Source: a bacterium SCSIO 12643
GTDB taxonomy: Bacteria; Bacteroidota; Bacteroidia; Flavobacteriales_G; Salibacteraceae
Assembly (NCBI GenBank): GCA_024398135.1
Contig: CP073750.1
Span: 310,001-374,000 of the forward strand
Reading direction: 5' to 3'
DNA length: 64,000 nucleotides
In this document: in pieces, positions 1 to 64,000 of the stretch
Layout of the letters: the number at the start of each line of letters is the position of its first letter
Position numbering within the stretch: the first letter of the stretch is position 1
Program-made: the position numbers and the translations under genes
The notes under the pieces: model-generated
Databases searched by the model: none
What the model saw: only the letters and a program-made list of their open reading frames with translations
Told to the model about the DNA's origin: nothing

Positions 1-1
1 A

Positions 2-1516
2 TCATCTGTTCTTACCCTAAATACGAATGATATGCCAGCCGAAGACGCATTGAATATTTCGTTAATGACAGTTGGTGGTGATGTAGCCGGAACCAAAATG
101 TGGAAGAATGGTGCCATCACGGGTTCTTTTAATTACATCAATCTAAAACCCTATATGCAGCTAATTCCTCAAAACTACGAATGGAATCAGGAACCTGAAG
201 CTTATGGTGGTTCAATCAATTTCAGACAAAAAACCAAAGGCTCCGGGATGTTTAAAATCTATGCTTCCATGGATCAATCTAACTTGTCTCAATTTGCCAT
301 CACCAGTGACGGAACCAATGCACCATCAAGTACTGATATTCGAAATGATAACAAGTTCATCAATCTGAACTGGCATGGGTCTCCATCTAAAAAGTGGTTC
401 ACTACAGTGGGAAGTTCATATACCTATAACAATGATCGCTACACGCAAGGAGATTTGGTTTTAAATCAAAAATTAGAAGGGAATCACCTAAAAGCAACAG
501 CTAAATATGAATTAACTGAGAAAACCAGATTTAGATTGGGAATCGAAAACTTCTATACTGATTTTGAAAATCAATATTCTCAAGCTCAGATTGAAGGTGA
601 TAGTACTGTGGGGTATCAGGAAAATTTAACTGCTGCATTTATAGAAGCTCAAATCTATACTTCTCCTAAGTTCTTAATTAATGCAGGGTTAAGAGGCGAA
701 CATTCGCAATACCTAAACGGCAACACGCTGGCACCAAGAATCTCGGCTGCATACAAATTGGATGAAAACACCAGTTTATCTGCCGCATATGGATGGTTTT
801 ATCAAAATCCATTAAACGAACAATTACTTAATAGAAATTACCTGAAAAACGAAAGAGCTGAACATTACATTCTAAGTCTTTCAAGAAACGTGAACAAACG
901 TACTTTCAGAACTGAGGCTTACTATAAAAAATATTCTGATTTGGTAAAGTATGGAGCTTCATTTCAAGATCCATATAAAAACACAGGTTCGGGATATGCT
1001 TACGGTTTTGACCTGTATTTCAAGGACACCAAAACCATTAAAAACGGTACTTATTGGGTTTCTTATTCTTTCTTACAATCCGAGCGGGATTTCAGATATT
1101 ATCCGCATGCCGCTACTCCAACCTTTACGGTTCCACATAGTGTAACAGTTGTTTACAAACATTGGATTGGAGACTGGAGATCATATGTAGGTGCATCATT
1201 CAGATATGGAAGTCCGAGAGTTTATAATGACAAAAACAGTCCGGAGTTTAATGCTGCTAAATTACCATCCAATGCCAGTCTGGATGTGAACTGGAGTTTT
1301 CTATACCGTCAAAATGTAATTTTCTATGCTTCAGCTACGAATATCCTGGGATTCGATCAGGTTTTCGGATACCGATATGATGCCGTTCCGGATAATAATG
1401 GCATCTATGGTAGAACACCTATTCTACCGGCTGCGAAAAGTTTCTTCTTTATTGGTTGTTTCATCACTTTAACGAAAAATGGCGAAACCAATCAAATGGA
1501 TAAAATCAATATGTAA
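2..1516 (+). CDS. TonB-dependent receptor, C-terminal beta-barrel (partial)
   Basis: The reading frame is open to the left edge of the window, so this is the C-terminal part (about 504 residues) of a larger gene; the N-terminal plug is missing. What remains alternates short amphipathic beta-strands rich in Tyr, Phe and Asn with polar loops, and it ends near an aromatic last strand (SFFFIGCFITL) followed by a polar tail of about 14 residues. This is the pattern of the outer-membrane beta-barrel of Bacteroidota TonB-dependent receptors, which take up siderophores, glycans or cofactors using TonB energy. It is first in a co-directional run with a TPR-like protein (20 bp gap) and a DUF2141 protein (21 bp gap). 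The substrate cannot be inferred. Family call good, specificity unknown. Confidence 0.8.
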   Translation, partial: SSVLTLNTNDMPAEDALNISLMTVGGDVAGTKMWKNGAITGSFNYINLKPYMQLIPQNYEWNQEPEAYGGSINFRQKTKGSGMFKIYASMDQSNLSQFAITSDGTNAPSSTDIRNDNKFINLNWHGSPSKKWFTTVGSSYTYNNDRYTQGDLVLNQKLEGNHLKATAKYELTEKTRFRLGIENFYTDFENQYSQAQIEGDSTVGYQENLTAAFIEAQIYTSPKFLINAGLRGEHSQYLNGNTLAPRISAAYKLDENTSLSAAYGWFYQNPLNEQLLNRNYLKNERAEHYILSLSRNVNKRTFRTEAYYKKYSDLVKYGASFQDPYKNTGSGYAYGFDLYFKDTKTIKNGTYWVSYSFLQSERDFRYYPHAATPTFTVPHSVTVVYKHWIGDWRSYVGASFRYGSPRVYNDKNSPEFNAAKLPSNASLDVNWSFLYRQNVIFYASATNILGFDQVFGYRYDAVPDNNGIYGRTPILPAAKSFFFIGCFITLTKNGETNQMDKINM

Positions 1517-1536
1517 CAACTTAAAACATCAATACC

Positions 1537-2196
1537 ATGAAAACAATGACACTCGCATTCACAATTTTTATAGGCTTCAGTTCTTTTGCAGGTACACCTG
1601 CATTTAACGAAGCCATGAAAAATGCTTTAACACAATTTGGACAATCTAAAAATGTAGCTGATTTCCAAAGTACTGCAAATACGTTCCAACGAATTGCCAA
1701 TTCTGCTAAAGACGAATGGCTTCCCGAATATTACCAGGCACAATGTTACATCCTAATGAGTTTTATGGATCAAGATAAAATCCAGAAAGACGCTTATTTG
1801 GATATTGCAGAAAAAGCAATCAACAGTATACTTTCTAAAGTTCCGGAAAACTCGGAGGTTTACGCTATTCAAGGGTTTATGTATACCGCAAGACTGGTGG
1901 TAGACCCCGTAAATCGTGGACGAGAATATTCCATCTTATCCATGGAATCATTAAAGAAATCCTTACATTTCAATCCACAAAATCCTCGTGCTCTATACCT
2001 TCAGTTAAGTAATGAAATAGGCACTGCAAAATTCTTTGGAACAGATGTTTCCATGTATTGTGAACGTATAAATACCCTGATTAAAAACTGGGATGATTAT
2101 AACCAGGCTGAGCCTTTATACCCATCATGGGGAGAAAAACAAGCGCAAGGTCTTACCGAAAACTGTACAGAAACCAATACCGATTCAATTAAATAA
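1537..2196 (+). CDS. Exported TPR-like protein
   Basis: This is a 219-residue protein with a short hydrophobic signal peptide (residues 1-19, cleavage near SSFAG). The rest is alpha-helical, with helix pairs and a PQNPRALYLQLS segment near residue 150 typical of tetratricopeptide-like repeats. It has two Cys near the C-terminus (MYCERIN and ENCTET). No catalytic motif is seen. It lies between a TonB-dependent receptor and a DUF2141 protein with about 20 bp gaps, so it is very likely cotranscribed and probably periplasmic, perhaps an accessory to the receptor. The last point is inference from context only. Confidence 0.7.
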   Translation: MKTMTLAFTIFIGFSSFAGTPAFNEAMKNALTQFGQSKNVADFQSTANTFQRIANSAKDEWLPEYYQAQCYILMSFMDQDKIQKDAYLDIAEKAINSILSKVPENSEVYAIQGFMYTARLVVDPVNRGREYSILSMESLKKSLHFNPQNPRALYLQLSNEIGTAKFFGTDVSMYCERINTLIKNWDDYNQAEPLYPSWGEKQAQGLTENCTETNTDSIK

Positions 2197-2217
2197 ATCA
2201 CTTAAATCTTTATTATT

Positions 2218-2619
2218 ATGAAAGCTATTATTTTAACAATCTTCATCTCTGTTCTATCATTCTTTACTCAAGCACAGAACACATTAACGATCGAAATCAC
2301 CAATTTAAAAACCGACAATGGTACCGTGATGATTGCCCTCTATGACGGACAGGAAAAAGCCGTAAAAAAATTAAAAGGTACTGTTAAAGATAAAGTTTGT
2401 ACGGTTGAAATTTCTGATCTTCCAGCAGGAACTTATGCGGTTCAGTACTACCATGATGAAAACGATAATGGTAAAATGGATACGGGAATGTTTGGTAAAC
2501 CTGAAGAAGGATACGGGTATTCAAATGATGCCAGAGGATTTATGGGACCAGCTGATTTTGAAGATCAAATTTTTGAATTAACCGAAGATATGAAGATCGT
2601 ACTCAAAACAGTACGCTAG
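2218..2619 (+). CDS. DUF2141 domain protein, exported
   Basis: This 133-residue protein has a signal peptide (residues 1-19, ending FFTQAQ). The mature part is a beta-sandwich type domain that matches DUF2141 well: GTVMIALYD near the start, then AGTYAVQYYHDENDNGKMD, then GMFGKPEEGYGYSND. The Asp/Asn-rich central loop is the family's hallmark. DUF2141 proteins are common in Bacteroidota next to TonB-dependent receptors; their function is not established. It is third in the receptor operon, and a 62 bp gap with its own -7-like box separates it from the kinase gene that follows. Confidence 0.88.
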   Translation: MKAIILTIFISVLSFFTQAQNTLTIEITNLKTDNGTVMIALYDGQEKAVKKLKGTVKDKVCTVEISDLPAGTYAVQYYHDENDNGKMDTGMFGKPEEGYGYSNDARGFMGPADFEDQIFELTEDMKIVLKTVR

Positions 2620-2668
2620 TATTTTTTAAATCATTTCACTTACACAGGCGAGAATCACATTAAGAAAC

Positions 2669-2676
2669 TATTTTTG
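2669..2676 (+). promoter_or_regulatory. Bacteroidota -7 box TAnnTTTG before the LytS-type kinase gene
   Basis: TATTTTTG fits the Bacteroidota primary sigma factor -7 consensus TAnnTTTG and lies 5 bp before the ATG. Transcription from it would give an almost leaderless mRNA. No -33 TTG is seen at the usual spacing, so it may be chance in AT-rich DNA. Confidence 0.35.
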
Positions 2677-2681
2677 AATTC

Positions 2682-3728
2682 ATGAATTTTAAACAAGTCA
2701 TACATCCATTTAAAAATATTTGGCAGGTTATCGGTGTCATGGTATTGATCAACCTGGTATTCTTTATGTTTTTCTGGCCTGCTGTTTATGACAGTTGGTC
2801 CAACTTCATTATGGGTATGATTTGGGGATCAACAATCTGGTTGACCCAATCTGTGGGTAACAGCGCTGTATTTAGATTTCTGGACGAAAAACTTCCCTGG
2901 AGAGATGGTATGTTAAGGAGAGCCCTGGCGACAGTCGTATCTGTTGGAACCTACTCCGCATTCGCCTATTTAGCCGTTCAATTCATAATGTTCTTCATTT
3001 TTGTGGATAATGCAACGGTTGAAATGGTTTGGACCAATTCTATACGATCTCTTTCTCTAACATTGGCCATATCCTATGGGATTTCTTTTATTCTCACTTT
3101 CGTTGGTTTTGGTAAAGCACTCATTCGATCTGAAGTTGAAAAGGAAAAGCTGAATTCCGAAATGATGACTTACAAATACGAGTCTTTACGTAATCAAATC
3201 AATCCCCATTTTCTATTTAATAGTTTTAACGTGTTAAGTGAATTGGTGTATGAAGATCAGGATTTAGCCGTAAAGTTTATCCGTCAACTCAGTGACTTAT
3301 ATCGATACGTGTTGGATGCGAAAGAGAAAGAAGTGATTTCTTTATCCGAAGAATTAAAGTTCATCGAATCATTCACATTTTTACTTAAAACGAGATTTGA
3401 ATCCAGAGTTAATTTTGATTTTGAAATCCAGGTGCAAGAAGAGGAGTACATCGTTCCGATGTCACTTCAGTTACTTATTGAAAATTGTATCAAACACAAT
3501 GAAGCGACTTCCAAAAGCCCTTTAAACATTAACATAACCAGACAGGGAAAATACATTGAAGTCAAAAACAACCTGCAGCGAAAATCTGTCCCGGATGTTT
3601 CATTCAAAATTGGACTCAACAACTTAAAAGAACGCTATAGCTATTTTAACGATCAGGAGGTTTTGGTAAATGAAACCGATGATGCTTTTATTGTTTCCAT
3701 CCCGATCATCCAAATCTCTGAAAACTAA
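2682..3728 (+). CDS. LytS/YehU-type sensor histidine kinase
   Basis: This 348-residue inner-membrane protein has four hydrophobic segments (about residues 15-35, 40-60, 85-108 and 123-145), a short coiled linker, and a His_kinase (PF06580-type) domain. The phosphoacceptor motif NQINPHFLFNSFN puts the likely histidine at residue 176. The ATP-binding half has LLIENCIKHN near residue 265 and a degenerate glycine box, IGLNNLKERY. This is the standard build of kinases that pair with LytTR regulators in Bacteroidota. Its partner begins 6 bp after the stop codon. The signal is unknown; the upstream receptor operon suggests an envelope or nutrient cue. Confidence 0.92.
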   Translation: MNFKQVIHPFKNIWQVIGVMVLINLVFFMFFWPAVYDSWSNFIMGMIWGSTIWLTQSVGNSAVFRFLDEKLPWRDGMLRRALATVVSVGTYSAFAYLAVQFIMFFIFVDNATVEMVWTNSIRSLSLTLAISYGISFILTFVGFGKALIRSEVEKEKLNSEMMTYKYESLRNQINPHFLFNSFNVLSELVYEDQDLAVKFIRQLSDLYRYVLDAKEKEVISLSEELKFIESFTFLLKTRFESRVNFDFEIQVQEEEYIVPMSLQLLIENCIKHNEATSKSPLNINITRQGKYIEVKNNLQRKSVPDVSFKIGLNNLKERYSYFNDQEVLVNETDDAFIVSIPIIQISEN

Positions 3729-3734
3729 TTGATC

Positions 3735-4505
3735 ATGAACGCCATTATTATAGAAGATGAACCTCGTGCAGCCAAGAGATTACAATCATTACTCAACGAA
3801 ATTGATCCGTCCATTCAAGTTCTGGCTCAAATAGAATCTATTTCCGAAGCAAAAGAGTTCTTAGAATCCCATCAACACCTGGACCTCATATTTTCTGATA
3901 TTCAATTGGCCGATGGATTAAGTTTTGAGATTTACGATAACCTCGTGCACCTCCCTCCTATTATTTTTACTACGGCCTATGATCAATACGCGATTAAAGC
4001 ATTTAAAAATAATGGGATCGATTATTTGCTTAAACCTATAAATCCGGAAGAACTTCAAAATGCCATAGGCAAGCTCAATCGATTTCAACAAAAATCTATT
4101 GATCCCAACATTCTTCAACTGCTGGCACAACAAATTCATCAACCCGATACGCAATCTTACAAGGACCGTTTTCTTGTTAAAGTGGGACAACATTTAAAGA
4201 GTTTCTCCACTCAAAACATCCATGCATTTTATAGTTTGGAAAAAGCCACATTTATTCAGACCCATGATGGCCGACATTATGTCATTGATCATACCATTGA
4301 TCATCTGGAATCCATTTTAAATCCGAAACTTTTTTTCAGACTTAATCGTAAGTACATCCTGAATATTAACGCTTCGTTTGAAATCACTGCCTGGACCAAT
4401 AGTAGATTAAAAATCACATTGGAAGGTTCAGATGATGATATGATAATTGTGGCGCGTAACAGAACCAAAGAGTTTAAGCATTGGTTGGGCGAATCAAGTA
4501 ATTAG
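3735..4505 (+). CDS. LytTR-family response regulator
   Basis: This 256-residue regulator has an N-terminal receiver domain (acidic EDE at residues 7-9, phosphoacceptor D55 in IFSDIQ, conserved T79/T80, K100 in LLKP) and a C-terminal LytTR DNA-binding domain (about residues 150-250, with FFRLNRKYILNI). The ATG at 3735 is chosen because it places the receiver beta-1 strand at the N-terminus; an in-frame TTG two codons upstream adds nothing. It is coupled to the LytS-type kinase by a 6 bp gap. Such regulators bind direct repeats near promoters; no target site could be assigned here. Confidence 0.93.
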   Translation: MNAIIIEDEPRAAKRLQSLLNEIDPSIQVLAQIESISEAKEFLESHQHLDLIFSDIQLADGLSFEIYDNLVHLPPIIFTTAYDQYAIKAFKNNGIDYLLKPINPEELQNAIGKLNRFQQKSIDPNILQLLAQQIHQPDTQSYKDRFLVKVGQHLKSFSTQNIHAFYSLEKATFIQTHDGRHYVIDHTIDHLESILNPKLFFRLNRKYILNINASFEITAWTNSRLKITLEGSDDDMIIVARNRTKEFKHWLGESSN

Positions 4506-4559
4506 ATCTTAGGGATTAAAAGTTATATCTCTTGTCATTACAGACTGCAAGTTCTAAGC

Positions 4560-4567
4560 TATATTTG
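4560..4567 (+). promoter_or_regulatory. Bacteroidota -7 box before the M1 peptidase gene
   Basis: TATATTTG matches TAnnTTTG exactly and lies 22 bp before the ATG, giving a short leader. A TTG at 4532 is about 25 bp upstream, slightly too far for the usual 19-21 bp. Confidence 0.5.
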
Positions 4568-4589
4568 TGGCCAACTAATATCAAAATAT

Positions 4590-6476
4590 ATGACCAATTC
4601 GTTTCGATTTTTATTCGGTATTCTTTCTATTCTAGTAGTTGCTTCTTGTAATCCTCCTCAAAAGGAAACAAAAACAGAAGAAGTTGTTGAAATCACTTAT
4701 GATTCTACAGATACACATACTTATGCGCAAAAACAAGATGCGTATGTGACCCATCTTTTCTGGGATGCAGAAATAGATTTGGAAAATCACATTATTACTG
4801 CTACAGCTACCTGGGATTTTGAAAATGTATCTGATACCGATACGATCATTTTTGATATGGTAGACTTAAAAATTAAAGACGTTAAACTAGATAACGGTGA
4901 ATCTACCGGATTCAAAATTGGTGAATCCATTCCACATATGGGGGCTCCATTATATGTAGCCATTACCTCGGAAACTAAATCGGTAAGTATTACATATGAG
5001 AGCGATCCTTCTGCCGGAGCTGTTTTATGGTTAAGTCCGGAACAAACTTATGGGAAGAAGCACCCTTTTATGTTTACACAGTCTGAGGCGATTTTAGCAC
5101 GTAGCTGGATTCCTTGTCAGGATAGCCCGGGTATCAAGTTTACTTACGATGCCAAAGTAACCGTGCCTAAAGATTTACTTGCGGTAATGAGCGCAACTAA
5201 TCCGCAAGCTAAAAACGAGACCGGAACATATGAATTCAAAATGAGCCAACCCATTCCAAGCTATTTAATGGCTTTAGCAGTAGGTGATTTAGAATTTGGT
5301 AGCTTAGGTGAACGTACTGGTGTTTACGCAGAACCAGGACAATTAGCAGCTGCAGTATATGAGTTTGGTGAAACCGAAAAAATGGTTCAGATCGCTGAAG
5401 AGCTTTTTGGTCCTTACCGTTGGGAAAGATATGATATGCTGGTATTACCTCCATCCTTCCCTTTTGGTGGAATGGAAAATCCAAGATTAACTTTCGTAAC
5501 ACCAACCATTATCGCTGGAGATCGTTCACTAACTTCTTTGATCGCACATGAATTGGCGCATTCCTGGTCTGGTAATTTAGTAACCAACGCCAACTGGAAT
5601 GACTTCTGGATGAATGAAGGTTTTACCGTGTATTTGGAACGTACAATTATGGACTCTCTTTATGGAACTGATTATGCGGATATGTTATCAATATTAGGCT
5701 ATCAGGATTTACAATTCTCATTAGAGGATTTACCAGCTGAAGATACCCGATTAAAACTTGATTTAAAAGGTAGAAATCCAGATGATGGGATGACTGATAT
5801 TGCTTACGAAAAAGGTTATTTCTTCCTGACCATGCTTAAGGAAAAATTTGGCAAGAAAACCTTGGATAACTTCCTAAAACAATACTTTACAGATCATTCT
5901 TTCCAAAACATTACTACAGAGAATTTCATCACTTATATGGATTCTAACCTGATCGTAAAAGATTCTGCTGCGCGTCCATCATTGCTTATCGAAAAATGGA
6001 TTTACGAACCTGGACTGCCAAGAAACTGTCCGAAAATTGTATCTAAAAGATTCCAGAATGTAAGTTCTACTTTAAAAGCATGGAGCGATGGGTCTTTTCA
6101 TGCAGATGAAATTGATACTAAAAACTGGTCTACTAACGAATGGTTGCAATTCATCAGAAAACTTCCTGATTCTTTAGATGTAGAAAGATTTGAAGAGCTG
6201 GATAAAGCTTTTGGATTTACAAACTCAGGAAATAACGAAATACTGGCAATTTGGTTAGAAAAAAATGTTCTGGCTGGAAACCATGCGGTAGACCATAAAC
6301 TAGAAGTATTCCTGGTAACGGTAGGAAGAAGAAAATTCTTAACGCCACTTTACCGTGCCATTCTTAAAGTAGACCCTTCTGGAAAATGGGCGACTGATAT
6401 TTATACCAAAGCAAGACCAAATTACCATTCCGTATCTACGGAAACATTAGACAAACTTTTAAATTTCAAGAATTAA
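4590..6476 (+). CDS. M1-family metallo-aminopeptidase, lipoprotein
   Basis: This 628-residue zinc peptidase has a lipoprotein signal (lipobox VASC, lipid Cys at residue 20). It has the full M1 set: substrate-gating GGMENP at 293-298, zinc-binding HELAHSW at 320-326 (H320, E321, H324), and the third ligand E343 in WMNEGFTVYLE. The N-terminal beta-saddle (residues 50-235) and the helical C-terminal region follow the leukotriene A4 hydrolase-like layout common in Bacteroidota. It should cleave N-terminal residues from peptides outside the cytoplasm, anchored in a membrane. It stands alone behind its own -7 box; a barrel gene follows after 60 bp. Confidence 0.94.
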   Translation: MTNSFRFLFGILSILVVASCNPPQKETKTEEVVEITYDSTDTHTYAQKQDAYVTHLFWDAEIDLENHIITATATWDFENVSDTDTIIFDMVDLKIKDVKLDNGESTGFKIGESIPHMGAPLYVAITSETKSVSITYESDPSAGAVLWLSPEQTYGKKHPFMFTQSEAILARSWIPCQDSPGIKFTYDAKVTVPKDLLAVMSATNPQAKNETGTYEFKMSQPIPSYLMALAVGDLEFGSLGERTGVYAEPGQLAAAVYEFGETEKMVQIAEELFGPYRWERYDMLVLPPSFPFGGMENPRLTFVTPTIIAGDRSLTSLIAHELAHSWSGNLVTNANWNDFWMNEGFTVYLERTIMDSLYGTDYADMLSILGYQDLQFSLEDLPAEDTRLKLDLKGRNPDDGMTDIAYEKGYFFLTMLKEKFGKKTLDNFLKQYFTDHSFQNITTENFITYMDSNLIVKDSAARPSLLIEKWIYEPGLPRNCPKIVSKRFQNVSSTLKAWSDGSFHADEIDTKNWSTNEWLQFIRKLPDSLDVERFEELDKAFGFTNSGNNEILAIWLEKNVLAGNHAVDHKLEVFLVTVGRRKFLTPLYRAILKVDPSGKWATDIYTKARPNYHSVSTETLDKLLNFKN

Positions 6477-6536
6477 TCTAACATTTAATCTTTAATGGAT
6501 TAATAATTATTTATTTTGACAATTAAATTTATAACT

Positions 6537-7187
6537 ATGAAAAATAAACTACTTATTGCATTACTAGCCCTGGCGTTCGCTCCGATTATTGGATTTTCTC
6601 AAATTGACCTTATGCCTTGGGGTGGATATAACTTTGGCGCCCGTGTAGGGATTTACGGAGGTGAATTACGAGTAAATGGAGCGGGTACTTTTGGGATCAA
6701 TATCGATTATAATTTGGATTATGACAATGCCATTCAATTTTCATATTCTAACACACAATCAAAAATTAGAATCAACGATTATTACTATCCTGGAGGTGGA
6801 ATCACAAATGGAAATTTCTCTAACGTTTCTGAAAATTATTTCCTTTTAGGTGGCGTAAGATACTTCATGGATGATCAAATCAAGCCTTATGGTTCTGTAA
6901 GCATGGGATTGGCTTATTACAAAATAACAAATGTGGATAATTATTATCAAAACTATCCCCAAGAAGATATGCTACGTTTTGCTGTTGGATTTGGATTAGG
7001 TATGAAAGTAATGCTTTCTGACATGATCGGAATCGATATGCATATTCGTGCATTGGCTCCTATTCAATGGGGCGGTGTTGGTATTGGTGTAGGAACCGGT
7101 GGCGCAAGTGCTGGCGTATATGCGGGCTCATCTTTCATCTCAGGTGATGTTGGTGGTGGATTAATCATCAGATTAGGAGATAAATAA
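6537..7187 (+). CDS. Small outer-membrane beta-barrel protein
   Basis: This is a 216-residue exported protein starting at the ATG at 6537, which opens a clear signal peptide (MKNKLLIALLALAFAP, ending GFSQ); an in-frame TTG seven codons earlier adds only a polar extension. The mature protein has repeated amphipathic strands with Tyr and Gly (YYKITNVDNYYQNY) and ends in GGGLIIRLGDK, consistent with an 8-stranded porin-fold (OmpW/OmpA-like) barrel. A Gly-rich loop near residue 185 (GVGIGVGTGGASAGV) is unusual. No ligand can be assigned. A strong terminator follows at once. Confidence 0.75.
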   Translation: MKNKLLIALLALAFAPIIGFSQIDLMPWGGYNFGARVGIYGGELRVNGAGTFGINIDYNLDYDNAIQFSYSNTQSKIRINDYYYPGGGITNGNFSNVSENYFLLGGVRYFMDDQIKPYGSVSMGLAYYKITNVDNYYQNYPQEDMLRFAVGFGLGMKVMLSDMIGIDMHIRALAPIQWGGVGIGVGTGGASAGVYAGSSFISGDVGGGLIIRLGDK

Positions 7188-7204
7188 ACAATATATCATT
7201 CAAT

Positions 7205-7233
7205 AAAAAAGGCGCTCATTGAGCGCCTTTTTT
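7205..7233. terminator. Bidirectional intrinsic terminator
   Basis: The 7-bp GC-rich stem GGCGCTC/GAGCGCC has a 3-nt loop and is flanked by six A before and six T after. It lies between two convergent genes and can serve both strands. Confidence 0.93.
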
Positions 7234-7251
7234 ATTGTTTAAACTTTTATA

Positions 7252-8064
7252 TTAGTTCTTTACAAACCTTAAGTACTGCACATCCTGCCCTGAAGATACT
7301 TTTACGATATATGTTCCTTTAACATAATCTTCTACATTAAATCTAACGTTATCTGTATTCACAGCTCTTTGTTCCATCAAAGTTCCGTTCAAAGCATATA
7401 TCTGAACTTCTTGCATTTCTTCACTTGAAGAACGAATAATGACTTCAGAAACCGTAGGATTAGGATACAATTCCAGTCCTTCAGTAACATTCACATGAAA
7501 TACACTATTTGGAGTTCCTTCTGGTAATTTAACTGGAGAAATACTCACGTATTCATCACCATTTGTCAATCCATCACCATTGGTAGATAAAGCACTTCCA
7601 TAAAAAGTTACTTCTCCACTCCCCGCTGCAGGTGCCACCCAGGTCATTTCATACGAACCTCCGGTTACCGTTTGCGATTGTTCAAAATACCATCTGCCAC
7701 CTAAACTTGTTTTTTGCGTTCCGGATGTTACTACCGTACATGATCCCGCAGATGAATTATTAGCTAACAAGCCAGTGATTTGAAATCCATGTCCGCTGTT
7801 ACCCGTAGATTGAATATCTACTTTTACAGTATAGGTTTCTCCAGGAATATACTCTGTAATTGGTCCTGTACCATCACTAACTACAATAGAAGCTGAAGTT
7901 GAAAAATTTGCACCTGCTAAATGACACATGGTACAAGCCGGGGAGCTCACCGGACTATTGGTTCGATCCTTCTGTTGGATCTTTGCTACTCCACCTGATG
8001 CACTCATCCAAAGAACGGCCCCTAACGCCAATGGAAGTGGAGATAAAATGTAAAGTTTTCTCAT
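7252..8064 (-). CDS. T9SS type A sorting-domain protein with CXXCH motif
   Basis: This 270-residue protein has a signal peptide (residues 1-24). A possible c-type heme motif CTMCH (C44, C47, H48) follows directly in a Ser/Pro-rich linker. A beta-sandwich domain occupies about residues 55-185, with GHGFQITGLL, GEVTFYGSALSTNGDG and DGLTNGDEYVSI; this pattern occurs in Reeler-like (choice-of-anchor V) domains of Bacteroidota secreted proteins. The last ~75 residues form a T9SS type A sorting domain (LYPNPTVSEVIIRS, GTYIVKV). It is predicted to cross the outer membrane through T9SS. Whether heme is attached is not known; the same motif is frequent in this domain family. Confidence 0.82.
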   Translation of the reverse strand: MRKLYILSPLPLALGAVLWMSASGGVAKIQQKDRTNSPVSSPACTMCHLAGANFSTSASIVVSDGTGPITEYIPGETYTVKVDIQSTGNSGHGFQITGLLANNSSAGSCTVVTSGTQKTSLGGRWYFEQSQTVTGGSYEMTWVAPAAGSGEVTFYGSALSTNGDGLTNGDEYVSISPVKLPEGTPNSVFHVNVTEGLELYPNPTVSEVIIRSSSEEMQEVQIYALNGTLMEQRAVNTDNVRFNVEDYVKGTYIVKVSSGQDVQYLRFVKN

Positions 8065-8141
8065 ATCGGTTTATATTTATTTCACCCCAATAATAGCTAT
8101 AATATCTACGAAAAAAAATAAAAAGTTCAACAGTTAAATTT

Positions 8142-8149
8142 TATCTTTG
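8142..8149 (+). promoter_or_regulatory. Bacteroidota -7 box before the ppk2 pair
   Basis: TATCTTTG fits TAnnTTTG and lies 16 bp before the ATG of the first polyphosphate kinase gene. No -33 TTG is found at normal spacing. Confidence 0.5.
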
Positions 8150-8165
8150 AGGTAATGATATAACC

Positions 8166-9017
8166 ATGAATAAGAAAATCACTTCAGAAGAATTTCTCGG
8201 TATTAATTCAAAGGAAGAATTAATGGATTTGATCCACAAAAAGAAGATCGATATATCCAAAATTGAAAACACTATTGCGTACGAGCAAGAGTTACGTGCT
8301 TTGCAAATTGAATTGGTAAAGCTGCAGCAGTGGATTGTGAAAACGAAAAAGAAAGTGGTGATCATTTTTGAGGGTCGGGATGCAGCCGGAAAAGGAGGTT
8401 CTATCAGACGTTTTGTAGAGCATATGAATCCTCGTTCTATGCGCGTGGTAGCATTAGCTAAACCCACCGAAAAAGAGCGGGGTCAATGGTATTTCAGACG
8501 CTATGTTAAAGAATTACCTCAGCCAGGAGAAATTGTATTCTTTGACAGAAGCTGGTACAATCGAGCGGTGGTGGAGCCGGTAATGGGGTTTTGCAATACA
8601 CATCAGTACAATACTTTCTTGATGCAGGTTCCTGAATTTGAGCAAATGCTTTACGAGGAAGGTGTGATCATGATTAAATTCTGGTTCTCTATAGATAAAG
8701 AAGTACAGTTGGCCAGATTGGAGTCTAGAAAAACTGATCCGCTTAAAATATGGAAGATTAGTCCGGTAGATGAACTAGGACAAGAGTTATGGGATAAGTA
8801 CACCCACTACAAAGATGAGATGTTCAGTAAAACGCATACAATGGTTTCTCCATGGATTATCATCAAGGCCAATACCAAAAAAATTGCGCGACTGGAATCT
8901 ATCAAATACGTACTTTCTAAGTTTGAATACGAAGGAAAAGAAGATGCCAATATCGTATTGGCTCCTGATCCGAATATCGTAATGAGGTATCAACGTTCAC
9001 TATACCTAACAGATTAA
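8166..9017 (+). CDS. ppk2: Polyphosphate kinase 2 family protein (first copy)
   Basis: This 283-residue PPK2 enzyme has a Walker A loop EGRDAAGKGG (residues 69-78), a lid region with the RxxRRY-type run GQWYFRRYV, and a Walker B-like motif DRSWYNRA (127-134) followed by VVEPVMGFC. A helical extension of about 60 residues precedes the nucleotide-binding core. PPK2 enzymes transfer phosphate between polyphosphate and nucleoside mono- or diphosphates; the preferred direction and nucleotide cannot be read from sequence by eye. It is followed by a paralogue after 4 bp, so the two are surely cotranscribed and may form hetero-oligomers. Confidence 0.93.
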   Translation: MNKKITSEEFLGINSKEELMDLIHKKKIDISKIENTIAYEQELRALQIELVKLQQWIVKTKKKVVIIFEGRDAAGKGGSIRRFVEHMNPRSMRVVALAKPTEKERGQWYFRRYVKELPQPGEIVFFDRSWYNRAVVEPVMGFCNTHQYNTFLMQVPEFEQMLYEEGVIMIKFWFSIDKEVQLARLESRKTDPLKIWKISPVDELGQELWDKYTHYKDEMFSKTHTMVSPWIIIKANTKKIARLESIKYVLSKFEYEGKEDANIVLAPDPNIVMRYQRSLYLTD

Positions 9018-9021
9018 TACA

Positions 9022-9810
9022 ATGGAATTAAACGAAAAAGAGGCCAAACTTTTAAGTTCTAAAAAGGGCCTGAAAATATTGCTTTCGCAAAATGAACTTA
9101 ATCTGGAACGTGGTTTACGTAATGTAAAATACGAGAAGGAATTGGTGAAACTGCAAGTGGAATTATTAAAACTCCAACGTTGGGTTCGTGATCATAAAAA
9201 ACGCGTGATTATCATTTTTGAAGGGAGAGATTCTGCCGGAAAAGGTGGGGCGATCAGAAGGATTACGCAATATCTAAATCCTCGATTACTTCGTATCGTA
9301 GCATTACCTAAGCCCACTAAAGAAGAAACAGAGCAATGGTATTTTCAACGCTATGTCTATCATTTTCCTAAGTATGGTGAAATTCTATTTCTGGATCGTA
9401 GTTGGTATAACCGTGCAGTTGTAGAACCTGTAAACGGATTTTGTACGCAAGAACAATACGAGCAATTTATGGGCGAAGTCAACAACTTTGAAAAAATGCT
9501 GGTTTCAGAAGATTCTATTTTGATTAAGCTCTATTTCTCTATCTCAAAAGATGAACAGCTTAAACGTTTTACCAGTATTCTGGAAAACCCATTAAAGAAA
9601 TGGAAATACAGCGAGGTAGATAGTAAAGCTCAGGAACTTTGGGATGAATACACCAGGTATAAAAAAGAAATGTTCCTAAAAACAAATACAGAACATGCAC
9701 CCTGGAAAATTATCAAAGCCAATAAAAAAGGATTGGCACGTTTGGAGGTTATCAAATATATTCTGGGAAAAATACCTTATCAGGAAGACGAACCTCAGGA
9801 GGAAGAATGA
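9022..9810 (+). CDS. ppk2: Polyphosphate kinase 2 family protein (second copy)
   Basis: This 262-residue paralogue of the preceding gene has Walker A EGRDSAGKGG (residues 67-76) and DRSWYNRA (125-132), also followed by VVEP. It keeps all core motifs but differs across the lid (EQWYFQRYVYHF) and C-terminus, which ends in an acidic tail (EDEPQEEE). Both copies look active. Its 3' end overlaps the 3' end of the convergent receiver gene by 16 bp, with no terminator between them. Confidence 0.93.
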   Translation: MELNEKEAKLLSSKKGLKILLSQNELNLERGLRNVKYEKELVKLQVELLKLQRWVRDHKKRVIIIFEGRDSAGKGGAIRRITQYLNPRLLRIVALPKPTKEETEQWYFQRYVYHFPKYGEILFLDRSWYNRAVVEPVNGFCTQEQYEQFMGEVNNFEKMLVSEDSILIKLYFSISKDEQLKRFTSILENPLKKWKYSEVDSKAQELWDEYTRYKKEMFLKTNTEHAPWKIIKANKKGLARLEVIKYILGKIPYQEDEPQEEE

Positions 9811-10217
9811 CATTGAGGTAATCCATTGATCACCTGATTTATGGTATCAACAGTTAAGGGCTTTCCAATAAAACCTTTAATCAGATCAGATTTCTTTACT
9901 TTTTTCAAATCTAAATCATCAATAGTAGCAGAAAGTAAATAAAAAATGGTGTTCTTTTTATCGTATTTGGATATTTGATCAAATATTTCCTGTGATAACT
10001 TAAAACCATTACCATCAGGCATATAGATATCTATAAAAAAAACTACATCGTTTGATGCAAAATAATCTTCATCAGAGCGCACCCATGATACGACCTCACA
10101 AAATGAAGAAAAGGTCTTCACCGTAATGTTAGAATCAACTCTTGATATCAAACGTTTACCAATCATTAAGTCTATTTCATTATCGTCTACAACTACTATG
10201 TTTACATCATTCTTCAC
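9795..10217 (-). CDS. Single-domain response regulator (receiver only)
   Basis: This 140-residue protein is a receiver domain with no output domain: acidic DDNE at 11-14, phosphoacceptor D63 in FFIDIYMPDGNG, S96 in LLSATIDD, and K119 in FIGKP. Such CheY-like proteins pass phosphate or act by protein contact. It overlaps the upstream receiver-kinase gene by 11 bp and is last in the minus-strand signalling operon. It belongs to a different receiver subgroup from the two YVDDE-type receivers in the same island. Confidence 0.9.
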   Translation of the reverse strand: MKNDVNIVVVDDNEIDLMIGKRLISRVDSNITVKTFSSFCEVVSWVRSDEDYFASNDVVFFIDIYMPDGNGFKLSQEIFDQISKYDKKNTIFYLLSATIDDLDLKKVKKSDLIKGFIGKPLTVDTINQVINGLPQCHSSS

Positions 10218-11316
10218 CTTTTCCGGGTATATTCATAATAATTTCAGTTCCTTTACCAAATGTAGACTTTAAATCTATATTACCACCTAATTTTTCAATA
10301 GCTTCTTTAACAATAAATAAACCTAAACCTGATCCTTTATCGTCTACTTTTTCCCGGTAGTACATATTAAAGACTTCATCTACTTTGTTTTCTTTAATAC
10401 CGATACCATTATCAATAACACGTATCAAAGCATTTCCATTTTTAACTGTTGCTTTGATATCTACCCATTTATTGGCCTCTTCTTCTCTTTGATATTTAAA
10501 CGCATTTGAGATTAAATTACTCAATATCGTTTTAATATTCATATGGTTAGATACAAATGATCCTTCTTGAACAACATTCACATTAAATCTCACGTCCTGC
10601 GCTTCTGGGTGGAACTTAATGCTTTCGATAATTTCATTTATTAATTCTTTAAAATCTATTTGATCCGAAAAATCACTTCCGTGAGTTCCTTTATAATGAT
10701 CGATAATTTGATGAATATATCCATCTAGTTTATCTACCATTCCTTTAATAGATTTAAAATATTCCAGGGCTTTTTCGTCTTCAACATCCAACTCTGCCAA
10801 ATTCGCGATTCCCAAAATCGACATCAAAGGTGATCTTAAATCATGCGATACGCTATAGACAAACTTGTCCAGCTCATTATAGGCTACCTGTAACGATTCA
10901 TTCTTGGAACTTAACGCTTTTCTGGTATCATACAATTCTATGGCATCATGCAGCGCCATTCTTACACGATCGGTATCCCAGGGTTTATCAATAAACCTGT
11001 ATACCTGACCCTTATTAATCGCATCTACAACTGCATTAATATCAGAGTAACCAGTGAGAATTATCCTCACCTTATTCGGATATATATGTCTGACCTTTTC
11101 AAAAAACTCAACTCCGGTAATGTCCGGCATACGCTGGTCAGAAATAATTACTTTAATGTTGGGGTGCTTTTTAAGCTGTTTCAGTGCTTCAACAGCATTA
11201 ATAGCAGTGTACACATGCAATTCTCTTCTGAATGCAGCTCTGAAAGAATTTAAATTATTCTGTTCATCGTCCACATAGAGAACTGCCCCATCATGCTCTT
11301 TTTCCAGTTTAATCAT
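10207..11316 (-). CDS. Receiver-histidine kinase fusion
   Basis: This 369-residue soluble protein has an N-terminal receiver (YVDDEQNNL at 14-22, phosphoacceptor D60 in IISDQRMPD, K111 in IDKPW), a short coiled linker (125-150), a HisKA-type helix with KFVYSVSHDLRSPL (H158), and a HATPase_c domain (N box NLISNAFKYQ, G1 DNGIGIKE, G2 GSGLGLFIVKEA). With no membrane segment, it should take input by phosphorylation of the receiver and then signal through its own kinase. It overlaps its neighbours by 8 and 11 bp, so translation is probably coupled. Its receiver is closely similar to the free regulator encoded divergently at 15593-16081. Confidence 0.93.
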   Translation of the reverse strand: MIKLEKEHDGAVLYVDDEQNNLNSFRAAFRRELHVYTAINAVEALKQLKKHPNIKVIISDQRMPDITGVEFFEKVRHIYPNKVRIILTGYSDINAVVDAINKGQVYRFIDKPWDTDRVRMALHDAIELYDTRKALSSKNESLQVAYNELDKFVYSVSHDLRSPLMSILGIANLAELDVEDEKALEYFKSIKGMVDKLDGYIHQIIDHYKGTHGSDFSDQIDFKELINEIIESIKFHPEAQDVRFNVNVVQEGSFVSNHMNIKTILSNLISNAFKYQREEEANKWVDIKATVKNGNALIRVIDNGIGIKENKVDEVFNMYYREKVDDKGSGLGLFIVKEAIEKLGGNIDLKSTFGKGTEIIMNIPGKGEE

Positions 11317-13480
11317 CGCTCAGTGGTTTAGTGGTGTTTGTTATAGGTAGTGTGATTATGAATTCTGTTCCTTCATCTATCTCTGATTTTACATCTATTT
11401 TTCCATTAATTTTTTCAACTATCTTATAAACTATGGATAATCCCAGACCTGTTCCCTCTCCTACTGGTTTGGTGGTAAAGAAAGGTTCAAACAACTTGTT
11501 TTGAACTTCCTCTGTCATACCCGGCCCATTATCCGCTATAGAAATATATACGTGACCCTCATCGTGAGAAGTTGAGATCACAATTTCTCCTTCCAACGTT
11601 TTCTCATCGCTTTTAATAGCTTGAATCGCGTTATTCAAAATATTCATGAATACCTGATTCATTTTTCCGCCATAACACTCTACGTTTGGAATATTGCTAA
11701 AGTTCGTTTTTACTTTTAAATGATGCTTAATATTACTATTAAGTAATACTAAAGTTGACTTGATTCCATCTTCCAGATTTACCATTTTCAAATCATCTTC
11801 ATCTACTCTGGAGAATAATTTCAAACCTTTAATGATCTCAACAGTTCTATTCGCTCCATCCTTCATGCCATGTAAAAGATGATTAATTTCTTCTTTCACA
11901 TAGTCATATTCTATTTCTTCCTTAAGATCTATAATTTCCTGATACATTTCCGGGCTCATAGATTCTTTGGCTAATTTTTCGGTCGCTTCAAAAACACTCA
12001 CGATATCCTCCACATCTCTTTTCAATGGTCCTACGTTAGAGCTCACAAAGTTAATCGGATTGTTAATTTCATGTGCTATCCCTGCAGTCAATTGTCCCAA
12101 AGACGACATTTTTTCTGCATTAACCAGCTGCGATTGCGTATTCTTTAATTCGGAGTATGCTTTTTCTACTTCGTGATTCTTTTCCTCAAGAACTTTATTG
12201 GTTTCATTCAACTCTTTGGTTCTCGCATTAACCTTTTTCTCCAGGATGATATTCTGTTCAAATATCAGTGTTGCTTTTTCCTTCTCTAATCTTAATGACA
12301 AGCTTACGGCTTCTTCTTGTTCACTCTTCAGAATATTAATTCTATTTGCCAGTGCAAAAGAAAGTAATACAACTTCCAGTCCGGCTCCAAATGTAATCGT
12401 GAGCGTAGTGATATTGTTTCTTTCAATCACACCTACTTCAGCCATTACAAAAACCAGAATTCCCAACAAGAAGGTCGACCATGCCAATAAATAATACTTT
12501 GCAGGTTTATAACCACTCATCATTACCACAATGGCAACTGAGAGTATAAACAATGCGATGATCGGTTGAAAAGCAAGTAATAGTGCATTTACTATGGTTA
12601 CATCAAACCATACCAACACTACTAATACTGAATAAATAACCAGGAAAATTTTCGATACGATATTTAGTCTTGGAGCATGTTCAGCCGTTTTCAAAAATGC
12701 ATTCATGAATATTAAACCTCCCATTGTAGCTACAGCGGTTAGCAATTCACTACCTATATTCTGGAAAAATATATTCTCCGGCCATAAATACTGATATGAT
12801 ACCCCATAGAGTACCATTTGCAAAATTCCGGTTAAAAATGATAAAATCACATAGATTAAATACATGGTTTCCCTCAGCGAAACATATAAAAACAGATTAT
12901 AGCCTACCATGGCAAATATGACTCCAATCAGAACCGCAAATATCACGATTGCAGTGGTTTCATATTGCATCACAGCATTATGCTCCCCCACAATTATATT
13001 GTAAGTAGTTTGTACTTTATTTCTTAATCTCACATAAAATACCGTTTGCTCTTTCGAAACATCTATGTCAAAAACAAAATGATTGACTTTGTACTTACGA
13101 TGATTGAACGGGTAATCATTTCCGTAATTGATGACACGCCAACTCCCATCCGCATTTCTCTGATAAAAATCAATGGTATCCATATTGGCCTGATCCATTA
13201 AAAACACCAGTTCATGCATCTTATCCAGATCGACATTCATGTCCACCTTGATCCAGGTATTGTAGGTATTGAATATCTCAGATCTGTTTTCCTTAGTCTT
13301 TCTAGTGAAATTCGCATTTTCAATTTCATCAATAGACAATTGATATGTTGAATCCACATAGAATTCAAAATCTTGAAGATTATAGACCTTATCAGGATTG
13401 TCAATATAATTCACCTCCTGTGCACTTACTATCGTAGTGACAAATACCAAGCAAAGCCATATGTATTTTAAATAATGCAT
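11309..13480 (-). CDS. 7TMR-DISM sensor histidine kinase
   Basis: This is a 723-residue membrane kinase. It has a signal peptide (1-21), a periplasmic 7TMR-DISM extracellular domain (about 25-165), seven transmembrane helices (about 175-385), and a long coiled coil (390-455). It ends in a HisKA domain with GQLTAGIAHEINNPINF (H470) and a HATPase_c domain (NILNNAIQAI, DNGPGM, FEPFFTTKPVGEGTGLGLS). 7TMR-DISM proteins are thought to sense extracytoplasmic small molecules or carbohydrates. Here the receptor lies 13 bp downstream of a GNAT-fold gene and upstream of a receiver-kinase and a receiver, so the operon reads as an enzyme, a receptor and a relay. The ligand is unknown. Confidence 0.95.
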   Translation of the reverse strand: MHYLKYIWLCLVFVTTIVSAQEVNYIDNPDKVYNLQDFEFYVDSTYQLSIDEIENANFTRKTKENRSEIFNTYNTWIKVDMNVDLDKMHELVFLMDQANMDTIDFYQRNADGSWRVINYGNDYPFNHRKYKVNHFVFDIDVSKEQTVFYVRLRNKVQTTYNIIVGEHNAVMQYETTAIVIFAVLIGVIFAMVGYNLFLYVSLRETMYLIYVILSFLTGILQMVLYGVSYQYLWPENIFFQNIGSELLTAVATMGGLIFMNAFLKTAEHAPRLNIVSKIFLVIYSVLVVLVWFDVTIVNALLLAFQPIIALFILSVAIVVMMSGYKPAKYYLLAWSTFLLGILVFVMAEVGVIERNNITTLTITFGAGLEVVLLSFALANRINILKSEQEEAVSLSLRLEKEKATLIFEQNIILEKKVNARTKELNETNKVLEEKNHEVEKAYSELKNTQSQLVNAEKMSSLGQLTAGIAHEINNPINFVSSNVGPLKRDVEDIVSVFEATEKLAKESMSPEMYQEIIDLKEEIEYDYVKEEINHLLHGMKDGANRTVEIIKGLKLFSRVDEDDLKMVNLEDGIKSTLVLLNSNIKHHLKVKTNFSNIPNVECYGGKMNQVFMNILNNAIQAIKSDEKTLEGEIVISTSHDEGHVYISIADNGPGMTEEVQNKLFEPFFTTKPVGEGTGLGLSIVYKIVEKINGKIDVKSEIDEGTEFIITLPITNTTKPLSDD

Positions 13481-13493
13481 CCCAATCTTCTTT

Positions 13494-14180
13494 TTATGGT
13501 AGCTTCAATCGGTATTCCAATTCAAACTCACCTTTTGGCCATGTTTCGGTCGTTCTAAAATTTAATAGCTCTCTTAACTTAAATATTTCAGACCGCTCCT
13601 TTTCAGTAGCCAAATGTAATTCCATTGGATCATAACAAACCACTGCCGTAGCAATTAAATCCAATTTCGGATAATTAAATTCGCCCTGATTTCCTACCAC
13701 GGTAAATGGCTCAAACCCTTTTTCGTATCCTCGCTGTCTTGTTGCCCTTGAAGCAAACGATAACATGGTATCCAATCCAACTTGAGGAGCTAAAGCAATA
13801 GACGACCGCATCAAATAAATGGCACCTAATCCCAGTCCCATAATTTTACGGCTATTCCAAATGCCACAAATTTCCGCAGTTCCAGCATCCATGAGTTTAT
13901 CGATTTCCTCGTAAATACGCGTGTCAACTTTAGCAATAGCCTCCACCATTGGTAGAACGGTCACACGATTTGCAACATGCAATCGTACTCCCCCAACAAT
14001 CTCATTGTCATTAGCAGTATCTTCTACTACCATAACATAAACATTGGGATCGTCTATCCAATCGTTTTTACCCGATGTTACTTTGACACCTATATCTTCC
14101 AGTACCTTTCTATGACCAACCGCAAATCTTTCACCTGCATCTTGATCGTCTGGTGCTTTAAAAGCGCGTATCCTTAACAT
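13494..14180 (-). CDS. GNAT-like N-acyltransferase, LuxI-like motif layout
   Basis: This 228-residue soluble protein has no signal peptide. It begins MLRIRAFKAPDD and has a beta-hairpin ending in IVGGVRLHV (62-69), then TAEICGIWNSRKIMG (101-115), then a helical stretch, then FEPFTVVGNQ and ATAVVCYDPMEL. The order resembles GNAT-fold acyltransferases, in particular autoinducer synthases, where a G-G-x-R-L strand is followed by a (W)E-x-x-R-F strand; E103 and R111 sit in comparable places. The resemblance is by eye and low in identity, so an acyl-homoserine lactone product must not be assumed. Context strengthens a signal-making role: the next gene is a 7TMR-DISM receptor kinase. Confidence 0.55.
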   Translation of the reverse strand: MLRIRAFKAPDDQDAGERFAVGHRKVLEDIGVKVTSGKNDWIDDPNVYVMVVEDTANDNEIVGGVRLHVANRVTVLPMVEAIAKVDTRIYEEIDKLMDAGTAEICGIWNSRKIMGLGLGAIYLMRSSIALAPQVGLDTMLSFASRATRQRGYEKGFEPFTVVGNQGEFNYPKLDLIATAVVCYDPMELHLATEKERSEIFKLRELLNFRTTETWPKGEFELEYRLKLP

Positions 14181-14308
14181 CGGTTATGTCTTAAATATTT
14201 AATCATTTGATGTTCGGGATATCGACAACTGGAATTAAAAACCTAAAATCCATGACGAATCTTTTTATTCTAATAACGTATATTTTTCATTATAAATCTA
14301 ACATATTT

Positions 14309-15409
14309 TTATGATTTGTTCTTAATAATACTTTCAATATCAACATAATACCTACCTGAATCTTGAAATTGATCTAACAAAATTCTTCTTGAAACATCAG
14401 CTCCAACAGCACCTCCTAAAATGACAGAAGTTGCTAATTGCGGCCAGGTAGTTATTGTCTTTTTTACTTCTGCCAATGAAGACTTGGCCCGATCAGATAA
14501 TTTCTCAAAATCCAGGATTTTAAGAACTACCGGAATTTTTTCTTCATTGGTAAGACCTTTTAATGTTTGACTATCGATACCATCTAATCTTCCATGTAAA
14601 ATCGGACGATCAGGTGTTAAATCAAATCTTTCCACATCAATCATTCCTCTATCAGAGGTATCCATGATTACCGGGATTCTATGTTCTTTTGCAAATTCAC
14701 GGGCATATATCTTCATATCTAACCCATCGCATTCATCCACAAATAGATCTAGCTTCCCATCGGAAAACATAAAGTCTTCAATATTTTCTTCGGTAATACC
14801 TTCTTTGTAAATCTTGACTTTTACAAATGGGTCTATTTCAGCAATCTCTCTTGCTGTAGCCACTACTTTATGTGTCCCAAGATTATATAAAGGTGTCCGA
14901 ATTCTGTTCAAATTAGAAAGTTCTAAATGATCAAAATCGGCCAGACGGAGTTCACCACAGCCTCTTTCCATGACTAATGTCAATGCGATAGACTGTCCGA
15001 CACTAAGCCCCATGATACCGATTTTCTTCTTAGAAAGTTCCCTTTGCTCAGCAGTTGTAATTTTATTACAATTCCTATTGGTACGAAGCGCAATAAATTC
15101 ATCTTCGTCCAATATATGTACTACCTTACATAGCCATGGATAATATACCCATACACCATATTCGTCTTTGCTCTTAGATCCAAATACTGATTTAACTTTC
15201 GATTCCAGATTTTCTGTCTCCAAACCTTCAGGATGCCGTGATTTAATAAGCTCCCTGACTTGTGCATCAATTTCATCAGTTATCGAAATATGGGGATTTT
15301 GCGACAACAACGTATGTAATGATAGTTTTGAAGAAGAATCACTTAACCGGAAGAAATCAGGATGAATCACATCATGCTGATTATCAACGCGTTTAAAATT
15401 ATCACTCAT
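14309..15409 (-). CDS. ThiF/E1-like adenylating protein (Rv1355c-like)
   Basis: This 366-residue protein has an N-terminal helical region (1-120) and an E1/MoeB/ThiF-type Rossmann domain: nucleotide loop GIMGLSVGQS (131-140), the Asp-Asn-Arg motif DFDHLELSNLNRI (158-170), and THKVVATAREIAEIDP. These residues bind ATP and adenylate a C-terminal carboxylate. No CxxC zinc pairs are present. C225 in VDECDG is a possible thiol but lies where relatives carry DxxD-type metal-site residues. The layout matches the N-terminal half of Rv1355c-family proteins, which in other species carry an additional nitroreductase-like domain; that half is absent. It precedes the GNAT gene by 128 bp on the same strand. 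The substrate is unknown. Confidence 0.75.
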   Translation of the reverse strand: MSDNFKRVDNQHDVIHPDFFRLSDSSSKLSLHTLLSQNPHISITDEIDAQVRELIKSRHPEGLETENLESKVKSVFGSKSKDEYGVWVYYPWLCKVVHILDEDEFIALRTNRNCNKITTAEQRELSKKKIGIMGLSVGQSIALTLVMERGCGELRLADFDHLELSNLNRIRTPLYNLGTHKVVATAREIAEIDPFVKVKIYKEGITEENIEDFMFSDGKLDLFVDECDGLDMKIYAREFAKEHRIPVIMDTSDRGMIDVERFDLTPDRPILHGRLDGIDSQTLKGLTNEEKIPVVLKILDFEKLSDRAKSSLAEVKKTITTWPQLATSVILGGAVGADVSRRILLDQFQDSGRYYVDIESIIKNKS

Positions 15410-15440
15410 TATTTTTATTAAGTAAATTCATCTATAAATC

Positions 15441-15448
15441 CAAAAGTA
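15441..15448 (-). promoter_or_regulatory. Bacteroidota -7 box before the ThiF-like gene
   Basis: On the minus strand this reads TACTTTTG, an exact TAnnTTTG match 31 bp before the start codon. It lies in the 183 bp divergent region shared with the response regulator at 15593. Confidence 0.45.
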
Positions 15449-15592
15449 TAATAAAAAGCTATCGGCATATGGGGCTGATTATCAATCCTGATTCAAATCC
15501 TATCTCTAAAAATTAAATTATTAATATTTCGTCAAAAGGTTTAAAAGAATTAGGTTATTTTCGAGCCTATAATCCCCATAATACCAATTTTT

Positions 15593-16081
15593 ATGTCAGA
15601 AAATCAAAACAAATCAGCTAAATCCGATCGAATGCAGCTTCTGTATGTTGACGATGAGGTGAATAACCTAATTAGTTTTAAGGCAGCATTTAGAAGGGAT
15701 TATAAAATTTTCACTGCAGAATCCGGCTCAGAAGGACGCAAAATACTAGAACAAAATAATATCTCGATCGTTATTACCGATCAACGTATGCCTTTCATGA
15801 CCGGTGTAGAGTTTTTAGAATCTATCGTAAACGATTACCCAGAAACCATCAGAATATTAATTACTGGTTTTTCAGATATCCAGGCTGTAATTGACGCTAT
15901 TAATAAAGGTAGAATTTACCACTATGTTCAAAAACCATGGGATGAAACATATCTAAGAAACATTATTAATAATGCATTCGAAACACATAGACTTAGAAGA
16001 GAAAATAAATTTATGATGGAACAACTCAAGCTTTCAAACGAGCAATTAGAGTTTCTGCTCCGTCAGGAAATGTTATCATAA
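15593..16081 (+). CDS. Response regulator, receiver only with coiled tail
   Basis: This 162-residue protein has a receiver domain (YVDDEVNNL at 18-26, phosphoacceptor D63 in VITDQRMPF, T91, K114 in VQKPW) and a helical tail of about 35 residues (MMEQLKLSNEQLEFLLRQ) likely to form a coiled coil. It shares long identical stretches with the receiver of the kinase fusion at 10207-11316, for example SDIxAVxDAINKG and TDQRMP versus SDQRMP. It is transcribed divergently from the ThiF-like gene. It probably exchanges phosphate with the kinases of this island; that is inference. Confidence 0.9.
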   Translation: MSENQNKSAKSDRMQLLYVDDEVNNLISFKAAFRRDYKIFTAESGSEGRKILEQNNISIVITDQRMPFMTGVEFLESIVNDYPETIRILITGFSDIQAVIDAINKGRIYHYVQKPWDETYLRNIINNAFETHRLRRENKFMMEQLKLSNEQLEFLLRQEMLS

Positions 16082-16116
16082 AAAAAGGGTTCGTATTAAA
16101 TACGAACCCTTTTTTT
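16081..16116. terminator. Bidirectional intrinsic terminator
   Basis: The 9-bp stem GGGTTCGTA/TACGAACCC with loop TTAAA is flanked by A6 before and T8 after. It separates the convergent response regulator and DUF3108-like genes. Confidence 0.93.
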
Positions 16117-16134
16117 ATGATTTGATTTGGTTCT

Positions 16135-16824
16135 TTATTTCGAAAATGCTGTTAATTCAGATTTACCCATAAATTTCTGTTTCTTATCGTAAACCTCCTG
16201 CTTTACCATTCCAACTCCCATAGCAAACCAGGTATATGTTGTAGATGTTACTGTCATCATCCCAATTTTTGTTGTGGAAATTTGTTTGATTTTAAAACAC
16301 TTATAAGTTCCTGCTGAAGTCGTCACTTCTTCCTCTGCCATCACTTCTCTATTGGTGATATTAATGGCAATACTCATAATATTTACCCCACTGGATTTAA
16401 ACTTCACGTTGACCTTACCATCGGGTAATTTATCACCCACTTTTATTTGCTCCGGAAATTCTAGAAACGACTCTGCCATTTCCATCTCCATTCCTTCCAT
16501 TGAAGCCATCTTATCTGATGGAATAAATGTGGTCATATCCAAATAGAACTTCCCACCATTGCATTTCGCTAAATAATCCGTGGTCACCAGTTCTTTGCCT
16601 TTTACATCCCAGGTTTTAGCCTGAACTTTAAGGTCCACTCCATTTCCATTTGAATTACTTTCTTTGATCTCGTGTTTTACCTTAGCAACCTCTTTATTCT
16701 TCTTGTCGTAGTTCGTTATTTCAAACCTGGTTCCTTTCTCTGTAGGGAAGAATACATTACAATCTTGCGCTTTTATAAAGTTAATGGTAGATAGTAGTAC
16801 TAGAATTAATAAGATTTTTTTCAT
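16135..16824 (-). CDS. Exported DUF3108/TapB-like protein
   Basis: This 229-residue protein has a signal peptide (1-19, ending FIKAQ). The mature chain is rich in beta-strands: CNVFFPTEKGTRFEITNYD, an internal strand series around KVGDKLPDGKVNVKF, TSAGTYKCFKIKQ near residue 170, and a C-terminal WFAMGVGMVKQEVYD. This pattern is seen in DUF3108-like (TapB) periplasmic proteins of Bacteroidota, whose role is not established. It has its own -7 box, 35 bp upstream. No functional residues are recognised. Confidence 0.7.
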   Translation of the reverse strand: MKKILLILVLLSTINFIKAQDCNVFFPTEKGTRFEITNYDKKNKEVAKVKHEIKESNSNGNGVDLKVQAKTWDVKGKELVTTDYLAKCNGGKFYLDMTTFIPSDKMASMEGMEMEMAESFLEFPEQIKVGDKLPDGKVNVKFKSSGVNIMSIAINITNREVMAEEEVTTSAGTYKCFKIKQISTTKIGMMTVTSTTYTWFAMGVGMVKQEVYDKKQKFMGKSELTAFSK

Positions 16825-16858
16825 TTTGAATTATTGTTTAGTTATTAGATTCGGAAGC

Positions 16859-16866
16859 CAAATTTA
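16859..16866 (-). promoter_or_regulatory. Bacteroidota -7 box before the DUF3108-like gene
   Basis: The minus strand reads TAAATTTG, an exact TAnnTTTG match 34 bp before the ATG. No convincing -33 element was found. Confidence 0.45.
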
Positions 16867-16931
16867 GACTTCCAATCAAAATAAAAAAACTGCTACCCAC
16901 TTATTTTCAAAAGATTATTCTAACACGTCAA

Positions 16932-18596
16932 CTATCGAATGGCTTGATGCACATTTTTACCTGTACATCCCATTGGAGGTTGAATCCCAACAATTGCCGA
17001 AACAGTTGGAACAATATCCTCTACTCTGGTTCTTTTCTGAGTTTCACCTTTTTCTACACCATATCCATATAATAAAAATGGGACATGCGTATCATAAGTC
17101 CATGGTGAGCCATGAGAAGTGCCTCCTCTTCCTTCATAACTATCCGAAATCCATCCTGGCATCATGATTAAAGCCACATCGCCTGAACGTTGATGGTTCC
17201 ATCCTTTTTGTACCACTTCTTTTGTTCTATCCGTGTATTGTTGCGAAATCAAATCTTTTTTAGTCATACCTGATTTCACTCCATCTTGTTGCATTGCAAT
17301 TTCAACAGTCTTTTCACTTAATTCGGAGATATTAATTTTATGCTTTGCAATTAGGTCATGATCAAAAAAGAACTGATAATTTGAATAACTCTTTATCAAA
17401 CTATCTACTCCATATTGTGCCATTAAGCCAGAATTAACCGATGCCCAAATCGTAGAGTCATTATAATATCCTACTTCCACACCTTGATCTATTAACTCCT
17501 GAGGAACATGTGCAGCTCCGTGATCAGCTGTTAAGAATAATACGTATTCGCCTTTTCCTACTTTTTGATCCAAATAATCCAACAATTCTGAAATGGATTG
17601 ATCCAGTCTTAAATAGGTATCCTCTACTTCAATTGAATTTGGGCCATATTTATGACCAATGTAATCCGGACTTGAGAAACTAATTGTAAACAAATCCATT
17701 ATACTATCCTGACCTAATCGTTCATGTTCAATCGCTTCTTTCGCAAAATCAACTAAAAGATTATTACCAAATGGTGTACTCTTTATCAAGCTATATCCTT
17801 CTTTTTCTTTGATTTTCTTCAAATCATACGGAAATGTCGGGCTATGTCCTTTATGAATACTTTGTTCATAATGGTTATCATCCGGATTAGATTCTGTGTA
17901 CTCACTTATAGGGAGCATGGTTTCCCATGTTTGAGATAAATAATGCTCAGGTAGCTGTTTTTGATTAAAGGTCTGTACCCATTCTGGTAATTCATTCATA
18001 TAATAGGTGGAAGAGATAAACACGCCATCTTTTCCTCCTTTAAACCAATATGCCGCATCAGCCATCTTTCCAGCCGGTAAAACCGCAGCGCGATCTTTAA
18101 TTGAGATTCCAATCACCTTACCCTTATGATTCGTAGCCAACTTCACCTGATCACCTAATCCGGTAACCAACATATTGCGGGGAGATCTGTTTTCCTTTTT
18201 AAAATCTCCTCCTACTGACTTTACCAGAGTATCTTCCACACAATAAATCAAACGCTCTATGGATTTATCATACCAATTGTTTGCTATAATACCATGAACC
18301 TGCGGTGTTGTACCTGTAAATACGGAAGCATGTCCGGGCCCTGTAAATGTTGGCATATAACTAAAATGATGTGACTTACATTGAAACCCATCACCAATCA
18401 ATCTCTTGAATCCTGTTTCACTATACTTACTGGCATAACGTGTGAGATAATCAAATCTCATTTGATCCACGACCACACCTACAACCAATTTAGGAGAAGA
18501 AGCAATTCCGGTATGTTTTTGTTTTTTTTCGGCCGGCTGACATGAAAATAGGATGGCAGCCAAAACAAGATATAATATGTTACGCATCTGATTCAT
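16932..18596 (-). CDS. PafA-like alkaline phosphatase, lipoprotein
   Basis: This 554-residue member of the alkaline phosphatase superfamily has a lipoprotein signal (LFSC, Cys at residue 19). Metal and catalytic motifs are D44 in VVVDQMRFDY, nucleophile Thr85 in PTFTGPGHASVFTG, ANNWYD, SIKDRAAVLPAGK (the Lys and Arg that contact phosphate in PafA), TADHGAAH and GTSHGSPWTYD. This set is that of the calcium-activated, phosphate-insensitive PafA monoesterases of Bacteroidota rather than of PhoA, which uses Ser. It probably releases phosphate from organic esters at the cell envelope. No Pho box was recognised upstream. Confidence 0.88.
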   Translation of the reverse strand: MNQMRNILYLVLAAILFSCQPAEKKQKHTGIASSPKLVVGVVVDQMRFDYLTRYASKYSETGFKRLIGDGFQCKSHHFSYMPTFTGPGHASVFTGTTPQVHGIIANNWYDKSIERLIYCVEDTLVKSVGGDFKKENRSPRNMLVTGLGDQVKLATNHKGKVIGISIKDRAAVLPAGKMADAAYWFKGGKDGVFISSTYYMNELPEWVQTFNQKQLPEHYLSQTWETMLPISEYTESNPDDNHYEQSIHKGHSPTFPYDLKKIKEKEGYSLIKSTPFGNNLLVDFAKEAIEHERLGQDSIMDLFTISFSSPDYIGHKYGPNSIEVEDTYLRLDQSISELLDYLDQKVGKGEYVLFLTADHGAAHVPQELIDQGVEVGYYNDSTIWASVNSGLMAQYGVDSLIKSYSNYQFFFDHDLIAKHKINISELSEKTVEIAMQQDGVKSGMTKKDLISQQYTDRTKEVVQKGWNHQRSGDVALIMMPGWISDSYEGRGGTSHGSPWTYDTHVPFLLYGYGVEKGETQKRTRVEDIVPTVSAIVGIQPPMGCTGKNVHQAIR

Positions 18597-18610
18597 TAAA
18601 ATATAATTCG

Positions 18611-18618
18611 CAAATGTA
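18611..18618 (-). promoter_or_regulatory. Bacteroidota -7 box before the PafA-like gene
   Basis: The minus strand reads TACATTTG, an exact TAnnTTTG match 14 bp before the ATG, implying a leader of only about 10 nt. Confidence 0.45.
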
Positions 18619-18675
18619 AGTCATGATCATTTTCTTAGGTTGACTTCATGTCAAGTGAACGTTAATAAAATGTCA

Positions 18676-18709
18676 TAAAAAAAAGGTAGCCGATTACTCG
18701 ACTACCTTT
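18676..18709 (-). terminator. Intrinsic terminator of the Cj0069-like gene
   Basis: The stem AAAGGTAG/CTACCTTT has an inner CGA/TCG stem and loop TTAC. Read on the minus strand it ends in a T8 run, 25 bp after the stop codon of the gene at 18735. Confidence 0.88.
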
Positions 18710-18734
18710 CCGCGCACGTAGGTTCAAAATAGAG

Positions 18735-19802
18735 TTATTTCGTAAATGCTGCCCATTTGGAGTTTACTGCAGACTCTGCATCCAATAATGCCAGCACTTC
18801 ATCTGCAATGTTTTCGCTCAATTCCAAATGTGTGGTAAATCCAACGCATGAAGCATTAATCTCACCTAAAATATATTTGTCCTGGCCAGTTTTCTTATCT
18901 GTATCCAGAATAAAATCAGCAGTCCAAATCAATGGTAAATCATAGTTACCTAATCTCCTCTGGATCATCGGAATTGATTTTGAAATAGCTTTCACTAAAT
19001 CAGGCCATTGTTCCGGTTTATCGTAACGATATTTCGCTCCTGAGAATAATGTTGCTGAAAATGCATCTTTTGTCTCTGCCGGTTTTTTGTGTACGATATT
19101 CACTACCGAATCTCTTAACATTAATACACGAATCTCACCTTCAACGATTCTTTCCAAAAATGGCATATCTAATAACATCCCATTTTCACCTTCCAAATAC
19201 TGGATACAGAACTCTAAAAATTCTTGTAAAGTTTTTTCTTCTGTGTGGTTGTCTTTTGCTTCAGTTAATTTCAATTTCGCATCCAATGGTACACGACCTT
19301 TCATTTTTTCTTTTCCAAGCACTTCAACTCTCCAAATACCTTCACCGGTAGATCCTCTGTTTTGCTTGATCACACGTACACCATTCAATAAACTCTTTGG
19401 GAATTTTTCTTTTAGGGTATCAAAATCATAATAAGTGTACACATCATCCGGAACGATATCTGTTCCTTTTAACTTCTCTACCGAATTTTTAGCGCCATAT
19501 GCCACCATAGCATCCGGATGGGGCAATCCTTCCACTCCATTTGCTACCAATTCTTTCAACATTTGGAAATATCCTACCTCACTTGGCAAGTTACCTGGGT
19601 TAACTCTACTGATATAAGCATCAGCTTTGCTCGTAGTGTAACGATAAATCTCTCCACGATCTTCGTCCGAATAAAAAATAATCTCTGCTGTCCATCCTCT
19701 GGATTTTAAAGAATCAATAATAGGCTTAGAATCCATTCTGAATCCATATTTACCCTTATCCGATCCTCCACGAGCCTCAAAAATTACAACATGTTTTTTC
19801 AT
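18735..19802 (-). CDS. Cj0069-family ATP-grasp-like protein
   Basis: This is a 355-residue cytosolic protein with no signal peptide. It has an N-terminal pre-ATP-grasp-like region (KKHVVIFEARGG, then YISRVNPGNLP near 65), a nucleotide-binding middle (RVIKQNRGSTGEGIWRVE near 144-161), and a C-terminal part with IWTADFILD and LGEINASCVGFTTH, resembling the metal-binding end of ATP-grasp ligases. The whole sequence fits the Cj0069 family as I recall it, whose substrate is unknown. It is monocistronic, with its own -7 box and a strong terminator. It may be a carboxylate-amine ligase, but that rests only on the fold. Confidence 0.78.
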   Translation of the reverse strand: MKKHVVIFEARGGSDKGKYGFRMDSKPIIDSLKSRGWTAEIIFYSDEDRGEIYRYTTSKADAYISRVNPGNLPSEVGYFQMLKELVANGVEGLPHPDAMVAYGAKNSVEKLKGTDIVPDDVYTYYDFDTLKEKFPKSLLNGVRVIKQNRGSTGEGIWRVEVLGKEKMKGRVPLDAKLKLTEAKDNHTEEKTLQEFLEFCIQYLEGENGMLLDMPFLERIVEGEIRVLMLRDSVVNIVHKKPAETKDAFSATLFSGAKYRYDKPEQWPDLVKAISKSIPMIQRRLGNYDLPLIWTADFILDTDKKTGQDKYILGEINASCVGFTTHLELSENIADEVLALLDAESAVNSKWAAFTK

Positions 19803-19836
19803 TTAATTTTTTGTTTGTTTTCTGATTATTACTACC

Positions 19837-19844
19837 CAAATTTA
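19837..19844 (-). promoter_or_regulatory. Bacteroidota -7 box before the Cj0069-like gene
   Basis: The minus strand reads TAAATTTG, an exact TAnnTTTG match 34 bp before the ATG. Confidence 0.45.
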
Positions 19845-20275
19845 TTTTGCAATTATAGATCAATAAATGATCTACATACATATTAAAATTTGAATCTAAT
19901 CATATTAAAAATTAACATTTATCCATAAAAAAAGTGCGACAAATATTGTCCTCTTAAGTGATTATTTTTAGGCGTTTAGGTTATCAAATTTTTATTTTTT
20001 CACCTGGTAATTTTATCAAATTGTTAGAAAGTCATAAAATCTATATTTCCAGTATGTTTCCAGATCATTTTAAAGCACATAAATATGAAGAATTTTCATT
20101 CTCATTCTTAAAATACTGATCTAAATCATATCGAAACATACAAATAGAAAATTCGAGTTTTTTTTGTCAAAAACGCGTAATAATATAGGTGTCATTTTGG
20201 ATAATGATTCTTCTTCATTTGCATTCGATCTCTAAAGCACTTTCTTTTGCATTTTAAGCATCTTAATTATCAATA
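19845..20275. other. AT-rich divergent intergenic region
   Basis: About 430 bp separate the Cj0069-like gene from the divergent membrane-protein gene. It is very AT-rich with runs of A and T. Apart from the -7 box to its left I see no strong hairpin, no tRNA cloverleaf and no credible short gene. Confidence 0.6.
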
Positions 20276-20755
20276 ATGCATTATTTCACACTGGCAAGAG
20301 TCGTTCATATTGTTGCTGTTGTTTTTTGGATTGGAGGCGTAGCTATGGTAACTACTGTAATTTTACCTGCAGTGCGAAGAATGAACTCAAAAAAGGATAA
20401 GATCGATACATTCGAAAAAATTGAGGGTAAATTCTCCTTGCAGGCAAAGGTCACCACTTTGCTCACCGCAATCAGTGGCTTCTACATGATGTATGAATTG
20501 GATGCCTGGGATCGATATCATCAGTTAAGATATTGGTGGATTACAGCCATGACCATGATTTGGGTCTTGTTTACGGTTGTATTGTTTATTCTCGAACCTT
20601 TCGTTCTGCACAAATGGTATCAAAAGAACGCAGAAAAAAATCCCGAAAAGACCTTTCAATTTATACAACGCTTCCACTGGGTTTTATTGACCTTAAGCAT
20701 GATCACATTAATCGGAGCTGTTGCAGGAAGTCATGGGCTTTTCTTTATTCAGTAA
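20276..20755 (+). CDS. CopD-like small integral membrane protein
   Basis: This 159-residue protein has four predicted transmembrane segments (about 8-30, 52-72, 85-108 and 133-153). Conserved-looking His residues lie in the first helix (H2 and H11 in YFTLARVVHIVAVVFWIGG). This resembles CopD/HemJ-like four-helix membrane proteins that carry heme or copper, but the similarity is weak and the function unknown. It is followed by cvfB after 67 bp; that gene has its own -7 box, so they may not be cotranscribed. Confidence 0.6.
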   Translation: MHYFTLARVVHIVAVVFWIGGVAMVTTVILPAVRRMNSKKDKIDTFEKIEGKFSLQAKVTTLLTAISGFYMMYELDAWDRYHQLRYWWITAMTMIWVLFTVVLFILEPFVLHKWYQKNAEKNPEKTFQFIQRFHWVLLTLSMITLIGAVAGSHGLFFIQ

Positions 20756-20796
20756 ATTCAAGCCAAAAGATCAGTAACCACTCTATATCCCTAACT

Positions 20797-20804
20797 TATC
20801 TTTG
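20797..20804 (+). promoter_or_regulatory. Bacteroidota -7 box before cvfB
   Basis: TATCTTTG matches TAnnTTTG exactly and lies 18 bp before the ATG. Confidence 0.5.
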
Positions 20805-20822
20805 CACCATTAAATCAAAAGA

Positions 20823-21716
20823 ATGGAATTAGGAGAATTCAATAAGTTACATATTCTAAGATTCAGAAGTAATGGGTGCTATCTGGGAGAATTTGATGGA
20901 AACCCGGAAGATATTACAGACGATGTAGATCCGGCAGAAAATCCATTTGGAGAAGGTGTGCTTCTGCCTCAGCGTTATGTTACGGAATCAATGAAATTGG
21001 GCGATGAATTAAATGTTTTCCTATATACCGATTCTGAAGATCGAATTGTAGCCACAACGGAACATCCTAAAGTAGTCTTACATGAATTTGCCCCTTTAAA
21101 AGTGAAGTCGGTTACTGCTGTAGGTGCTTTTATGGATTGGGGATTATCCAAAGATCTTTTTGTGCCTTATGCTGAGCAAAACAAAAACGTAAAAGTTGGA
21201 AATACCCATGTGGTCTTTTTATATCTGGACGCTGAAACAGAAAGGCTGGTTGGAACTACTAAAATTGAGAATGTAATTGACAACGAAGAAATCATTGTAT
21301 CTGAAAAAGAAGAAGTCAAATTACTTATCTATAAAGAAACCCCTTTAGGTTATAAGGCGATCATTAATGATGAAAATATAGGTCTACTCTATCGTACCGA
21401 ATTGAACAAGACTGTGAATATTGGTGATTACCACACTGGTTATGTCAAAAAGATTCGTGCAGACCGTAAAATCGATTTAGCACTCGATATCCAGGGAGTA
21501 GAAATTATCGAATCCAGTGCTAAAGCACTTTACCAAAAAATCCAATCTGAAAACGGATTTGTGCCTTTCCATGATAAATCTGATCCACAAGACATAAGAG
21601 ACTATTTTGGAATGAGTAAAAAGACTTTCAAAAAGGCTGCCGGAGCACTTTACAAACAACACCTCATAGAAATCAAAGATGACGGTCTACACCTCATCAT
21701 CGAAGATATAGACTAA
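20823..21716 (+). CDS. cvfB: CvfB-like S1 RNA-binding protein
   Basis: This 297-residue protein matches CvfB/YitL. It has several S1-like OB-fold modules (about residues 1-65; 70-140 with GAFMDWGLSKDLFVPYAEQ; 150-220 with GYKAIINDENIGLLYRTEL) and a C-terminal winged helix (about 235-295, ending LYKQHLIEIKDDGLHLI). CvfB proteins bind RNA and influence virulence and stress gene expression in Firmicutes; the role in Bacteroidota is not known to me. It is followed by gpmI after about 50 bp. Confidence 0.88.
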   Translation: MELGEFNKLHILRFRSNGCYLGEFDGNPEDITDDVDPAENPFGEGVLLPQRYVTESMKLGDELNVFLYTDSEDRIVATTEHPKVVLHEFAPLKVKSVTAVGAFMDWGLSKDLFVPYAEQNKNVKVGNTHVVFLYLDAETERLVGTTKIENVIDNEEIIVSEKEEVKLLIYKETPLGYKAIINDENIGLLYRTELNKTVNIGDYHTGYVKKIRADRKIDLALDIQGVEIIESSAKALYQKIQSENGFVPFHDKSDPQDIRDYFGMSKKTFKKAAGALYKQHLIEIKDDGLHLIIEDID

Positions 21717-21739
21717 CCTACACGATTTTATTTAAATTT

Positions 21740-21747
21740 TAAATTTG
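21740..21747 (+). promoter_or_regulatory. Bacteroidota -7 box before gpmI
   Basis: TAAATTTG fits TAnnTTTG and lies 21 bp before the chosen ATG. The in-frame TTG at 21745 overlaps this box, which argues that translation starts at 21769. Confidence 0.5.
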
Positions 21748-21768
21748 CCGAAAATTAAAGATCAGTTC

Positions 21769-23289
21769 ATGAGCAATAAAGTTATCCTAATGATATTTGA
21801 TGGATTTGGAATCGCTAAAAATCCGGAAGTATCTGCTATTCATAAAGCTAAAACACCATTTTTAGATTCACTCTATCAAAAGTATCCTAATGCACAACTT
21901 GAAGCATCCGGGCTTTTTGTAGGACTCCCTGATGGACAAATGGGTAACTCTGAAGTTGGACACATGAATTTAGGTGCTGGTCGTGTGATTTATCAAGATA
22001 TCGTTCGAATTAATAAAGACATCGAAGATGGAGCTTTTTATCAAAATGAAGTTTTGGTAAACGCATTTAAAACAGCGATTCAAAACAATAAGAAAGTTCA
22101 CGTTCTGGGACTTCTTTCTGATGGCGGAATCCATTCGCATATCAATCACCTAAAAGCAATTTCGAAATATGCGAAAGACTTAAATTTCGATAATTTGTTC
22201 TTACATGCGTTCATGGATGGTAGAGACACAGATCCTAATAGTGGCAAAGGTTTCTTAGCGGATATTGAGCATCATTTCAACCAAAACTCAGGTAAAATTG
22301 CTTCTATTGTAGGGCGTTACTATGGTATGGATCGTGACAACCGTTGGGAGCGCGTTCAACAAGCATATCACCTGCTTGTAAATGGGAAGGGTGCCGAATT
22401 TACTTCTGCTCAGGATGCCATAGAAAGTTCTTATGCGCAAAACATCACCGATGAATTTGTTCCTGCATCTGTGATTACTGAAAATAACAATCCTGTTGCG
22501 ACAGTTGAAGAAGGTGATGTCATTATTCACTTTAACTTTAGAAGTGATCGTGCCAGAGAGCTTACTGCTGCTATTACCCAAGGTATCGAAAATGAATATG
22601 GAATGAAAAAATTGGATGTACATTATAATTGTATGACCAATTACGATTCTAAATTCGAAGGCCTGGAAATTCTTTATAGAAAAGACAACCTTAATAACAC
22701 CTTAGGTGAAGTTGTCGCACAACATCAAAAAAAGCAAATTCGAATTGCGGAAACAGAAAAGTATCCACACGTCACCTATTTCTTTAATGGAGGCTGTGAA
22801 GAACCGTTTACAGGTGAAAAAAGAATTCTCATCCCATCTCCTAAAGTAGCGACTTACGATCTTCAACCTGAGATGAGTGCATTTGAAGTCAGAGACGCCA
22901 TCGTAGCTGAATTAAAAAAACAGGAAACTGATTTGGTTGTATTGAATTTTGCCAATCCGGATATGGTAGGTCATACCGGTGTAATGGAAGCTGCGGTTAA
23001 AGCAGTAGAGACTGTTGATGATTGTGCGCAAACGGTTGTTTCAACAGGTTTAGAAAATGGCTACAGTACCATTCTATTGGCAGATCACGGAAATGTGGAT
23101 TGTATGATGAACGAAGATGGATCACCCAATACGGCACATAGTACACAACCGGTTCCATGGTTCTTTATCGATCAAAACCAAAGACCAGAACTTAAAAATG
23201 GGAAACTGGCCGATGTAGCGCCAACCATTTTGAGTTTTATGGGAGTTCCTATTCCAAAAGAAATGGATGGAGAAGTTTTGATCTCCTAA
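21769..23289 (+). CDS. gpmI: 2,3-bisphosphoglycerate-independent phosphoglycerate mutase
   Basis: This 506-residue glycolytic enzyme interconverts 3- and 2-phosphoglycerate using two Mn ions. It has D11 in LMIFDGFG, the phosphoserine nucleophile S61 in DGQMGNSEVGHMNLGAGR, DGRDTDPNSG, GRYYGMDRDNRWER, FNFRSDRARE, FNGGCEEPF, NFANPDMVGHTG and LLADHGNVD. Length and motif order are those of classic iPGM. The ATG at 21769 (MSNKVILM) is the better start; a TTG 8 codons earlier lies on the promoter box. Confidence 0.97.
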   Translation: MSNKVILMIFDGFGIAKNPEVSAIHKAKTPFLDSLYQKYPNAQLEASGLFVGLPDGQMGNSEVGHMNLGAGRVIYQDIVRINKDIEDGAFYQNEVLVNAFKTAIQNNKKVHVLGLLSDGGIHSHINHLKAISKYAKDLNFDNLFLHAFMDGRDTDPNSGKGFLADIEHHFNQNSGKIASIVGRYYGMDRDNRWERVQQAYHLLVNGKGAEFTSAQDAIESSYAQNITDEFVPASVITENNNPVATVEEGDVIIHFNFRSDRARELTAAITQGIENEYGMKKLDVHYNCMTNYDSKFEGLEILYRKDNLNNTLGEVVAQHQKKQIRIAETEKYPHVTYFFNGGCEEPFTGEKRILIPSPKVATYDLQPEMSAFEVRDAIVAELKKQETDLVVLNFANPDMVGHTGVMEAAVKAVETVDDCAQTVVSTGLENGYSTILLADHGNVDCMMNEDGSPNTAHSTQPVPWFFIDQNQRPELKNGKLADVAPTILSFMGVPIPKEMDGEVLIS

Positions 23290-23300
23290 TCTTATTTTAC

Positions 23301-23334
23301 GGATCATGTGAAACTTTCGTTTTTCGCATGATCC
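23301..23334. other. Inverted repeat after gpmI
   Basis: The 8-bp arms GGATCATG/CATGATCC have an inner GAAA/TTTC stem. No T-run follows on the plus strand, so it may be a weak or factor-assisted terminator or mRNA-end stabiliser for gpmI. Confidence 0.4.
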
Positions 23335-23406
23335 CATCTCTATATTCCAAATAAATAGTATTTTTCTCGCTCACTTAATATCAACCAGTTATATATTGTC
23401 CACACG

Positions 23407-24426
23407 ATGAAAACTTTCAAATACATTGGCACTTCCCTCCTTATTCTTGTACTCATTTTTGTAGCATTCGGATTCTTTCAGAGTAAAGAAGTTTCTGTGA
23501 GCCGATCTATCGTGATTGCCGCACCGATGGATATCGTTTTTGACCAGTTCAATGATCTGGAAAAAAGAATCAAATGGTCTCCCTGGGAAGCTCAGGATTC
23601 TACTATGGTTACACAACTGGGTGATATTACCAAAGGAGTTGGAGCAAGCTATTCATGGACTTCTGAAAACTCAGGTAAAGGAACCATTAGATATTCTGAA
23701 GTAGTTCCGCATCAGTTAATTCAATCTGATCTATTATTCGGTGAACCGGGAGACGAGCCTGCTCAGGGTTTAATGATATTCGCGGAAGCTGAAGATGGAG
23801 TCAAGGTAACCTGGGAAGTTCATATGGATATGGGTAATAATCCGTTCATGAGAATTATGGGACGCTATATGGATGACATCGTGGGCTCAACTTTTGAGAT
23901 GGGTTTAGAATCGGTAAAACAAATCTGCGAAGCTGAAAAAGCATCACTTCCGGATTATGGCGATGTAAAAATTGAAGAAACTACAGTTGAATCTATTTCT
24001 TGTATCAGTTTAAACGATTCTTGTAGTTTGGCTGAATTGGAAGGTAAAATCGCTGAGAACTTTCAAAAACTAGATGCCTATATCCATTTATACAACCTAA
24101 CTCCAAGTGGCTATTCGAGGATTATTTTTCACAAATTCGATCCTCCAAGTTCTGTGGTATTCCAACCGTTGTTTGTGACGACAAAACCTGCTGAAATTTC
24201 TGAAAATGGAATCACTCCGGGTAATACATATGCTGGTAAAGTAATTACTGCAACGCATATTGGTCCGTACAATAAATCTGCTCATGTTTGGGAAGCATTG
24301 GATGCATATCTTGCTAAAAATAATCTGGAAATGAATGGCTCTCCATGGGAACAATATGAAAACACACCTAGAGATGAGCCAGATGAAGACAAACTCATCA
24401 CGCATATCTTTATACCGGTTAAATAA
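23407..24426 (+). CDS. SRPBCC-GyrI-like fusion protein, membrane-anchored
   Basis: This 339-residue protein has an N-terminal hydrophobic anchor (about 5-24), then an SRPBCC/START-like domain (about 30-175: VSRSIVIAAPMDIVFDQFNDLEKRIKWSPW, ending in a long C-terminal helix), then a GyrI-like small-molecule-binding domain (about 180-339: VKIEETTVESISC, AGKVITATHIGPYNKSAHVWEALDAYL, PWEQYENTPRDEPDEDKLITHIFIPV). GyrI-like domains bind drugs and other hydrophobic effectors, and SRPBCC folds bind hydrophobic ligands in a deep cavity. It may bind a lipid or toxic compound at the membrane; no DNA-binding domain is present. It stands alone. Confidence 0.82.
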   Translation: MKTFKYIGTSLLILVLIFVAFGFFQSKEVSVSRSIVIAAPMDIVFDQFNDLEKRIKWSPWEAQDSTMVTQLGDITKGVGASYSWTSENSGKGTIRYSEVVPHQLIQSDLLFGEPGDEPAQGLMIFAEAEDGVKVTWEVHMDMGNNPFMRIMGRYMDDIVGSTFEMGLESVKQICEAEKASLPDYGDVKIEETTVESISCISLNDSCSLAELEGKIAENFQKLDAYIHLYNLTPSGYSRIIFHKFDPPSSVVFQPLFVTTKPAEISENGITPGNTYAGKVITATHIGPYNKSAHVWEALDAYLAKNNLEMNGSPWEQYENTPRDEPDEDKLITHIFIPVK

Positions 24427-24483
24427 AGATTTTCCTCATCTAAAATCATAGTAAATATTACTTCCCTACTTGGATCACTTATG

Positions 24484-24491
24484 TAGATTTG
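24484..24491 (+). promoter_or_regulatory. Bacteroidota -7 box before the CPBP protease gene
   Basis: TAGATTTG matches TAnnTTTG exactly and lies 18 bp before the ATG. Confidence 0.45.
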
Positions 24492-24509
24492 CACTCCTTT
24501 TATTGAGAG

Positions 24510-25139
24510 ATGCCAAAATCTAGATTATATGCCATGGGCTTTGCTACTTTATTGGGTTTTCCAATTGTAGGAATTACTCTGGTGGGTTTTATTGAATCCA
24601 ATCCGTGGGATTTTGAGTTCAATTGGCTTTATCCAGAAAACCTGATTATCCAATTAGGTGTTGGATTAGCTTTTGGAATACTTGCTGGATTTCTGGCCTG
24701 GTTTATTGTAAATCACAAAAGTTTCATTCAAATCAAAATGAAGTATGGTGTTTTAATCCATAGTTTCAGAATGAGCACGTGGGAAATCTTATTCATTTCA
24801 TTTTGTGCAGGGGTTGGAGAAGAATTCCTTTTTAGAGGCATTATTCAACCCTATTGGGGTGTCTGGATTACAGCTATATTCTTTGTGGCCATACATGGTT
24901 ATTTAGACCCAAGGGATCGCAAAATGATGTTTTATGGAATGACTATGACTATCGTTATCGGGATTTTAGGATACATGAAAGTCCATTTAGGATTAATCGC
25001 ACCTATGGCTGCGCATTTTGCAATAGATGTAGTTTTACTTTACAAACTCACAAATGACAAATCATTTAAGATCATTCAGATCCCTACTCCACCACCAGTA
25101 GATGAAGAATCAGATTACCCTGAAAATTTAGAAGATTAA
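24510..25139 (+). CDS. CPBP-family intramembrane metalloprotease
   Basis: This 209-residue membrane protein has several hydrophobic segments (about 8-28, 45-67, 90-103, 115-130, 140-160 and 165-180). It carries the CPBP/Rce1 motifs: E104-E105-x3-R109 in GEEFLFRG, H129 in FVAIHGYL, and APMAAHFAIDV with the last conserved His. The N-terminal half is shorter than in many relatives. Family members include CAAX prenyl proteases and bacteriocin-immunity proteins; a specific substrate cannot be named. The stop codon is 1 bp from that of the convergent DUF481 gene. Confidence 0.9.
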   Translation: MPKSRLYAMGFATLLGFPIVGITLVGFIESNPWDFEFNWLYPENLIIQLGVGLAFGILAGFLAWFIVNHKSFIQIKMKYGVLIHSFRMSTWEILFISFCAGVGEEFLFRGIIQPYWGVWITAIFFVAIHGYLDPRDRKMMFYGMTMTIVIGILGYMKVHLGLIAPMAAHFAIDVVLLYKLTNDKSFKIIQIPTPPPVDEESDYPENLED

Positions 25140-25140
25140 T

Positions 25141-26145
25141 CTACCACTCCCAACCAAATCCTGTATTTAAAACATAATCCACTTCTCCTGCTCCTACAGT
25201 AGGTTGATTATCGTAGTTCAATGTAAAACCGCCTTTAATGTAAAAATCCAATGGTAAATCGTATTTAACATCCATCTTAAAGTCAGTTCTAAATCTACCT
25301 CTTTCCGTAATCCCGGGATAAGCTGAAACTTTAGTAAACAATCCAAAATCCCCAAAATCAAATAAGTTTAACTCTGTACTGATAAACCCCTCCATACTCT
25401 CTTTCCCATTCTCACCATTACTATAAGTTTCATTGATATATGCTGCTCCCCCAGCAAAACTCCAATACCATGTATTTTTATGAACGATATAATAACCAAA
25501 TCCTCCACGCCCATTAATCCTTAAATCTAAAAGCTGCTCCGTATTCGATAAAAAATCTGTTGCTCCGGTTAAAAACCAATCATCCGGTAAAAACAAATTA
25601 GCCGAAACACCACCTTCATTTCTAATCGTGGGTTGAATAGAATCTTGTGTAGAATTTAAAGAACTGTATCTGGCATCCCATGACCAGTTCTCACCCAAAT
25701 ATCCCAAACCTGCTGTAATGTTTAACTGTCGAAGGTTTTTGGCTTTGGTCACACTTAAACCAATATCCACATTCGCGTAAATCTGGCTCCAAAGTCCTTC
25801 ATCTAAGGATTTAAGATATACGATTTCATTCGATCGGACATATTTTTCTCCCTCCATAGTTTTGAGCATTAGGCTTACCGAATCCCCATGCGCAATAGCG
25901 CCTTTAAATCGGGTTCCATCTGATAATGTAATCAGAAATATAGTAGCTGTACTTAATCTTTTAACCCCCTTCCACTCTATCTTAAAATCAGAATCACTAT
26001 AGGAAGTTTTAAAGGTAATCACCCCTCTATCCAAAGTCTTTAATTCTCCTACTATCTGATCCCCATTGTTAAACAGAATAGTGTCTTGCCCATATGACAT
26101 TAAAACTCCAAAAAAACATATTAAAAGTAGTATCAGGTGACGCAT
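25141..26145 (-). CDS. DUF481 outer-membrane protein
   Basis: This 334-residue exported protein has a signal peptide (1-19, ending MSYGQ). The N-terminal part (20-120) holds beta-rich repeats (LFNNGDQIVGELKTLDRGVITFKTSYSD). The C-terminal barrel (about 125-334) has alternating aromatic strands (NWSWDARYSS, TWYWSFAGGAAY) and ends in a terminal aromatic strand, GFGWEW. This is the DUF481 layout. Function is unknown; family members are salt- or stress-related outer-membrane proteins. Confidence 0.85.
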   Translation of the reverse strand: MRHLILLLICFFGVLMSYGQDTILFNNGDQIVGELKTLDRGVITFKTSYSDSDFKIEWKGVKRLSTATIFLITLSDGTRFKGAIAHGDSVSLMLKTMEGEKYVRSNEIVYLKSLDEGLWSQIYANVDIGLSVTKAKNLRQLNITAGLGYLGENWSWDARYSSLNSTQDSIQPTIRNEGGVSANLFLPDDWFLTGATDFLSNTEQLLDLRINGRGGFGYYIVHKNTWYWSFAGGAAYINETYSNGENGKESMEGFISTELNLFDFGDFGLFTKVSAYPGITERGRFRTDFKMDVKYDLPLDFYIKGGFTLNYDNQPTVGAGEVDYVLNTGFGWEW

Positions 26146-26266
26146 ATTGATTTATTTCAAGGTTTAAACATTTTCCAAGTTTCTACAATTTCCCCTCCAG
26201 GGATGAGAAATTTGTGCTTTGGTAATTATTATTACTTTTATCGCATACAATTTAAATAAAGCAAAT

Positions 26267-26755
26267 ATGAAATTAAAATCTCTCTCGCTACTATTATTAA
26301 GTTCTGTATTTACCGTTTTTACAGTTTTAACCAGTTGTAACTCTTCTGCTGAAAATGATACTTCAAAAGCCAACGTAGAGCAAACTGCAAACGAAGATGA
26401 TTCTGAAACATCTAAAAAAGAATGTAAAAAAGGTGATGCGGAGTGCAAGAAGAAATGCAAAAAAGACAGTAAGTGCAAAAAAGATAAAGAATGTAAGAAG
26501 GATGGCAAATGTGAGAAAAAATGTGTTTCGACTTGCAAAGAAAAATGTAAAGGTGAATGTGGTAAGGGCGATTCTAAGTGTGATGAAGAATGTCAAAAAG
26601 CATGCGCAGAAAAATGTAAAAAAGAATGCTCTAAATCTGACTCAGCAGGTGTAGATCATAAATGTGGTGAAGGCAAGTGTGGCGAAGGTAAATGTGGTGA
26701 TAGCACACAAACTGAAGAACACAAATGTGGAGAGGGAAAATGTGGGGAACAATAA
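26267..26755 (+). CDS. Cysteine- and lysine-rich lipoprotein
   Basis: This 162-residue protein starts at the ATG at 26267, which opens a lipoprotein signal (lipobox LTSC, Cys at residue 24); an upstream in-frame TTG extends it without sense. The mature chain holds 20 further Cys spaced by 3-6 residues among Lys, Glu and Asp (KKECKKGDAECKKKCKKD). It ends with repeats of the form CGEGKCGEGKCG and HKCGEGKCG. The density suggests metal chelation, as in metallothionein-like or HvfA/bufferin-type proteins, whose EGKCGEGKCG repeats look alike. No DUF692 (HvfB) or HvfC gene is adjacent. It is predicted to be lipid-anchored in the envelope. Function is inferred only from composition. Confidence 0.8.
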   Translation: MKLKSLSLLLLSSVFTVFTVLTSCNSSAENDTSKANVEQTANEDDSETSKKECKKGDAECKKKCKKDSKCKKDKECKKDGKCEKKCVSTCKEKCKGECGKGDSKCDEECQKACAEKCKKECSKSDSAGVDHKCGEGKCGEGKCGDSTQTEEHKCGEGKCGEQ

Positions 26756-26777
26756 AACTTAAAAACTCTCATTTTTT

Positions 26778-26809
26778 AAAGGCCTTTTGAAATTCAAAAG
26801 GCCTTTTTT
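26778..26809 (+). terminator. Intrinsic terminator after the cysteine-rich lipoprotein
   Basis: The stem GGCCTTTTGAA/TTCAAAAGGCC is followed by T6 and lies 25 bp past the stop codon. It separates the two cysteine-rich genes into different transcripts. Confidence 0.92.
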
Positions 26810-26953
26810 ATTGACATCTACCTAAATATGAAAATCAGACTGAATGTAATGCCGAGAAACTTTCTTTCATTAACAAATAATTAGCTTCTTTTTTATCTTC
26901 TAAAAACCCTAAAACTCCTATATTTACTGGCTATAACACAAAAAACATTTTAT

Positions 26954-27256
26954 ATGAAAATCAACTTTTTATCTATTGTAGCTCTATTCTTATTTACACT
27001 GACCACAGTCACTATTCATGTAAATGCCAATACCTTACAATCCACCTCTATTTCTATTATTGATCACGATGGAGATTGTGATAAATGTAAAGATGGAAAA
27101 TGCGATGGCAAGTGTACCAAAAAGGAAGGTGAAAAAAAGTGCAGCGATGACTGTAAAAAAGAAGGGAAATGCACCAAAAAATCAGAAAGCGAAAAGAAAT
27201 CTGGATGCGCTGAAAAGAAATCCTGTGGAAATAAAAAAGGATGCGGTAAACACTAA
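26954..27256 (+). CDS. Small secreted cysteine-rich protein
   Basis: This 100-residue protein has a cleavable signal peptide (1-25, ending VNANT). The mature chain has 10 Cys in pairs (CDKCKDGKCDGKC, KKCSDDC, SCGNKKGCGKH) among Lys, Asp and Glu. It is a shorter, non-lipidated relative in style of the lipoprotein 200 bp upstream and probably binds soft or divalent metals, with a His near the C-terminus. It has its own terminator. No metal-responsive site was recognised before it; a TATATTTA hexamer-like box 30 bp upstream is one base off the usual -7 form. Confidence 0.75.
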   Translation: MKINFLSIVALFLFTLTTVTIHVNANTLQSTSISIIDHDGDCDKCKDGKCDGKCTKKEGEKKCSDDCKKEGKCTKKSESEKKSGCAEKKSCGNKKGCGKH

Positions 27257-27276
27257 ACCCAAAACAATTTAAATTT

Positions 27277-27308
27277 TAAAAGCTCAGAATTACATCTGGG
27301 CTTTTTTT
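27277..27308 (+). terminator. Intrinsic terminator after the small cysteine-rich gene
   Basis: The stem AAAAGCTCAGA/TCTGGGCTTTT has one G-U pair and is followed by a run of seven T, about 20 bp after the stop codon. Confidence 0.85.
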
Positions 27309-27467
27309 ATATCTCAACATTATAAAATCCAGACATTTTTTCACTCAAACCCACTATACATCAGCCATATAGTCACAATTTAGATTTAAAGCATGTCAAG
27401 AATTCTGAAAAATATAATCGGTCTACAATTTGTCTAACGCCAACCGAACCACGAAAAAAATAGACAA

Positions 27468-30113
27468 ATGAACTTCGATAAATTCACAATAAAATCACAA
27501 GAAGCCATTCAACAAGGACAACAAATTACTTTGGGGAATGGACAACAAACTATTGATACTGCTCATATTCTGAAAGGTATCTTAATGGTAGACGAAAACG
27601 TTACGCCTTTTCTTTTGAAAAAAATGGGTGTCAACGTTCCTATTTTCACACAAGCTATTGACAGAATAATTGGGACATATCCTAAGGTCAGCGGTGGACA
27701 AATACAACTATCTCAAAATGCATCTCAAGCTTTAGTCAATGCGCAAAATATTGCACAAAAAAATGGTGATGAGTACACGAGCATTGAGCACATCATTTTA
27801 GGTTTACTAAAAGGAAATGATGAAATCGCTCGTATGATGAAAGACAGTGGACTAAATCAAAAAGATCTGCTATCTGCAATCAACGAATTACGTAAAGGTG
27901 AAAAAGTAACCAGCGCCAACGCTGAAGACAATTATCAATCTTTAGCAAAATATGCCATCAACCTAAATCAACAAGCCCAGGATGGTAAGTTAGATCCGGT
28001 TATTGGTAGAGATGAAGAAATCAGAAGAGTACTTCAAATTCTATCCAGAAGAACTAAAAACAATCCAATCCTGATTGGAGAACCCGGTGTGGGTAAAACC
28101 GCCATTGCAGAAGGTTTAGCACATCGTATTATTAATGGAGATGTGCCGGATAATCTAAAAAGTAAAAGTATCTATTCATTAGATATGGGCGCTTTGGTTG
28201 CCGGAGCAAAATTTAAAGGCGAATTTGAAGAACGTCTTAAAGCAGTGGTCAAAGAAGTGATCTCGGCTGACGGTGAGATTGTACTTTTCATTGATGAAAT
28301 CCATACACTGGTGGGAGCTGGTAAAGGTGAAGGAGCCATGGATGCTGCGAATATATTAAAACCAGCATTGGCTAGAGGAGAATTAAAAGCCATTGGGGCC
28401 ACTACATTAGCGGAATATCAAAAGTATTTTGAGAAAGACAAAGCATTAGAAAGAAGATTCCAAAAGGTAACGATTGATGAACCAAATGATGAAGATGCGA
28501 TTTCCATCTTAAGAGGAATTAAAGAAAAATATGAAACGCATCATAAGGTTAGAATTAAAGACGAGGCCATTTTAGCTGCTGTAGAATTATCTCAACGTTA
28601 CATTACAGATAGATTCCTTCCGGATAAAGCGATTGATTTGATTGATGAAGCCTCTTCCAAAATGCGTATGGAAATGAACTCCATGCCAGTAGAGTTAGAT
28701 GAAATTGAAAGGAAAATCAGACAACTTGAAATTGAACGTGAGGCCATTAAAAGAGAAAAAGATCAAAAGAAACTAGATATTCTAAATGCGGATATTGCGG
28801 AACTCAGCGATAAGAGAAATGATCTGAAAGCCCAATGGGAAAGCGAGCGTCAGGTGGTGGATGGAATTCAAAGCACTAAGGAACAAATTGAACAGTATAA
28901 ACTCGATGCGGAACGTGCTGAAAGAGATGGAAACTTTGCTTTAGTTGCGGAAATCAGATATGGAAAATTAGTTGAAGCTCAAGAAAAGTTAAATCAACTG
29001 GGCACCAAATTTCAGGAATTAAAAGACAAAGGCTCTGTTCTGATTAAAGAGGAAGTGGACGCTGAAGATATTGCTGAGGTAGTCGCAAAATGGAGCGGTG
29101 TTCCGGTAAGCAAAATGCTTCAATCTGAAAGACAGAAACTCCTTAATCTGGAATCTGAATTACATCATAGAGTTATCGGTCAGGATGAAGCCATTCAAGC
29201 GGTTAGTGATGCGGTACGTAGAAGTCGTGCAGGATTACAGGATCAACACCGTCCAATTGGATCTTTCCTCTTTCTGGGGACTACCGGGGTTGGAAAAACT
29301 GAGTTGGCTAAAGCCTTGGCAGAATTCCTATTTGACAACGAAAACGCAATGACCAGAATTGATATGAGTGAATATCAGGAACGTCATGCCGTTTCAAGAT
29401 TGGTAGGTGCGCCTCCGGGATATGTGGGATATGATGAAGGAGGTCAATTAACTGAAGCAGTCAGACGTAAACCTTATTCGGTGATTCTTTTAGATGAAAT
29501 AGAAAAAGCGCATCCTGATGTATTTAACATCTTACTGCAAGTATTGGATGACGGTAGATTAACCGATAATAAAGGGCGCGTAGCGAACTTTAAAAATACC
29601 ATTATCATCATGACATCCAATATGGGATCTGACATTATCAATGAAAGCTTTCAACAAATCAATGCTTCAAACTTGAATAGTGTGTTACAAAAAACAAAAA
29701 CACAATTATTGGAGTTATTAAAGAGAAGTTTGAAACCTGAGTTTTTAAACAGAATTGATGAAACAATCATGTTCCAACCACTCAATGAGGGAGACATCCA
29801 CGAGATTGTAAGATTACAATTCAAAGGGGTTCAGAAAATGCTACAAAAACAGGATATTCATATCTCCATTACAGACCAGGCCATTCGCCTCTTATCCAAT
29901 GAAGGATATGATCCTCAATTTGGTGCCAGACCAGTAAAAAGAGTCATCCAAAAACAATTGCTCAACCAATTGTCAAAAGAAATTCTCTCTGGTAACGTCC
30001 ACGCTGGTGCCCGCATTAGCATTGATGCAAGTGATGGTAAATTCATATTTAGCAATGTATTTAAAGACTCAGAGAATCCGGAAAATCCGGAATTGATGAA
30101 TCATTTAAATTAA
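27468..30113 (+). CDS. clpB: ATP-dependent disaggregase ClpB
   Basis: This 881-residue Hsp100 chaperone has the full ClpB layout: N-terminal repeat domain (1-145), NBD1 with Walker [10 protein letters not shown] (about 204-212) and Walker [11 protein letters not shown], a long coiled-coil middle domain (about 395-525), NBD2 with GTTGVGKTE (about 605-613) and [12 protein letters not shown], and a C-terminal sensor region ([10 protein letters not shown]). It works with DnaK to rescue aggregated proteins. No LGF-type ClpP-binding loop is seen, which fits ClpB rather than ClpA or ClpC. The acidic C-terminal tail ([15 protein letters not shown]) is slightly long. A strong terminator follows. Confidence 0.98.
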
Positions 30114-30131
30114 ACATAAATCAAAAAGGGC

Positions 30132-30166
30132 AAGCCCCATCCAACAGAGTTGGATGGGGCTTTTTT
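30132..30166 (+). terminator. Intrinsic terminator of clpB
   Basis: The 14-bp perfect stem AAGCCCCATCCAAC/GTTGGATGGGGCTT has loop AGA and is followed by T6, shortly after clpB. Confidence 0.95.
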
Positions 30167-30236
30167 GCTTCTTCACGTAATAACCATTCATGAGGTCCGT
30201 TATCCAGATATTAAAACGTAATCAAATTATAATCAG

Positions 30237-30533
30237 ATGACTTCAGAGCTTACCGTACAAAAAACAGATCCCTCTCTCCTACTACTAACAAATGCTGCAT
30301 TTATCACATTGTTTTTATTCTTTATTGACGAAGGCTACTATAACTTCAACTGGATGACCAACTGGGGCGCCTGGCTTGTATTTAGTATTTATACCATCGT
30401 CTTATTTCTGATTCAGGTTGGTATTTCCAAATTAATCGAAATCAAAGTTCAATCCGCTAAAAAAGTAGCTTTGGGAATTATCTCAACAACATCATTGGGG
30501 ATACTACTGCTTAGTATTTTACTCGCGATATAG
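30237..30533 (+). CDS. Small membrane protein of unknown function
   Basis: This is a 98-residue protein with three predicted transmembrane helices (about 15-32, 42-63 and 74-97) and a loop with DEGYYNFNWMTNWG. No known domain is recognised. It sits alone after the clpB terminator. Its length, coding-like composition and lack of overlap support a real gene. Confidence 0.6.
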   Translation: MTSELTVQKTDPSLLLLTNAAFITLFLFFIDEGYYNFNWMTNWGAWLVFSIYTIVLFLIQVGISKLIEIKVQSAKKVALGIISTTSLGILLLSILLAI

Positions 30534-30676
30534 TGTAATATAATTGTAACATTTTCATTTTTTAACCTTTCTAAATTGGTATTCTCAAATGAATCATTCA
30601 CTTTTGAGCGCTCAATAAATCAATTAAACCATCAATATTTTAGCAATTAAAAAAATCTCAAGGATTTGAGTTTATT

Positions 30677-31552
30677 ATGGCTTTAGATTTAAGTTTAGAA
30701 TGTGCAGTTGAAAACGCTGCCGACCTTACTGTAGAAGAATTTAGAAGGAAATATTTAATTCCTCAAAAACCAGTACTCTTAAAAGGCTTAGCAAACCTTC
30801 AACCTGCCGGAAAGAAATGGACAATTGATTGGTTTAAACAAGAAATGGGTGATTTGGAAGTAGGTGTTTTCGATAACACAAAAGAAAGACACGTCTACTC
30901 TACAACCGTAAATCCAGATTTCAACATGCCATTTGGTGAGTTTTTGGATATTATTACCAAAAAGGAACCAAGTACAATTAGAATGTTCAGATATAATCTG
31001 TACAAACAATATCCAAGCCTAAAGAAAGACTTCTCTTGTCCTAAATTCATTAATAAAGGGATTATGAAAACCTTTGGATTTATGTTTTTAGGAGGAACCG
31101 ATACTGAGGTAAGATTACATTATGATGTAGATAATTCAAATGTATTACTCACTCAAATCCACGGAACCAAAAGGGTTGTTTTGTTTGCTCCAGATCAGGG
31201 GAAGTATTTATACAAGGTTCCTTATAACACACATTCATTAGCTGAACTTAAGGATCCGGATTTTGAAAAATGGCCTGGACTTAAGCATGTAAAAGGTTGT
31301 GAAGTTATTCAGGAAGCCGGTGACGGCATTTTTATGCCAAGTGGTTACTGGCATTACAATACCTATTTGGAAGGTGGTATTTCTGTTGCTTATAGAATGC
31401 TGGCTCAGGATCCAGTCACGTTGATGAAGGGTGCTTTCTTTATGGGCTTTACGATGCCATTCGATAAAATCATGAATATGATATTCGGCAAAAAGTGGTT
31501 CGAACGTAAAAAGAAATTAAGTATAGCAAGAGTAAATAAAGCGATTTCATAA
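30677..31552 (+). CDS. Cupin-like (JmjC/Cupin_8) protein
   Basis: This 291-residue protein of the cupin_8/JmjC-like fold starts with the typical entry region (EFRRKYLIPQKPVLLKG). The Fe(II)-binding triad is visible: H148 and D150 in EVRLHYDVDNSN, and H226 in PSGYWHYNTY. The strand NVLLTQIHGTKRVVLFAPDQ is the family's signature. Such proteins are often 2-oxoglutarate and Fe(II)-dependent hydroxylases of proteins or small molecules. The substrate is unknown. A C-terminal basic helix (KKWFERKKKLS) may contact a partner. The stop codon lies inside the terminator hairpin. Confidence 0.88.
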   Translation: MALDLSLECAVENAADLTVEEFRRKYLIPQKPVLLKGLANLQPAGKKWTIDWFKQEMGDLEVGVFDNTKERHVYSTTVNPDFNMPFGEFLDIITKKEPSTIRMFRYNLYKQYPSLKKDFSCPKFINKGIMKTFGFMFLGGTDTEVRLHYDVDNSNVLLTQIHGTKRVVLFAPDQGKYLYKVPYNTHSLAELKDPDFEKWPGLKHVKGCEVIQEAGDGIFMPSGYWHYNTYLEGGISVAYRMLAQDPVTLMKGAFFMGFTMPFDKIMNMIFGKKWFERKKKLSIARVNKAIS

Positions 31553-31566
31553 TCGCTTTTTTACTT
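31538..31566 (+). terminator. Intrinsic terminator overlapping the cupin-like gene end
   Basis: The stem AAAGCGATT/AATCGCTTT has loop TCAT and is followed by a T-run. The 5' arm is inside the last codons and the stop codon begins at the loop. Confidence 0.85.
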
Positions 31567-32016
31567 TTATGAGGTATGGTCAATTACAATTTTCCATTCT
31601 CCATCTATCTTTCTCCAAAGTAGCGAGAACTTTCCGCCAAAGTCCACATCCGACCTTTTTAAATTCCACGATCCTAAAACGACCATGGCATCGGGTGATA
31701 ACTGTTCCGTTTTATCAATATCAAAAGTCAACGTTCCCATCAATTCTTTTGAGCTGTACTTGGCTTTATAATTATCAGTCACTTTTTGCCACCCAAAAGA
31801 AATTTTCTCACCACTGACAAAAACCAAACTATCGCTATTCCAATAACCATTCATAAAGCAATCTATATCCCCTTCATTCCAGCAGTCTTGTTGTTTAAAT
31901 AATTCTGCTAAAACAGCCTCTTTTACATTTTCTTCCTGTACTTGAGGGGTTGGAGCCGTACTACATGAGGTTAATGCCAAAAACGCAAATAAAATAGATG
32001 CCCAAATAAATTTCAT
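31567..32016 (-). CDS. NTF2-like (SnoaL/DUF4440) lipoprotein
   Basis: The start is set at 32016 because MKFIWASILFAFLALTSC forms a clean lipoprotein signal; a longer in-frame start at 32112 would overlap the divergent gene. The mature protein (about 130 residues) has the cone-shaped NTF2-like pattern: EAVLAELFKQQDCWNEGDIDCFMNGYW, a middle with MGTLTFDIDKTEQLS, and KFSLLWRKIDGEWKIVIDHTS at the end. Such proteins bind small ligands or act as isomerase-like folds. No catalytic residues can be asserted. Confidence 0.82.
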   Translation of the reverse strand: MKFIWASILFAFLALTSCSTAPTPQVQEENVKEAVLAELFKQQDCWNEGDIDCFMNGYWNSDSLVFVSGEKISFGWQKVTDNYKAKYSSKELMGTLTFDIDKTEQLSPDAMVVLGSWNLKRSDVDFGGKFSLLWRKIDGEWKIVIDHTS

Positions 32017-32094
32017 AGTTCGATTTTTCACGAACATACAAAAAAGCTTTGGTTTAATATTTACTAGTTTTTTATTTGCAATCAATTTGAAAAA

Positions 32095-32745
32095 ATGGGC
32101 ACGGTCAATCATAAATATCAGGAAATTTCAATAGAGAACTGGAACAGAAAATCCACATTCGATTTCTTCAAAACATTCGATTCTCCTTTCTATAATATCA
32201 CTGCTCCTGTTGATGTTACACGATTAAAAGCGTTTTGTAAAAAGCACGATTATTCCTTTTTTCTGGTATCACTATTTATCTCTCAAAAAGTGATTGATCA
32301 AATCGAAAATTTCAGATACAGACTATATGAAGATTCGGTTAGAAACTATGAGATAACCCAAGCTGGGAGTACCGTTTTACTGGATGACAATACTTTTGCT
32401 TTTTGCTATTTCGATATTGAGTCAGACATTCATCAATTCGTTCAGAAAGGTGAACAGGCTATTCATCAATTAAAGTCCGACCCCGATTTTGAACCACGTC
32501 AGGGTGATTTAAATATGATCTTTTATTCTGTGATTCCATGGGTCTCTTTTACTTCATTTCAACATGCCCGAAAAAATGACTTGAGCGATAGTATTCCAAG
32601 AGTTGTTTTCGGGAAGTATTATGAACTCAATAACCAACTTAAAATGCCAATTTCCATCGAAGTTCATCACGCATTAGTGGATGGTTTTCATGTTGGGCAA
32701 TATTTTGAGCTATTTGAAAAAGAAATTCAGCAGTTAGAATTATAA
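32095..32745 (+). CDS. Chloramphenicol acetyltransferase-fold protein
   Basis: This 216-residue protein has the CAT fold, with early WNRKSTFDFFKTFDSPFYNIT and, near residue 190, the catalytic motif HHALVDGFHVGQYFE (His as general base, then DG). NIT in the substrate loop and the YSVIPWVSFTSF strand also match. It is an O-acetyltransferase by fold; many Bacteroidota carry chromosomal CAT-like genes that are not known to give resistance. No integron or transposon lies nearby. Its real acceptor is unknown. Confidence 0.85.
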   Translation: MGTVNHKYQEISIENWNRKSTFDFFKTFDSPFYNITAPVDVTRLKAFCKKHDYSFFLVSLFISQKVIDQIENFRYRLYEDSVRNYEITQAGSTVLLDDNTFAFCYFDIESDIHQFVQKGEQAIHQLKSDPDFEPRQGDLNMIFYSVIPWVSFTSFQHARKNDLSDSIPRVVFGKYYELNNQLKMPISIEVHHALVDGFHVGQYFELFEKEIQQLEL

Positions 32746-32758
32746 AACTATACGCAAT

Positions 32759-32786
32759 AAAAAAGGCAGCCTTGGCTGCCTTTTTT
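32759..32786. terminator. Bidirectional intrinsic terminator
   Basis: The stem GGCAGCC/GGCTGCC is flanked by A6 and T6. It lies between the convergent CAT-fold gene and a minus-strand secreted-protein gene. Confidence 0.93.
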
Positions 32787-32803
32787 ATTATAATGATTTC
32801 TGT

Positions 32804-33430
32804 TTAATGCGTTTGCATGGTACCCTCACTTTCCTCTTCAGGTAAGAATAAGTATCCCATCATCATCACTACACACCCACGACTGGTATACGATCTGTCT
32901 TCCGCATCCGTTGGAGGAATTAAATATTCTACAAACAAATAAGACCCTTTAAAATCTTCTGTCAACTCAAAAGTATTGATGGGTTCATCCGGGTTAGATT
33001 GAAATAATAATTTTCTTTTCTTCTCCCCTTTGGCCTTGTCGTATACTTTAATTTGGATGTTTTGAGGTAATCCTTTTGTACTAAAAATAATACGGTGATC
33101 ATTACTATTATAAATAGGAATCAAAACACGCATTAACTGCGGATATCTCTTATAAGTAACCGTAGTGGTTTTAGATAGATTATATTTAAAAGGACGAATC
33201 AATAAACGTACTTCTTCTCTCAATTCATTTCTGTTTTCACAACTATTCTTGACCGGTTTCATTTTCGGTTGTGATGAAGTATTATTTGTAGCAGTATTGG
33301 ATTCCTTTTTTTCAGCTTCTTTATTTTCTTCCTTCTCAGTCCAAAAATCTTCTCCCTCTTGTGCCATCACAGGAGAAACCATTCCCATCATTATAAACAG
33401 GAACGCGATGGATAAAAATTTAACTTTCAT
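32804..33430 (-). CDS. Secreted protein of unknown function
   Basis: This is a 208-residue protein with a signal peptide (1-23, ending PVMAQ), then a low-complexity Glu/Lys/Asn/Ser/Thr linker (25-55), then a beta-rich domain with LIRPFKYNLSKTTTVTYKRYPQ, ending SRGCVVMMMGYLFLPEEES. One Cys near residue 64 and one near 188 could pair. I do not recognise the family. It ends 22 bp from the upstream minus-strand lipoprotein gene, so the two may be one unit. Confidence 0.65.
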   Translation of the reverse strand: MKVKFLSIAFLFIMMGMVSPVMAQEGEDFWTEKEENKEAEKKESNTATNNTSSQPKMKPVKNSCENRNELREEVRLLIRPFKYNLSKTTTVTYKRYPQLMRVLIPIYNSNDHRIIFSTKGLPQNIQIKVYDKAKGEKKRKLLFQSNPDEPINTFELTEDFKGSYLFVEYLIPPTDAEDRSYTSRGCVVMMMGYLFLPEEESEGTMQTH

Positions 33431-33452
33431 CTGATTTAAATTTAGTATAGAA

Positions 33453-34301
33453 TTACTCTACGATTAAGTTTCTTAATTTTAAAATCTTATCCCCTAACAA
33501 TTTCATATCAGTAGATGGAATTTCAACTTCGGTAATGTTACCTTCCATTTCTGCAATCACAGGGATGTTGATATAGAATTCATATAATTCTCTCATGTGA
33601 TTTAACACGACATCTACTCTTTTGCTAGAACCTTCCAAAGGAGTCAACCCTTCGATTAGCTTATCTAAAATCACCATTTGCTCGATGATTCTTCCGGTGA
33701 GTTCCGAATGATCAGTCAAACTCACTGTAGAAACACCTAAATACATCCCTTCTGCCCATCCGCCAACAAAAGCCACTAAAGCAAACTCTTCCTGACCATT
33801 ATCTTCAACATAAGCATCGGTACGCTCATCAATTTCAATCAATATAGATAAAATAGAATCGTTATTCTCTAAGTTACGATCAAATCTGTCCAATAACTCT
33901 TTGTTATCGAAAACTTCACCTGCACCCAAATCCGTAGATAAATCTTTGATTACCTTCATGTATTTACGCGCTTCCTGACTTTGATTGTTTAATACACAAT
34001 AGGTCATATCCGTCCAATACGCACCAAACGCAAAGTACTTATCATAGGTGGTATTGTAGCTGGACGCTTTTTGCGGATCTAACGTTAATCCTCCTACATA
34101 CTCTAATCCTGAATTCCTGAATAAATCTCCAATCTGAACCGTTGATGGTAATACAAACTCTTCCACTTCTCTAATTTCAGTATCATCAGTTTGTTCAGTA
34201 GGTACGGTTACTTTCTGGTCTTCTGCTTTGGGTTCTGAACCGCATGAAGCCATAAACATAGCACCTAAAACAGCGCTATACAGTCCAATTTTCATTTTCA
34301 T
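33453..34301 (-). CDS. Lipoprotein of unknown function
   Basis: The start at 34301 gives MKMKIGLYSAVLGAMFMASC, a lipoprotein signal with lipobox MASC; an alternative start is two codons later. The mature chain of about 260 residues is mostly helical, with an acidic linker after the lipid anchor (EDQKVTVPTEQTDDTEIREVEE) and long helices such as QSQEARKYMKVIKDL. No known domain is recognised. It lies upstream of, and codirectional with, another secreted unknown, 22 bp apart, which suggests an operon of two envelope proteins. Confidence 0.68.
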   Translation of the reverse strand: MKMKIGLYSAVLGAMFMASCGSEPKAEDQKVTVPTEQTDDTEIREVEEFVLPSTVQIGDLFRNSGLEYVGGLTLDPQKASSYNTTYDKYFAFGAYWTDMTYCVLNNQSQEARKYMKVIKDLSTDLGAGEVFDNKELLDRFDRNLENNDSILSILIEIDERTDAYVEDNGQEEFALVAFVGGWAEGMYLGVSTVSLTDHSELTGRIIEQMVILDKLIEGLTPLEGSSKRVDVVLNHMRELYEFYINIPVIAEMEGNITEVEIPSTDMKLLGDKILKLRNLIVE

Positions 34302-34466
34302 CTTTCTTATTTTGATGTAACAAATTAATTCCAAAGTTACACCTTGAAATCAAACGGTTGTAATAATTTCAAATTTAATTTAACTGTTTCATAACTTTTG
34401 AACCGAATCTATGGGATTCAAATCGAAACATATTACTTTAGTTGGACAAACTAAAACCATAATACC

Positions 34467-35942
34467 TTGAAACATTACGATTTATGCATTATCGGAGCGG
34501 GACCATCCGGATTCGCTTCCGCCATGAGAGCCATCGACTTCAACAAAAAAATATGCCTAATTGAACGTGAAAGTGTAGGTGGAGCGGGTATTTTTAATGG
34601 AGCTTTATCCTCCAAAACCATGTGGGAACTTTCGCAAAACTATCAAATGATGAAATCGTCCAAATACGGCTATTACGTATATGATTCTCATCTTAGTTTT
34701 TCAGCGGTGGTCCATGAAACACATAAAGCTGTAAATGAGAAGTTTCAACAGTTAAAATCTCAAATTGACTTCTACGTTAAGTCCGGTCAATTGGATTTCA
34801 TTCGTGGATCGGCATCTATGCAATCTACCACAGAAATCTTTGTTGAAAGAGAAAACGATGATGATTTAATGGTTTCTGCAGACCACACAATTCTGGCTAT
34901 CGGAAGTCGCCCTAGGTATTTACCGAACATCCCGATTGATGAAAAAATCATCTATACGAGTGATGGTATCCTTTCTATGGAACACTATCCAGAAAGTATC
35001 GTTATTCTGGGAGCCGGAGTCATTGGTTGTGAATTTGCTACTATTTTTTCCAACTTCGGAAAAACTAAAGTATACCTGATTGATAAAGCACCACGCATTT
35101 TACCATTTGAAGATCCTGACATCTCAGACATGGTAGCAACAAACCTAGTTGCTAATGGTGTTCATATTCATAAAGGCGCCAGTCTGAGTGAAATGACTAT
35201 AGATAATGGTAAGGTGAAATACACTTTGGAGTTTGATGATGGAACCAAAGAAATCCGATATGTTGAAAAAGCACTTGTATCGGTGGGTAGAGTTCCAAAT
35301 TCTGAAAATATTGGTTTGGATAAAATCGGATTAAAACTAAACAATCGTGGTTATTGTGAGGATGAAGACACCCAAACTTCGATTCCAAATATCTACGCTA
35401 TTGGAGATTTTACGGCAGATATTGCTTTGGTAAATATCGCAGAACTTGAAGGTAGACATGCAGTGGAACGAATCTTTGGTAATGCACCTAAACCACTCAA
35501 CTATGATAATATTTCTACTATCATGTTCTTAAATCCTGAAGTCGCATCTGTAGGGATGAATGAAACACAAGCCAAAAAAGCGGGAATCCCCTATCGGGTT
35601 TCTAAAATGAGTTTTGACTATATGAATCGGGCCATTGCCATGCGCCAAAAACAAGGGTTTATAAAACTCATCGTTTCTGATGATGATGAAATGACACTCT
35701 TGGGTATGCGGGTATTGGGGGCACATGCTTCCAGTACAATTGAGGCAATCGCCTTACTGATTTCTATGAAAAAGAGTGTTCGCGTCCTTGCCGAGTTGAT
35801 TCATGCACATCCATCTATCCCGGAAGGAATTCAGGAATGTGCTAGAATGCTTTTGGGCAATTCGATTACCAAACCGGAAGTCTTTTCTCAAGGTCTAACA
35901 TGTTATTCGGTAAAAACCGATGGAACCATCAAAAATTTATAA
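34467..35942 (+). CDS. Pyridine nucleotide-disulfide reductase homologue lacking redox cysteines
   Basis: This 491-residue flavoprotein starts at a TTG codon: no ATG lies upstream in frame, and the FAD-binding strand YDLCIIGAGPSG begins three codons in. It has the full fold of dihydrolipoamide dehydrogenase/soluble transhydrogenase enzymes: FAD site GAGPSG (10-15), NAD(P) site VILGAGVIGCEFATIF, second FAD motif YAIGDFT, and a C-terminal dimer interface with HAHPSIPEG (His-Glu). The active-site segment, normally GGTCLNxGCxPSK, reads GGAGIFNGALSSK (38-50), so both cysteines are gone. It is probably a transhydrogenase-like or diaphorase enzyme, or a sensor. It may be cotranscribed with the small lipoprotein 36 bp on. 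Confidence 0.85.
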   Translation: MKHYDLCIIGAGPSGFASAMRAIDFNKKICLIERESVGGAGIFNGALSSKTMWELSQNYQMMKSSKYGYYVYDSHLSFSAVVHETHKAVNEKFQQLKSQIDFYVKSGQLDFIRGSASMQSTTEIFVERENDDDLMVSADHTILAIGSRPRYLPNIPIDEKIIYTSDGILSMEHYPESIVILGAGVIGCEFATIFSNFGKTKVYLIDKAPRILPFEDPDISDMVATNLVANGVHIHKGASLSEMTIDNGKVKYTLEFDDGTKEIRYVEKALVSVGRVPNSENIGLDKIGLKLNNRGYCEDEDTQTSIPNIYAIGDFTADIALVNIAELEGRHAVERIFGNAPKPLNYDNISTIMFLNPEVASVGMNETQAKKAGIPYRVSKMSFDYMNRAIAMRQKQGFIKLIVSDDDEMTLLGMRVLGAHASSTIEAIALLISMKKSVRVLAELIHAHPSIPEGIQECARMLLGNSITKPEVFSQGLTCYSVKTDGTIKNL

Positions 35943-35978
35943 TTTGGTCTTGCTAAAACTAACTTAAACAAACTAAAA

Positions 35979-36344
35979 ATGCTTAGACTATTCACCCTGC
36001 TGATTATTACTTTCACAAGCCTGTATTTTTCATCTTGTAGGAAAGTTTGTAACTACAATATGATAACAATCGTTGTTAACGTTTCGGGAGAGACTCTAAC
36101 TGACTTTTATACTATTCGGGACTTAAGTGAAGATACCATTCGGTTTAAGTCTTCCTTTCCTTTTCATTCTGATACCTTATATCCAATTTTAGATGATGAT
36201 TATAACGACATCATACAATTTCCCGAAACCTTCAGGTTTATTGGGGAAATAAATGATTCTATTGTCATTAACGAGAGATATATCATAGACAGCGATGGCT
36301 GCCATATTGATAAATTAAAAGGAAAAAAAGAAATTCAATTATAG
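35979..36344 (+). CDS. Small lipoprotein of unknown function
   Basis: This is a 121-residue protein with a lipoprotein signal (MLRLFTLLIITFTSLYFSSC, lipid Cys at 20). The mature part of about 100 residues is beta-rich, with VVNVSGETLTDFYTI and DGCHIDKLKGKK; two further Cys at CRKVC and DGC could pair. No family is recognised. It follows a flavoenzyme by 36 bp and precedes an ABC transporter by 100 bp. Confidence 0.6.
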   Translation: MLRLFTLLIITFTSLYFSSCRKVCNYNMITIVVNVSGETLTDFYTIRDLSEDTIRFKSSFPFHSDTLYPILDDDYNDIIQFPETFRFIGEINDSIVINERYIIDSDGCHIDKLKGKKEIQL

Positions 36345-36444
36345 CAAAACAAAATTTCATACCTGCTTTACAAAATATAAGTATTTTTAGAGCTAATTTT
36401 TAATCAATCGTCACTTACTAACTAAGTAAAAACCTACTAATACC

Positions 36445-39400
36445 ATGAGTGAGGAAATATTGAGGGCAATGATGCAGCTCTTTGCGCTGGCATCCAATAC
36501 TAATGATATCACCAATGAGAGTCGGGATATCATCAAGCACTCTCTAAGAACAGAATTGCGTAAAGAACGTGTCAATAAATTTCTTGCAATTTATGACGAG
36601 TATCTTCATGAATTTCATTCTGGTAATTCCAGCTATGAGGAAGCTCTTAATCCAGAAAATGTAAAGTCAATTTGCGAGAGCATTAATGCGGAACTCAGCA
36701 AAGTTCAAAAGTTTATTGTTCTGTTTAGATTACTGGAATACATCTTCGTGGATGGTAATATTTCTGAACATGAATCCAGATTCGTTGAGATTCTATGTGA
36801 TACCTTTAGTATCTCTGAAGAGAATTACAAAAATGCTGTAGAATTTACCAAAGTAAAAATTGGAAACTGTCCGGATAACAGCCAAATGATGGTGGTTTCT
36901 AAGGATGCGCATAAAGAATTCAAAAAAACCAAATACATTTCGGGAGCTAATTTTGATGGTGTTCTGATCATTCTGCAAATCAAGGAAATCAATATGTATG
37001 TCTTTAGGTATGTGGGTACATCAGGATTGTTCTTAAACGGTTCTGCGGTAGCTCCGGAAAGAACATACATTTTCAATAGCGGTTCAGCCCTTAGAGGCAA
37101 CAAGATGAACCCGGTCTATTTTAGTGATATTCTTTCCGTTTTTGTGAATGAATCTGCCAGCGAAAAAATTGTTTTCCAGGCACATAAAATATCTTACGAC
37201 TTCCCTTCCGGTGATGTGGGACTTCATGAATTCAGCTTTAGAGAGCGCACAGGTCGACTCGTAGGAATTATGGGGGGCAGTGGTTCCGGAAAATCCACCA
37301 TGTTGAATGTCCTTAACGGCAATTACAAACCTACCACCGGAAAAGTCACCATTAATGGCGTGGATATCAACAAAAATGAAGAAGATATCAAAGGTGTTAT
37401 CGGATTTATTTCTCAGGACGATCTACTTATTGAAGAGCTTACGGTATTCCAAAACCTTTTCTTTAGTGCGAAACTGAGTTTTTCAAATTTATCGGATAAA
37501 GAAATCACGCATAAAGTCAATGATGTACTTAAGTCACTGGGACTCTACAAAGTCAAAGATCTTAAGGTCGGTAATCCAATTGATAAAGTAATTTCCGGAG
37601 GACAAAGAAAAAGATTGAATATCGCATTGGAATTGATCCGAGAACCTTCCATTCTATTCGTAGATGAGCCTACATCCGGATTATCCTCCAGAGACTCGGA
37701 AAATATTATGGATTTAATGAAAGAGCTAGCCTTAAAAGGTAAACTTGTATTCATTGTAATCCATCAACCGTCTTCATATATCTTCAAACTATTTGATCGT
37801 TTATTACTTCTGGATAATGGCGGGTATACCATCTATTATGGTGAACCGGTAGAAAGTGTCACCTACTTCAAGAGTCTGGCGCGACATATTGATGCAGATG
37901 AAAGTGAGTGTCTCACTTGTGGTAATGTCAACTCTGAATTAATCTTCGATATTATTGATCAGAAAGTAGTCAATGAATACGGTAAAAAAACAGATCGAAG
38001 AAAAACACCTCCACAAGAGTGGTACAAAAAGTATAAAAAGAACGAACCGGAAAAAGTAACGGCTCCACCGATTGAGCAAGAGGTTCAGCTTCCGAGTTCA
38101 TTATCTACTCCGCATCCACTTAAACAGTTTTTGATCTTCTTGAAAAGAGATGTCCTATCAAAAATCACCAATAAACAATACCTCATTATCAATCTTCTGG
38201 AAGCCCCATTACTGGCTTTGTTCATCTCCTATTTTGTAAGATATTCCGCCTGGAGTCGCGATGGCCAGGAAGCTTATAAATATTTGTTTAATGAAAACAT
38301 ACCAGCCTATATATTTATGGCAGTAGTGGTCGCACTATTTATAGGGATGACGGTGAGTGCAGAAGAGATTTTCAGAGATCGCAAACTTCAAAAAAGAGAA
38401 AAATTCTTAAGTCTGAGTAAAGGCAGCTATTTATCCTCAAAGTTTGTCCTCCTCTTTTTTATCTCTGCCATACAAACCTTACTATTCATTTTAGTGGGGA
38501 ATTCTATTTTAGGAATCGAATCGATGTATTGGCGCTATTGGTTGGTCATGTTCTCTACCTCTTTCTTTGCCAATATGGTCGGGTTAAATATCTCCAACAG
38601 TTTCAATTCTGCTGTTGCGATTTATATACTTATTCCATTTATGATTATCCCTCAACTTATTTTTAGTGGCGTAATCGTGAGCTTTGACCGATTAAACCCT
38701 GCTGTAAGCTCCAGAAAGGTTGTTCCGGTAATTGGTGAGGCGATGGCTTCACGTTGGGCTTATGAAGCGTTAATGGTCACTCAATTCAAGGATAATCCAC
38801 TGGAAAAACAATTGTATCCTGTCGACAAAAAATTAAGCCAGATCAACTATTTAAAGACCTACTGGATCAGTGAACTGGAATCACAACTTCAGTTTATTCG
38901 ATACAATCTGAAAAATCCAAAATCGGAAGAAAAAATCAACCGATTTGGAAAAATCATCCAGAATGAAGTAGCTAGAAAACATCCGGGAATTGAGTTTCCT
39001 CAATTCGTCTTTAAATCTGACTTCACCATTCCGAATATTGATCAAAAACGGGTCAAAAAGATTGAATACTATCTTCAGGAATATAAAAAGTACCTGAACA
39101 AGGAATTCACTAATCAATCCAAAGAGCGTGATAAACTTATTTATCAGATTGAAAAAAATAGTGATGAAAACAATTACTTTAATCTTTTAAAAGAGCGCTA
39201 TTTTAATGAAACACTAACCGATCTGGTAAGGCTCAACAACAAGTTCAATAAAGTCATTGTCATTGATGACGCATTAGTACCGATTGTCGATCCCGTATTT
39301 AGGGATGCGGCCGGAATTCGTTCCCATTTTTATGCTGCCAATAAAAAACTGGGAAGTCAAACCATAGATACCTTCTGGTTTAATGTAGGAGTACTTTGGT

Positions 39401-39486
39401 GCATGAGTATTTTGATGATGGTTACCCTATACTATGATCTATTTAAAAAGCTGGTGGAGTTTTTTGAGAAAGGAAAGAAACGCTAG
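36445..39486 (+). CDS. ABC transporter, TerB-like/ABCG-like fusion with permease
   Basis: This large 1013-residue protein has an N-terminal helical region (1-140) whose LLEYIFVDGNISEHESRFVEIL resembles TerB-like domains; a short beta-rich region (160-235); an ATP-binding domain with Walker A GGSGSGKST (277-285), Q-loop FISQDD, signature SGGQRKR (384-390) and Walker B ILFVDEPTSGLSS; an ABC2-type membrane domain with about six helices (590-790); a large soluble insert (about 800-970, coiled, charged); and a last helix (977-995). Cassette-permease order and the PTSG motif match ABCG/White-type half-transporters. The extra insert is unusual. A lipid or other hydrophobic substrate is likely, but unknown. 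Confidence 0.85.
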   Translation: MSEEILRAMMQLFALASNTNDITNESRDIIKHSLRTELRKERVNKFLAIYDEYLHEFHSGNSSYEEALNPENVKSICESINAELSKVQKFIVLFRLLEYIFVDGNISEHESRFVEILCDTFSISEENYKNAVEFTKVKIGNCPDNSQMMVVSKDAHKEFKKTKYISGANFDGVLIILQIKEINMYVFRYVGTSGLFLNGSAVAPERTYIFNSGSALRGNKMNPVYFSDILSVFVNESASEKIVFQAHKISYDFPSGDVGLHEFSFRERTGRLVGIMGGSGSGKSTMLNVLNGNYKPTTGKVTINGVDINKNEEDIKGVIGFISQDDLLIEELTVFQNLFFSAKLSFSNLSDKEITHKVNDVLKSLGLYKVKDLKVGNPIDKVISGGQRKRLNIALELIREPSILFVDEPTSGLSSRDSENIMDLMKELALKGKLVFIVIHQPSSYIFKLFDRLLLLDNGGYTIYYGEPVESVTYFKSLARHIDADESECLTCGNVNSELIFDIIDQKVVNEYGKKTDRRKTPPQEWYKKYKKNEPEKVTAPPIEQEVQLPSSLSTPHPLKQFLIFLKRDVLSKITNKQYLIINLLEAPLLALFISYFVRYSAWSRDGQEAYKYLFNENIPAYIFMAVVVALFIGMTVSAEEIFRDRKLQKREKFLSLSKGSYLSSKFVLLFFISAIQTLLFILVGNSILGIESMYWRYWLVMFSTSFFANMVGLNISNSFNSAVAIYILIPFMIIPQLIFSGVIVSFDRLNPAVSSRKVVPVIGEAMASRWAYEALMVTQFKDNPLEKQLYPVDKKLSQINYLKTYWISELESQLQFIRYNLKNPKSEEKINRFGKIIQNEVARKHPGIEFPQFVFKSDFTIPNIDQKRVKKIEYYLQEYKKYLNKEFTNQSKERDKLIYQIEKNSDENNYFNLLKERYFNETLTDLVRLNNKFNKVIVIDDALVPIVDPVFRDAAGIRSHFYAANKKLGSQTIDTFWFNVGVLWCMSILMMVTLYYDLFKKLVEFFEKGKKR

Positions 39487-39588
39487 TTTTAATCTGCTTG
39501 CATAATGTATTGATTTATATATCAATAATGTTGAAAAGTTGTTTCATAACGTTTTAAAACCCCTCCAAAATAGGGATTGTTTTCAGCT

Positions 39589-39596
39589 ATCTTTGA
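39589..39596 (+). promoter_or_regulatory. Bacteroidota -7 box before the small TPR gene
   Basis: TATCTTTG matches TAnnTTTG exactly and lies 18 bp before the ATG. Confidence 0.45.
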
Positions 39597-39614
39597 GAGA
39601 ACAAAACCTAAAAC

Positions 39615-39947
39615 ATGGAACAAAACAGACTACAATTCATCAATCAAATGCACGAAAAAAACCCCAAAGATTCGTATCTCGCATTTGCAGCTGCTGTGGA
39701 ACACCAGCAGGCTGGAAACCGTAAAAGGGCCATAAACATCATTGAAAAATTGATCATTAATGATCCCGAATACACTGACGCCTACTTTAAACTGGGTAAG
39801 ATGTATGAAAATGATAAAAAGCTCAAAAAAGCGATACAAACATATCATGCGGGTAAAATCGTGGCGACTAAAAACAAAGATCAAAAGTCTTTAGGAGAGA
39901 TCACAGAAGCTTTGATGCTGTTAGATGAAGAAGAGGGCAACTGGTAA
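39615..39947 (+). CDS. Small TPR protein
   Basis: This is a 110-residue soluble protein with no signal peptide. It is built of two or three tetratricopeptide-like helix pairs (DSYLAFAAAVEHQQAGNRKRAINIIEKLI and PEYTDAYFKLGKMYENDKKLKKAIQTY with the usual A/G-Y-x-L-G-x pattern). TPR domains mediate protein contacts; the partner is unknown. It stands between an ABC transporter and a DPP III gene and has its own -7 box. Confidence 0.8.
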   Translation: MEQNRLQFINQMHEKNPKDSYLAFAAAVEHQQAGNRKRAINIIEKLIINDPEYTDAYFKLGKMYENDKKLKKAIQTYHAGKIVATKNKDQKSLGEITEALMLLDEEEGNW

Positions 39948-40041
39948 ACCTCTATTCACATTAAACCAAATCAATCGTTTTTATTTCTTACCTCACACAT
40001 TTCATTTAGTTAATTTTCTGTGTATAAACATTCTATATTAA

Positions 40042-40073
40042 TTGAGATTTCCGCATCTCAATCGTTACATTTG
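40042..40073 (+). promoter_or_regulatory. Complete Bacteroidota promoter before the DPP III gene
   Basis: TTG at 40042 is followed after 21 bp by TACATTTG (40066-40073), matching the Bacteroidota -33/-7 consensus. It predicts a leader of about 20 nt before the ATG at 40099. This is the best two-part promoter in the window. Confidence 0.6.
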
Positions 40074-40098
40074 TGGCTATACTCAAAATAAATATTGA

Positions 40099-42141
40099 AT
40101 GAAAACAAATACAATTATTGGAGCCATTGTGGCCTCATGTATGTTGGGCTCATGTGCGACAAATGAACCCAAAGAAACACCAACAGAAAACAAACAGGAA
40201 ATGGTACAAGAAGAAAAGACTACCAATTTTGAATGGATTGTTGAAGATTTCGCTGATTTAAGAGTGCTGAGATACCAGATTCCGGGATGGGATCAACTAA
40301 CACTTCAACAACAAAAGTTAGTGTATTACTTAACTCAGGCTGGTTACGAAGGCCGAGATATTATTTGGGATCAAAACTATCGTCACAATATTGAAATTCG
40401 TAAAGCTTTAGAAAACATCGTAAAAAATTACGAAGCTGATAAAACTTCTGCGGATTGGAACAACTTTATGGAGTACACCAAAAGAATTTGGTTCTCTAAC
40501 GGGATTCACCACCATTATGCGAATTATAAATTTACTCCAGAATTCTCAAAAGAGTATTTCAACCAACTTTTAACAGAAACCGGAACTCAGCTTGATGCTG
40601 AAATCGTTGACATCATGTTTGACCCGGCTAAAGACGCTAAGAAAGTAAGCTTAGATCCTAAGTCTGATTTAGTTTTAAGTTCTGCGATCAATTTCTATGA
40701 TCCGGAGATCACTCAAAAAGAAGCGGAGGCATATTATGCTGCAATCATTGATGCTGATTCTAAAGAGCCAATTTCATATGGATTAAATTCTAAATTGGTA
40801 AAAAATGAGGATGGAACTATTTCAGAGGTCGTTTGGAAAGCTGATGGAATGTACGGTCCAGCGATTACTAAAATCATTGGTTGGTTGGAAAAAGCCGTGG
40901 AAGTAGCAGAAAATCAAGCACAGGCTGATGCTTTAAAATTATTAATCGAGTATTACAAAACAGGTGATTTAAAAGTCTGGGATGCTTACAATATTGCTTG
41001 GTGTGGTGCAACTGAAGGAGACATCGATTATATCAATAGTTTTATTGAGGTTTACAACGATCCTTTAGGATACAAAGGATCTTACGAAAATATCGTACAG
41101 ATCAAAGACTTTGAGGCTTCTAAGCAAATGGCTGTTGTAGCAGATAACGTACAGTGGTTTGAAGACAATTCTTCAATCATGGATGAGCACAAAAAGAAAA
41201 AAGTTACTGGAGTAACTTATAAAGTAGTAACTGTTGCTGGTGAGTCCGGAGATAGTTCTCCTTCTACTCCAATTGGTGTAAACTTACCAAATGCCAACTG
41301 GATTCGTGCTACTCATGGTTCTAAGTCTGTAAGCTTAGGTAACATCATTTCTGCGTATGACAATGCAAGTGGTGGTGCATATACAGATGAATTTGCGTAT
41401 TCTGAAGAAGAAAAAGAAAGAGCTAAAAAACACGGTCAGCTAGGTGGTAAATTACATACCGCATTACACGAAGTTGTAGGACATGCTTCCGGCCAGTTAA
41501 ATCCTGGTGTAGGAACTCCTAAAGAAACTTTAAAGAACTACGCGTCTACTTTGGAAGAAGCGAGAGCTGATTTGGTTGCTTTATATTACTTAATGAACAA
41601 TAAACTAATTGAAATTGGTTTAATGGAGTCTTTAGAAGTGGGTAAAGCAGAATATGATGGTTATATCAGAAATGGTATGATGGTTCAATTAAGACGTCTT
41701 AAAAAAGGCGAACACCTGGAAGAAGCGCATATGCGTAACCGTCAGTTGGTGGCATCATGGGCGTATGAAAAAGGACAAGCTGAGAACGTAATCGAAAAAA
41801 TCACTAAAGATGGAAAGACTTACTTTGTGATTAACGACTACGTAAAACTTCAAAGCATTTTCGGTGATCTACTAAAAGAAATTCAACGTATCAAGTCTGA
41901 AGGCGATTACGAAGCTGGAATGGCATTGGTTGAAGGATACGGTGTAAAGGTAGATCCGGAACTTCATGATGAGGTATTGGCACGTTCTGAAAAATTAAAC
42001 GTTCCTGCATTCTCTGGTTTCGTAAACCCAATGATTGTTCCTGTAACTGCAGGTAATGACATCGTAGGCTTTGAAATCAAGTATGCAAATTCATTCGAAG
42101 AGCAAATGTTAAATTATAGCGCTACTTACGGGAATCTATAA
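40099..42141 (+). CDS. Dipeptidyl-peptidase III (M49 family), lipoprotein
   Basis: This 680-residue metallopeptidase has a lipoprotein signal (LGSC, Cys 19). It has the M49 zinc motif HEVVGH (457-462) with E458 as base, and the second motif E486/E487 in TLEEARADL, matching EExxAE-type ligands. DPP III removes dipeptides from peptide N-termini. The lipid anchor places it in the envelope. With the M1 lipoprotein at 4.6 kb and the M14 fragment at 63.4 kb, the window carries three exported peptidases, consistent with growth on protein. A terminator follows. Confidence 0.94.
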   Translation: MKTNTIIGAIVASCMLGSCATNEPKETPTENKQEMVQEEKTTNFEWIVEDFADLRVLRYQIPGWDQLTLQQQKLVYYLTQAGYEGRDIIWDQNYRHNIEIRKALENIVKNYEADKTSADWNNFMEYTKRIWFSNGIHHHYANYKFTPEFSKEYFNQLLTETGTQLDAEIVDIMFDPAKDAKKVSLDPKSDLVLSSAINFYDPEITQKEAEAYYAAIIDADSKEPISYGLNSKLVKNEDGTISEVVWKADGMYGPAITKIIGWLEKAVEVAENQAQADALKLLIEYYKTGDLKVWDAYNIAWCGATEGDIDYINSFIEVYNDPLGYKGSYENIVQIKDFEASKQMAVVADNVQWFEDNSSIMDEHKKKKVTGVTYKVVTVAGESGDSSPSTPIGVNLPNANWIRATHGSKSVSLGNIISAYDNASGGAYTDEFAYSEEEKERAKKHGQLGGKLHTALHEVVGHASGQLNPGVGTPKETLKNYASTLEEARADLVALYYLMNNKLIEIGLMESLEVGKAEYDGYIRNGMMVQLRRLKKGEHLEEAHMRNRQLVASWAYEKGQAENVIEKITKDGKTYFVINDYVKLQSIFGDLLKEIQRIKSEGDYEAGMALVEGYGVKVDPELHDEVLARSEKLNVPAFSGFVNPMIVPVTAGNDIVGFEIKYANSFEEQMLNYSATYGNL

Positions 42142-42161
42142 TTCATAATACTAAAAAGAAG

Positions 42162-42196
42162 AGCCATTCTCGACTTTGTTGGGAACGGCTTTTTTT
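42162..42196 (+). terminator. Intrinsic terminator of the DPP III gene
   Basis: The stem AGCCATTCTC/GGGAACGGCT has G-U pairs and a nine-base loop and is followed by seven T. It starts 21 bp after the stop codon. Confidence 0.82.
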
Positions 42197-42522
42197 ATAT
42201 TTTCATTTCTCACAAATAAGTCAAATTACATTTTAACTCAAAATATTATTTTATTTAACCTTATTCAATCTTACAAATTCATTATTTTTACAATGTTTGA
42301 ATCTAGATTTAAAACAACACTTAAATTTTAAAATCTTTGAAATTATAGTGTATCGCCCATAGAGATTTACCACACATATTTGCTTCCAGAAGTTTAAATG
42401 CTTCCCCCACTAACACACCAAAACACCAACTAGCTACCTGGTTATTTTAATAATCAAACCGCTAATCACTTACAAACACTAACCACTGTCTTGGCAGTCT
42501 AAACCGCTAACAAGAACTTGAG

Positions 42523-42550
42523 ACCGGTAACGAGAGTTACCGGTTTTTTT
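42523..42550 (+). terminator. Orphan intrinsic terminator
   Basis: The perfect 9-bp stem ACCGGTAAC/GTTACCGGT has loop GAGA followed by seven T. No plus-strand gene lies within 380 bp upstream, so it may end an unannotated small RNA or a readthrough transcript from the DPP III gene. Confidence 0.8.
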
Positions 42551-42680
42551 GTGACCGATTAAACCCAGCAACTATAAGTTCCCCTCTCTCCTTTCTGTTG
42601 CTATCTAATCATTTCACACGAAAGTGTACTCAAAGAAGTTTACATAACAAGACGTAGCTGCCATTATCGACCAATAAACT

Positions 42681-42730
42681 GGGTGCTGGGCGTCCTGTGC
42701 TGAGCGGAGCCGAAGCAAGTCGAAGTGCCC
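42681..42730. repeat. GC-rich repeat-like segment (CTGAGCGGAGCCGAAG)
   Basis: About 50 bp of clearly higher GC than the surroundings carry GTGCTGAGCGGAGCCGAAGC, followed by AAGTCGAAGTGCCC. Words like CTGAGCGGAGTCGAAG recur as dispersed intergenic repeats in Bacteroidota genomes as I recall. Only one copy is seen in this window, so the repeat status is inference. Confidence 0.4.
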
Positions 42731-42780
42731 TCTGTAAACTCTACACCAATCAAACCTCATCACTCAAAACTCAACCCTCC

Positions 42781-43683
42781 TTACTCCACGACCATCTTCC
42801 CTCTCTGATCCCCTATCACATACATATATACCCCGGATTCCAGCGTTTCAATATTGATCTCCGATTCCGGTGGATAAATCATTTGATGTAGTACCAATTG
42901 TCCGGTGATGGAATAAATCTTTAATTCTTGGGCGTCTCGAATATTAGGATCTAAAAATTGAATTCGGATGGTTTCTTGAGCCGGGTTTGGGGATATTCCT
43001 AACTTCTCTGAACTAACATCTAAACGCTTAACCGAATTTATAACAGCACAATTTGTATCGCAAGTAATTACTGAATAAATTACATTTCCATTCTGGACAA
43101 CACAATTTAGGCTTTCACTGCTTTCAAATGGACAATAAAAAGATCCTAATGGCCCAAAATTACTACCAATACCCTCAATATGATATAGATATACATCTTG
43201 CCATTCTATACAACTATCTAATAATAAACGTTTTCTGGGTATTCCGTCTATATCTATTGTATCTATACTCTTTACAGTTCTAAAGTTGTTATAAATAGGA
43301 TGTTTTAGAGTATCACCAATATTTAAGCTAAAGTCATACCACACCCTATCATCATTCCAATCGTTCATCCTTAAATAGACCTTTCTTTCAGTACTATCAT
43401 TCCTGAAATAACCAATTTGTTCTTGAACAAAATATGGAGTCGAATTAAAAATACCTCCCCATTCCCAAGGATAGATTAAACTCCGTTCCATAAGTTTATG
43501 ATATACCTTACCACTAATAACTGTATCACTATCAACTATAATTTCATATTTACGCCAATAACCTTCATGATTGGTTTCAAATCCTTTCCACCTCATATGC
43601 TTAGTAGGAAAAGGAACATACGATTGTGAATTTCCAATCTGAAATATTCCAAATAAAATCACTATTAAGTATAAAGTTCTCAT
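42781..43683 (-). CDS. T9SS cargo protein, type A paralogue 1
   Basis: This 300-residue protein has a signal peptide (1-19, ending GNSQ) and a type A N-terminal domain. That domain reads YVPFPTKHMRWKGFE, then YHKLMERS, VWYDFSLNIGDTL, IEGIGSNFGPLGSFYC and SLNCVVQNGNVIYSV. A 70-residue T9SS type A sorting domain follows (ISPNPAQETIRIQFLDPN, then ELKIYSITGQLVLHQMIY, ESGVYMYVIGD). It is last in the eight-gene minus-strand operon, 20 bp after a type B gene. Its closest relative is the type A paralogue at 46359-47270, including the spacer before it. It is predicted to be secreted by T9SS; its role is unknown. Confidence 0.85.
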   Translation of the reverse strand: MRTLYLIVILFGIFQIGNSQSYVPFPTKHMRWKGFETNHEGYWRKYEIIVDSDTVISGKVYHKLMERSLIYPWEWGGIFNSTPYFVQEQIGYFRNDSTERKVYLRMNDWNDDRVWYDFSLNIGDTLKHPIYNNFRTVKSIDTIDIDGIPRKRLLLDSCIEWQDVYLYHIEGIGSNFGPLGSFYCPFESSESLNCVVQNGNVIYSVITCDTNCAVINSVKRLDVSSEKLGISPNPAQETIRIQFLDPNIRDAQELKIYSITGQLVLHQMIYPPESEINIETLESGVYMYVIGDQRGKMVVE

Positions 43684-43703
43684 AGGCTTTTTATTTAATT
43701 ATA

Positions 43704-44513
43704 TCACTCCACCACCATCTTCCCTCTATAATCCCCTATCACATACATATACACACCAGATTCCAATGTTTCAATATTAATCTCCGATTCCGGTGGATAA
43801 ATCATTTGATGCAGCACCAATTGTCCGGTAATGGAATAAATCTTTAGTTCCTGGGAATCTCGTATATTGGGGTCTAAAAATTGAATTCGAATGGTTTCTT
43901 GTGCTGGGTTTGGGGTTATTTTAACTTTTGTTTCTTTATTATTCTCATAAACGCTTTGTGGAAAATCAAACATATAAATATCATCAATTATCCATCCATC
44001 TCTTCCTTCTGAAACACTATCACTATAGATGGTGAACTTAAATAACAAACTATCAGAATTTCCCCAACTTGCGCCAAAGGTAAAACCTTGCCAATTTGAG
44101 CTATGACCTTTAAACTGACCATCGTCAATTATCTGCCAAGTAATTCCCTTATCTCTAGAATATTGTATTTCTCCAAAATCATTTACCGAATCCATATCGA
44201 CCATGTACACAAAATTTAGTTCAGGCCATTCCCAAGAACTATTAAGTTTAGGAAACCATAAATAAAATGTAGAAGTATCATTTACAGAGTACGGATTTAT
44301 AGTATCAGTAACAATCGCGTTTGGCTGAGTTGTAGAACTAGTAAAATTCGATTTTTGTGGCTTCCCAATCTGCCAGATATTATTTGGATTAGATACTGTA
44401 TCTATCGTAATCAGATCCAAATTATTAGTATCATCAAAGCTTATTCTAATGGCTGATTGACTAAATACCTCTAAAGGGAATAAACAAATAGTAAGTAAAT
44501 ATTTCAAATTCAT
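43704..44513 (-). CDS. T9SS cargo protein, type B paralogue 1
   Basis: This 269-residue protein has a signal peptide (1-18, ending VFSQS) and a type B domain. That domain reads SFDDTNNLDLITIDTVSNPN, WQIGKPQK, PNAIVTD, EIQYSRDKGITWQ, LLFKFTIYSDS and GWIIDDIYMFD. The GWxIDDI ending and strand order suggest a jelly-roll (MAM/concanavalin-like) module, often carbohydrate- or protein-binding. The sorting domain is nearly identical to that of its five neighbours. It has a 17 bp gap to the preceding gene and 20 bp to the next. Confidence 0.83.
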   Translation of the reverse strand: MNLKYLLTICLFPLEVFSQSAIRISFDDTNNLDLITIDTVSNPNNIWQIGKPQKSNFTSSTTQPNAIVTDTINPYSVNDTSTFYLWFPKLNSSWEWPELNFVYMVDMDSVNDFGEIQYSRDKGITWQIIDDGQFKGHSSNWQGFTFGASWGNSDSLLFKFTIYSDSVSEGRDGWIIDDIYMFDFPQSVYENNKETKVKITPNPAQETIRIQFLDPNIRDSQELKIYSITGQLVLHQMIYPPESEINIETLESGVYMYVIGDYRGKMVVE

Positions 44514-44530
44514 CCTATTTAAGTCTTTAA

Positions 44531-45463
44531 TTATTCAATAACAATCTTCCCTCTATAATCCCCTATCACATACATATACACTCCCGATTCCAGTGTTTTA
44601 ATATTGATCTCCGATTCCGGTGGATGAATTATTTGATATAACACTAATTGTCCGGTGATAGAATAGATTTTCAATTCTTGTGAGTCTCGAATATTAGGGT
44701 CTAAAAATTGAAGTCGGATGGTTTCTTGCGCTGGGTTTGGGGATATATTGATTACGGTTTCATTTGCAAGCTCATTAACATTATTAAAAATATCCATTTT
44801 AATACATAGGTTATCAATTTGCCATCCTTCATGTCTGCCTATACTATCAGCCACAAAACTGAATTTCAACAAAATACTATCCTCTTTGAAAAGAGAATCA
44901 CCAAAAACAAGCTGTTCAATATTCTTTGAAATTTTTGAATGTACCCAACCATTTGAGTTTCCTGTAACTGATAAACTATCAAAGATTGTATCATTAAGGC
45001 CAAAAAAATAGTGGTAATTTTCATAATCCCCCCAGGTATAATTATATGTACTGGACAAAACATCATACCAGGTGTTTCCTCCGTTAAATGACATTTCAAT
45101 AGTTCCGTAATCATAAATTGAGTCTGTATCAAATCGATGTATCAATTCAATCTCCAAAGGATAAAATAGTCCTAGATAATTGGGTATCCACCCATGATAC
45201 GAATACGAAGCATAAAATATTGAAGTATCCTTGTTAGGATATAACGAATCCAAATCCGTAACGATCGAATTTAAACCTGAATAAGAACTATCAAACTCAG
45301 ATTTATTTGGTTTGCCAATTTCCCAAATTCCACTACTATCTATGTTTATTAAAACAACATTTGAATCAAAAGAATTACAGATTGAAAATGAATCAATCTG
45401 AGAGTAAGAATTCACCTGGACTATTATTAGATTTAAAAAAATAAGTAGTTTCAAATATTTCAT
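44531..45463 (-). CDS. T9SS cargo protein, type B paralogue 2 (divergent)
   Basis: This 310-residue protein has a signal peptide (1-21, ending VNSYSQ). It is the most divergent type B member: SICNSFDSNVVLINIDSSG replaces the usual start, but WEIGKPNKSEFDSSYSGLNSIVTDLDSLYPNKDTSIFYASYSY, GTIEMSFNGGNTWYDV and GWQIDNLCIKM keep the jelly-roll pattern. The sorting domain has three or four substitutions (IRLQFLD, LYQIIHPPE, IKTLESG) against the others, so it is older or has escaped homogenisation. It has 16 bp and 17 bp spacers. Confidence 0.82.
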   Translation of the reverse strand: MKYLKLLIFLNLIIVQVNSYSQIDSFSICNSFDSNVVLINIDSSGIWEIGKPNKSEFDSSYSGLNSIVTDLDSLYPNKDTSIFYASYSYHGWIPNYLGLFYPLEIELIHRFDTDSIYDYGTIEMSFNGGNTWYDVLSSTYNYTWGDYENYHYFFGLNDTIFDSLSVTGNSNGWVHSKISKNIEQLVFGDSLFKEDSILLKFSFVADSIGRHEGWQIDNLCIKMDIFNNVNELANETVINISPNPAQETIRLQFLDPNIRDSQELKIYSITGQLVLYQIIHPPESEINIKTLESGVYMYVIGDYRGKIVIE

Positions 45464-45479
45464 CTTGTTAAGTTTTTAG

Positions 45480-46340
45480 TTACTCCACGACCATCTTCCC
45501 TCTCTGATCCCCTATGGTATACATATACACTCCGGGTTCCAGCGTTTCAATATTGATCTCCGATTTCGGTGGATTAATCATTTGATGAATCACCAATTGT
45601 CCGGTTATAGAATAAATCTTTAATTCTTGGGCGTCTCGAATATTGGGGTCTAAAAATTGAATTCGAATGGTTTCTTGAGCTGGGTTAGGGTTAATATTGA
45701 TTTTTAACTCAATATTCTTCTCTACTATGTTTGATATATAATCATACATCTTTATATCATCTATTATCCATCCATCCTTAACATCGGGAATATTGTCAGA
45801 GTAAAAAATAAATTTAAATAGAATACTATCAGTATAACCATAATTATCATCCCAATTACCAAACCCTATAAACATATCCGTCCAATGTAAATTTCTTCCT
45901 GTAAAAGGGTTATTTCGATTACAATTACAATTTACCGAAATACCAGGATTGTTATCTTCAACCTTAAACCAAGTACTTCCTTTATCTGGAGAAAATTGAA
46001 TCTCTCCATAATCATTTAACGAGTCAGTATCAGTTTTAAATTTAAATTCTAAAGTAGGCCACCACCCAGGTTCTTTATGTTCAGTATACCACAAATAAAA
46101 TACAGATGTGTCGTTAATTGGATAAGGATTTATTGTATCAGTAACCATGACGTTTGGATCAGAATAAGCACTGTTAAAAGAGCCTTTTTGAGGTTTCCCA
46201 ATCTGCCATATATTATTGGGATTAGATAAGGTATCTATGATAATCAAATCCAAATTACTGGTATCGTCAAAAGAGATTACTTCTTGCCCCAAAGTCCCAA
46301 AAGGGAGTAGACAAAAAAACAATATATATTTAAAATCCAT
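45480..46340 (-). CDS. T9SS cargo protein, type B paralogue 3
   Basis: This 286-residue protein has a signal peptide (1-18, ending TLGQ) and a full type B domain: SFDDTSNLDLIIIDTLSNPNN, WQIGKPQKGSFNSAYSDPN, EIQFSPDKGSTWFKVEDNN, CNCNRNNPFTGRNLHW, LLFKFIFYSDN and GWIIDDIKMYD. It is closest to the type B member at 47291-48157, which shares the insert with Cys near residue 145 and the GxWDDxxGYTDSILFKF run. The sorting domain differs from the majority form at only a few residues (HQMINPPKSE, LEPGVYMYTIGD). Confidence 0.83.
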   Translation of the reverse strand: MDFKYILFFCLLPFGTLGQEVISFDDTSNLDLIIIDTLSNPNNIWQIGKPQKGSFNSAYSDPNVMVTDTINPYPINDTSVFYLWYTEHKEPGWWPTLEFKFKTDTDSLNDYGEIQFSPDKGSTWFKVEDNNPGISVNCNCNRNNPFTGRNLHWTDMFIGFGNWDDNYGYTDSILFKFIFYSDNIPDVKDGWIIDDIKMYDYISNIVEKNIELKININPNPAQETIRIQFLDPNIRDAQELKIYSITGQLVIHQMINPPKSEINIETLEPGVYMYTIGDQRGKMVVE

Positions 46341-46358
46341 CTCTTGTTAAGTTTAAAG

Positions 46359-47270
46359 TTACTCCACCACCATCTTCCCTTTCTGATCACCTATCGTATA
46401 CATATACACTCCAGATTCCAGCGTTTCAATATTGATCTCCGATTCCGGTGGACGAATCATTTGATGAAATACCAATTGTCCGGTGATGGAATAAATCTTT
46501 AGTTCTTGTGAAGCACGAATATTAGGGTCTAAAAATTGAATTCGGATGGTTTCTTGAGCAGGGTTTGGGGATATTCCTAACTTTCCTGAACTACTATCTA
46601 AATGCTCAACCGAATTTATTATTGAACAGGCAGAATCTAAAGCGAATAAATAATAGATTACACTACCATTTTGCTCCACACATTTTAATATTTCAGAATC
46701 CTCGTAAGCACAATCATACGAAGCGAATGGTCCGAAAGTACTCCCAATGCCTTCTATAAAATATAAATTAGCCAATAAATTAGTTGAATCACCGCATTCG
46801 GCTAATAACAATCTTCTTCTCGCTAACCCGTCAATATTAATTGTATCTATATCAATTACAGATTTATATGATACCGGATGAAAAGGATTAACCATAGTAT
46901 CTCCAATATTTAAACTGAAATCATACCAAATTTCCTCTTTATTCCATCCTTCAGCTAATAAGTAAATCTTTTTATTTATGCTATCATTCCGAAAAACACC
47001 CATATATTTTTGAGAAAATACTGGAGGTTTATATGTTAAACCTCCCTGAGCATAATACGTCCAACTTTTTTCGATAAGCTTATGATATGTTATCCCCCCA
47101 ATAATTGTGTCTCCGTCAATAATAACATCATAAAACTTCCTAGAGTTCGGATAATACATATATTCCATTCCTTTCCACCTCATATTTTCGGTTGGAAACG
47201 GAACATAAGTTTGAGCGTTTCCTATCTCAAATATTCCAACTAAAATCACTATTAAGTATAAAGTTCTCAT
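46359..47270 (-). CDS. T9SS cargo protein, type A paralogue 2
   Basis: This 303-residue protein has a signal peptide (1-19, ending GNAQ) and a type A domain: YVPFPTENMRWKGMEYMYYPN, then YHKLIEKSW, EEIWYDFSLNIGDTM, FIEGIGSTFGPFASYDC and LKCVEQNGSVIYYLF. A T9SS type A sorting domain follows (IRASQELKIYSITGQLVFHQMI). The first residues are almost identical to those of the type A copy at 42781-43683 (MRTLYLIVILxGIF). The 20 bp spacer before the gene differs by one base from the one before that copy. Confidence 0.85.
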   Translation of the reverse strand: MRTLYLIVILVGIFEIGNAQTYVPFPTENMRWKGMEYMYYPNSRKFYDVIIDGDTIIGGITYHKLIEKSWTYYAQGGLTYKPPVFSQKYMGVFRNDSINKKIYLLAEGWNKEEIWYDFSLNIGDTMVNPFHPVSYKSVIDIDTINIDGLARRRLLLAECGDSTNLLANLYFIEGIGSTFGPFASYDCAYEDSEILKCVEQNGSVIYYLFALDSACSIINSVEHLDSSSGKLGISPNPAQETIRIQFLDPNIRASQELKIYSITGQLVFHQMIRPPESEINIETLESGVYMYTIGDQKGKMVVE

Positions 47271-47290
47271 AGGCTTTTTGTTTAATTATA

Positions 47291-48157
47291 TCACTCCACG
47301 ACCATCTTCCCTCTCTGATCCCCTACGATATACATATATACTCCGGATTCCAACATTTCAATATTGATCTCCGATTCCGGTGGGTAAGTCATTTGATGAA
47401 GTACCAATTGTCCGGTGATGGAATAAATCTTTAATTCTTGGGCGTCTCGAATATTGGGGTCTAAAAATTGAATTCGGATGGTTTCTTGTGCTGGGTTTGG
47501 GGTTATATTAATCTGGGAGACATTGTTACTCTCCTGAACGTCCATATAATAATCGTAGGTAAAAATATTATCTATCATCCAACCTTCACGATCATTATGA
47601 ATACCATCACTATAGAACGTAAATTTGAATAAAATACTATCTGTATATCCAAAATAATCATCCCAACCAACAAAGGCTATTCCGAAATCTAACCAATCAG
47701 AACCACTATTTCCAGTAAATAAATCTTTACAACTACTACACCTTAAGTTATATGGTAAATTGGTATCAGCTAAAGAATACCAAGAAACTCCCTTATCAGT
47801 TGAAAATTCAATTTTACCAAAGTCATATAATGAATCTGAATCAATTTTATAATTGAACAATAAAGCTGGCCAATTATATGGAGTAAGATGATTTGTATGC
47901 CATAAATAAAAAGATGATGTATCATTAATTGGATACGTATTGACCGTATCTGTAATTATCGCATTGGGACTGGTCTGAGCACTATCAAATAGCACTTTTT
48001 GAGGTTTCCCAATCTGCCAGATATTATTGGGATTAGATAGTGTATCTATTATAATCAGATCCAAATAATTGCTGTCTTCAAAGTTTATTGGAGAAGTCCA
48101 TTGTCCCATTAACCATACTGGGCACAAACAAAAAATAAATAAATATCTTAAATTCAT
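47291..48157 (-). CDS. T9SS cargo protein, type B paralogue 4
   Basis: This 288-residue protein has a signal peptide (1-18, ending LMGQ) and a type B jelly-roll-like domain: NFEDSNYLDLIIIDTLSNPN, WQIGKPQKVLFDSAQTSPN, KIEFSTDKGVSWYSLADTN, DDYFGYTDSILFKFTFYSDG and GWMIDNIFTYD. The sorting domain is of the homogenised kind (IRDAQELKIYSITGQLVLHQM). It is the first of the six short paralogues, 16 bp after the 512-residue propeller-like gene. It forms, with the next type A gene, one of the two duplicated B-A units. Confidence 0.84.
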   Translation of the reverse strand: MNLRYLFIFCLCPVWLMGQWTSPINFEDSNYLDLIIIDTLSNPNNIWQIGKPQKVLFDSAQTSPNAIITDTVNTYPINDTSSFYLWHTNHLTPYNWPALLFNYKIDSDSLYDFGKIEFSTDKGVSWYSLADTNLPYNLRCSSCKDLFTGNSGSDWLDFGIAFVGWDDYFGYTDSILFKFTFYSDGIHNDREGWMIDNIFTYDYYMDVQESNNVSQINITPNPAQETIRIQFLDPNIRDAQELKIYSITGQLVLHQMTYPPESEINIEMLESGVYMYIVGDQRGKMVVE

Positions 48158-48173
48158 CTTATTAAGCTTTTAG

Positions 48174-49712
48174 TTATTCAATAACTATCTTCCCCCATAC
48201 CTCATCGATTTTATAGGTATAGATTCCTGAGGCTAAACCGGAAACGGATATCGTATTTTGATACGATTGCAGTTTTTGAGTCAGTACGCGTTTACCTAAC
48301 AAATCATAAAGTTCAAAATCATATACGCGAGGGTTCCCATTGGGAGTGATTTCGATATTTAGAAGATTATGTGTTGGGTTGGGATATATTTTTAGCGCAG
48401 CAATAGATGTTTCTATTTGAGGAACACTTACCACTTCACAGCCTTGAACTAAACATCCAAAACTATCTACTTTGACCACCCAGGTATCTTGCGTTCCGGT
48501 ATCGGGTGGATTGGGGAGCAAATATCCTGCTGCTGCAAAACCTCCATCATCTGTTTGTACTATACTATTAAAAAAATGATCGGACCAGGGACTTTGTACG
48601 TTCTCAGGATGAACAAAACTTCTACTCCATAAGGAATCTCCATTCGCAGAATATTTAGCAATCACACCCATCGTACTGTATTTTCCCTTAAAATTTACAG
48701 TATCTAGATTAAGTCTAACATGCGTTCCACAAACTACCAAACTCCCATCGGCTAATTCTATCAAATCGTGATATTCTGAAAATACAGGTGAAGGAGAACC
48801 TTCTTTATTCATCTTAGACCACATGATATTTCCCTGACTATCCAATTTCACTATCCAGGGAAAATGAGTATCAGACCCAGTATATTTCATAACCCCCAAA
48901 CCACCTACAAATGCGTAACCTCCATCTTGTGTATTTATAATATTATACACGGGTAAATTGTTGGTATCTACTGCCCCATACGTTTGTTCCCACTCCACAT
49001 TTCCAACACTATCAATCTTAATAATATACGGACGTTGTTCATCTGAAAAATCCGGGTGATAAACCGCTCCTCCTATTATATAGCCACTATCTGGAGTAAT
49101 TTGAACCGAAAAACCTTGTTCAAAATTCGTAGTATTTCCATAAACCCTACGCCATAGTTCATTACCTAAACTATCAGTTTTAATCAAAATTATATCTTCT
49201 GTTCCCATTTGATTTGCAGGAATAGTTTGAATTCTTCCGACAAATACTAACCCCTCATCCCTATCTTCTACAACATCAAGTACTGACAGAAACAAAGAAT
49301 TATCTATATATGTTTTAGTAAAGACTGTATCGCCATAAACATCATACTTAACGACCATATATCGATAAACCAAACTATCGGTTATGGATTCAATACTCAT
49401 TACATCATAAAATCCTCCTTGAGAATAACCAATTAATGAACCTGAAAAAACTTCTGTACTATCTGCTTCTATTCTTACACCAAGGGTATTGCTTCCATTG
49501 GTAATGTTCATGGTCGAAAAAGTCTGACTTTTAAACCCGGCTGCATTAAAGTTATAGCCGATATTCACATATAATGAATCATTTTGATTCACTATGGCCC
49601 GAGTGCCGCTTCCCCAGGCACCCGTTTCCGGGTACCGCATATTAAAATAGGTGGATTGGGCTCCCAACTGAGAGCCTAATCCGAATAATATGATGATCCA
49701 GAAGAATCGCAT
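48174..49712 (-). CDS. T9SS cargo protein with beta-propeller-like repeats
   Basis: This 512-residue protein has a signal peptide (1-18, ending LGAQ). About six or seven repeats of the type GYIIGGAVYHPDFSDEQRPYIIKIDSVGNVEWEQTYG occur (DGGYAFVGGLG, GSLVVCGTHV, DDGGFAAAGYLLPN), the pattern of bacterial delta-60 / PQQ-like propeller repeats. The T9SS type A sorting domain (IYPNPTHNLLNIEITPN) is of a different lineage from those of its downstream neighbours. Its start overlaps the stop of the previous gene by one base (TAATG), so translation is coupled. Confidence 0.85.
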   Translation of the reverse strand: MRFFWIIILFGLGSQLGAQSTYFNMRYPETGAWGSGTRAIVNQNDSLYVNIGYNFNAAGFKSQTFSTMNITNGSNTLGVRIEADSTEVFSGSLIGYSQGGFYDVMSIESITDSLVYRYMVVKYDVYGDTVFTKTYIDNSLFLSVLDVVEDRDEGLVFVGRIQTIPANQMGTEDIILIKTDSLGNELWRRVYGNTTNFEQGFSVQITPDSGYIIGGAVYHPDFSDEQRPYIIKIDSVGNVEWEQTYGAVDTNNLPVYNIINTQDGGYAFVGGLGVMKYTGSDTHFPWIVKLDSQGNIMWSKMNKEGSPSPVFSEYHDLIELADGSLVVCGTHVRLNLDTVNFKGKYSTMGVIAKYSANGDSLWSRSFVHPENVQSPWSDHFFNSIVQTDDGGFAAAGYLLPNPPDTGTQDTWVVKVDSFGCLVQGCEVVSVPQIETSIAALKIYPNPTHNLLNIEITPNGNPRVYDFELYDLLGKRVLTQKLQSYQNTISVSGLASGIYTYKIDEVWGKIVIE

Positions 49713-52700
49713 TATTTGATGATTTCTAACATTTGTTTTTGTACTTCATGTGCTCCATCCAAAATACGGATCACATACATTCCGGTAGGTAATGATCCCA
49801 TATTAATATTTTGGCTTGCTGTGTTCATTTTTTGGTTGGTCAATACCACTTTCCCCTGGCTGTTAATGATTTCTATACGAATCACATTTTCAGAAGCATA
49901 TCCAGCACTTTGTACTGTAATATATTCCTGTGCCGGATTTGGGAATATTTCAAAGATAACTTCTTCTTGTACTTCGCGCAATTCAAAAACGCTTTGTTGC
50001 GCTCTTTTACCTGCTGGTGGGTTATAGGTCACCATCTCCGGTAAATACAGCTCTTCCTGACTAAACTTTAACCACGATTTTGCATACACCCCTTTTCGGG
50101 TATCAGTTTCCTGACTATAGTTATCTAAAGTCGTCTCGGTAATGGAACTCAACTCCTTCAATTGCTGTTTCCCTCCGGAAACGGCCTGATCATATATATT
50201 GTATACATCTTCAACGCCTGAGATCATATCCTGTTGCCAGGAGGTTAGTTCATGCGCATCATCCATCGCACTCATAATCAAATTTGCTTGCTCCATATTT
50301 CCCATCCCGCGGTAATACGCGATGCGTTGCAAATCCGCCATTGGCGTTGGAATCTCAGCCAAGAGTGCCGGAATACTATCTGAATCATCTCCGGTACTAT
50401 CCGCCATCCAGTGGGCAATCAGTAATCGTGCAGATTTATTCATGGCTATGGCTTCATGGGCAATCTCAGCTTCGAGTACATCACGTTGTGACAGTACTTC
50501 AAATAATCCTAAAAAGGTATTGATCATATAAGCCGGCATCGGAACCGTTTTGGTTTCTAATAAGTTCATGATTTCCTCATTTCGAGAAGCATGAGCATTC
50601 ACCATCAATACATCCAAAAGTAGCGCATTGGACAATAATCCATCATTAATGGTTTCTATAATCACTTCATCACTTAACGGGGAATCATTGATTAAATCAT
50701 TACGTAAATTCCAGGCATCCTGAGGTTGTGTGGTTTGCACGGTATTCAATAACCCATAGGTATCTCCACCATCAACCGTACTGGTATAGACATATTGCGC
50801 TTGATGGTAATTGGACTTAGCTTCATTAAACACACTGCGTTCACTTTCTCCTTTTTGTTGATCCATTCGTCCGCGATCCTGACTTAAAAAATGCTCAATA
50901 CTCGAAAGACAATTATCATTAGGGTTGATGCCCCCTTGTAAATCATGGGTAATGACCTTTAACGGATCAATATCGGTCGGTTCTAAAATATATCCTGCCG
51001 AATTGGTATGATGAAAGTAATTCATGATCACCCCAATGGAAGAATTATTGGCAATATGTTTTTCAGGAAATAAACTACTGCTATTGGTAAAGGCATTATC
51101 CGCAGCATGATTTGAAGCTCCTTGATTTCTGGCAATTCCAGTTCCTCCATGAATGGTGATATCATAAATCCCCGGATTTTGATGGAGATTACATTCATAT
51201 TGTAGTCCAAAGAAAGTATTACCAGGGTCATTATTATCCTTATACGCCATATTCCCATAATAGGCATTCTCAAAACCATTCTTATCAATCAGATTCACTG
51301 CTCCACCGGTAGAACGCGCTAGAATCCCAGTCGTGAGTCCATCCAGTTTATTTTGGGTTACGGTAAATTGATCTGCCACATTTAAATAAATCCCAATAGA
51401 ACTTGGGGGTTGCACCCCAAAACCATTGGCATCCAGGCTAAATGAATTTCGGGTAATCACCGCATGTTGTACTCCATTGGCCACCACCCCATAATCACAA
51501 TTGATAAAGTTGGTCGTATCTACCATAAACGCATAGCCCATTCCACTACTGGTGGCATCAATTCCGGCTTTTAGTCCTATAAAATGACTTTGTACCGGAG
51601 TAGTACATGGATACTGGTTACACCATTCTTTTACGGTATAATCGGCATCCCAGGAGTAAATCCCCGCTTTGTTTAAACTCTGCCCCGAGATGTTTTTAAA
51701 ATCACATCCGTCAAAATCAATTCCACGTACTTGCCATAGGGTTACCATGGCATCTCTTGGTGGTTTCACATCAAATAAATAGTTCTGGTCTATGATAAAA
51801 TCACATTTATAAAACGCACTGCGATAAGGCGCCACTTGTCCTGCATTTGGCCCACTATTATAGTGGTTTTCAAACGCCATAAACTCTACATCTCTTCGGT
51901 TGTTTTTAAAGAATGAACTACTTGCATAGATCATTCCCCCACGCATATTCCAATCATTTGGATTCCATAAACGCACCGCATTATCCGCATTTTCAATAGT
52001 GGAATAATTCATGGTTAGTTTCCCCACCAAACAAGATGTCCCAGAAGGACAATACTGGGAATTGGTGTTATATGAACTATTCCCCCATACTTCAATGCCA
52101 TCCCAAAAAGCCCCACATTCATTGGTAATGGTACTTGAGTTTAAAATCAACTCCGCCCCCTGATCTACAATAATCTTGGTTCCGGCTGCCATACTGATGG
52201 TCGCGTTGTTGATGGTGAGTTTATCTCCCGGTTTGATATGTATCGTTTGATGTATTTTTTGATCTGCATTCCATACTTCACCATTAGGACTACCTGCTAG
52301 AATTTCATTCGCAGGTAATAAATCTGTACTCCACATCCCTCGCCCATATGTAGCTGCATATATTTTTCGATGACAATAATTTATCTCTACATCCATCACC
52401 ACCACTGAAGGTAATCCTGAATTAAAGCATTCCCATTGATTCATAGATGCGTCTCTATAAAACACACCGATATCCGTAGCTAAATACAATCGATCATTGG
52501 AACCTTTTTCATATTTAATCTGGTGTACCGGAAAGTTCTCTAACCCCTCAGAGTAATTACTCCATGTTGTCCCTCCATTTGTAGAATGAAATACTTTATC
52601 TGGATTTGGAGTATTTGAATTATCATAAAAACCACCTAACGTAATCCATAATTCTTGATCATCATCCGGATTGACTTCAATATCCGTTATGGATGAATTA

Positions 52701-54652
52701 TCTCTGGCCGCCCATTCCGGAGTAATCCCTATCCAGGTTGCGCCACCGTCAGTTGTTTTAAATAATGCCGAATCAATCAATGTTCCAGAACCCCATTGCG
52801 TTCTATCCGTAGATAAATAGATCAGATTAGAATTGGTATAAGACATGGCTAAGTCAGACACATATCTTTTGGAGTTTAATGTCGGTGATATATTTACTTG
52901 CGAAGCATATATATTTGATGCTGTTAAATCATGTTTATATACATCATGAAGTCCAAAATAAAACACACTTGGATCCTGTGTATCCAACATAAATGCAGTA
53001 GTATGTGTAGCAACTCCTAAACACAAGGATCCTGGCATCCCTACTTTAGCACAAATATTTGTTTCAATGGTCTTCGTAGAAGATAATTGATTAATATCCG
53101 ACATACCAATATAGCTATTGGTACTATGAATCACATATTCTTTACCTCCAAAATTGGTAAACATTGAACTTCCGCCATCTCCACCTGATATTTTTCTCCA
53201 TTGGCGATTTACCTGCAACATGGTTCCATTATCCTGCGTTCCCATAACTTCATAAGCCTTGCCATATTTATTCACGTCACATTCCCAGGCTTGTGTGATA
53301 TCTAAACCATTTCGCGTCTTTTTATATACTGAACTGGGGCCGACAATTAAGCTTACACCACCATCTGTTCCGATTAACAATGAATCATTTATACCATTCG
53401 TCCCAGAGGCTGATGATGATATATATGCAATGGAATGAATATCATCATGAATACTACCATAACTTGTATATTCAACAAAACTATTTCCATTATTAATAGT
53501 CCTATGCACATCCTTTCCTCCAATGTAAAAGATGTTAGATTCGGTAGGAGAAACCGCCAATGCGTTTCGATTGGGTATTTGCCCACTAAATGATGCTGTC
53601 TTTGACGTATATGTGTTTCCTCTATCATTTGAAATAAATGCTTTTCCAACATATTCTAAATATAAATTATCTGGCGCTGCAGGAGTTACATCTATAAAAA
53701 AACGCTCTCCGGTCATATTGGGATCAGTAATATCTGTCCATATGGTAGTATTCATATTATAACGCCAGACCCTAGCTGGATTTGAACCATTCTTATGCGC
53801 AGTCACATACAATAACATATCCCCCCCTGAATTGATCATCTTTAACTTATCAAATTTTTGTCCATTGGGGTCCGTTCTAAAAACTGAAAAAGTGGTACCT
53901 CCATCCAATGTCCTCATGATTTGACCCTCATAGGTTACATACAACTCATTGACGTTCAGTGGTGACATTTCAATATCTGCAACAATTTTATATTGGGTAG
54001 TACCATTAAAAGTCTGAGATATATTTTCCCAGGTTTGCCCTCCATTTGTCGTTTTATATATTCCTGCTCCATACCGAGAACTTATTGGACCCGATAATCC
54101 TGTTGCAATCCATACAATATCAGAATTAGTCGGATGAATTACGATATCCACAATACCTAAACCCGGAACACGAATAGAATCCACGTCAAATACACTTTGC
54201 CATGAATTACCCAAATTGGTACTTTTAAACAGGCCTCCAGTATTTGAACCTGCATATACAATGTCGTGATTTTGCTCATACACTGCTATACTTTCTATTC
54301 TACCAATTCCATTAGAATTAATTGGTAAGGTCCCCAAGGGAATTGTTGATGGCCCCTCACTTTTCCAGTTTCCCAGGCTTCCACAAGTTACAAATCCAGC
54401 ATCAGGTGCATCTGTATAACCTGTAGTTCCATCAGTGTTCAATCTAGTTTTCCAAAATTGCTCCCATCTGGCATAATTCTTTAAATCTGAAGAATCACTA
54501 TCGGTAAGAATAGCCTTATTCTGATATAAGGCTTTAACCGAAGTTTGAATGTTCTCAAAGGTCATGTTATGATTACTTATATAATCATCAACTGACTGTC
54601 CAAAAGAGTTAAATGTAATGGTTAGCGCTAAAAGAGTTTTAAAAAGTTTCAT
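49712..54652 (-). CDS. Giant T9SS cargo protein: sortilin-like propeller plus beta-helix
   Basis: This 1646-residue protein has a signal peptide (1-18, ending SFGQS). Residues about 95-780 hold BNR/sortilin-type propeller repeats (GGLFKSTNLGNSWQSV, YKTTNGGQTWENI, ATDIGVFYRDAS). Residues about 800-1230 hold right-handed beta-helix-like repeats of short strands (WDGIEVWGNSSYN, SSFFKNNRRDVEF). A long helical region follows (about 1260-1560), then a T9SS type A sorting domain (IFPNPAQEYITVQS, PTGMYVIRIL). Propeller plus beta-helix suggests an adhesin or glycan-active surface protein, but no catalytic residue is identified. It heads the eight-gene cargo operon. Confidence 0.88.
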   Translation of the reverse strand: MKLFKTLLALTITFNSFGQSVDDYISNHNMTFENIQTSVKALYQNKAILTDSDSSDLKNYARWEQFWKTRLNTDGTTGYTDAPDAGFVTCGSLGNWKSEGPSTIPLGTLPINSNGIGRIESIAVYEQNHDIVYAGSNTGGLFKSTNLGNSWQSVFDVDSIRVPGLGIVDIVIHPTNSDIVWIATGLSGPISSRYGAGIYKTTNGGQTWENISQTFNGTTQYKIVADIEMSPLNVNELYVTYEGQIMRTLDGGTTFSVFRTDPNGQKFDKLKMINSGGDMLLYVTAHKNGSNPARVWRYNMNTTIWTDITDPNMTGERFFIDVTPAAPDNLYLEYVGKAFISNDRGNTYTSKTASFSGQIPNRNALAVSPTESNIFYIGGKDVHRTINNGNSFVEYTSYGSIHDDIHSIAYISSSASGTNGINDSLLIGTDGGVSLIVGPSSVYKKTRNGLDITQAWECDVNKYGKAYEVMGTQDNGTMLQVNRQWRKISGGDGGSSMFTNFGGKEYVIHSTNSYIGMSDINQLSSTKTIETNICAKVGMPGSLCLGVATHTTAFMLDTQDPSVFYFGLHDVYKHDLTASNIYASQVNISPTLNSKRYVSDLAMSYTNSNLIYLSTDRTQWGSGTLIDSALFKTTDGGATWIGITPEWAARDNSSITDIEVNPDDDQELWITLGGFYDNSNTPNPDKVFHSTNGGTTWSNYSEGLENFPVHQIKYEKGSNDRLYLATDIGVFYRDASMNQWECFNSGLPSVVVMDVEINYCHRKIYAATYGRGMWSTDLLPANEILAGSPNGEVWNADQKIHQTIHIKPGDKLTINNATISMAAGTKIIVDQGAELILNSSTITNECGAFWDGIEVWGNSSYNTNSQYCPSGTSCLVGKLTMNYSTIENADNAVRLWNPNDWNMRGGMIYASSSFFKNNRRDVEFMAFENHYNSGPNAGQVAPYRSAFYKCDFIIDQNYLFDVKPPRDAMVTLWQVRGIDFDGCDFKNISGQSLNKAGIYSWDADYTVKEWCNQYPCTTPVQSHFIGLKAGIDATSSGMGYAFMVDTTNFINCDYGVVANGVQHAVITRNSFSLDANGFGVQPPSSIGIYLNVADQFTVTQNKLDGLTTGILARSTGGAVNLIDKNGFENAYYGNMAYKDNNDPGNTFFGLQYECNLHQNPGIYDITIHGGTGIARNQGASNHAADNAFTNSSSLFPEKHIANNSSIGVIMNYFHHTNSAGYILEPTDIDPLKVITHDLQGGINPNDNCLSSIEHFLSQDRGRMDQQKGESERSVFNEAKSNYHQAQYVYTSTVDGGDTYGLLNTVQTTQPQDAWNLRNDLINDSPLSDEVIIETINDGLLSNALLLDVLMVNAHASRNEEIMNLLETKTVPMPAYMINTFLGLFEVLSQRDVLEAEIAHEAIAMNKSARLLIAHWMADSTGDDSDSIPALLAEIPTPMADLQRIAYYRGMGNMEQANLIMSAMDDAHELTSWQQDMISGVEDVYNIYDQAVSGGKQQLKELSSITETTLDNYSQETDTRKGVYAKSWLKFSQEELYLPEMVTYNPPAGKRAQQSVFELREVQEEVIFEIFPNPAQEYITVQSAGYASENVIRIEIINSQGKVVLTNQKMNTASQNINMGSLPTGMYVIRILDGAHEVQKQMLEIIK

Positions 54653-54971
54653 AATGTTTTGTGTGTTTAATATTTCATGTCGTAAACTTAATTATTCATT
54701 TCTCTTTACACAATACGTATAAACCACATTTGTCATTAACTATACGGTTAAAATATTTAAATATACATTCAAAAAGTCTATTTTCATCAAATACAGGGTC
54801 AAATCCGTTTCATTATTAATTCAAAAAATGAGTACATCATTTACAGTTAGCAAACTTAATCGGGAACCAAAAAGAAATTTTTATTACATTTTAAATCCCA
54901 ATAAAAAGTAGGCGCATAAAAAAAGCCATCCTCAAACGAGAATGGCTTTTATCATTATAATGTATTTCGAA
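54653..54971. other. Intergenic region between the cargo operon and rocD
   Basis: About 320 bp of AT-rich DNA hold the minus-strand terminator of rocD (54918-54950) and, farther left, the likely promoter region of the cargo operon. The only exact -7 match on the minus strand (TAAGTTTG at 54851-54858) is about 200 bp from the start codon, which would imply a long leader; the true promoter may be non-consensus. Confidence 0.45.
54918..54950 (-). terminator. Intrinsic terminator of rocD
   Basis: The stem AAGCCATCCTC/GAGAATGGCTT has one mismatch and loop AAAC. On the minus strand it is followed by a T7 run, about 20 bp after the rocD stop codon. Confidence 0.85.
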
Positions 54972-56219
54972 TTATGCTTTTTCGAAATCTAAAATCGTAT
55001 TGCTAATAATCTGAACACAATCTAAAATTTGCTCTTCGGTCATCACCAATGGTGGCGCAAAACGAATAATGTTACCATGTGTTGGTTTTGCTAATAATCC
55101 GTTTTCAGCCAACTTCATACAGATATCCCATGCCGTAGTACTGTTTGGAGAATCATCAATTACAATAGCATTCAATAACCCTTTACCTCTTACCTGACAT
55201 ACCAGTTTGCTCTTCTCAACCAATTTGTTGATTTCAGAACGGAATAACTGACCTAAAGTCTCTGCGTTCTCTGCTAGTTTTTCATTCTTCACTACATTCA
55301 AGGCTGCAATTGCAACTGTAGCCGCTACCGGATTTCCTCCAAACGTAGATCCATGTTGTCCCGGGTGAATCACTTCCATAATATGCTTATCTGCCAATAC
55401 TGCAGAAACCGGATAAACACCACCAGATAATGCTTTACCCAGAATTAAAACATCTGGTTTTACATTTTCGTGGTCTACCGCTAACAACTTCCCAGTTCTT
55501 GCTACACCAGTCTGTACTTCATCCGCAATAAACAATACGTTTTTCTCTCTACACAATTTAGCCGCTTCGGTAATGTAACCTTCTCCCGGAACATATACCC
55601 CAGCTTCTCCTTGAATAGGCTCTACTAAAAACGCTGCAATATTTGGATCGTTTAAAGCTTCTCTTAACGCATCAATATCATCATAAGGAATACGAACAAA
55701 ACCTGTTGTGAATGGTCCAAAGTTTTGACGTGCATCCGGATCATTACTAAAAGAAATGATCGTAGTCGTTCTACCGTGGAAATTGTTTTCACAAACAATA
55801 ATCTTCGCCTGATTTTGTGGAATTCCCTTTTTCTCGTATGCCCACTTACGAGCCAGTTTTAACGCAGTTTCTACTGCCTCAGCACCAGTATTCATTGGTA
55901 ATACCTTCTCAAAACCAAAGTATTCTGTTACAAACTTTTCGTATACACCTAACTTATCGTTAAAAAATGCACGAGATGTTAAAGTTAAAGTGGAAGCCTG
56001 TTCATTTAAAGCTCCGATAATTTCAGGATGACAATGTCCCTGATTTACTGCAGAATAAGCAGATAAAAAATCATAATACTTCTTTCCTTCTACATCCCAA
56101 ACGTGAACACCTTCACCTTTGGACAAAACCACTGGTAGCGGATGATAATTATGTGCGCCATATTTATCTTCCAACTCGATATAGTGCTTTGAGCCTAACT
56201 TTTCCATTGTATTTGCCAT
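54972..56219 (-). CDS. rocD: Ornithine--oxo-acid aminotransferase
   Basis: This is a 415-residue class III PLP aminotransferase. The PLP lysine lies in [16 protein letters not shown]; other motifs are [68 protein letters not shown] and [11 protein letters not shown]. The GAEAVETA and EVQTGxxRTG runs, and the overall length, match ornithine aminotransferase rather than acetylornithine aminotransferase. It converts ornithine and 2-oxoglutarate to glutamate semialdehyde and glutamate. It is monocistronic and ends in a terminator. Confidence 0.95.
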
Positions 56220-56279
56220 ACCTAAAATTTTATTTAATCAATAGCGCGAATTTAAACGTTTCTCAGCATCTTATAAAAC

Positions 56280-56312
56280 AAAAAAGGGGGAAGAAATCAT
56301 CTTCACCCCTTT
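56280..56312 (-). terminator. Intrinsic terminator of the giant repeat-protein gene
   Basis: The stem AAGGGG-T-GAAGA/TCTTC-C-CCCCTT has one mismatch and, on the minus strand, ends in T6. It lies about 140 bp after the stop codon of the gene at 56453 and before rocD. Confidence 0.75.
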
Positions 56313-56452
56313 ATGCTAGTTAACTGTCAAATTCTAAATTTCACAGTTATTAATACCAAACATCAATCATTGTAGTAAGTGTTTAATTAGTAATTGTAGT
56401 TAGCGTGTTAAAAGCATTAAGACCAGCGCCTTAATGATAGATAGTTAGCCTT

Positions 56453-59400
56453 TTAATATTTTATAAATTTAATGAATTTTATGTGGTTTTCCACATTTGT
56501 CTTGAGCAGGTAAACACCGGCAGAAAACTCAGAAACTGATATATTTTGCGAAACGTAACCTTCCCAAACACCCGACTGTATTGACTTTCCGGATAAATCT
56601 AATATTTCATATGCCACATCTCGATCCGTATTTAAGTCAATATGTAAAACATTATTGACAGGATTTGGATATATTTTGATAAAATCTGTTGTGATTTCAT
56701 TTACCCCGGTGCATACCATAACTTCAATTACAGAGGACGTTTCATTTTTACAACCATTGCCATCTTCTATCTTATACGAAATTGTATGCTCACCGGTTCC
56801 TGCAAGCTGTGGATAAAACTTGCCATTTTGCAATCCATTTCCGGAATATATCCCGCCTAAAGGAATGGCATTCGGTAATTCTATTCCACTCGTTTGATCC
56901 AAACAAACCTGGGCAACCGAAAAAGCATCCATTTGCACCAATGGTAAAGGATTCACCTTTACAAATCGATCTTTTGTATTTTCACAACCATTCACATCCA
57001 CGATTTTAGCCGTGTAAGTAGTCGAACTCTGTGGTTTTACAATCGCTCCATTTGGAATTCCAGAATTCCAGGTGATTGCTCCATTCCCAATTCCATTCAG
57101 TAGAACCCCTGCTCCCTCGCAAATTGTAGTATCTGAACCAATATTCAATGTTGGAATATCATGTACTTTAATAGTAACTTCTGTGGAATCACTACACCCC
57201 TGATTATTTTGAACGATGGCTTTATAGGTTTGTGTTTGCTGTGGAGTCACCACAATATTTCCGGTCACCCCGTGATTCCAAATCACAGGTGCATTTCCAA
57301 ATACAGAAATATCCACCGAATCTCCGATACAAATTTCATTTTGGGATGGCTGCACAATTAGCCACGGCTTTGGCAAGATTTGTACATAAACCGAATCTGT
57401 TTGCGAACATCCATGAACATTTGTCGCAGTTGCGGTACCATAAGTTGAATTCCCCAATGTAACCTGAGTAGGATTCCCAGCACCTAAATTCCAGGTTACA
57501 TTACCATTGGAAATAGCAGATAACGTTACAGGCTGTCCATAACATACTGGAGTAACGTTATTGATGTTTAACGTTGGCAATGGATGCACCGTAACCCAAA
57601 CCGAATCTGAAGTTTCACATCCATGAATACTTGTTGCAGTGGCTTTATATACTCCAGAATTAGATGGATTTATCACTACTGTATTCCCTACCCCCGCATT
57701 CCAGGAAACACTGGTTGCTGATGTCGCATTGGCATGTAGTACCACAGACTGCCCCACACAAATTGGCGCCACACTATTGACACTTAATTGTGGTTTTACA
57801 TGCACTACAATTAATGTACTATCCATAGTTGTACATCCGTAATTATTTGTTGCGGTTACAAAATAATGCGTTGATGAAGTGGGTGAAGCATATACCGGAT
57901 TCCCTCCAACATCCCAGACTGATGCAGCATTAGACGTAGCACTCAAAAGCACAGAATCTCCTTCACAAATTGTATCCGAAGCATTTACATTCAAAGTAGG
58001 TTTTGGCCATACAGTTAAATGTATCGAATCCGAGTTCACACATCCATTTGCATCAGTTGCTATTACCGAATAAGTGGTATTTACCGATGGACTCACCGCT
58101 ATTGACGAATTGGTCGCACCCGTATTCCATACCAATGACTCATTTGAATTGGCCTGAATAGTGGCCGACTCTCCCAAACAAATTGGATTGACTGGAGCTA
58201 TATTTAAACCTGGCAAATTCCAAACGGTTACTTCAACCGAATCTAGACGAATACATCCAGAGTTATCTGTCGCAGTCACATAATACATGGTATTCTGTTG
58301 TGGACTCACGCGAATCACACTTCCTGTACCTGTATTCCATTGAATGTTCGCATTAGAATTTGCAATTAAATCAATCGAATCTCCCATACATATTGGAGCG
58401 GTGCCTGCAATACTTAAAGTCGGATTAGGGTTTACGACTACGGTGGAACTATCCTCCGTTATACAACCAAATGCATTGGTTGCTGTGGCATAATAAGTTG
58501 TGGTCGTTGCCGGGGAGACCATTACAGAACTCCCTACTCCCACATTCCAATTGACCACTCCATTAGATATCGCATTTAATTGTACTGAATCTCCATCACA
58601 AATAGTTGGAGTACTTGCCGTAAATATGACCGGATTCGAATGTACGATCACCTCAATGGAATCTTTACTTTGACATCCATTTGTTCCGGTGGAGGTTACA
58701 AAATATTCAGAGGTCGTTTGCGGATATAATTGAATATTATTTCCTACTCCAACATTCCAATTCAATTGCCCATTCGTATTGGCATATAAAATGGCCGCAT
58801 CGCCTTCGCAAATTGGAGGTACCGGATTTATAACTAAAGATGGCAAAGCCAATACACTGACTTCTGCAGAGTCTTTTGTCACACAACCCTGAACGGATTG
58901 CGCAGTGACCACAAACGTTTGCGAAGTTTGCGGTTTCGTATAAAAATTATTTCCTGGACCTACATTCCAATTTACACTCGCATTTGAGATCCCGCTTAAT
59001 AAAATCGAATCTCCGGCACAAATCGAATCCGGAATCGAAAAACTTAATGTTGGATTTGCAAAAACTGTTACCTCCACACTGTCCTTCACTTCACAACCAA
59101 AACCGTTTATAGCCTGCGCTACATAAAATGTATCTTGTTGTGGTGAAACCTGCATAGGACTACTATGACCTGAGCTCCACGAAATCGTTCCGGTACCGAT
59201 AGCACTTAAACTCACTGTATCACCAACACATAAACTTATCGGAGCACTTACGGATAATTGAGGTAAAGGAATAACAAAAACAGACGTTGAATCATAATTT
59301 ACACATCCACTGGCATCTTCTATGGTAACAAAATAATCCATTGAAGCTTGAGGGGCTAAAGTGAAAGTTCCGGTATCTCCGGTATTCCAAATCATCGTAC

Positions 59401-60085
59401 CATTTCCAATGGCCTGCAAAGTCACCGAGTCACCTGCGCAAATCATACTATGAGAAGCAACCGCTTGTACGGATGGTGTTGGGTAATTTATAATTTTTGT
59501 TACAAAAAAGGAATCGCATACTGTAGTACTATATACGGTGTCGTAATAAAGTCCGGGATTTGAAAACCACTCTCCCCTAACCAAAACCGAATCATCCACA
59601 CATTTGTAAATTGTTTGATGTACTTGCGTACTGTCCTTATAAGAAAGATAAACCCCCATTACACTATCACAACCAAAAGTTGATGTTAACGTATCGAAAT
59701 ACAATCCCGGAGACTTTCTCCATTCATGGCCTAACAACATACTATCTCCATTACAAATGGAGTCTTGCGTGTAATAAAAATAATGGGGTTTAAACAAAAC
59801 ATTGTATACCACTATACTATCACATCCTCCGGCTGAAACCAAAGAATCGGTATACAATCCACTACTATAAACTGTTTGATTATTTATTGTTAAAGGTGAA
59901 CCCGCACATAAGTCCATATCGACATATACGGTAGTATCACAAGAATTACTTCCTCCAACATTATTGGAGGTGATATCGGCTCCATAATTCAATTCCATAC
60001 GCCAATCTGGGGAGATTGCTTTTGCGTAGGTGAATGAAAGAGCCAGCACAATGAATGTGCTTAATAGGTGGTGTGGTGCTTTCAT
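56453..60085 (-). CDS. Giant T9SS cargo protein with twelve Ig-like repeats
   Basis: This 1210-residue protein starts at 60085 (MKAPHHLLSTFIVLALSF, a signal peptide ending YAKA); an earlier in-frame ATG adds ten residues and spans the promoter box. Three ~50-residue repeats with paired Cys come first (about 50-200: CDTTVYVDMDLCAGS, CNGDSMLLGHEW, CVDDSVLVRGEW). Twelve ~70-residue beta-sandwich repeats of the form PxLxxxxxxxICxGDSVxLxAxSNGxxxWNxGxGN, ending GCxxxDSVxVxV, follow (about 200-1050). Then come a last divergent repeat and a T9SS type A sorting domain (IYPNPVNNVLHIDLN, AGVYLLKT). It is probably a long surface fibre or adhesin with a Cys pair per repeat. Confidence 0.9.
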   Translation of the reverse strand: MKAPHHLLSTFIVLALSFTYAKAISPDWRMELNYGADITSNNVGGSNSCDTTVYVDMDLCAGSPLTINNQTVYSSGLYTDSLVSAGGCDSIVVYNVLFKPHYFYYTQDSICNGDSMLLGHEWRKSPGLYFDTLTSTFGCDSVMGVYLSYKDSTQVHQTIYKCVDDSVLVRGEWFSNPGLYYDTVYSTTVCDSFFVTKIINYPTPSVQAVASHSMICAGDSVTLQAIGNGTMIWNTGDTGTFTLAPQASMDYFVTIEDASGCVNYDSTSVFVIPLPQLSVSAPISLCVGDTVSLSAIGTGTISWSSGHSSPMQVSPQQDTFYVAQAINGFGCEVKDSVEVTVFANPTLSFSIPDSICAGDSILLSGISNASVNWNVGPGNNFYTKPQTSQTFVVTAQSVQGCVTKDSAEVSVLALPSLVINPVPPICEGDAAILYANTNGQLNWNVGVGNNIQLYPQTTSEYFVTSTGTNGCQSKDSIEVIVHSNPVIFTASTPTICDGDSVQLNAISNGVVNWNVGVGSSVMVSPATTTTYYATATNAFGCITEDSSTVVVNPNPTLSIAGTAPICMGDSIDLIANSNANIQWNTGTGSVIRVSPQQNTMYYVTATDNSGCIRLDSVEVTVWNLPGLNIAPVNPICLGESATIQANSNESLVWNTGATNSSIAVSPSVNTTYSVIATDANGCVNSDSIHLTVWPKPTLNVNASDTICEGDSVLLSATSNAASVWDVGGNPVYASPTSSTHYFVTATNNYGCTTMDSTLIVVHVKPQLSVNSVAPICVGQSVVLHANATSATSVSWNAGVGNTVVINPSNSGVYKATATSIHGCETSDSVWVTVHPLPTLNINNVTPVCYGQPVTLSAISNGNVTWNLGAGNPTQVTLGNSTYGTATATNVHGCSQTDSVYVQILPKPWLIVQPSQNEICIGDSVDISVFGNAPVIWNHGVTGNIVVTPQQTQTYKAIVQNNQGCSDSTEVTIKVHDIPTLNIGSDTTICEGAGVLLNGIGNGAITWNSGIPNGAIVKPQSSTTYTAKIVDVNGCENTKDRFVKVNPLPLVQMDAFSVAQVCLDQTSGIELPNAIPLGGIYSGNGLQNGKFYPQLAGTGEHTISYKIEDGNGCKNETSSVIEVMVCTGVNEITTDFIKIYPNPVNNVLHIDLNTDRDVAYEILDLSGKSIQSGVWEGYVSQNISVSEFSAGVYLLKTNVENHIKFIKFIKY

Positions 60086-60093
60086 ACGTGGCG

Positions 60094-60101
60094 CAAATAT
60101 A
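60094..60101 (-). promoter_or_regulatory. Bacteroidota -7 box at the giant repeat-protein gene
   Basis: The minus strand reads TATATTTG, an exact TAnnTTTG match only 8 bp before the chosen ATG (60085). This would give a leader of a few bases, and it argues against the upstream in-frame ATG at 60115. Confidence 0.4.
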
Positions 60102-60428
60102 GACAGCCCAAACACTCGAAAAGCATGAATTACAACACACTAACACCTATTGAAAGTTTAATGAAACAGATTGCTAAAATCTTTAAAAACACAGGTTTCC
60201 AACTCACTTACTCAAAACTTAAAACTGAAAATACATTAAATCACAACAACCAACAATATTTACATATCATAAAATACTACTTCACAAAACCTTATTTCGA
60301 AATCATTATTCCACAATCAAATCAATGACTTTATAGCTCAAAAATTTGCCATGCGATTATAAATCATCTGTCAAAAGAGAAATTTCAATCGATCTTAACA
60401 TTGCTATTTTTCGACTTAGAATTATCAA
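60102..60428. other. Divergent intergenic region before the RNA methyltransferase gene
   Basis: About 330 bp of very AT-rich DNA lie between the giant repeat-protein gene and the methyltransferase gene. A short plus-strand reading frame from 60125 exists, but it has no start-site support or recognisable domain. I see no RNA gene or repeat. Confidence 0.55.
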
Positions 60429-60436
60429 TAAATTTG
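60429..60436 (+). promoter_or_regulatory. Bacteroidota -7 box before the RNA methyltransferase gene
   Basis: TAAATTTG matches TAnnTTTG exactly, 20 bp before the ATG. A TTG at 60401 is 25 bp upstream, slightly too far for a usual -33. Confidence 0.5.
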
Positions 60437-60456
60437 CAGGCTCTTAATGAAACGGT

Positions 60457-61902
60457 ATGGATATCAAAAAGATTAAAAAAGGACACATTATCGAACTTCA
60501 AATTTCAGATTTGGCATTTGGAGGAAAAGGAATATCAAAAGTTAAAACCGAAGATGGAGATTATGTGTTTTTTGTACTAAATACTTTTCCCGGACAAACG
60601 GTTAAAGCACGAATCATTAAGAAAAAAAGAAAATACGCGGAAGCAAAAGTTACGGAGATCGTCAAACCATCTGAAGACGAATATGAGATTCCATATCAAG
60701 CTATACCTGGCGCACCGTATGCGACATGGCCAGTAGCTAAACAACAGGCGCATAAGAAAAAAAGTACATTAGATGTACTTCAAAGATTAGGTGATGTACA
60801 GAATACCGAAGAGTTATTTGATGAATTTATCGCTTCCCCTTCTGACTGGCATTATCGCAACAAAATGGAATATTCTTTTTCCACCATTATATGGGATGAA
60901 AAAGAGAAAACTGATATTGATGAATTTGGTTTAGGGTTTAAACATCGCGGGCAATGGCGTGTGGTGGATAATTTAAACGCGGATTCCGGACTATTTGATG
61001 CCCAAATCGAAAATGGCGTTCAAACGATTCGTCAATGGTGTGAAAACTCGGGGTTACCTGCCTGGCATCCGGTAAGACATCATGGTTTTTACAGATACCT
61101 GACTGTTCGAAAGAGTTTTTATAGTGACAAAATTCTATACAAACTCACTACAAGCTCTTCACATTTAGACCAGTTTGATGTTGAAGGATTCATTCAATTG
61201 TTAAAGGATATAGTAGGAGATCGTTTGGCAGGAGTCATCCATACTTTGAATGATGGACAGGGAGATCGTACACAGGATGAAAGTTTGATCTCAAAAGTCA
61301 TTTACGGTGAAGATCGTTTAGAAGAAAAAATTCATGATCTTAAGTTTGATGTGAGTATTGGTAGCTTTTTTCAACCAAATCCACAATCTGCAGAACTATT
61401 GTATCAAAAAGCCATTGACTATACGTTCTTAAATCAAAATTTCACCGATCAGGATACTATCGTAGATCTTTTTTGTGGAACAGGTACCATTGGACAATTG
61501 GTTGCCAACCAGGCCGAGGGAAATGTACGTGTCATTGGGGTGGATATCATCAAAAAGGCCATTGAGGATGCCACAAAAAATGCCCAAAAGAATGGGTTGC
61601 AAAATCTGGGATTCTTTGCAGCCGATGTCAAGAATTTCTTAAACGAACACCCGGAATACAAAAACAATATTAAGACCGTAATTCTCGATCCACCCAGATC
61701 AGGGATTACTCCTAAAGCACTAAAAAGAATCATTGAATTAAACTCTTCTCGCGTAGTGTATATCTCCTGTAACCCAGCTACACAAGCCAGAGATTTACAG
61801 GAATTCACCGCGGCCGGTTATGTCATTCAAAAAATCAGTATTGTAGATCAGTTTGTACATACCGCACACGTAGAAAGTGTGGTTCTAATGGAAAAGGAAT
61901 AA
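60457..61902 (+). CDS. rlmD: 23S rRNA (uracil-5-)-methyltransferase, RlmD/RumA type
   Basis: This 481-residue SAM-dependent methyltransferase has an N-terminal TRAM RNA-binding domain (about 5-60; IELQISDLAFGGKGISKV), then a central substrate domain (WHYRNKMEYSF near 132, SFFQPNPQSAELLYQKA), then a methyltransferase fold with DLFCGTGTIGQLVA, GVDIIKKAIEDA and the catalytic segments DPPRSGITPKAL and YISCNPATQARDL (the Cys is the nucleophile). It methylates uracil C5 in rRNA or tRNA; RlmD, RlmCD and TrmA-type activity cannot be told apart by eye. The CxxxCxxC-type iron-sulfur cysteines of E. coli RlmD are absent in the expected region (CPxxP-like run reads GAPYATWP), as in other Bacteroidota members. 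Confidence 0.9.
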   Translation: MDIKKIKKGHIIELQISDLAFGGKGISKVKTEDGDYVFFVLNTFPGQTVKARIIKKKRKYAEAKVTEIVKPSEDEYEIPYQAIPGAPYATWPVAKQQAHKKKSTLDVLQRLGDVQNTEELFDEFIASPSDWHYRNKMEYSFSTIIWDEKEKTDIDEFGLGFKHRGQWRVVDNLNADSGLFDAQIENGVQTIRQWCENSGLPAWHPVRHHGFYRYLTVRKSFYSDKILYKLTTSSSHLDQFDVEGFIQLLKDIVGDRLAGVIHTLNDGQGDRTQDESLISKVIYGEDRLEEKIHDLKFDVSIGSFFQPNPQSAELLYQKAIDYTFLNQNFTDQDTIVDLFCGTGTIGQLVANQAEGNVRVIGVDIIKKAIEDATKNAQKNGLQNLGFFAADVKNFLNEHPEYKNNIKTVILDPPRSGITPKALKRIIELNSSRVVYISCNPATQARDLQEFTAAGYVIQKISIVDQFVHTAHVESVVLMEKE

Positions 61903-61903
61903 G

Positions 61904-63373
61904 CTATTTCCTCAAAGTCAATCCGACAAATAATATGATGGCATCGCCTTTAAAATTCATATTATTCTGCTGAACACCTTCTAATTTATATGGTGTTTCT
62001 GATTCTACATGAATAGGCGGTGTGAAGTTCGCGAATGCAGGTTGATTTTTTGCTCTGGAAAAAGAATATTCAATTCCAAACAGGACATCAAAGTTCAAGA
62101 ACGCAAAGTTTTTTCCCGCAGAAAAATGATAGTAATCGGTCTTTGCATTTAACAGCTTATTTAGAGGTGCCAATTCTTTATAATCAAAGTTATTGAGTGC
62201 ATCGAAATCTGTTTTAAAGCCAAATAACCACGATCTGTTATTTGGTAAAAACTTCTCCATTCCTATTGCGATATTTAAAATACTGTTCCCACCAGCGGCA
62301 AAAGACAAAAACTCATCTTGTTGCTCCACATTTTCCGTAACGGTGGTTTCCACGTTTCCCTGACGCTCATCCACCAATCTATACGGTTTTAATCCGGCAA
62401 ACCATTCCATCGTTAGATTCCAACGGTAAAATTTATTATATCTATAATCCACCCCCATCGCAATAGACATCGGATCCTTAATTTTAAAACCCAAATTACT
62501 TCCTACTTCATCGTACATATAATCCGGCAAGAACTCAGTATTATCCTTATTCAGTACATTTACATAGGATATATTACTTGCTGCATCCGCACTACCAAAA
62601 ACAAACATAGATGGCGAGGTAAATACCAAACCTACTTTCACTCTATCATTTATCGCGTAATTCGCTCCAACTTTAATTGTAGCCCGCCAGCAGTAACCTT
62701 TAATATAAGAGGTGGAATTATTCACTGATACCATTTCAGAATTATCTACAGTATCTCGAGAAGTGACCTCAACTTGTTTTCTGGCATTGTATCTTAGATT
62801 CGAATTTCGTGCGAAAAAACTGGCTCCAACAGAAAAACGAGAATTAAAGAATTTCGCCACTCCCAGCCCATACCAATAATCATTATACTCTCTTCGAGAA
62901 CTCACCTTTCCCAAATACTGTTCATTCCCCGGGATATTCTGATATACATCAAACTGTGTACGGTGTTCCCCGGAAAAACTATTATCGAAATTGGTTTTAT
63001 TAAACACAGCGGCTTTCCAAACCAATCCAAATTTATCTTTTGGATATAAGCCCACAGATATAAACCCAGAAGCTACCGTTGGCTCCCAGTTTTGCACATC
63101 CAAACCTTCGCCCATTGCATTCTCATAACGCACCATATCAAACTTAACCAGGCCATTCGAAAAGGTAAAGCTACTTTCATTGCTATCTCTTAATATGGAC
63201 GGGTTATAGTAAATTGATGTCTCATCAGCATATCCTCCTACTACTGCTCCGGAAAGCAATGCCGCTTTGGTACTAAAACTTTCGTTCCAGTGTCGGGTAA
63301 ATTGTCCCAGACTATTCTGAGTCCAGAAAAACACCCCCAAAAAGCAAAGTAGTAGAATTCTATTTCGATTCAT
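61904..63373 (-). CDS. FadL/OmpP1-like outer-membrane protein
   Basis: This 489-residue protein has a signal peptide (1-23, ending SLGQF). The mature chain is a large beta-barrel: GAVVGGYADETSIYYNPSIL, many aromatic strands (FLSFAAGGNSILNIAIGMEKF) and a C-terminal strand ending in LFVGLTLRK. The ADETSIYYNPS start and strand spacing resemble FadL-type long-chain fatty acid or hydrocarbon transporters. Its start overlaps the stop of the M14-like gene by one base (TAATG), so the two are translationally coupled; this suggests a shared envelope role. The substrate is unknown. Confidence 0.78.
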   Translation of the reverse strand: MNRNRILLLCFLGVFFWTQNSLGQFTRHWNESFSTKAALLSGAVVGGYADETSIYYNPSILRDSNESSFTFSNGLVKFDMVRYENAMGEGLDVQNWEPTVASGFISVGLYPKDKFGLVWKAAVFNKTNFDNSFSGEHRTQFDVYQNIPGNEQYLGKVSSRREYNDYWYGLGVAKFFNSRFSVGASFFARNSNLRYNARKQVEVTSRDTVDNSEMVSVNNSTSYIKGYCWRATIKVGANYAINDRVKVGLVFTSPSMFVFGSADAASNISYVNVLNKDNTEFLPDYMYDEVGSNLGFKIKDPMSIAMGVDYRYNKFYRWNLTMEWFAGLKPYRLVDERQGNVETTVTENVEQQDEFLSFAAGGNSILNIAIGMEKFLPNNRSWLFGFKTDFDALNNFDYKELAPLNKLLNAKTDYYHFSAGKNFAFLNFDVLFGIEYSFSRAKNQPAFANFTPPIHVESETPYKLEGVQQNNMNFKGDAIILFVGLTLRK

Positions 63374-64000
63374 TATAAAATCTTAAGGATCGGTAATCGG
63401 TTATGCGATGGTTCATAATATGGTGATTTTTTATACAACCAATATAGTCTGTAATCTCCACTCTCAGAAAATCTTTTATCCTTAGCCATCATTTGATCAT
63501 ATTCCATTTGCAGCAACGGATCTTCTTCTAACATTTGCTGTGCATACGGTTCAAAGACATAGGCTGAATACCATTCTTTTTGCTGCACAATTTCATCATA
63601 AAAATTCCACGCAAAAAAACTATCCTCAGATTTAGGTTCCAAAACATTAATTAAATATCTCCACCCAGCCTGTCCCGTTGGAATAATATAATCTCCTTTC
63701 TTAAATGTCATTTGAATCACAGAATCCGTCACCTCTACATGAGAATGTAAAAAATGTCCTTCGTATGGAGTTCGCTTACTTTTATAGGATTTGATAAACA
63801 TTCCCACGCCATCCATCACGGAATCTTGTTCCAAAAGCATCATTTGAATCTGATTTCTTTTCAGACGATCAATCACATCTCCCCAGGCCGCAGAGACTAC
63901 ATAATACTTTGGTATTTGAATCTCATCTACTTTATCAAAGTAATTGTAATACTTAATAGATATTTCTTCAGGAGCGTTTCTATCGTAATACAATTGCTTT
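63373..64000 (-). CDS. M14-family metallocarboxypeptidase, C-terminal part (partial)
   Basis: The reading frame is open to the right edge of the window, so only about 208 C-terminal residues are seen and the zinc-binding catalytic domain lies outside. The segment SFFAWNFYDEIVQQKEWYSAYVFEPYAQQML is characteristic of the C-terminal region of large Bacteroidota M14 peptidases, which follow the pattern SFFxWNFFDxILxQKExxSxYVFExxA. It ends with PHNRLPIL-like residues and couples to the barrel gene below by TAATG. The match is by memory of the family and lacks the active site, so it is good but not certain. Confidence 0.72.
   Translation of the reverse strand, partial: KQLYYDRNAPEEISIKYYNYFDKVDEIQIPKYYVVSAAWGDVIDRLKRNQIQMMLLEQDSVMDGVGMFIKSYKSKRTPYEGHFLHSHVEVTDSVIQMTFKKGDYIIPTGQAGWRYLINVLEPKSEDSFFAWNFYDEIVQQKEWYSAYVFEPYAQQMLEEDPLLQMEYDQMMAKDKRFSESGDYRLYWLYKKSPYYEPSHNRLPILKIL

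Follow-up and report, generated by a model that had tools for sequence, protein, structure and literature searches.

Six adjoining genes in a 64,000-nucleotide stretch of DNA, referred to below as the window, appear to form a unit of cell-to-cell signalling in the Bacteroidota that has not been described before. We consider it likely, with a probability of about 0.74, that the small molecule sensed by this cassette is one of its own making and that the genes form an autoinducer or quorum-sensing-type system of synthase and receptor. Its genes and other features are as follows, by position in the window.

9795-10217, minus strand: small free receiver (Response_reg), recognisable in 42 of 107 cassettes.
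10207-11316, minus strand: receiver-HisKA-HATPase fusion (Response_reg, HisKA and HATPase_c) without a DNA-binding domain, in the layout of PhcR.
11309-13480, minus strand: 7TMR-DISM sensor histidine kinase, the predicted receptor of the product (Pfam 7TMR-DISM_7TM, 7TMR-DISMED2, HisKA and HATPase_c).
12341-12943, minus strand: 7TM region of this kinase, residues 180-380 (Pfam), which tracks the type of tailoring enzyme.
13010-13375, minus strand: DISMED2 extracytoplasmic domain of this kinase, residues 36-157 (Pfam), the fastest-diverging part of the cassette.
13494-14180, minus strand: FeeM/LuxI-fold N-acyltransferase, the predicted signal synthase (AlphaFold2 model and PDB matches).
14309-15409, minus strand: ThiF-type adenylating cyclase belonging to the Rv1355c/TrzS family (NF005901); it stands alone, lacking the C-terminal flavin-dependent oxidase half.
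15410-15592, no strand: divergent intergenic region of 183 bp, where the promoters of both the operon and the free receiver are presumed, from position only, to lie.
15593-16081, plus strand: free receiver (Response_reg) that carries a short tail at its C-terminus and lacks a DNA-binding domain, in the layout of PhcQ.
16075-16121, no strand: strong, bidirectional terminator-like hairpin of 20 pairs, which bounds the cassette on the right.

The open reading frames run in the order receiver, receiver-kinase, 7TMR-DISM kinase, GNAT-like acyltransferase and ThiF protein on the minus strand, with the second receiver divergent on the plus strand. The receiver and receiver-kinase genes overlap by 11 bp and the two kinase genes by 8 bp. 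Gaps of 13 bp (kinase/GNAT), 128 bp (GNAT/ThiF) and 183 bp (ThiF/divergent receiver) separate the others, exactly as the first-pass annotation of this DNA had given them. Pfam and NCBIfam searches bore out its domain calls for the ThiF protein, the 7TMR-DISM kinase, the receiver-HisKA-HATPase fusion and both free receivers. The PPK2 genes to the left were considered as cassette members and rejected, since this pair adjoins the cassette in the two closest relatives only. The DUF3108 gene to the right and the other neighbours were likewise set aside, each being found in 7 of 27 lineage groups at most; across these groups the commonest outside neighbours resemble housekeeping genes. No RNA families or tRNAs were found in the 64-kb window.

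The same arrangement recurs across the Bacteroidota as a conserved cassette of synthase, 7TMR-DISM kinase, receiver-kinase and divergent receiver. We sampled 107 non-redundant loci among the matches listed, with the best 80 of 347 taken in the contig search. Co-occurrence of the neighbours had been set beforehand as a test of the proposed signalling island, and the GNAT gene was followed directly by the 7TMR-DISM kinase in all 103 of these loci with sufficient contig. The kinase in the window is the sole 7TMR-DISM protein of a 4.1 Mb genome, and this, together with recurrence in about 100 other loci, indicates that the arrangement is more than chance. We found no prior description of the cassette in the literature on oxazolones or ThiF in Bacteroidetes, on 7TMR-DISM quorum sensing, or on N-acyl amino acids with histidine kinases.

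The relay proteins retain conserved phosphotransfer residues. Pfam scores for the sensor kinase are 1.2e-40 (7TMR-DISM_7TM) and 2.1e-20 (7TMR-DISMED2), and the phospho-accepting histidines and aspartates of both kinases, the fusion receiver and the free receiver are intact in 82/82 cassettes. Invariant in the same set are His470, the N-box Asn617 and Asp650 of the 7TMR-DISM kinase, Asp60, Lys111 and His158 of the receiver-kinase fusion, and Asp63, Thr91 and Lys114 of the free receiver at 15593-16081. This receiver, whose gene either diverges from the operon or converges on it, is present in at least 96 of the 107 cassettes.

Assignment of the acyltransferase depends on its predicted structure. 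No Pfam or NCBIfam family, Autoind_synth included, matched the protein that the first-pass annotation had called GNAT-like, and a profile search linking it to solved acyltransferases gave nothing significant; the AlphaFold2 model (pLDDT 91.2, pTM 0.88) nonetheless has the GNAT fold. The closest PDB structure to this model is the N-acyl amino acid synthase FeeM (2g0b; Z 17.6 over 173 residues, rmsd 2.6). Plain GNATs such as 1xeb score below FeeM (Z 16.3), and the acyl-homoserine lactone (AHL) synthases RpaI, LasI and BjaI have Z scores of about 15. For TyzA, a protein of the tyrazolone pathway, the folds identified were likewise those of FeeM and the AHL synthases (PMC10404671). The protein is predicted to join acyl-CoA or acyl-ACP to an amino acid to give an N-acyl amino acid. 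No relatives of the GNAT protein were found on plasmids, and it gave no alignment with two uncharacterised neighbours of plasmid Rv1355c-family genes, which may not themselves be TrzA.

The ThiF protein can be placed by sequence. It contains a Pfam ThiF domain (1.4e-20) and scores 487.3 bits against the NCBIfam model for the Rv1355c family (NF005901; cut-off 476), aligning to positions 5-341 of the 722-position profile and ending at 341. It is 43-44% identical to actinobacterial Rv1355c-family/ThiF proteins and shares with them an E-C-D motif (Asp228) and a G-L-S-V-G loop that are invariant in 66 relatives; judged by this motif, Asp228 is probably the equivalent of the adenylation-motif aspartate D217 of TrzS. 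TrzS (Rv1355c), which has an N-acyltransferase as its partner, converts N-acyl-Trp to an oxazolone by cyclisation (PMC12856293), and the ThiF gene of the window similarly adjoins that of the predicted N-acyltransferase. The protein has no C-terminal flavin-dependent oxidase domain and there is no oxidase gene beside it. Candidates for an oxidase partner elsewhere in the genome were confined to three ordinary nitroreductases of ~215 aa, none of the Rv1355c type, and were rejected.

The contents of the enzyme slot vary between cassettes, and it is the sensor half of the kinase, not the kinase half, that goes with the type of tailoring enzyme. The slot may hold a ThiF protein, a ThiF-oxidase, a SAM methyltransferase, an ICMT-type methyltransferase or an FAD oxidase. 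ThiF is fused to an oxidase, as in TrzS and OxzB, in 45/107 cassettes, and 15 others of the 107 have a methyltransferase. For the pairing of enzyme and sensor we rely on parsimony counts and AU tests, label-shuffle tests not being tree-aware. Methyltransferase versus ThiF requires a single change on the tree of the 7TM sensor region, compared with 11 on the GNAT tree, 10 on that of the kinase domain, 12 for the receiver-kinase and 9 for the receiver. A single methyltransferase clade is present in the 7TM tree, where support for the grouping is moderate (SH-aLRT 83-88), and is rejected by the AU test for the kinase (p 3e-96), receiver-kinase (1e-43), GNAT (3e-6) and receiver (2e-37). Between Sphingobacterium paucimobilis, of the methyltransferase type, and S. 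faecale, of the ThiF type, enzyme and sensor half have been swapped in place between flanks that are 97-100% identical, with identities of 87% for the GNAT, 19-33% for the sensor and 90% for the kinase.

Within a single enzyme type the pattern differs between the two enzymes. In Algoriphagus, GNAT and 7TM divergence are correlated once kinase and receiver-kinase divergence is removed (partial r 0.97), whereas the value for ThiF and 7TM is 0.10 and receiver controls are near 0. Across the ThiF class, ThiF divergence is weakly correlated with that of the sensor (partial r 0.07), and for ThiF versus ThiF-oxidase the sensor is tracked hardly better than the kinase. Because ThiF divergence within its class does not track the sensor, it is enzyme type and the GNAT that carry the claim of pairing.

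The enzyme slot adjoins the sensor, so linkage would help both to move together, which counts against a reading in terms of pairing. Adjacency is also central to an explanation in which envelope or nutrient state is what the two-component proteins sense and an N-acyl amino acid/oxazolone lipid pathway is what they switch on; the enzymes would be the circuit's output and not its input, and their joint movement with the sensor would follow from adjacency alone. Stress or envelope roles have been proposed for oxazolones, whose physiological role is regarded as unresolved (PMC12856293, PMC10404671). However, recombination breakpoints lie at the sensor/kinase border within the kinase gene and also between GNAT and enzyme slot, about ten times, but almost never between enzyme slot and sensor, though the distances are similar; linkage alone does not predict this. 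Moreover, Pfam found no DNA-binding domain in any cassette receiver, so that direct control of the operon is not obvious. We therefore regard this explanation as unlikely.

It is quite improbable that the product is mainly antimicrobial and is read by the kinase for autoinduction or self-protection. N-acyl tyrosines such as the stieleriacines do have antimicrobial activity (PMC12856293), and rapid switching of types is also compatible with antagonism, but no conserved resistance or export gene lies beside the cassette, where the 7-of-27 ceiling holds for every outside neighbour. Even harder to credit is a ThiF protein unrelated to the kinases, acting as an E1-like enzyme on a ubiquitin-like or sulfur-carrier protein or in an anti-phage E1 system. 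The matches in PADLOC and to the ThiF, MoeB and TcdA models are to the generic E1 fold; scores for the last three are far below their cut-offs, whereas the Rv1355c model is above its own. There is no ubiquitin-like gene among the cassette ORFs, and the ThiF slot is exchangeable with methyltransferases. The first-pass annotation had left room for an unrelated housekeeping role of the ThiF and GNAT proteins, but the enzymes resemble the N-acyl amino acid/oxazolone pathway (PMC12856293) and not housekeeping ThiF or MoeB.

We thus favour a cassette that makes and senses its own signal. This possibility had been raised for the window as a self-contained system, and the co-occurrence of the genes, the enzyme families and the tracking of enzyme by sensor support it. 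In the scheme that we infer for its substrate, product, export, ligand binding, direction of phosphotransfer and output, the FeeM/LuxI-fold acyltransferase would couple an acyl chain to an amino acid, and the ThiF protein is predicted to adenylate the free carboxylate of this N-acyl amino acid and close a 5(4H)-oxazolone ring. Because the oxidase half is absent, the oxazolone should remain saturated; compounds of this class are destroyed by acid and methanol. This neutral, lactone-like product would exit the cell and be recognised by the DISMED2/7TM half of the kinase, which would pass the signal to an output encoded elsewhere by way of the receiver-kinase fusion and the free receivers. Where a methyltransferase takes the place of ThiF, as in other species, the product would be a methyl ester, with an accompanying change in the receptor's sensor half.

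We also lean towards a broader proposal, of phylum-wide quorum sensing in Bacteroidota with modular chemistry. One FeeM-fold synthase scaffold would supply an N-acyl amino acid that is capped variously (as an oxazolone, a dehydro-oxazolone, a methyl ester made by two unrelated methyltransferases or an oxidised form), and each product would be read by a matching 7TMR-DISM sensor half swapped with the capping enzyme, creating communication groups among close relatives.

No established pair of small-molecule synthase and receptor native to Bacteroidota is known to us, and none was found in the literature searched. To our knowledge, the ligands of 7TMR-DISM receptors are also mostly unknown. The investigators of the N-acyl oxazolone pathway describe the physiological role of these compounds as a major unresolved question (PMC12856293). 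If the proposal is correct, one cassette bears on all three matters: 7TMR-DISM kinases would gain an endogenous class of ligand and oxazolone lipids a signalling role. Carriers include the cultured, tractable genera Sphingobacterium, Pedobacter and Algoriphagus, and the in-place swaps of enzyme and sensor provide natural matched pairs for tests of signal specificity.

Among known systems, TrzAS (Rv1356c/Rv1355c, N-acyl tryptazolone), TyzACB (tyrazolone) and OxzAB (Pseudoalteromonas rubra) resemble the window in having an acyltransferase gene beside a ThiF cyclase of the same family. They differ in that the ThiF protein of the window lacks the oxidase and its acyltransferase matched no known family by sequence; no adjoining 7TMR-DISM kinase relay has been reported for these loci, and trzAS instead adjoins c-di-GMP genes. 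FeeM and the LuxI-type AHL synthases share the fold of the predicted synthase, but at ~9-14% identity and with no Autoind_synth match in the window, and the cassette has neither the LuxR-type receptor of LuxI/LuxR systems nor any DNA-binding receptor.

In the ComQXPA and agr pherotype loci of Gram-positives, variation in the sensor half of the kinase accompanies variation in the signal-making genes, while the kinase half and regulator are conserved. This co-variation resembles that in the window, although their signals are peptides and none of their proteins is related to those of the window. Joint replacement of enzyme and sensor is known from quorum-sensing signal/receptor types, and ComQXPA pherotypes have been described (PMC4408185). 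The best explanation of the cassette appears to be a system laid out like Ralstonia phcBSRQ and built from different parts. The likeness is one of layout: both have a synthase, a sensor kinase, and a receiver-kinase and free receiver without DNA-binding domains, and in Ralstonia PhcB and PhcS follow signal type whereas PhcR and PhcQ follow phylotype (PMC8578825). PhcB, however, is a methyltransferase whose substrate is a 3-hydroxy fatty acid, whereas the window would pair a FeeM-fold synthase and a ThiF protein with a 7TMR-DISM receptor.

The six genes that the first-pass annotation had placed at 9795-16081 were all recovered as ORFs at exactly those positions, with the claimed overlaps of 11 and 8 bp and gaps of 13, 128 and 183 bp. 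Pfam confirmed the proposed domains apart from that of the GNAT-like protein, for which neither Pfam nor NCBIfam has a matching family.

9795-10217, - strand, small free receiver (ORF, Pfam)
10207-11316, - strand, receiver-histidine-kinase fusion (ORF, Pfam)
11309-13480, - strand, 7TMR-DISM histidine kinase (ORF, Pfam)
13494-14180, - strand, GNAT-like protein (ORF; no Pfam or NCBIfam family)
14309-15409, - strand, ThiF protein (ORF, Pfam)
15593-16081, + strand, divergent free receiver (ORF, Pfam)
16075-16121, terminator-like hairpin of 20 pairs

The kinase is the sole 7TMR-DISM protein encoded in the 4.1 Mb genome. Tandem PPK2 polyphosphate kinase genes (8166-9810) converge on the small receiver with a 16 bp overlap, and of the relatives only the two closest (loci L052 and L053) have this pair beside the cassette. 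Elsewhere in the window are tandem related secreted proteins whose near-identical C-terminal domains resemble type IX secretion signals (42781-48157), and two small cysteine- and lysine-rich ORFs with N-terminal signal-like segments (26219-27256).

The best-supported reading of the cassette is a signalling scheme for which we infer the substrate, product, export, ligand binding and output. The GNAT-like protein would make an N-acyl amino acid, ThiF would cyclise it, the 7TMR-DISM kinase would sense the cyclised product, and phosphate would pass through the receiver-kinase and the free receivers. All 82 cassettes compared keep the phospho-accepting residues unchanged in both kinases, in the fusion's receiver and in the divergent receiver, and none of the cassette's receivers has a DNA-binding domain.

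A structure model of the GNAT-like protein (pLDDT 91.2), for which the window sequence was combined with 36 relatives, has as its best solved match the N-acyl amino acid synthase FeeM (Z 17.6, 173 residues, rmsd 2.6). The next matches are the acyl-homoserine-lactone synthases RpaI, LasI and BjaI (Z about 15), interspersed with plain GNATs. FeeM and BjaI are also reported as the nearest folds of the TyzA acyltransferase (PMC10404671).

On the Rv1355c-family model, whose cut-off is 476 bits, the window ThiF reaches 487 bits but covers only positions 5-341 of 722; it falls far short of the cut-offs for ThiS-, MoeB- and TcdA-type models. Its identity to actinobacterial members is 43-44%, with the nucleotide loop and an E-C-D motif in common. 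By curated score it is a member of the Rv1355c/TrzS family, but one without the oxidase. TrzS (Rv1355c) carries out ATP-dependent cyclisation of N-acyl tryptophan, supplied by the TrzA acyltransferase, followed by desaturation by a fused flavin oxidase to give tryptazolone (PMC12856293); the tyrazolone pathways OxzAB and TyzACB work likewise (PMC10404671). Because the oxidase half is absent from the window ThiF and the rest of the genome encodes just three ordinary short nitroreductases, the predicted product is a saturated oxazolone. Another oxidase-free pairing occurs on a Streptomyces plasmid (NZ_CP109451.1; L162, 5929-7727), where a stand-alone ThiF 44% identical to that of the window overlaps a different GNAT (Acetyltransf_3), with a MerR regulator ahead. 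Rv1355c-family genes on two Rhodococcus plasmids lie near a GGDEF-domain gene (L163, 3708-7956; L192, 2877-7022), like M. tuberculosis trzAS, which is flanked by c-di-GMP genes.

Searching with the GNAT turned up relatives in 26 of 100 related genomes, in 15 of 392 sampled across the phylum (one a weak fragment) and at 347 places in a named genome collection. The best 80 of the 347 were fetched, a set biased toward sequences close to the window GNAT that includes Algoriphagus, Pedobacter, Sphingobacterium, Mucilaginibacter and Arachidicoccus, among other genera. After duplicate removal 107 loci remained, with genes called by a simple ORF script. Because the loci were picked by GNAT alone (a few by ThiF), their neighbours are an unselected result. 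The expected co-occurrence holds: a 7TMR-DISM kinase lies directly downstream of the GNAT in 103 of 107 loci, the other four ending at a contig edge. At least 94 loci have a recognisable receiver-kinase fusion, and at least 96 have a free receiver on the opposite strand. Outside the cassette, no neighbouring gene is shared by more than 7 of the 27 lineage groups. In L057 and in seven further loci, which together span 7 lineage groups, an rpoN-like (sigma-54) gene lies within about six genes of the synthase; this may reflect synteny alone.

The enzyme beside the GNAT varies. This slot holds ThiF alone in 41 of the 107 loci, ThiF fused to an oxidase in 45, a class I SAM methyltransferase in 15, an ICMT-family membrane methyltransferase in 2 and an FAD-linked oxidase in 1; no enzyme was recognised in 3, one of them a contig end. 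ThiF and both kinds of methyltransferase may share one logical job, neutralising the N-acyl amino acid carboxylate by ring closure or as a methyl ester. The ICMT-family (isoprenylcysteine carboxyl methyltransferase) protein that replaces ThiF between synthase and kinase (L182, 8702-9343; L183, 10261-10902) is predicted to be an independent route to this capping. Where the FAD-linked oxidase (FAD_binding_4) fills the slot (L126, 8219-9925), the nearest locus by kinase domain (L151, 82%) has ThiF-oxidase, and the 7TM regions are merely 49% identical. In the Parafilimonas terrae locus (L133, 8348-13125) no tailoring enzyme could be recognised beside the receiver, synthase, kinase and receiver-kinase that make up the whole cassette; here the signal molecule may be an N-acyl amino acid left uncapped.

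The sensor half of the kinase follows enzyme type, plainly so in direct cases. Across 82 complete cassettes, the distribution of methyltransferase versus ThiF requires 1 change on the 7TM tree and 3 on that of the extracytoplasmic DISMED2 domain, against 10 for the kinase domain of that protein, 12 for the receiver-kinase, 9 for the free receiver and 11 for the GNAT. In the 7TM tree the methyltransferase cassettes already group as a single clade (SH-aLRT 83, and 88 in another alignment that has an extra methyltransferase row), and AU tests reject such a clade for the kinase domain (p = 3e-96), the receiver-kinase (1e-43), the GNAT (3e-6) and the free receiver (2e-37). Sphingobacterium paucimobilis (methyltransferase) and Sphingobacterium faecale (ThiF) carry the cassette in a shared genomic location whose flanking genes are mostly 97-100% identical; their GNATs are 87%, kinase domains 90%, fusions 92% and free receivers 90% identical, the slot enzymes differ, and identity is 19% in DISMED2 and 33% in the 7TM region. 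The Algoriphagus cassettes are arranged as ThiF-oxidase, GNAT, kinase, and in two of the strains identity is low in the GNAT (46-47%), 7TM (35-36%) and DISMED2 (14-16%) but high in the kinase domain (87-89%) and in the free receiver (90-91%). Once kinase and fusion divergence are removed, GNAT divergence over 16 strains correlates with 7TM divergence at 0.97, and still at 0.96 with one of the two odd strains omitted; receiver controls are near 0.

This association could arise from linkage, as slot and sensor half adjoin and a single recombination tract can move both. However, the slot-GNAT, slot-sensor and sensor-kinase domain distances are alike (about 1 kb), and the association has been broken about 10 times on either side, with essentially no break separating the slot from the sensor. 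This asymmetry suggests that selection keeps enzyme and sensor matched.

A literature search, which covered few subscription papers, found no account of the cassette, of oxazolone signalling via a kinase or of any synthase partnered with a 7TMR-DISM kinase. The cassette is not a LuxI/LuxR system; functionally it resembles the synthase-receptor type of quorum sensing that uses histidine kinases, above all the Ralstonia Phc system, of which it is not a member because the synthase differs. Both have a relay without DNA-binding domains, PhcR being a receiver-kinase and PhcQ a receiver without a DNA-binding site. The same split between synthase plus sensor and relay proteins is reported in Ralstonia, where PhcB and PhcS track signal type and PhcR and PhcQ track phylotype (PMC8578825).

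Follow-up and report, generated by a model that had tools for sequence, protein, structure and literature searches.

Proteins with the EGKCG repeat in Bacteroidota without the maturase MNIO (DUF692) are mostly lipoproteins that lack a leader, and in MNIO genomes they carry the leader and no lipobox. One such lipoprotein, P0001, is encoded beside clpB in the window (the whole stretch of DNA analyzed, 64,000 nucleotides). Its gene anatomy, its conservation, the absence of MNIO and of DUF2063, the purifying selection acting on the gene and the link between lipobox and MNIO absence are established. We regard it as an even bet that P0001 is a lipid-anchored metal sequesterer of the envelope, which belongs to an MNIO-independent branch of the EGKCG proteins and binds soft metals, probably Cu(I), by unmodified thiols.

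Locus and architecture of P0001

A preliminary description had placed two exported cysteine-rich proteins beside clpB, each with a terminator of its own, and the open reading frames, the hairpin search and Pfam agree on this arrangement:

25141..26145, minus strand: divergent gene of a DUF481 outer-membrane protein, the upstream neighbor (PF04338, 59.8 bits)
26267..26755, plus strand: P0001, gene of a cysteine-rich lipoprotein (162 aa, 21 Cys; orthologues at the same site in genomes G001 and G002)
26267..26338, plus strand: signal peptide and lipobox Cys24 of P0001 (residues 1-24, pattern match and by eye)
26492..26638, plus strand: Cys hairpin domain of P0001 (alignment of five sequences; AlphaFold2 model)
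26639..26752, plus strand: EGKCG tail of P0001, a KCGExKCG domain of the HvfA type (NF050137, 45 bits, cut-off 19.5)
26778..26806, plus strand: terminator-like hairpin 3' of P0001 (hairpin search)
26954..27256, plus strand: P0002, gene of a secreted cysteine-rich protein (100 aa, 10 Cys)
27278..27305, plus strand: terminator-like hairpin 3' of P0002 (hairpin search)
27468..30113, plus strand: clpB, the downstream neighbor (Pfam ClpB_D2-small, AAA_2, Clp_N)

The two terminator-like hairpins compare to 0.6 expected from shuffled sequences, and, as judged by eye, the P0001 orthologues of G001 and G002 are each followed by a hairpin that has a T run. With Cys fractions of 13% and 10%, compared to a median of 0.8%, P0001 and P0002 are the top two among the 60 ATG-started open reading frames in the window that span 90 aa or more. 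The cysteine counts given earlier, 20 after the anchor in a protein of the lipidated type and 10 in one of the secreted type, are correct: P0001 possesses one Cys at the lipobox (VLTSC) and 20 beyond it, and the signal peptide of P0002 is by eye of the ordinary type. Elsewhere in the window, an uninterrupted run of seven genes on the minus strand (42781-49712) encodes proteins that all terminate in a type IX secretion sorting domain (PF18962); a 1646-aa open reading frame at 49712-54652 adjoins this run.

P0001 is organized into the lipobox, a charged linker, the Cys hairpin and the EGKCG tail, in this order. The mature protein contains nine Cys pairs at a spacing of four residues compared to 2.7 in shuffled sequences, and none of 5000 shuffles reached nine. 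Eight cysteines lie in the hairpin, in two rows of four at positions i, i+4, i+8 and i+12, and they are invariant in all five aligned sequences, which include two from Flavobacteriales MAGs outside the genus. AlphaFold2 predicts two helices for the hairpin core with moderate confidence (mean pLDDT 66); the model of full-length P0001 was too poor to be used (pLDDT 39). A profile search of P0001 against solved structures gave no match, no match was found among plasmids, and neither whole P0001 nor whole P0002 has a Pfam or NCBIfam match above cut-off.

CX3C hairpins consist of disulfide-linked helices. The i,i+4 rows of cysteines on two predicted helices, and the weak resemblance that the hairpin shows to a small TIM subunit (E 0.64), would fit a thiol-redox or disulfide protein of the envelope, in which the CxxxC stripes link the helices and provide redox buffering or structure and not metal storage. 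This explanation appears rather doubtful, as the EGKCG tail is common to copper-binding peptides and independent of the hairpin, and the hairpin is absent from the simple relatives L018, L080, L086 and L091.

The idea that both genes form one system had to be given up. P0002 has a match in its own genome only and none in the other 59 of 60 relatives, and it is missing between the lipoprotein gene and clpB in both congeners, where the gap measures 224 bases (G001) and 225 bases (G002). The lipoprotein is therefore the conserved unit. P0002 itself is weakly similar to residues 1-85 of P0001 and to an HvfA-like protein of its own genome (L025), and it shows no excess of Cys pairs at spacing four (p 0.31, shuffles).

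Conservation and missing maturation partners

A search with P0001 in 60 relatives, own genome included, led to matches in 17, most of them to the EGKCG tail alone. The two other searchable genomes of the genus, G001 and G002, contain true orthologues, and the lipoprotein adjoins clpB in all three genus genomes; by eye, both orthologues lie between the DUF481 gene and clpB, arranged as in the window. In the G002 assembly a contig break falls inside the lipoprotein gene (the start of L030 and the end of L031), and these contig ends translate to peptides with the look of adapter read-through. A functional tie to clpB was considered and rejected: the proximity is confined to the genus and other lineages have different neighbors, so that it is probably a matter of position rather than function. 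No copper genes were recognized next to P0001. In two lineages a lipoprotein gene adjoins a 3-hydroxyacyl-CoA dehydrogenase gene (L052, 3686-5119; L058 and L062, 4869-6460); at a distance of a few genes L052 has an Hsp90 gene, and L058 and L062 have a gene that by eye is FtsH-like.

Between the window and G001, 17 out of 19 cysteines of P0001 are kept compared to 50 out of 122 other residues; the homologues thus retain their cysteines, a point on which the preliminary description had made its proposal depend. The P0001 orthologues of G001 and G002 differ by a dN of 0.26 and a dS of 1.49, and the second lipoprotein, from the paralogue family in the own genome, by a dN of 0.03 and a dS of 0.59 between the same two genomes; for P0001 of the window genome compared to its relatives dS is close to saturation. 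These lipoprotein genes are under purifying selection with the cysteines best kept, and decay of P0001 is unlikely.

This bears on the suggestion that P0001 is the decayed and functionless remainder of an HvfABC cluster that has been lost. Sister genera of the same family do possess an operon of an HvfA-like protein, DUF692 and DUF2063, headed, by eye, by the genes of an apparent sigma factor and of a small protein that contains Cys, and PMC12452194 considers that the rare MNIO-free genomes may have lost the function. A leftover is nevertheless very improbable for a gene that is kept beside clpB throughout the genus under purifying selection, with its cysteines best retained, and that has a lipobox and a distinct architecture and is no decayed leader form.

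The repeats had been said to recall HvfA, and the isolated tail indeed scores 45 bits with the HvfA-family KCGExKCG profile NF050137 (cut-off 19.5). For whole P0001 this profile reported nothing; a six-frame search of the genome found the tail independently (38.3 bits). The HvfA equivalog NF050188 gives 25.9 bits for the tail at a cut-off of 95, which is also missed by HvfA-like proteins adjoining DUF692 in two relatives (33.9 and 58.8 bits). To speak of a system of a new kind was too strong, since P0001 belongs to the EGKCG kind as a variant of it.

KCGExKCG proteins are encoded at three loci of the own genome: besides P0001 there is a second lipoprotein at C1:3578847-3579209, and C1:1539122-1539481 encodes a secreted protein of the HvfA-like type. 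Part of the second lipoprotein (L018) is 75% identical to the P0001 tail over 36 aligned positions, and in G001 the repeat regions of both lipoproteins start with MKCGEGKC; judging from these sequences an exchange of tails within the genome is possible. A GMC oxidoreductase adjoins an MNIO-free KCGExKCG protein in the own genome (L025/L028, 9123-11885) and, within another family, in two genomes (L097, 6720-8950; L098, 4003-6646); gluconate dehydrogenase subunit 3 is also found at L028 and L098, and the orientation varies. The GMC oxidoreductase was rejected as a partner of P0001: it recurs at L025 and in G201 and G264, and never beside P0001.

The DUF692 and HvfC partners, which had been noted as missing from the locus, are missing from the whole genome as well. 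PF05114 (DUF692, MNIO) has no match at E<=10 in the own genome, a single contig of 4.12 Mb, or in any of the three genus genomes; as a positive background it occurs above cut-off in 21 of the 60 relatives. At E<=0.1, DUF2063 (HvfC) is absent from all 11 MNIO-free genomes searched, own genome included, and present in both controls. A leader motif like LGSGSELR, located upstream of the repeats in other proteins, is also absent from P0001; this type of leader is defined from the Bacteroidota HvfA-like proteins analyzed here and is not a published definition. As a conserved repeat of the copper-binding type occurs here without its usual modifying enzyme, these results suggest that the EGKCG repeat is able to work as plain thiols.

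Two explanations invoke a modifying enzyme all the same. P0001 might be a modified RiPP metallophore, with its EGKCG cysteines converted either by an MNIO too far diverged for recognition or by an unrecognized enzyme whose gene lies elsewhere. The tail retains the motif that is modified by MNIO, and modified lipidated EGKCG proteins exist, namely NedA (PMC12636315). The lack of PF05114 in the genus extends to G060, G061 and G062 (nothing at E<=1), DUF2063 is missing too and the lipoproteins have no LGSGSELR-like leader motif, which renders a modified P0001 unlikely. That P0001 is the substrate of a radical-SAM CXXX-repeat maturase is barely credible. TIGR04117 gives its Cys-rich middle an E value of 0.032 (14.3 bits compared to a cut-off of 50) and TIGR04118 one of 0.08, weak scores that in either case remain below cut-off, and the maturase TIGR04115 gave nothing in six out of six genomes with the P0001 architecture and a sub-cut-off signal in 10 out of 14 controls.

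Lipobox and MNIO across Bacteroidota

NF050137 was surveyed in 60 relatives, 396 genomes of the class and 392 genomes of the phylum, sets which overlap, and matched in 22, 27 and 7 genomes, respectively. PF05114 occurs in 39 of the 396 class genomes and in all five new phylum genomes. The 27 class genomes with an NF050137 match divide into 19 with and 8 without PF05114, one of the latter (G149) having an in-frame stop. G149, with the stop within its match, and G019, whose protein was not read, were left out before counting. The main test also left out G060-G063 and other loci from a search with the lipoprotein as query, because such a query favors lipoproteins. Where the pattern failed, assignment was by eye, as for the lipobox of the G001 orthologue, the leader of G227 and five phylum genomes.

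None of the 29 MNIO genomes whose proteins were read has a lipobox. In 28 of them, G068 being the exception, there is an LGSGSELR-like leader, recognized by the pattern in 22 genomes and by eye in 6; that of G508 has diverged to LGSANNLR. Out of the nine MNIO-free genomes with an intact match, seven encode a lipoprotein (G000, G001, G002, G057, G166, G201 and G264), two are free of a lipobox (G025 and G263) and a single one (G025) has the leader. The lipobox thus goes along with MNIO absence by genome (7/9 compared to 0/29, Fisher p 2.9e-6) and by genus (4/6 compared to 0/17, Fisher p 0.0017), values that are rough because genomes and genera are related and not independent samples. If G060-G063 are added, the counts become 10/13 compared to 0/29 by genome and 6/9 compared to 0/17 by genus.

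Three further MNIO-free lipoprotein genomes, Crocinitomix sp. SZUA-1404 and the Flavobacteriales AF_MB37 and C_MB131, came to light in the search for which the lipoprotein served as query. Both Flavobacteriales MAGs encode the same Cys hairpin plus KCGEGKCG, without MNIO. The Crocinitomix protein has a looser architecture, with five Cys pairs at spacing four compared to 3.2 in shuffled sequences (p 0.19). DUF692 is present in the flanks of 15 out of the 22 loci from this search and absent from those of the other 7.

Against a strict rule stand lipobox-free forms in the MNIO-free genomes G025, G263 and G063 as well as L025 in the own genome; among the genomes from the lipoprotein query, the counter-case is a Saprospiraceae MAG (locus L060), MNIO-free and with a form without lipobox. 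In G025 the HvfA-like protein (L017) has an intact leader in an MNIO-free genome, and one KCG is read as KSG. From its sequence G025 looks like a recent, remnant-like loss of the maturase.

Proposed function and related systems

In the mechanism that we infer, P0001 would be exported by Sec, lipidated at Cys24 and anchored in the outer membrane, from where it would display its EGKCG tail, which is flexible, and a hairpin of helices that bears two stripes of four Cys each. Tail and stripes would bind ions of soft metals, Cu(I) being the most likely, through putative plain thiolates. P0001 might thereby act as an envelope trap similar to a metallothionein and limit the entry of metal or the damage caused by it.

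Bacterial metallothioneins are small, Cys-rich proteins that bind soft metals. Their resemblance to P0001 is an analogy of how both may work and nothing beyond that; P0001 differs as an envelope lipoprotein with no Pfam match above cut-off. The copper storage proteins Csp, of which exported forms exist, are four-helix bundles lined with Cys and carry CxxxC rows on their helices. P0001 likewise has CxxxC rows on predicted helices, but only a two-helix segment (pLDDT 66, a model of moderate confidence) and no match to a PDB profile. With HvfA/oxazolin/Buf_EGKCG (NF050188, NF050137) it shares the small size, the abundance of Cys, the export signal and the repeated EGKCG tail; it differs from them in the absence of MNIO, DUF2063 and leader, in its predicted lipid anchor and extra Cys hairpin, and in a score below the equivalog cut-off (25.9 of 95 bits).

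According to PMC12452194, which defines Buf_EGKCG, 67 out of 2583 genomes are without MNIO, a number judged rare, and it is supposed there that in these either the modification is not needed or the function is lost. In our Bacteroidia 8 out of 27 genomes are MNIO-free (7 out of 26 minus the broken match), a share that looks larger than the published 2.6%, the two not being strictly comparable because genomes and profile differ. NedA is presented in PMC12636315 as a lipidated EGKCG protein modified by NedBC (MNIO and partner). P0001 agrees with it in the lipoprotein signal and the EGKCG repeats and differs in that MNIO and partner genes are both absent from its genome. PMC13097082 assigns 5-thiooxazole to EGKCG and, as does PMC12636315, reports copper binding by modified EGKCG peptides; an EGKCG cluster in Microbulbifer is described in PMC12538549. 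One has to consider that the published copper binding refers to thiooxazole-bearing EGKCG and that plain thiols could form disulfides in the oxidizing envelope. EGKCG proteins that are lipidated and accompanied by MNIO have already been published, as have the rare EGKCG genomes without MNIO. In a literature search that was thin on subscription journals we found no publication on the combination of the two, a class of lipidated EGKCG proteins that occur without MNIO.

We tentatively propose, at somewhat less than even chances, that Bacteroidota possess a separate class of lipid-anchored, maturase-free EGKCG metal-binding proteins that is maintained by selection. If this is true, the EGKCG repeat in its plain thiol form would be a metal-binding unit by itself, and the modification by MNIO would be optional, improving an older thiol system, or would have been added to such a system later. 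Alternatively, membrane anchoring would have replaced the modification, in P0001 with the added Cys hairpin. The own architecture of the MNIO-free proteins and the selection acting on them speak against the view that they are defunct, and the MNIO-free lipoproteins provide a concrete set of proteins for asking whether unmodified EGKCG binds metal.
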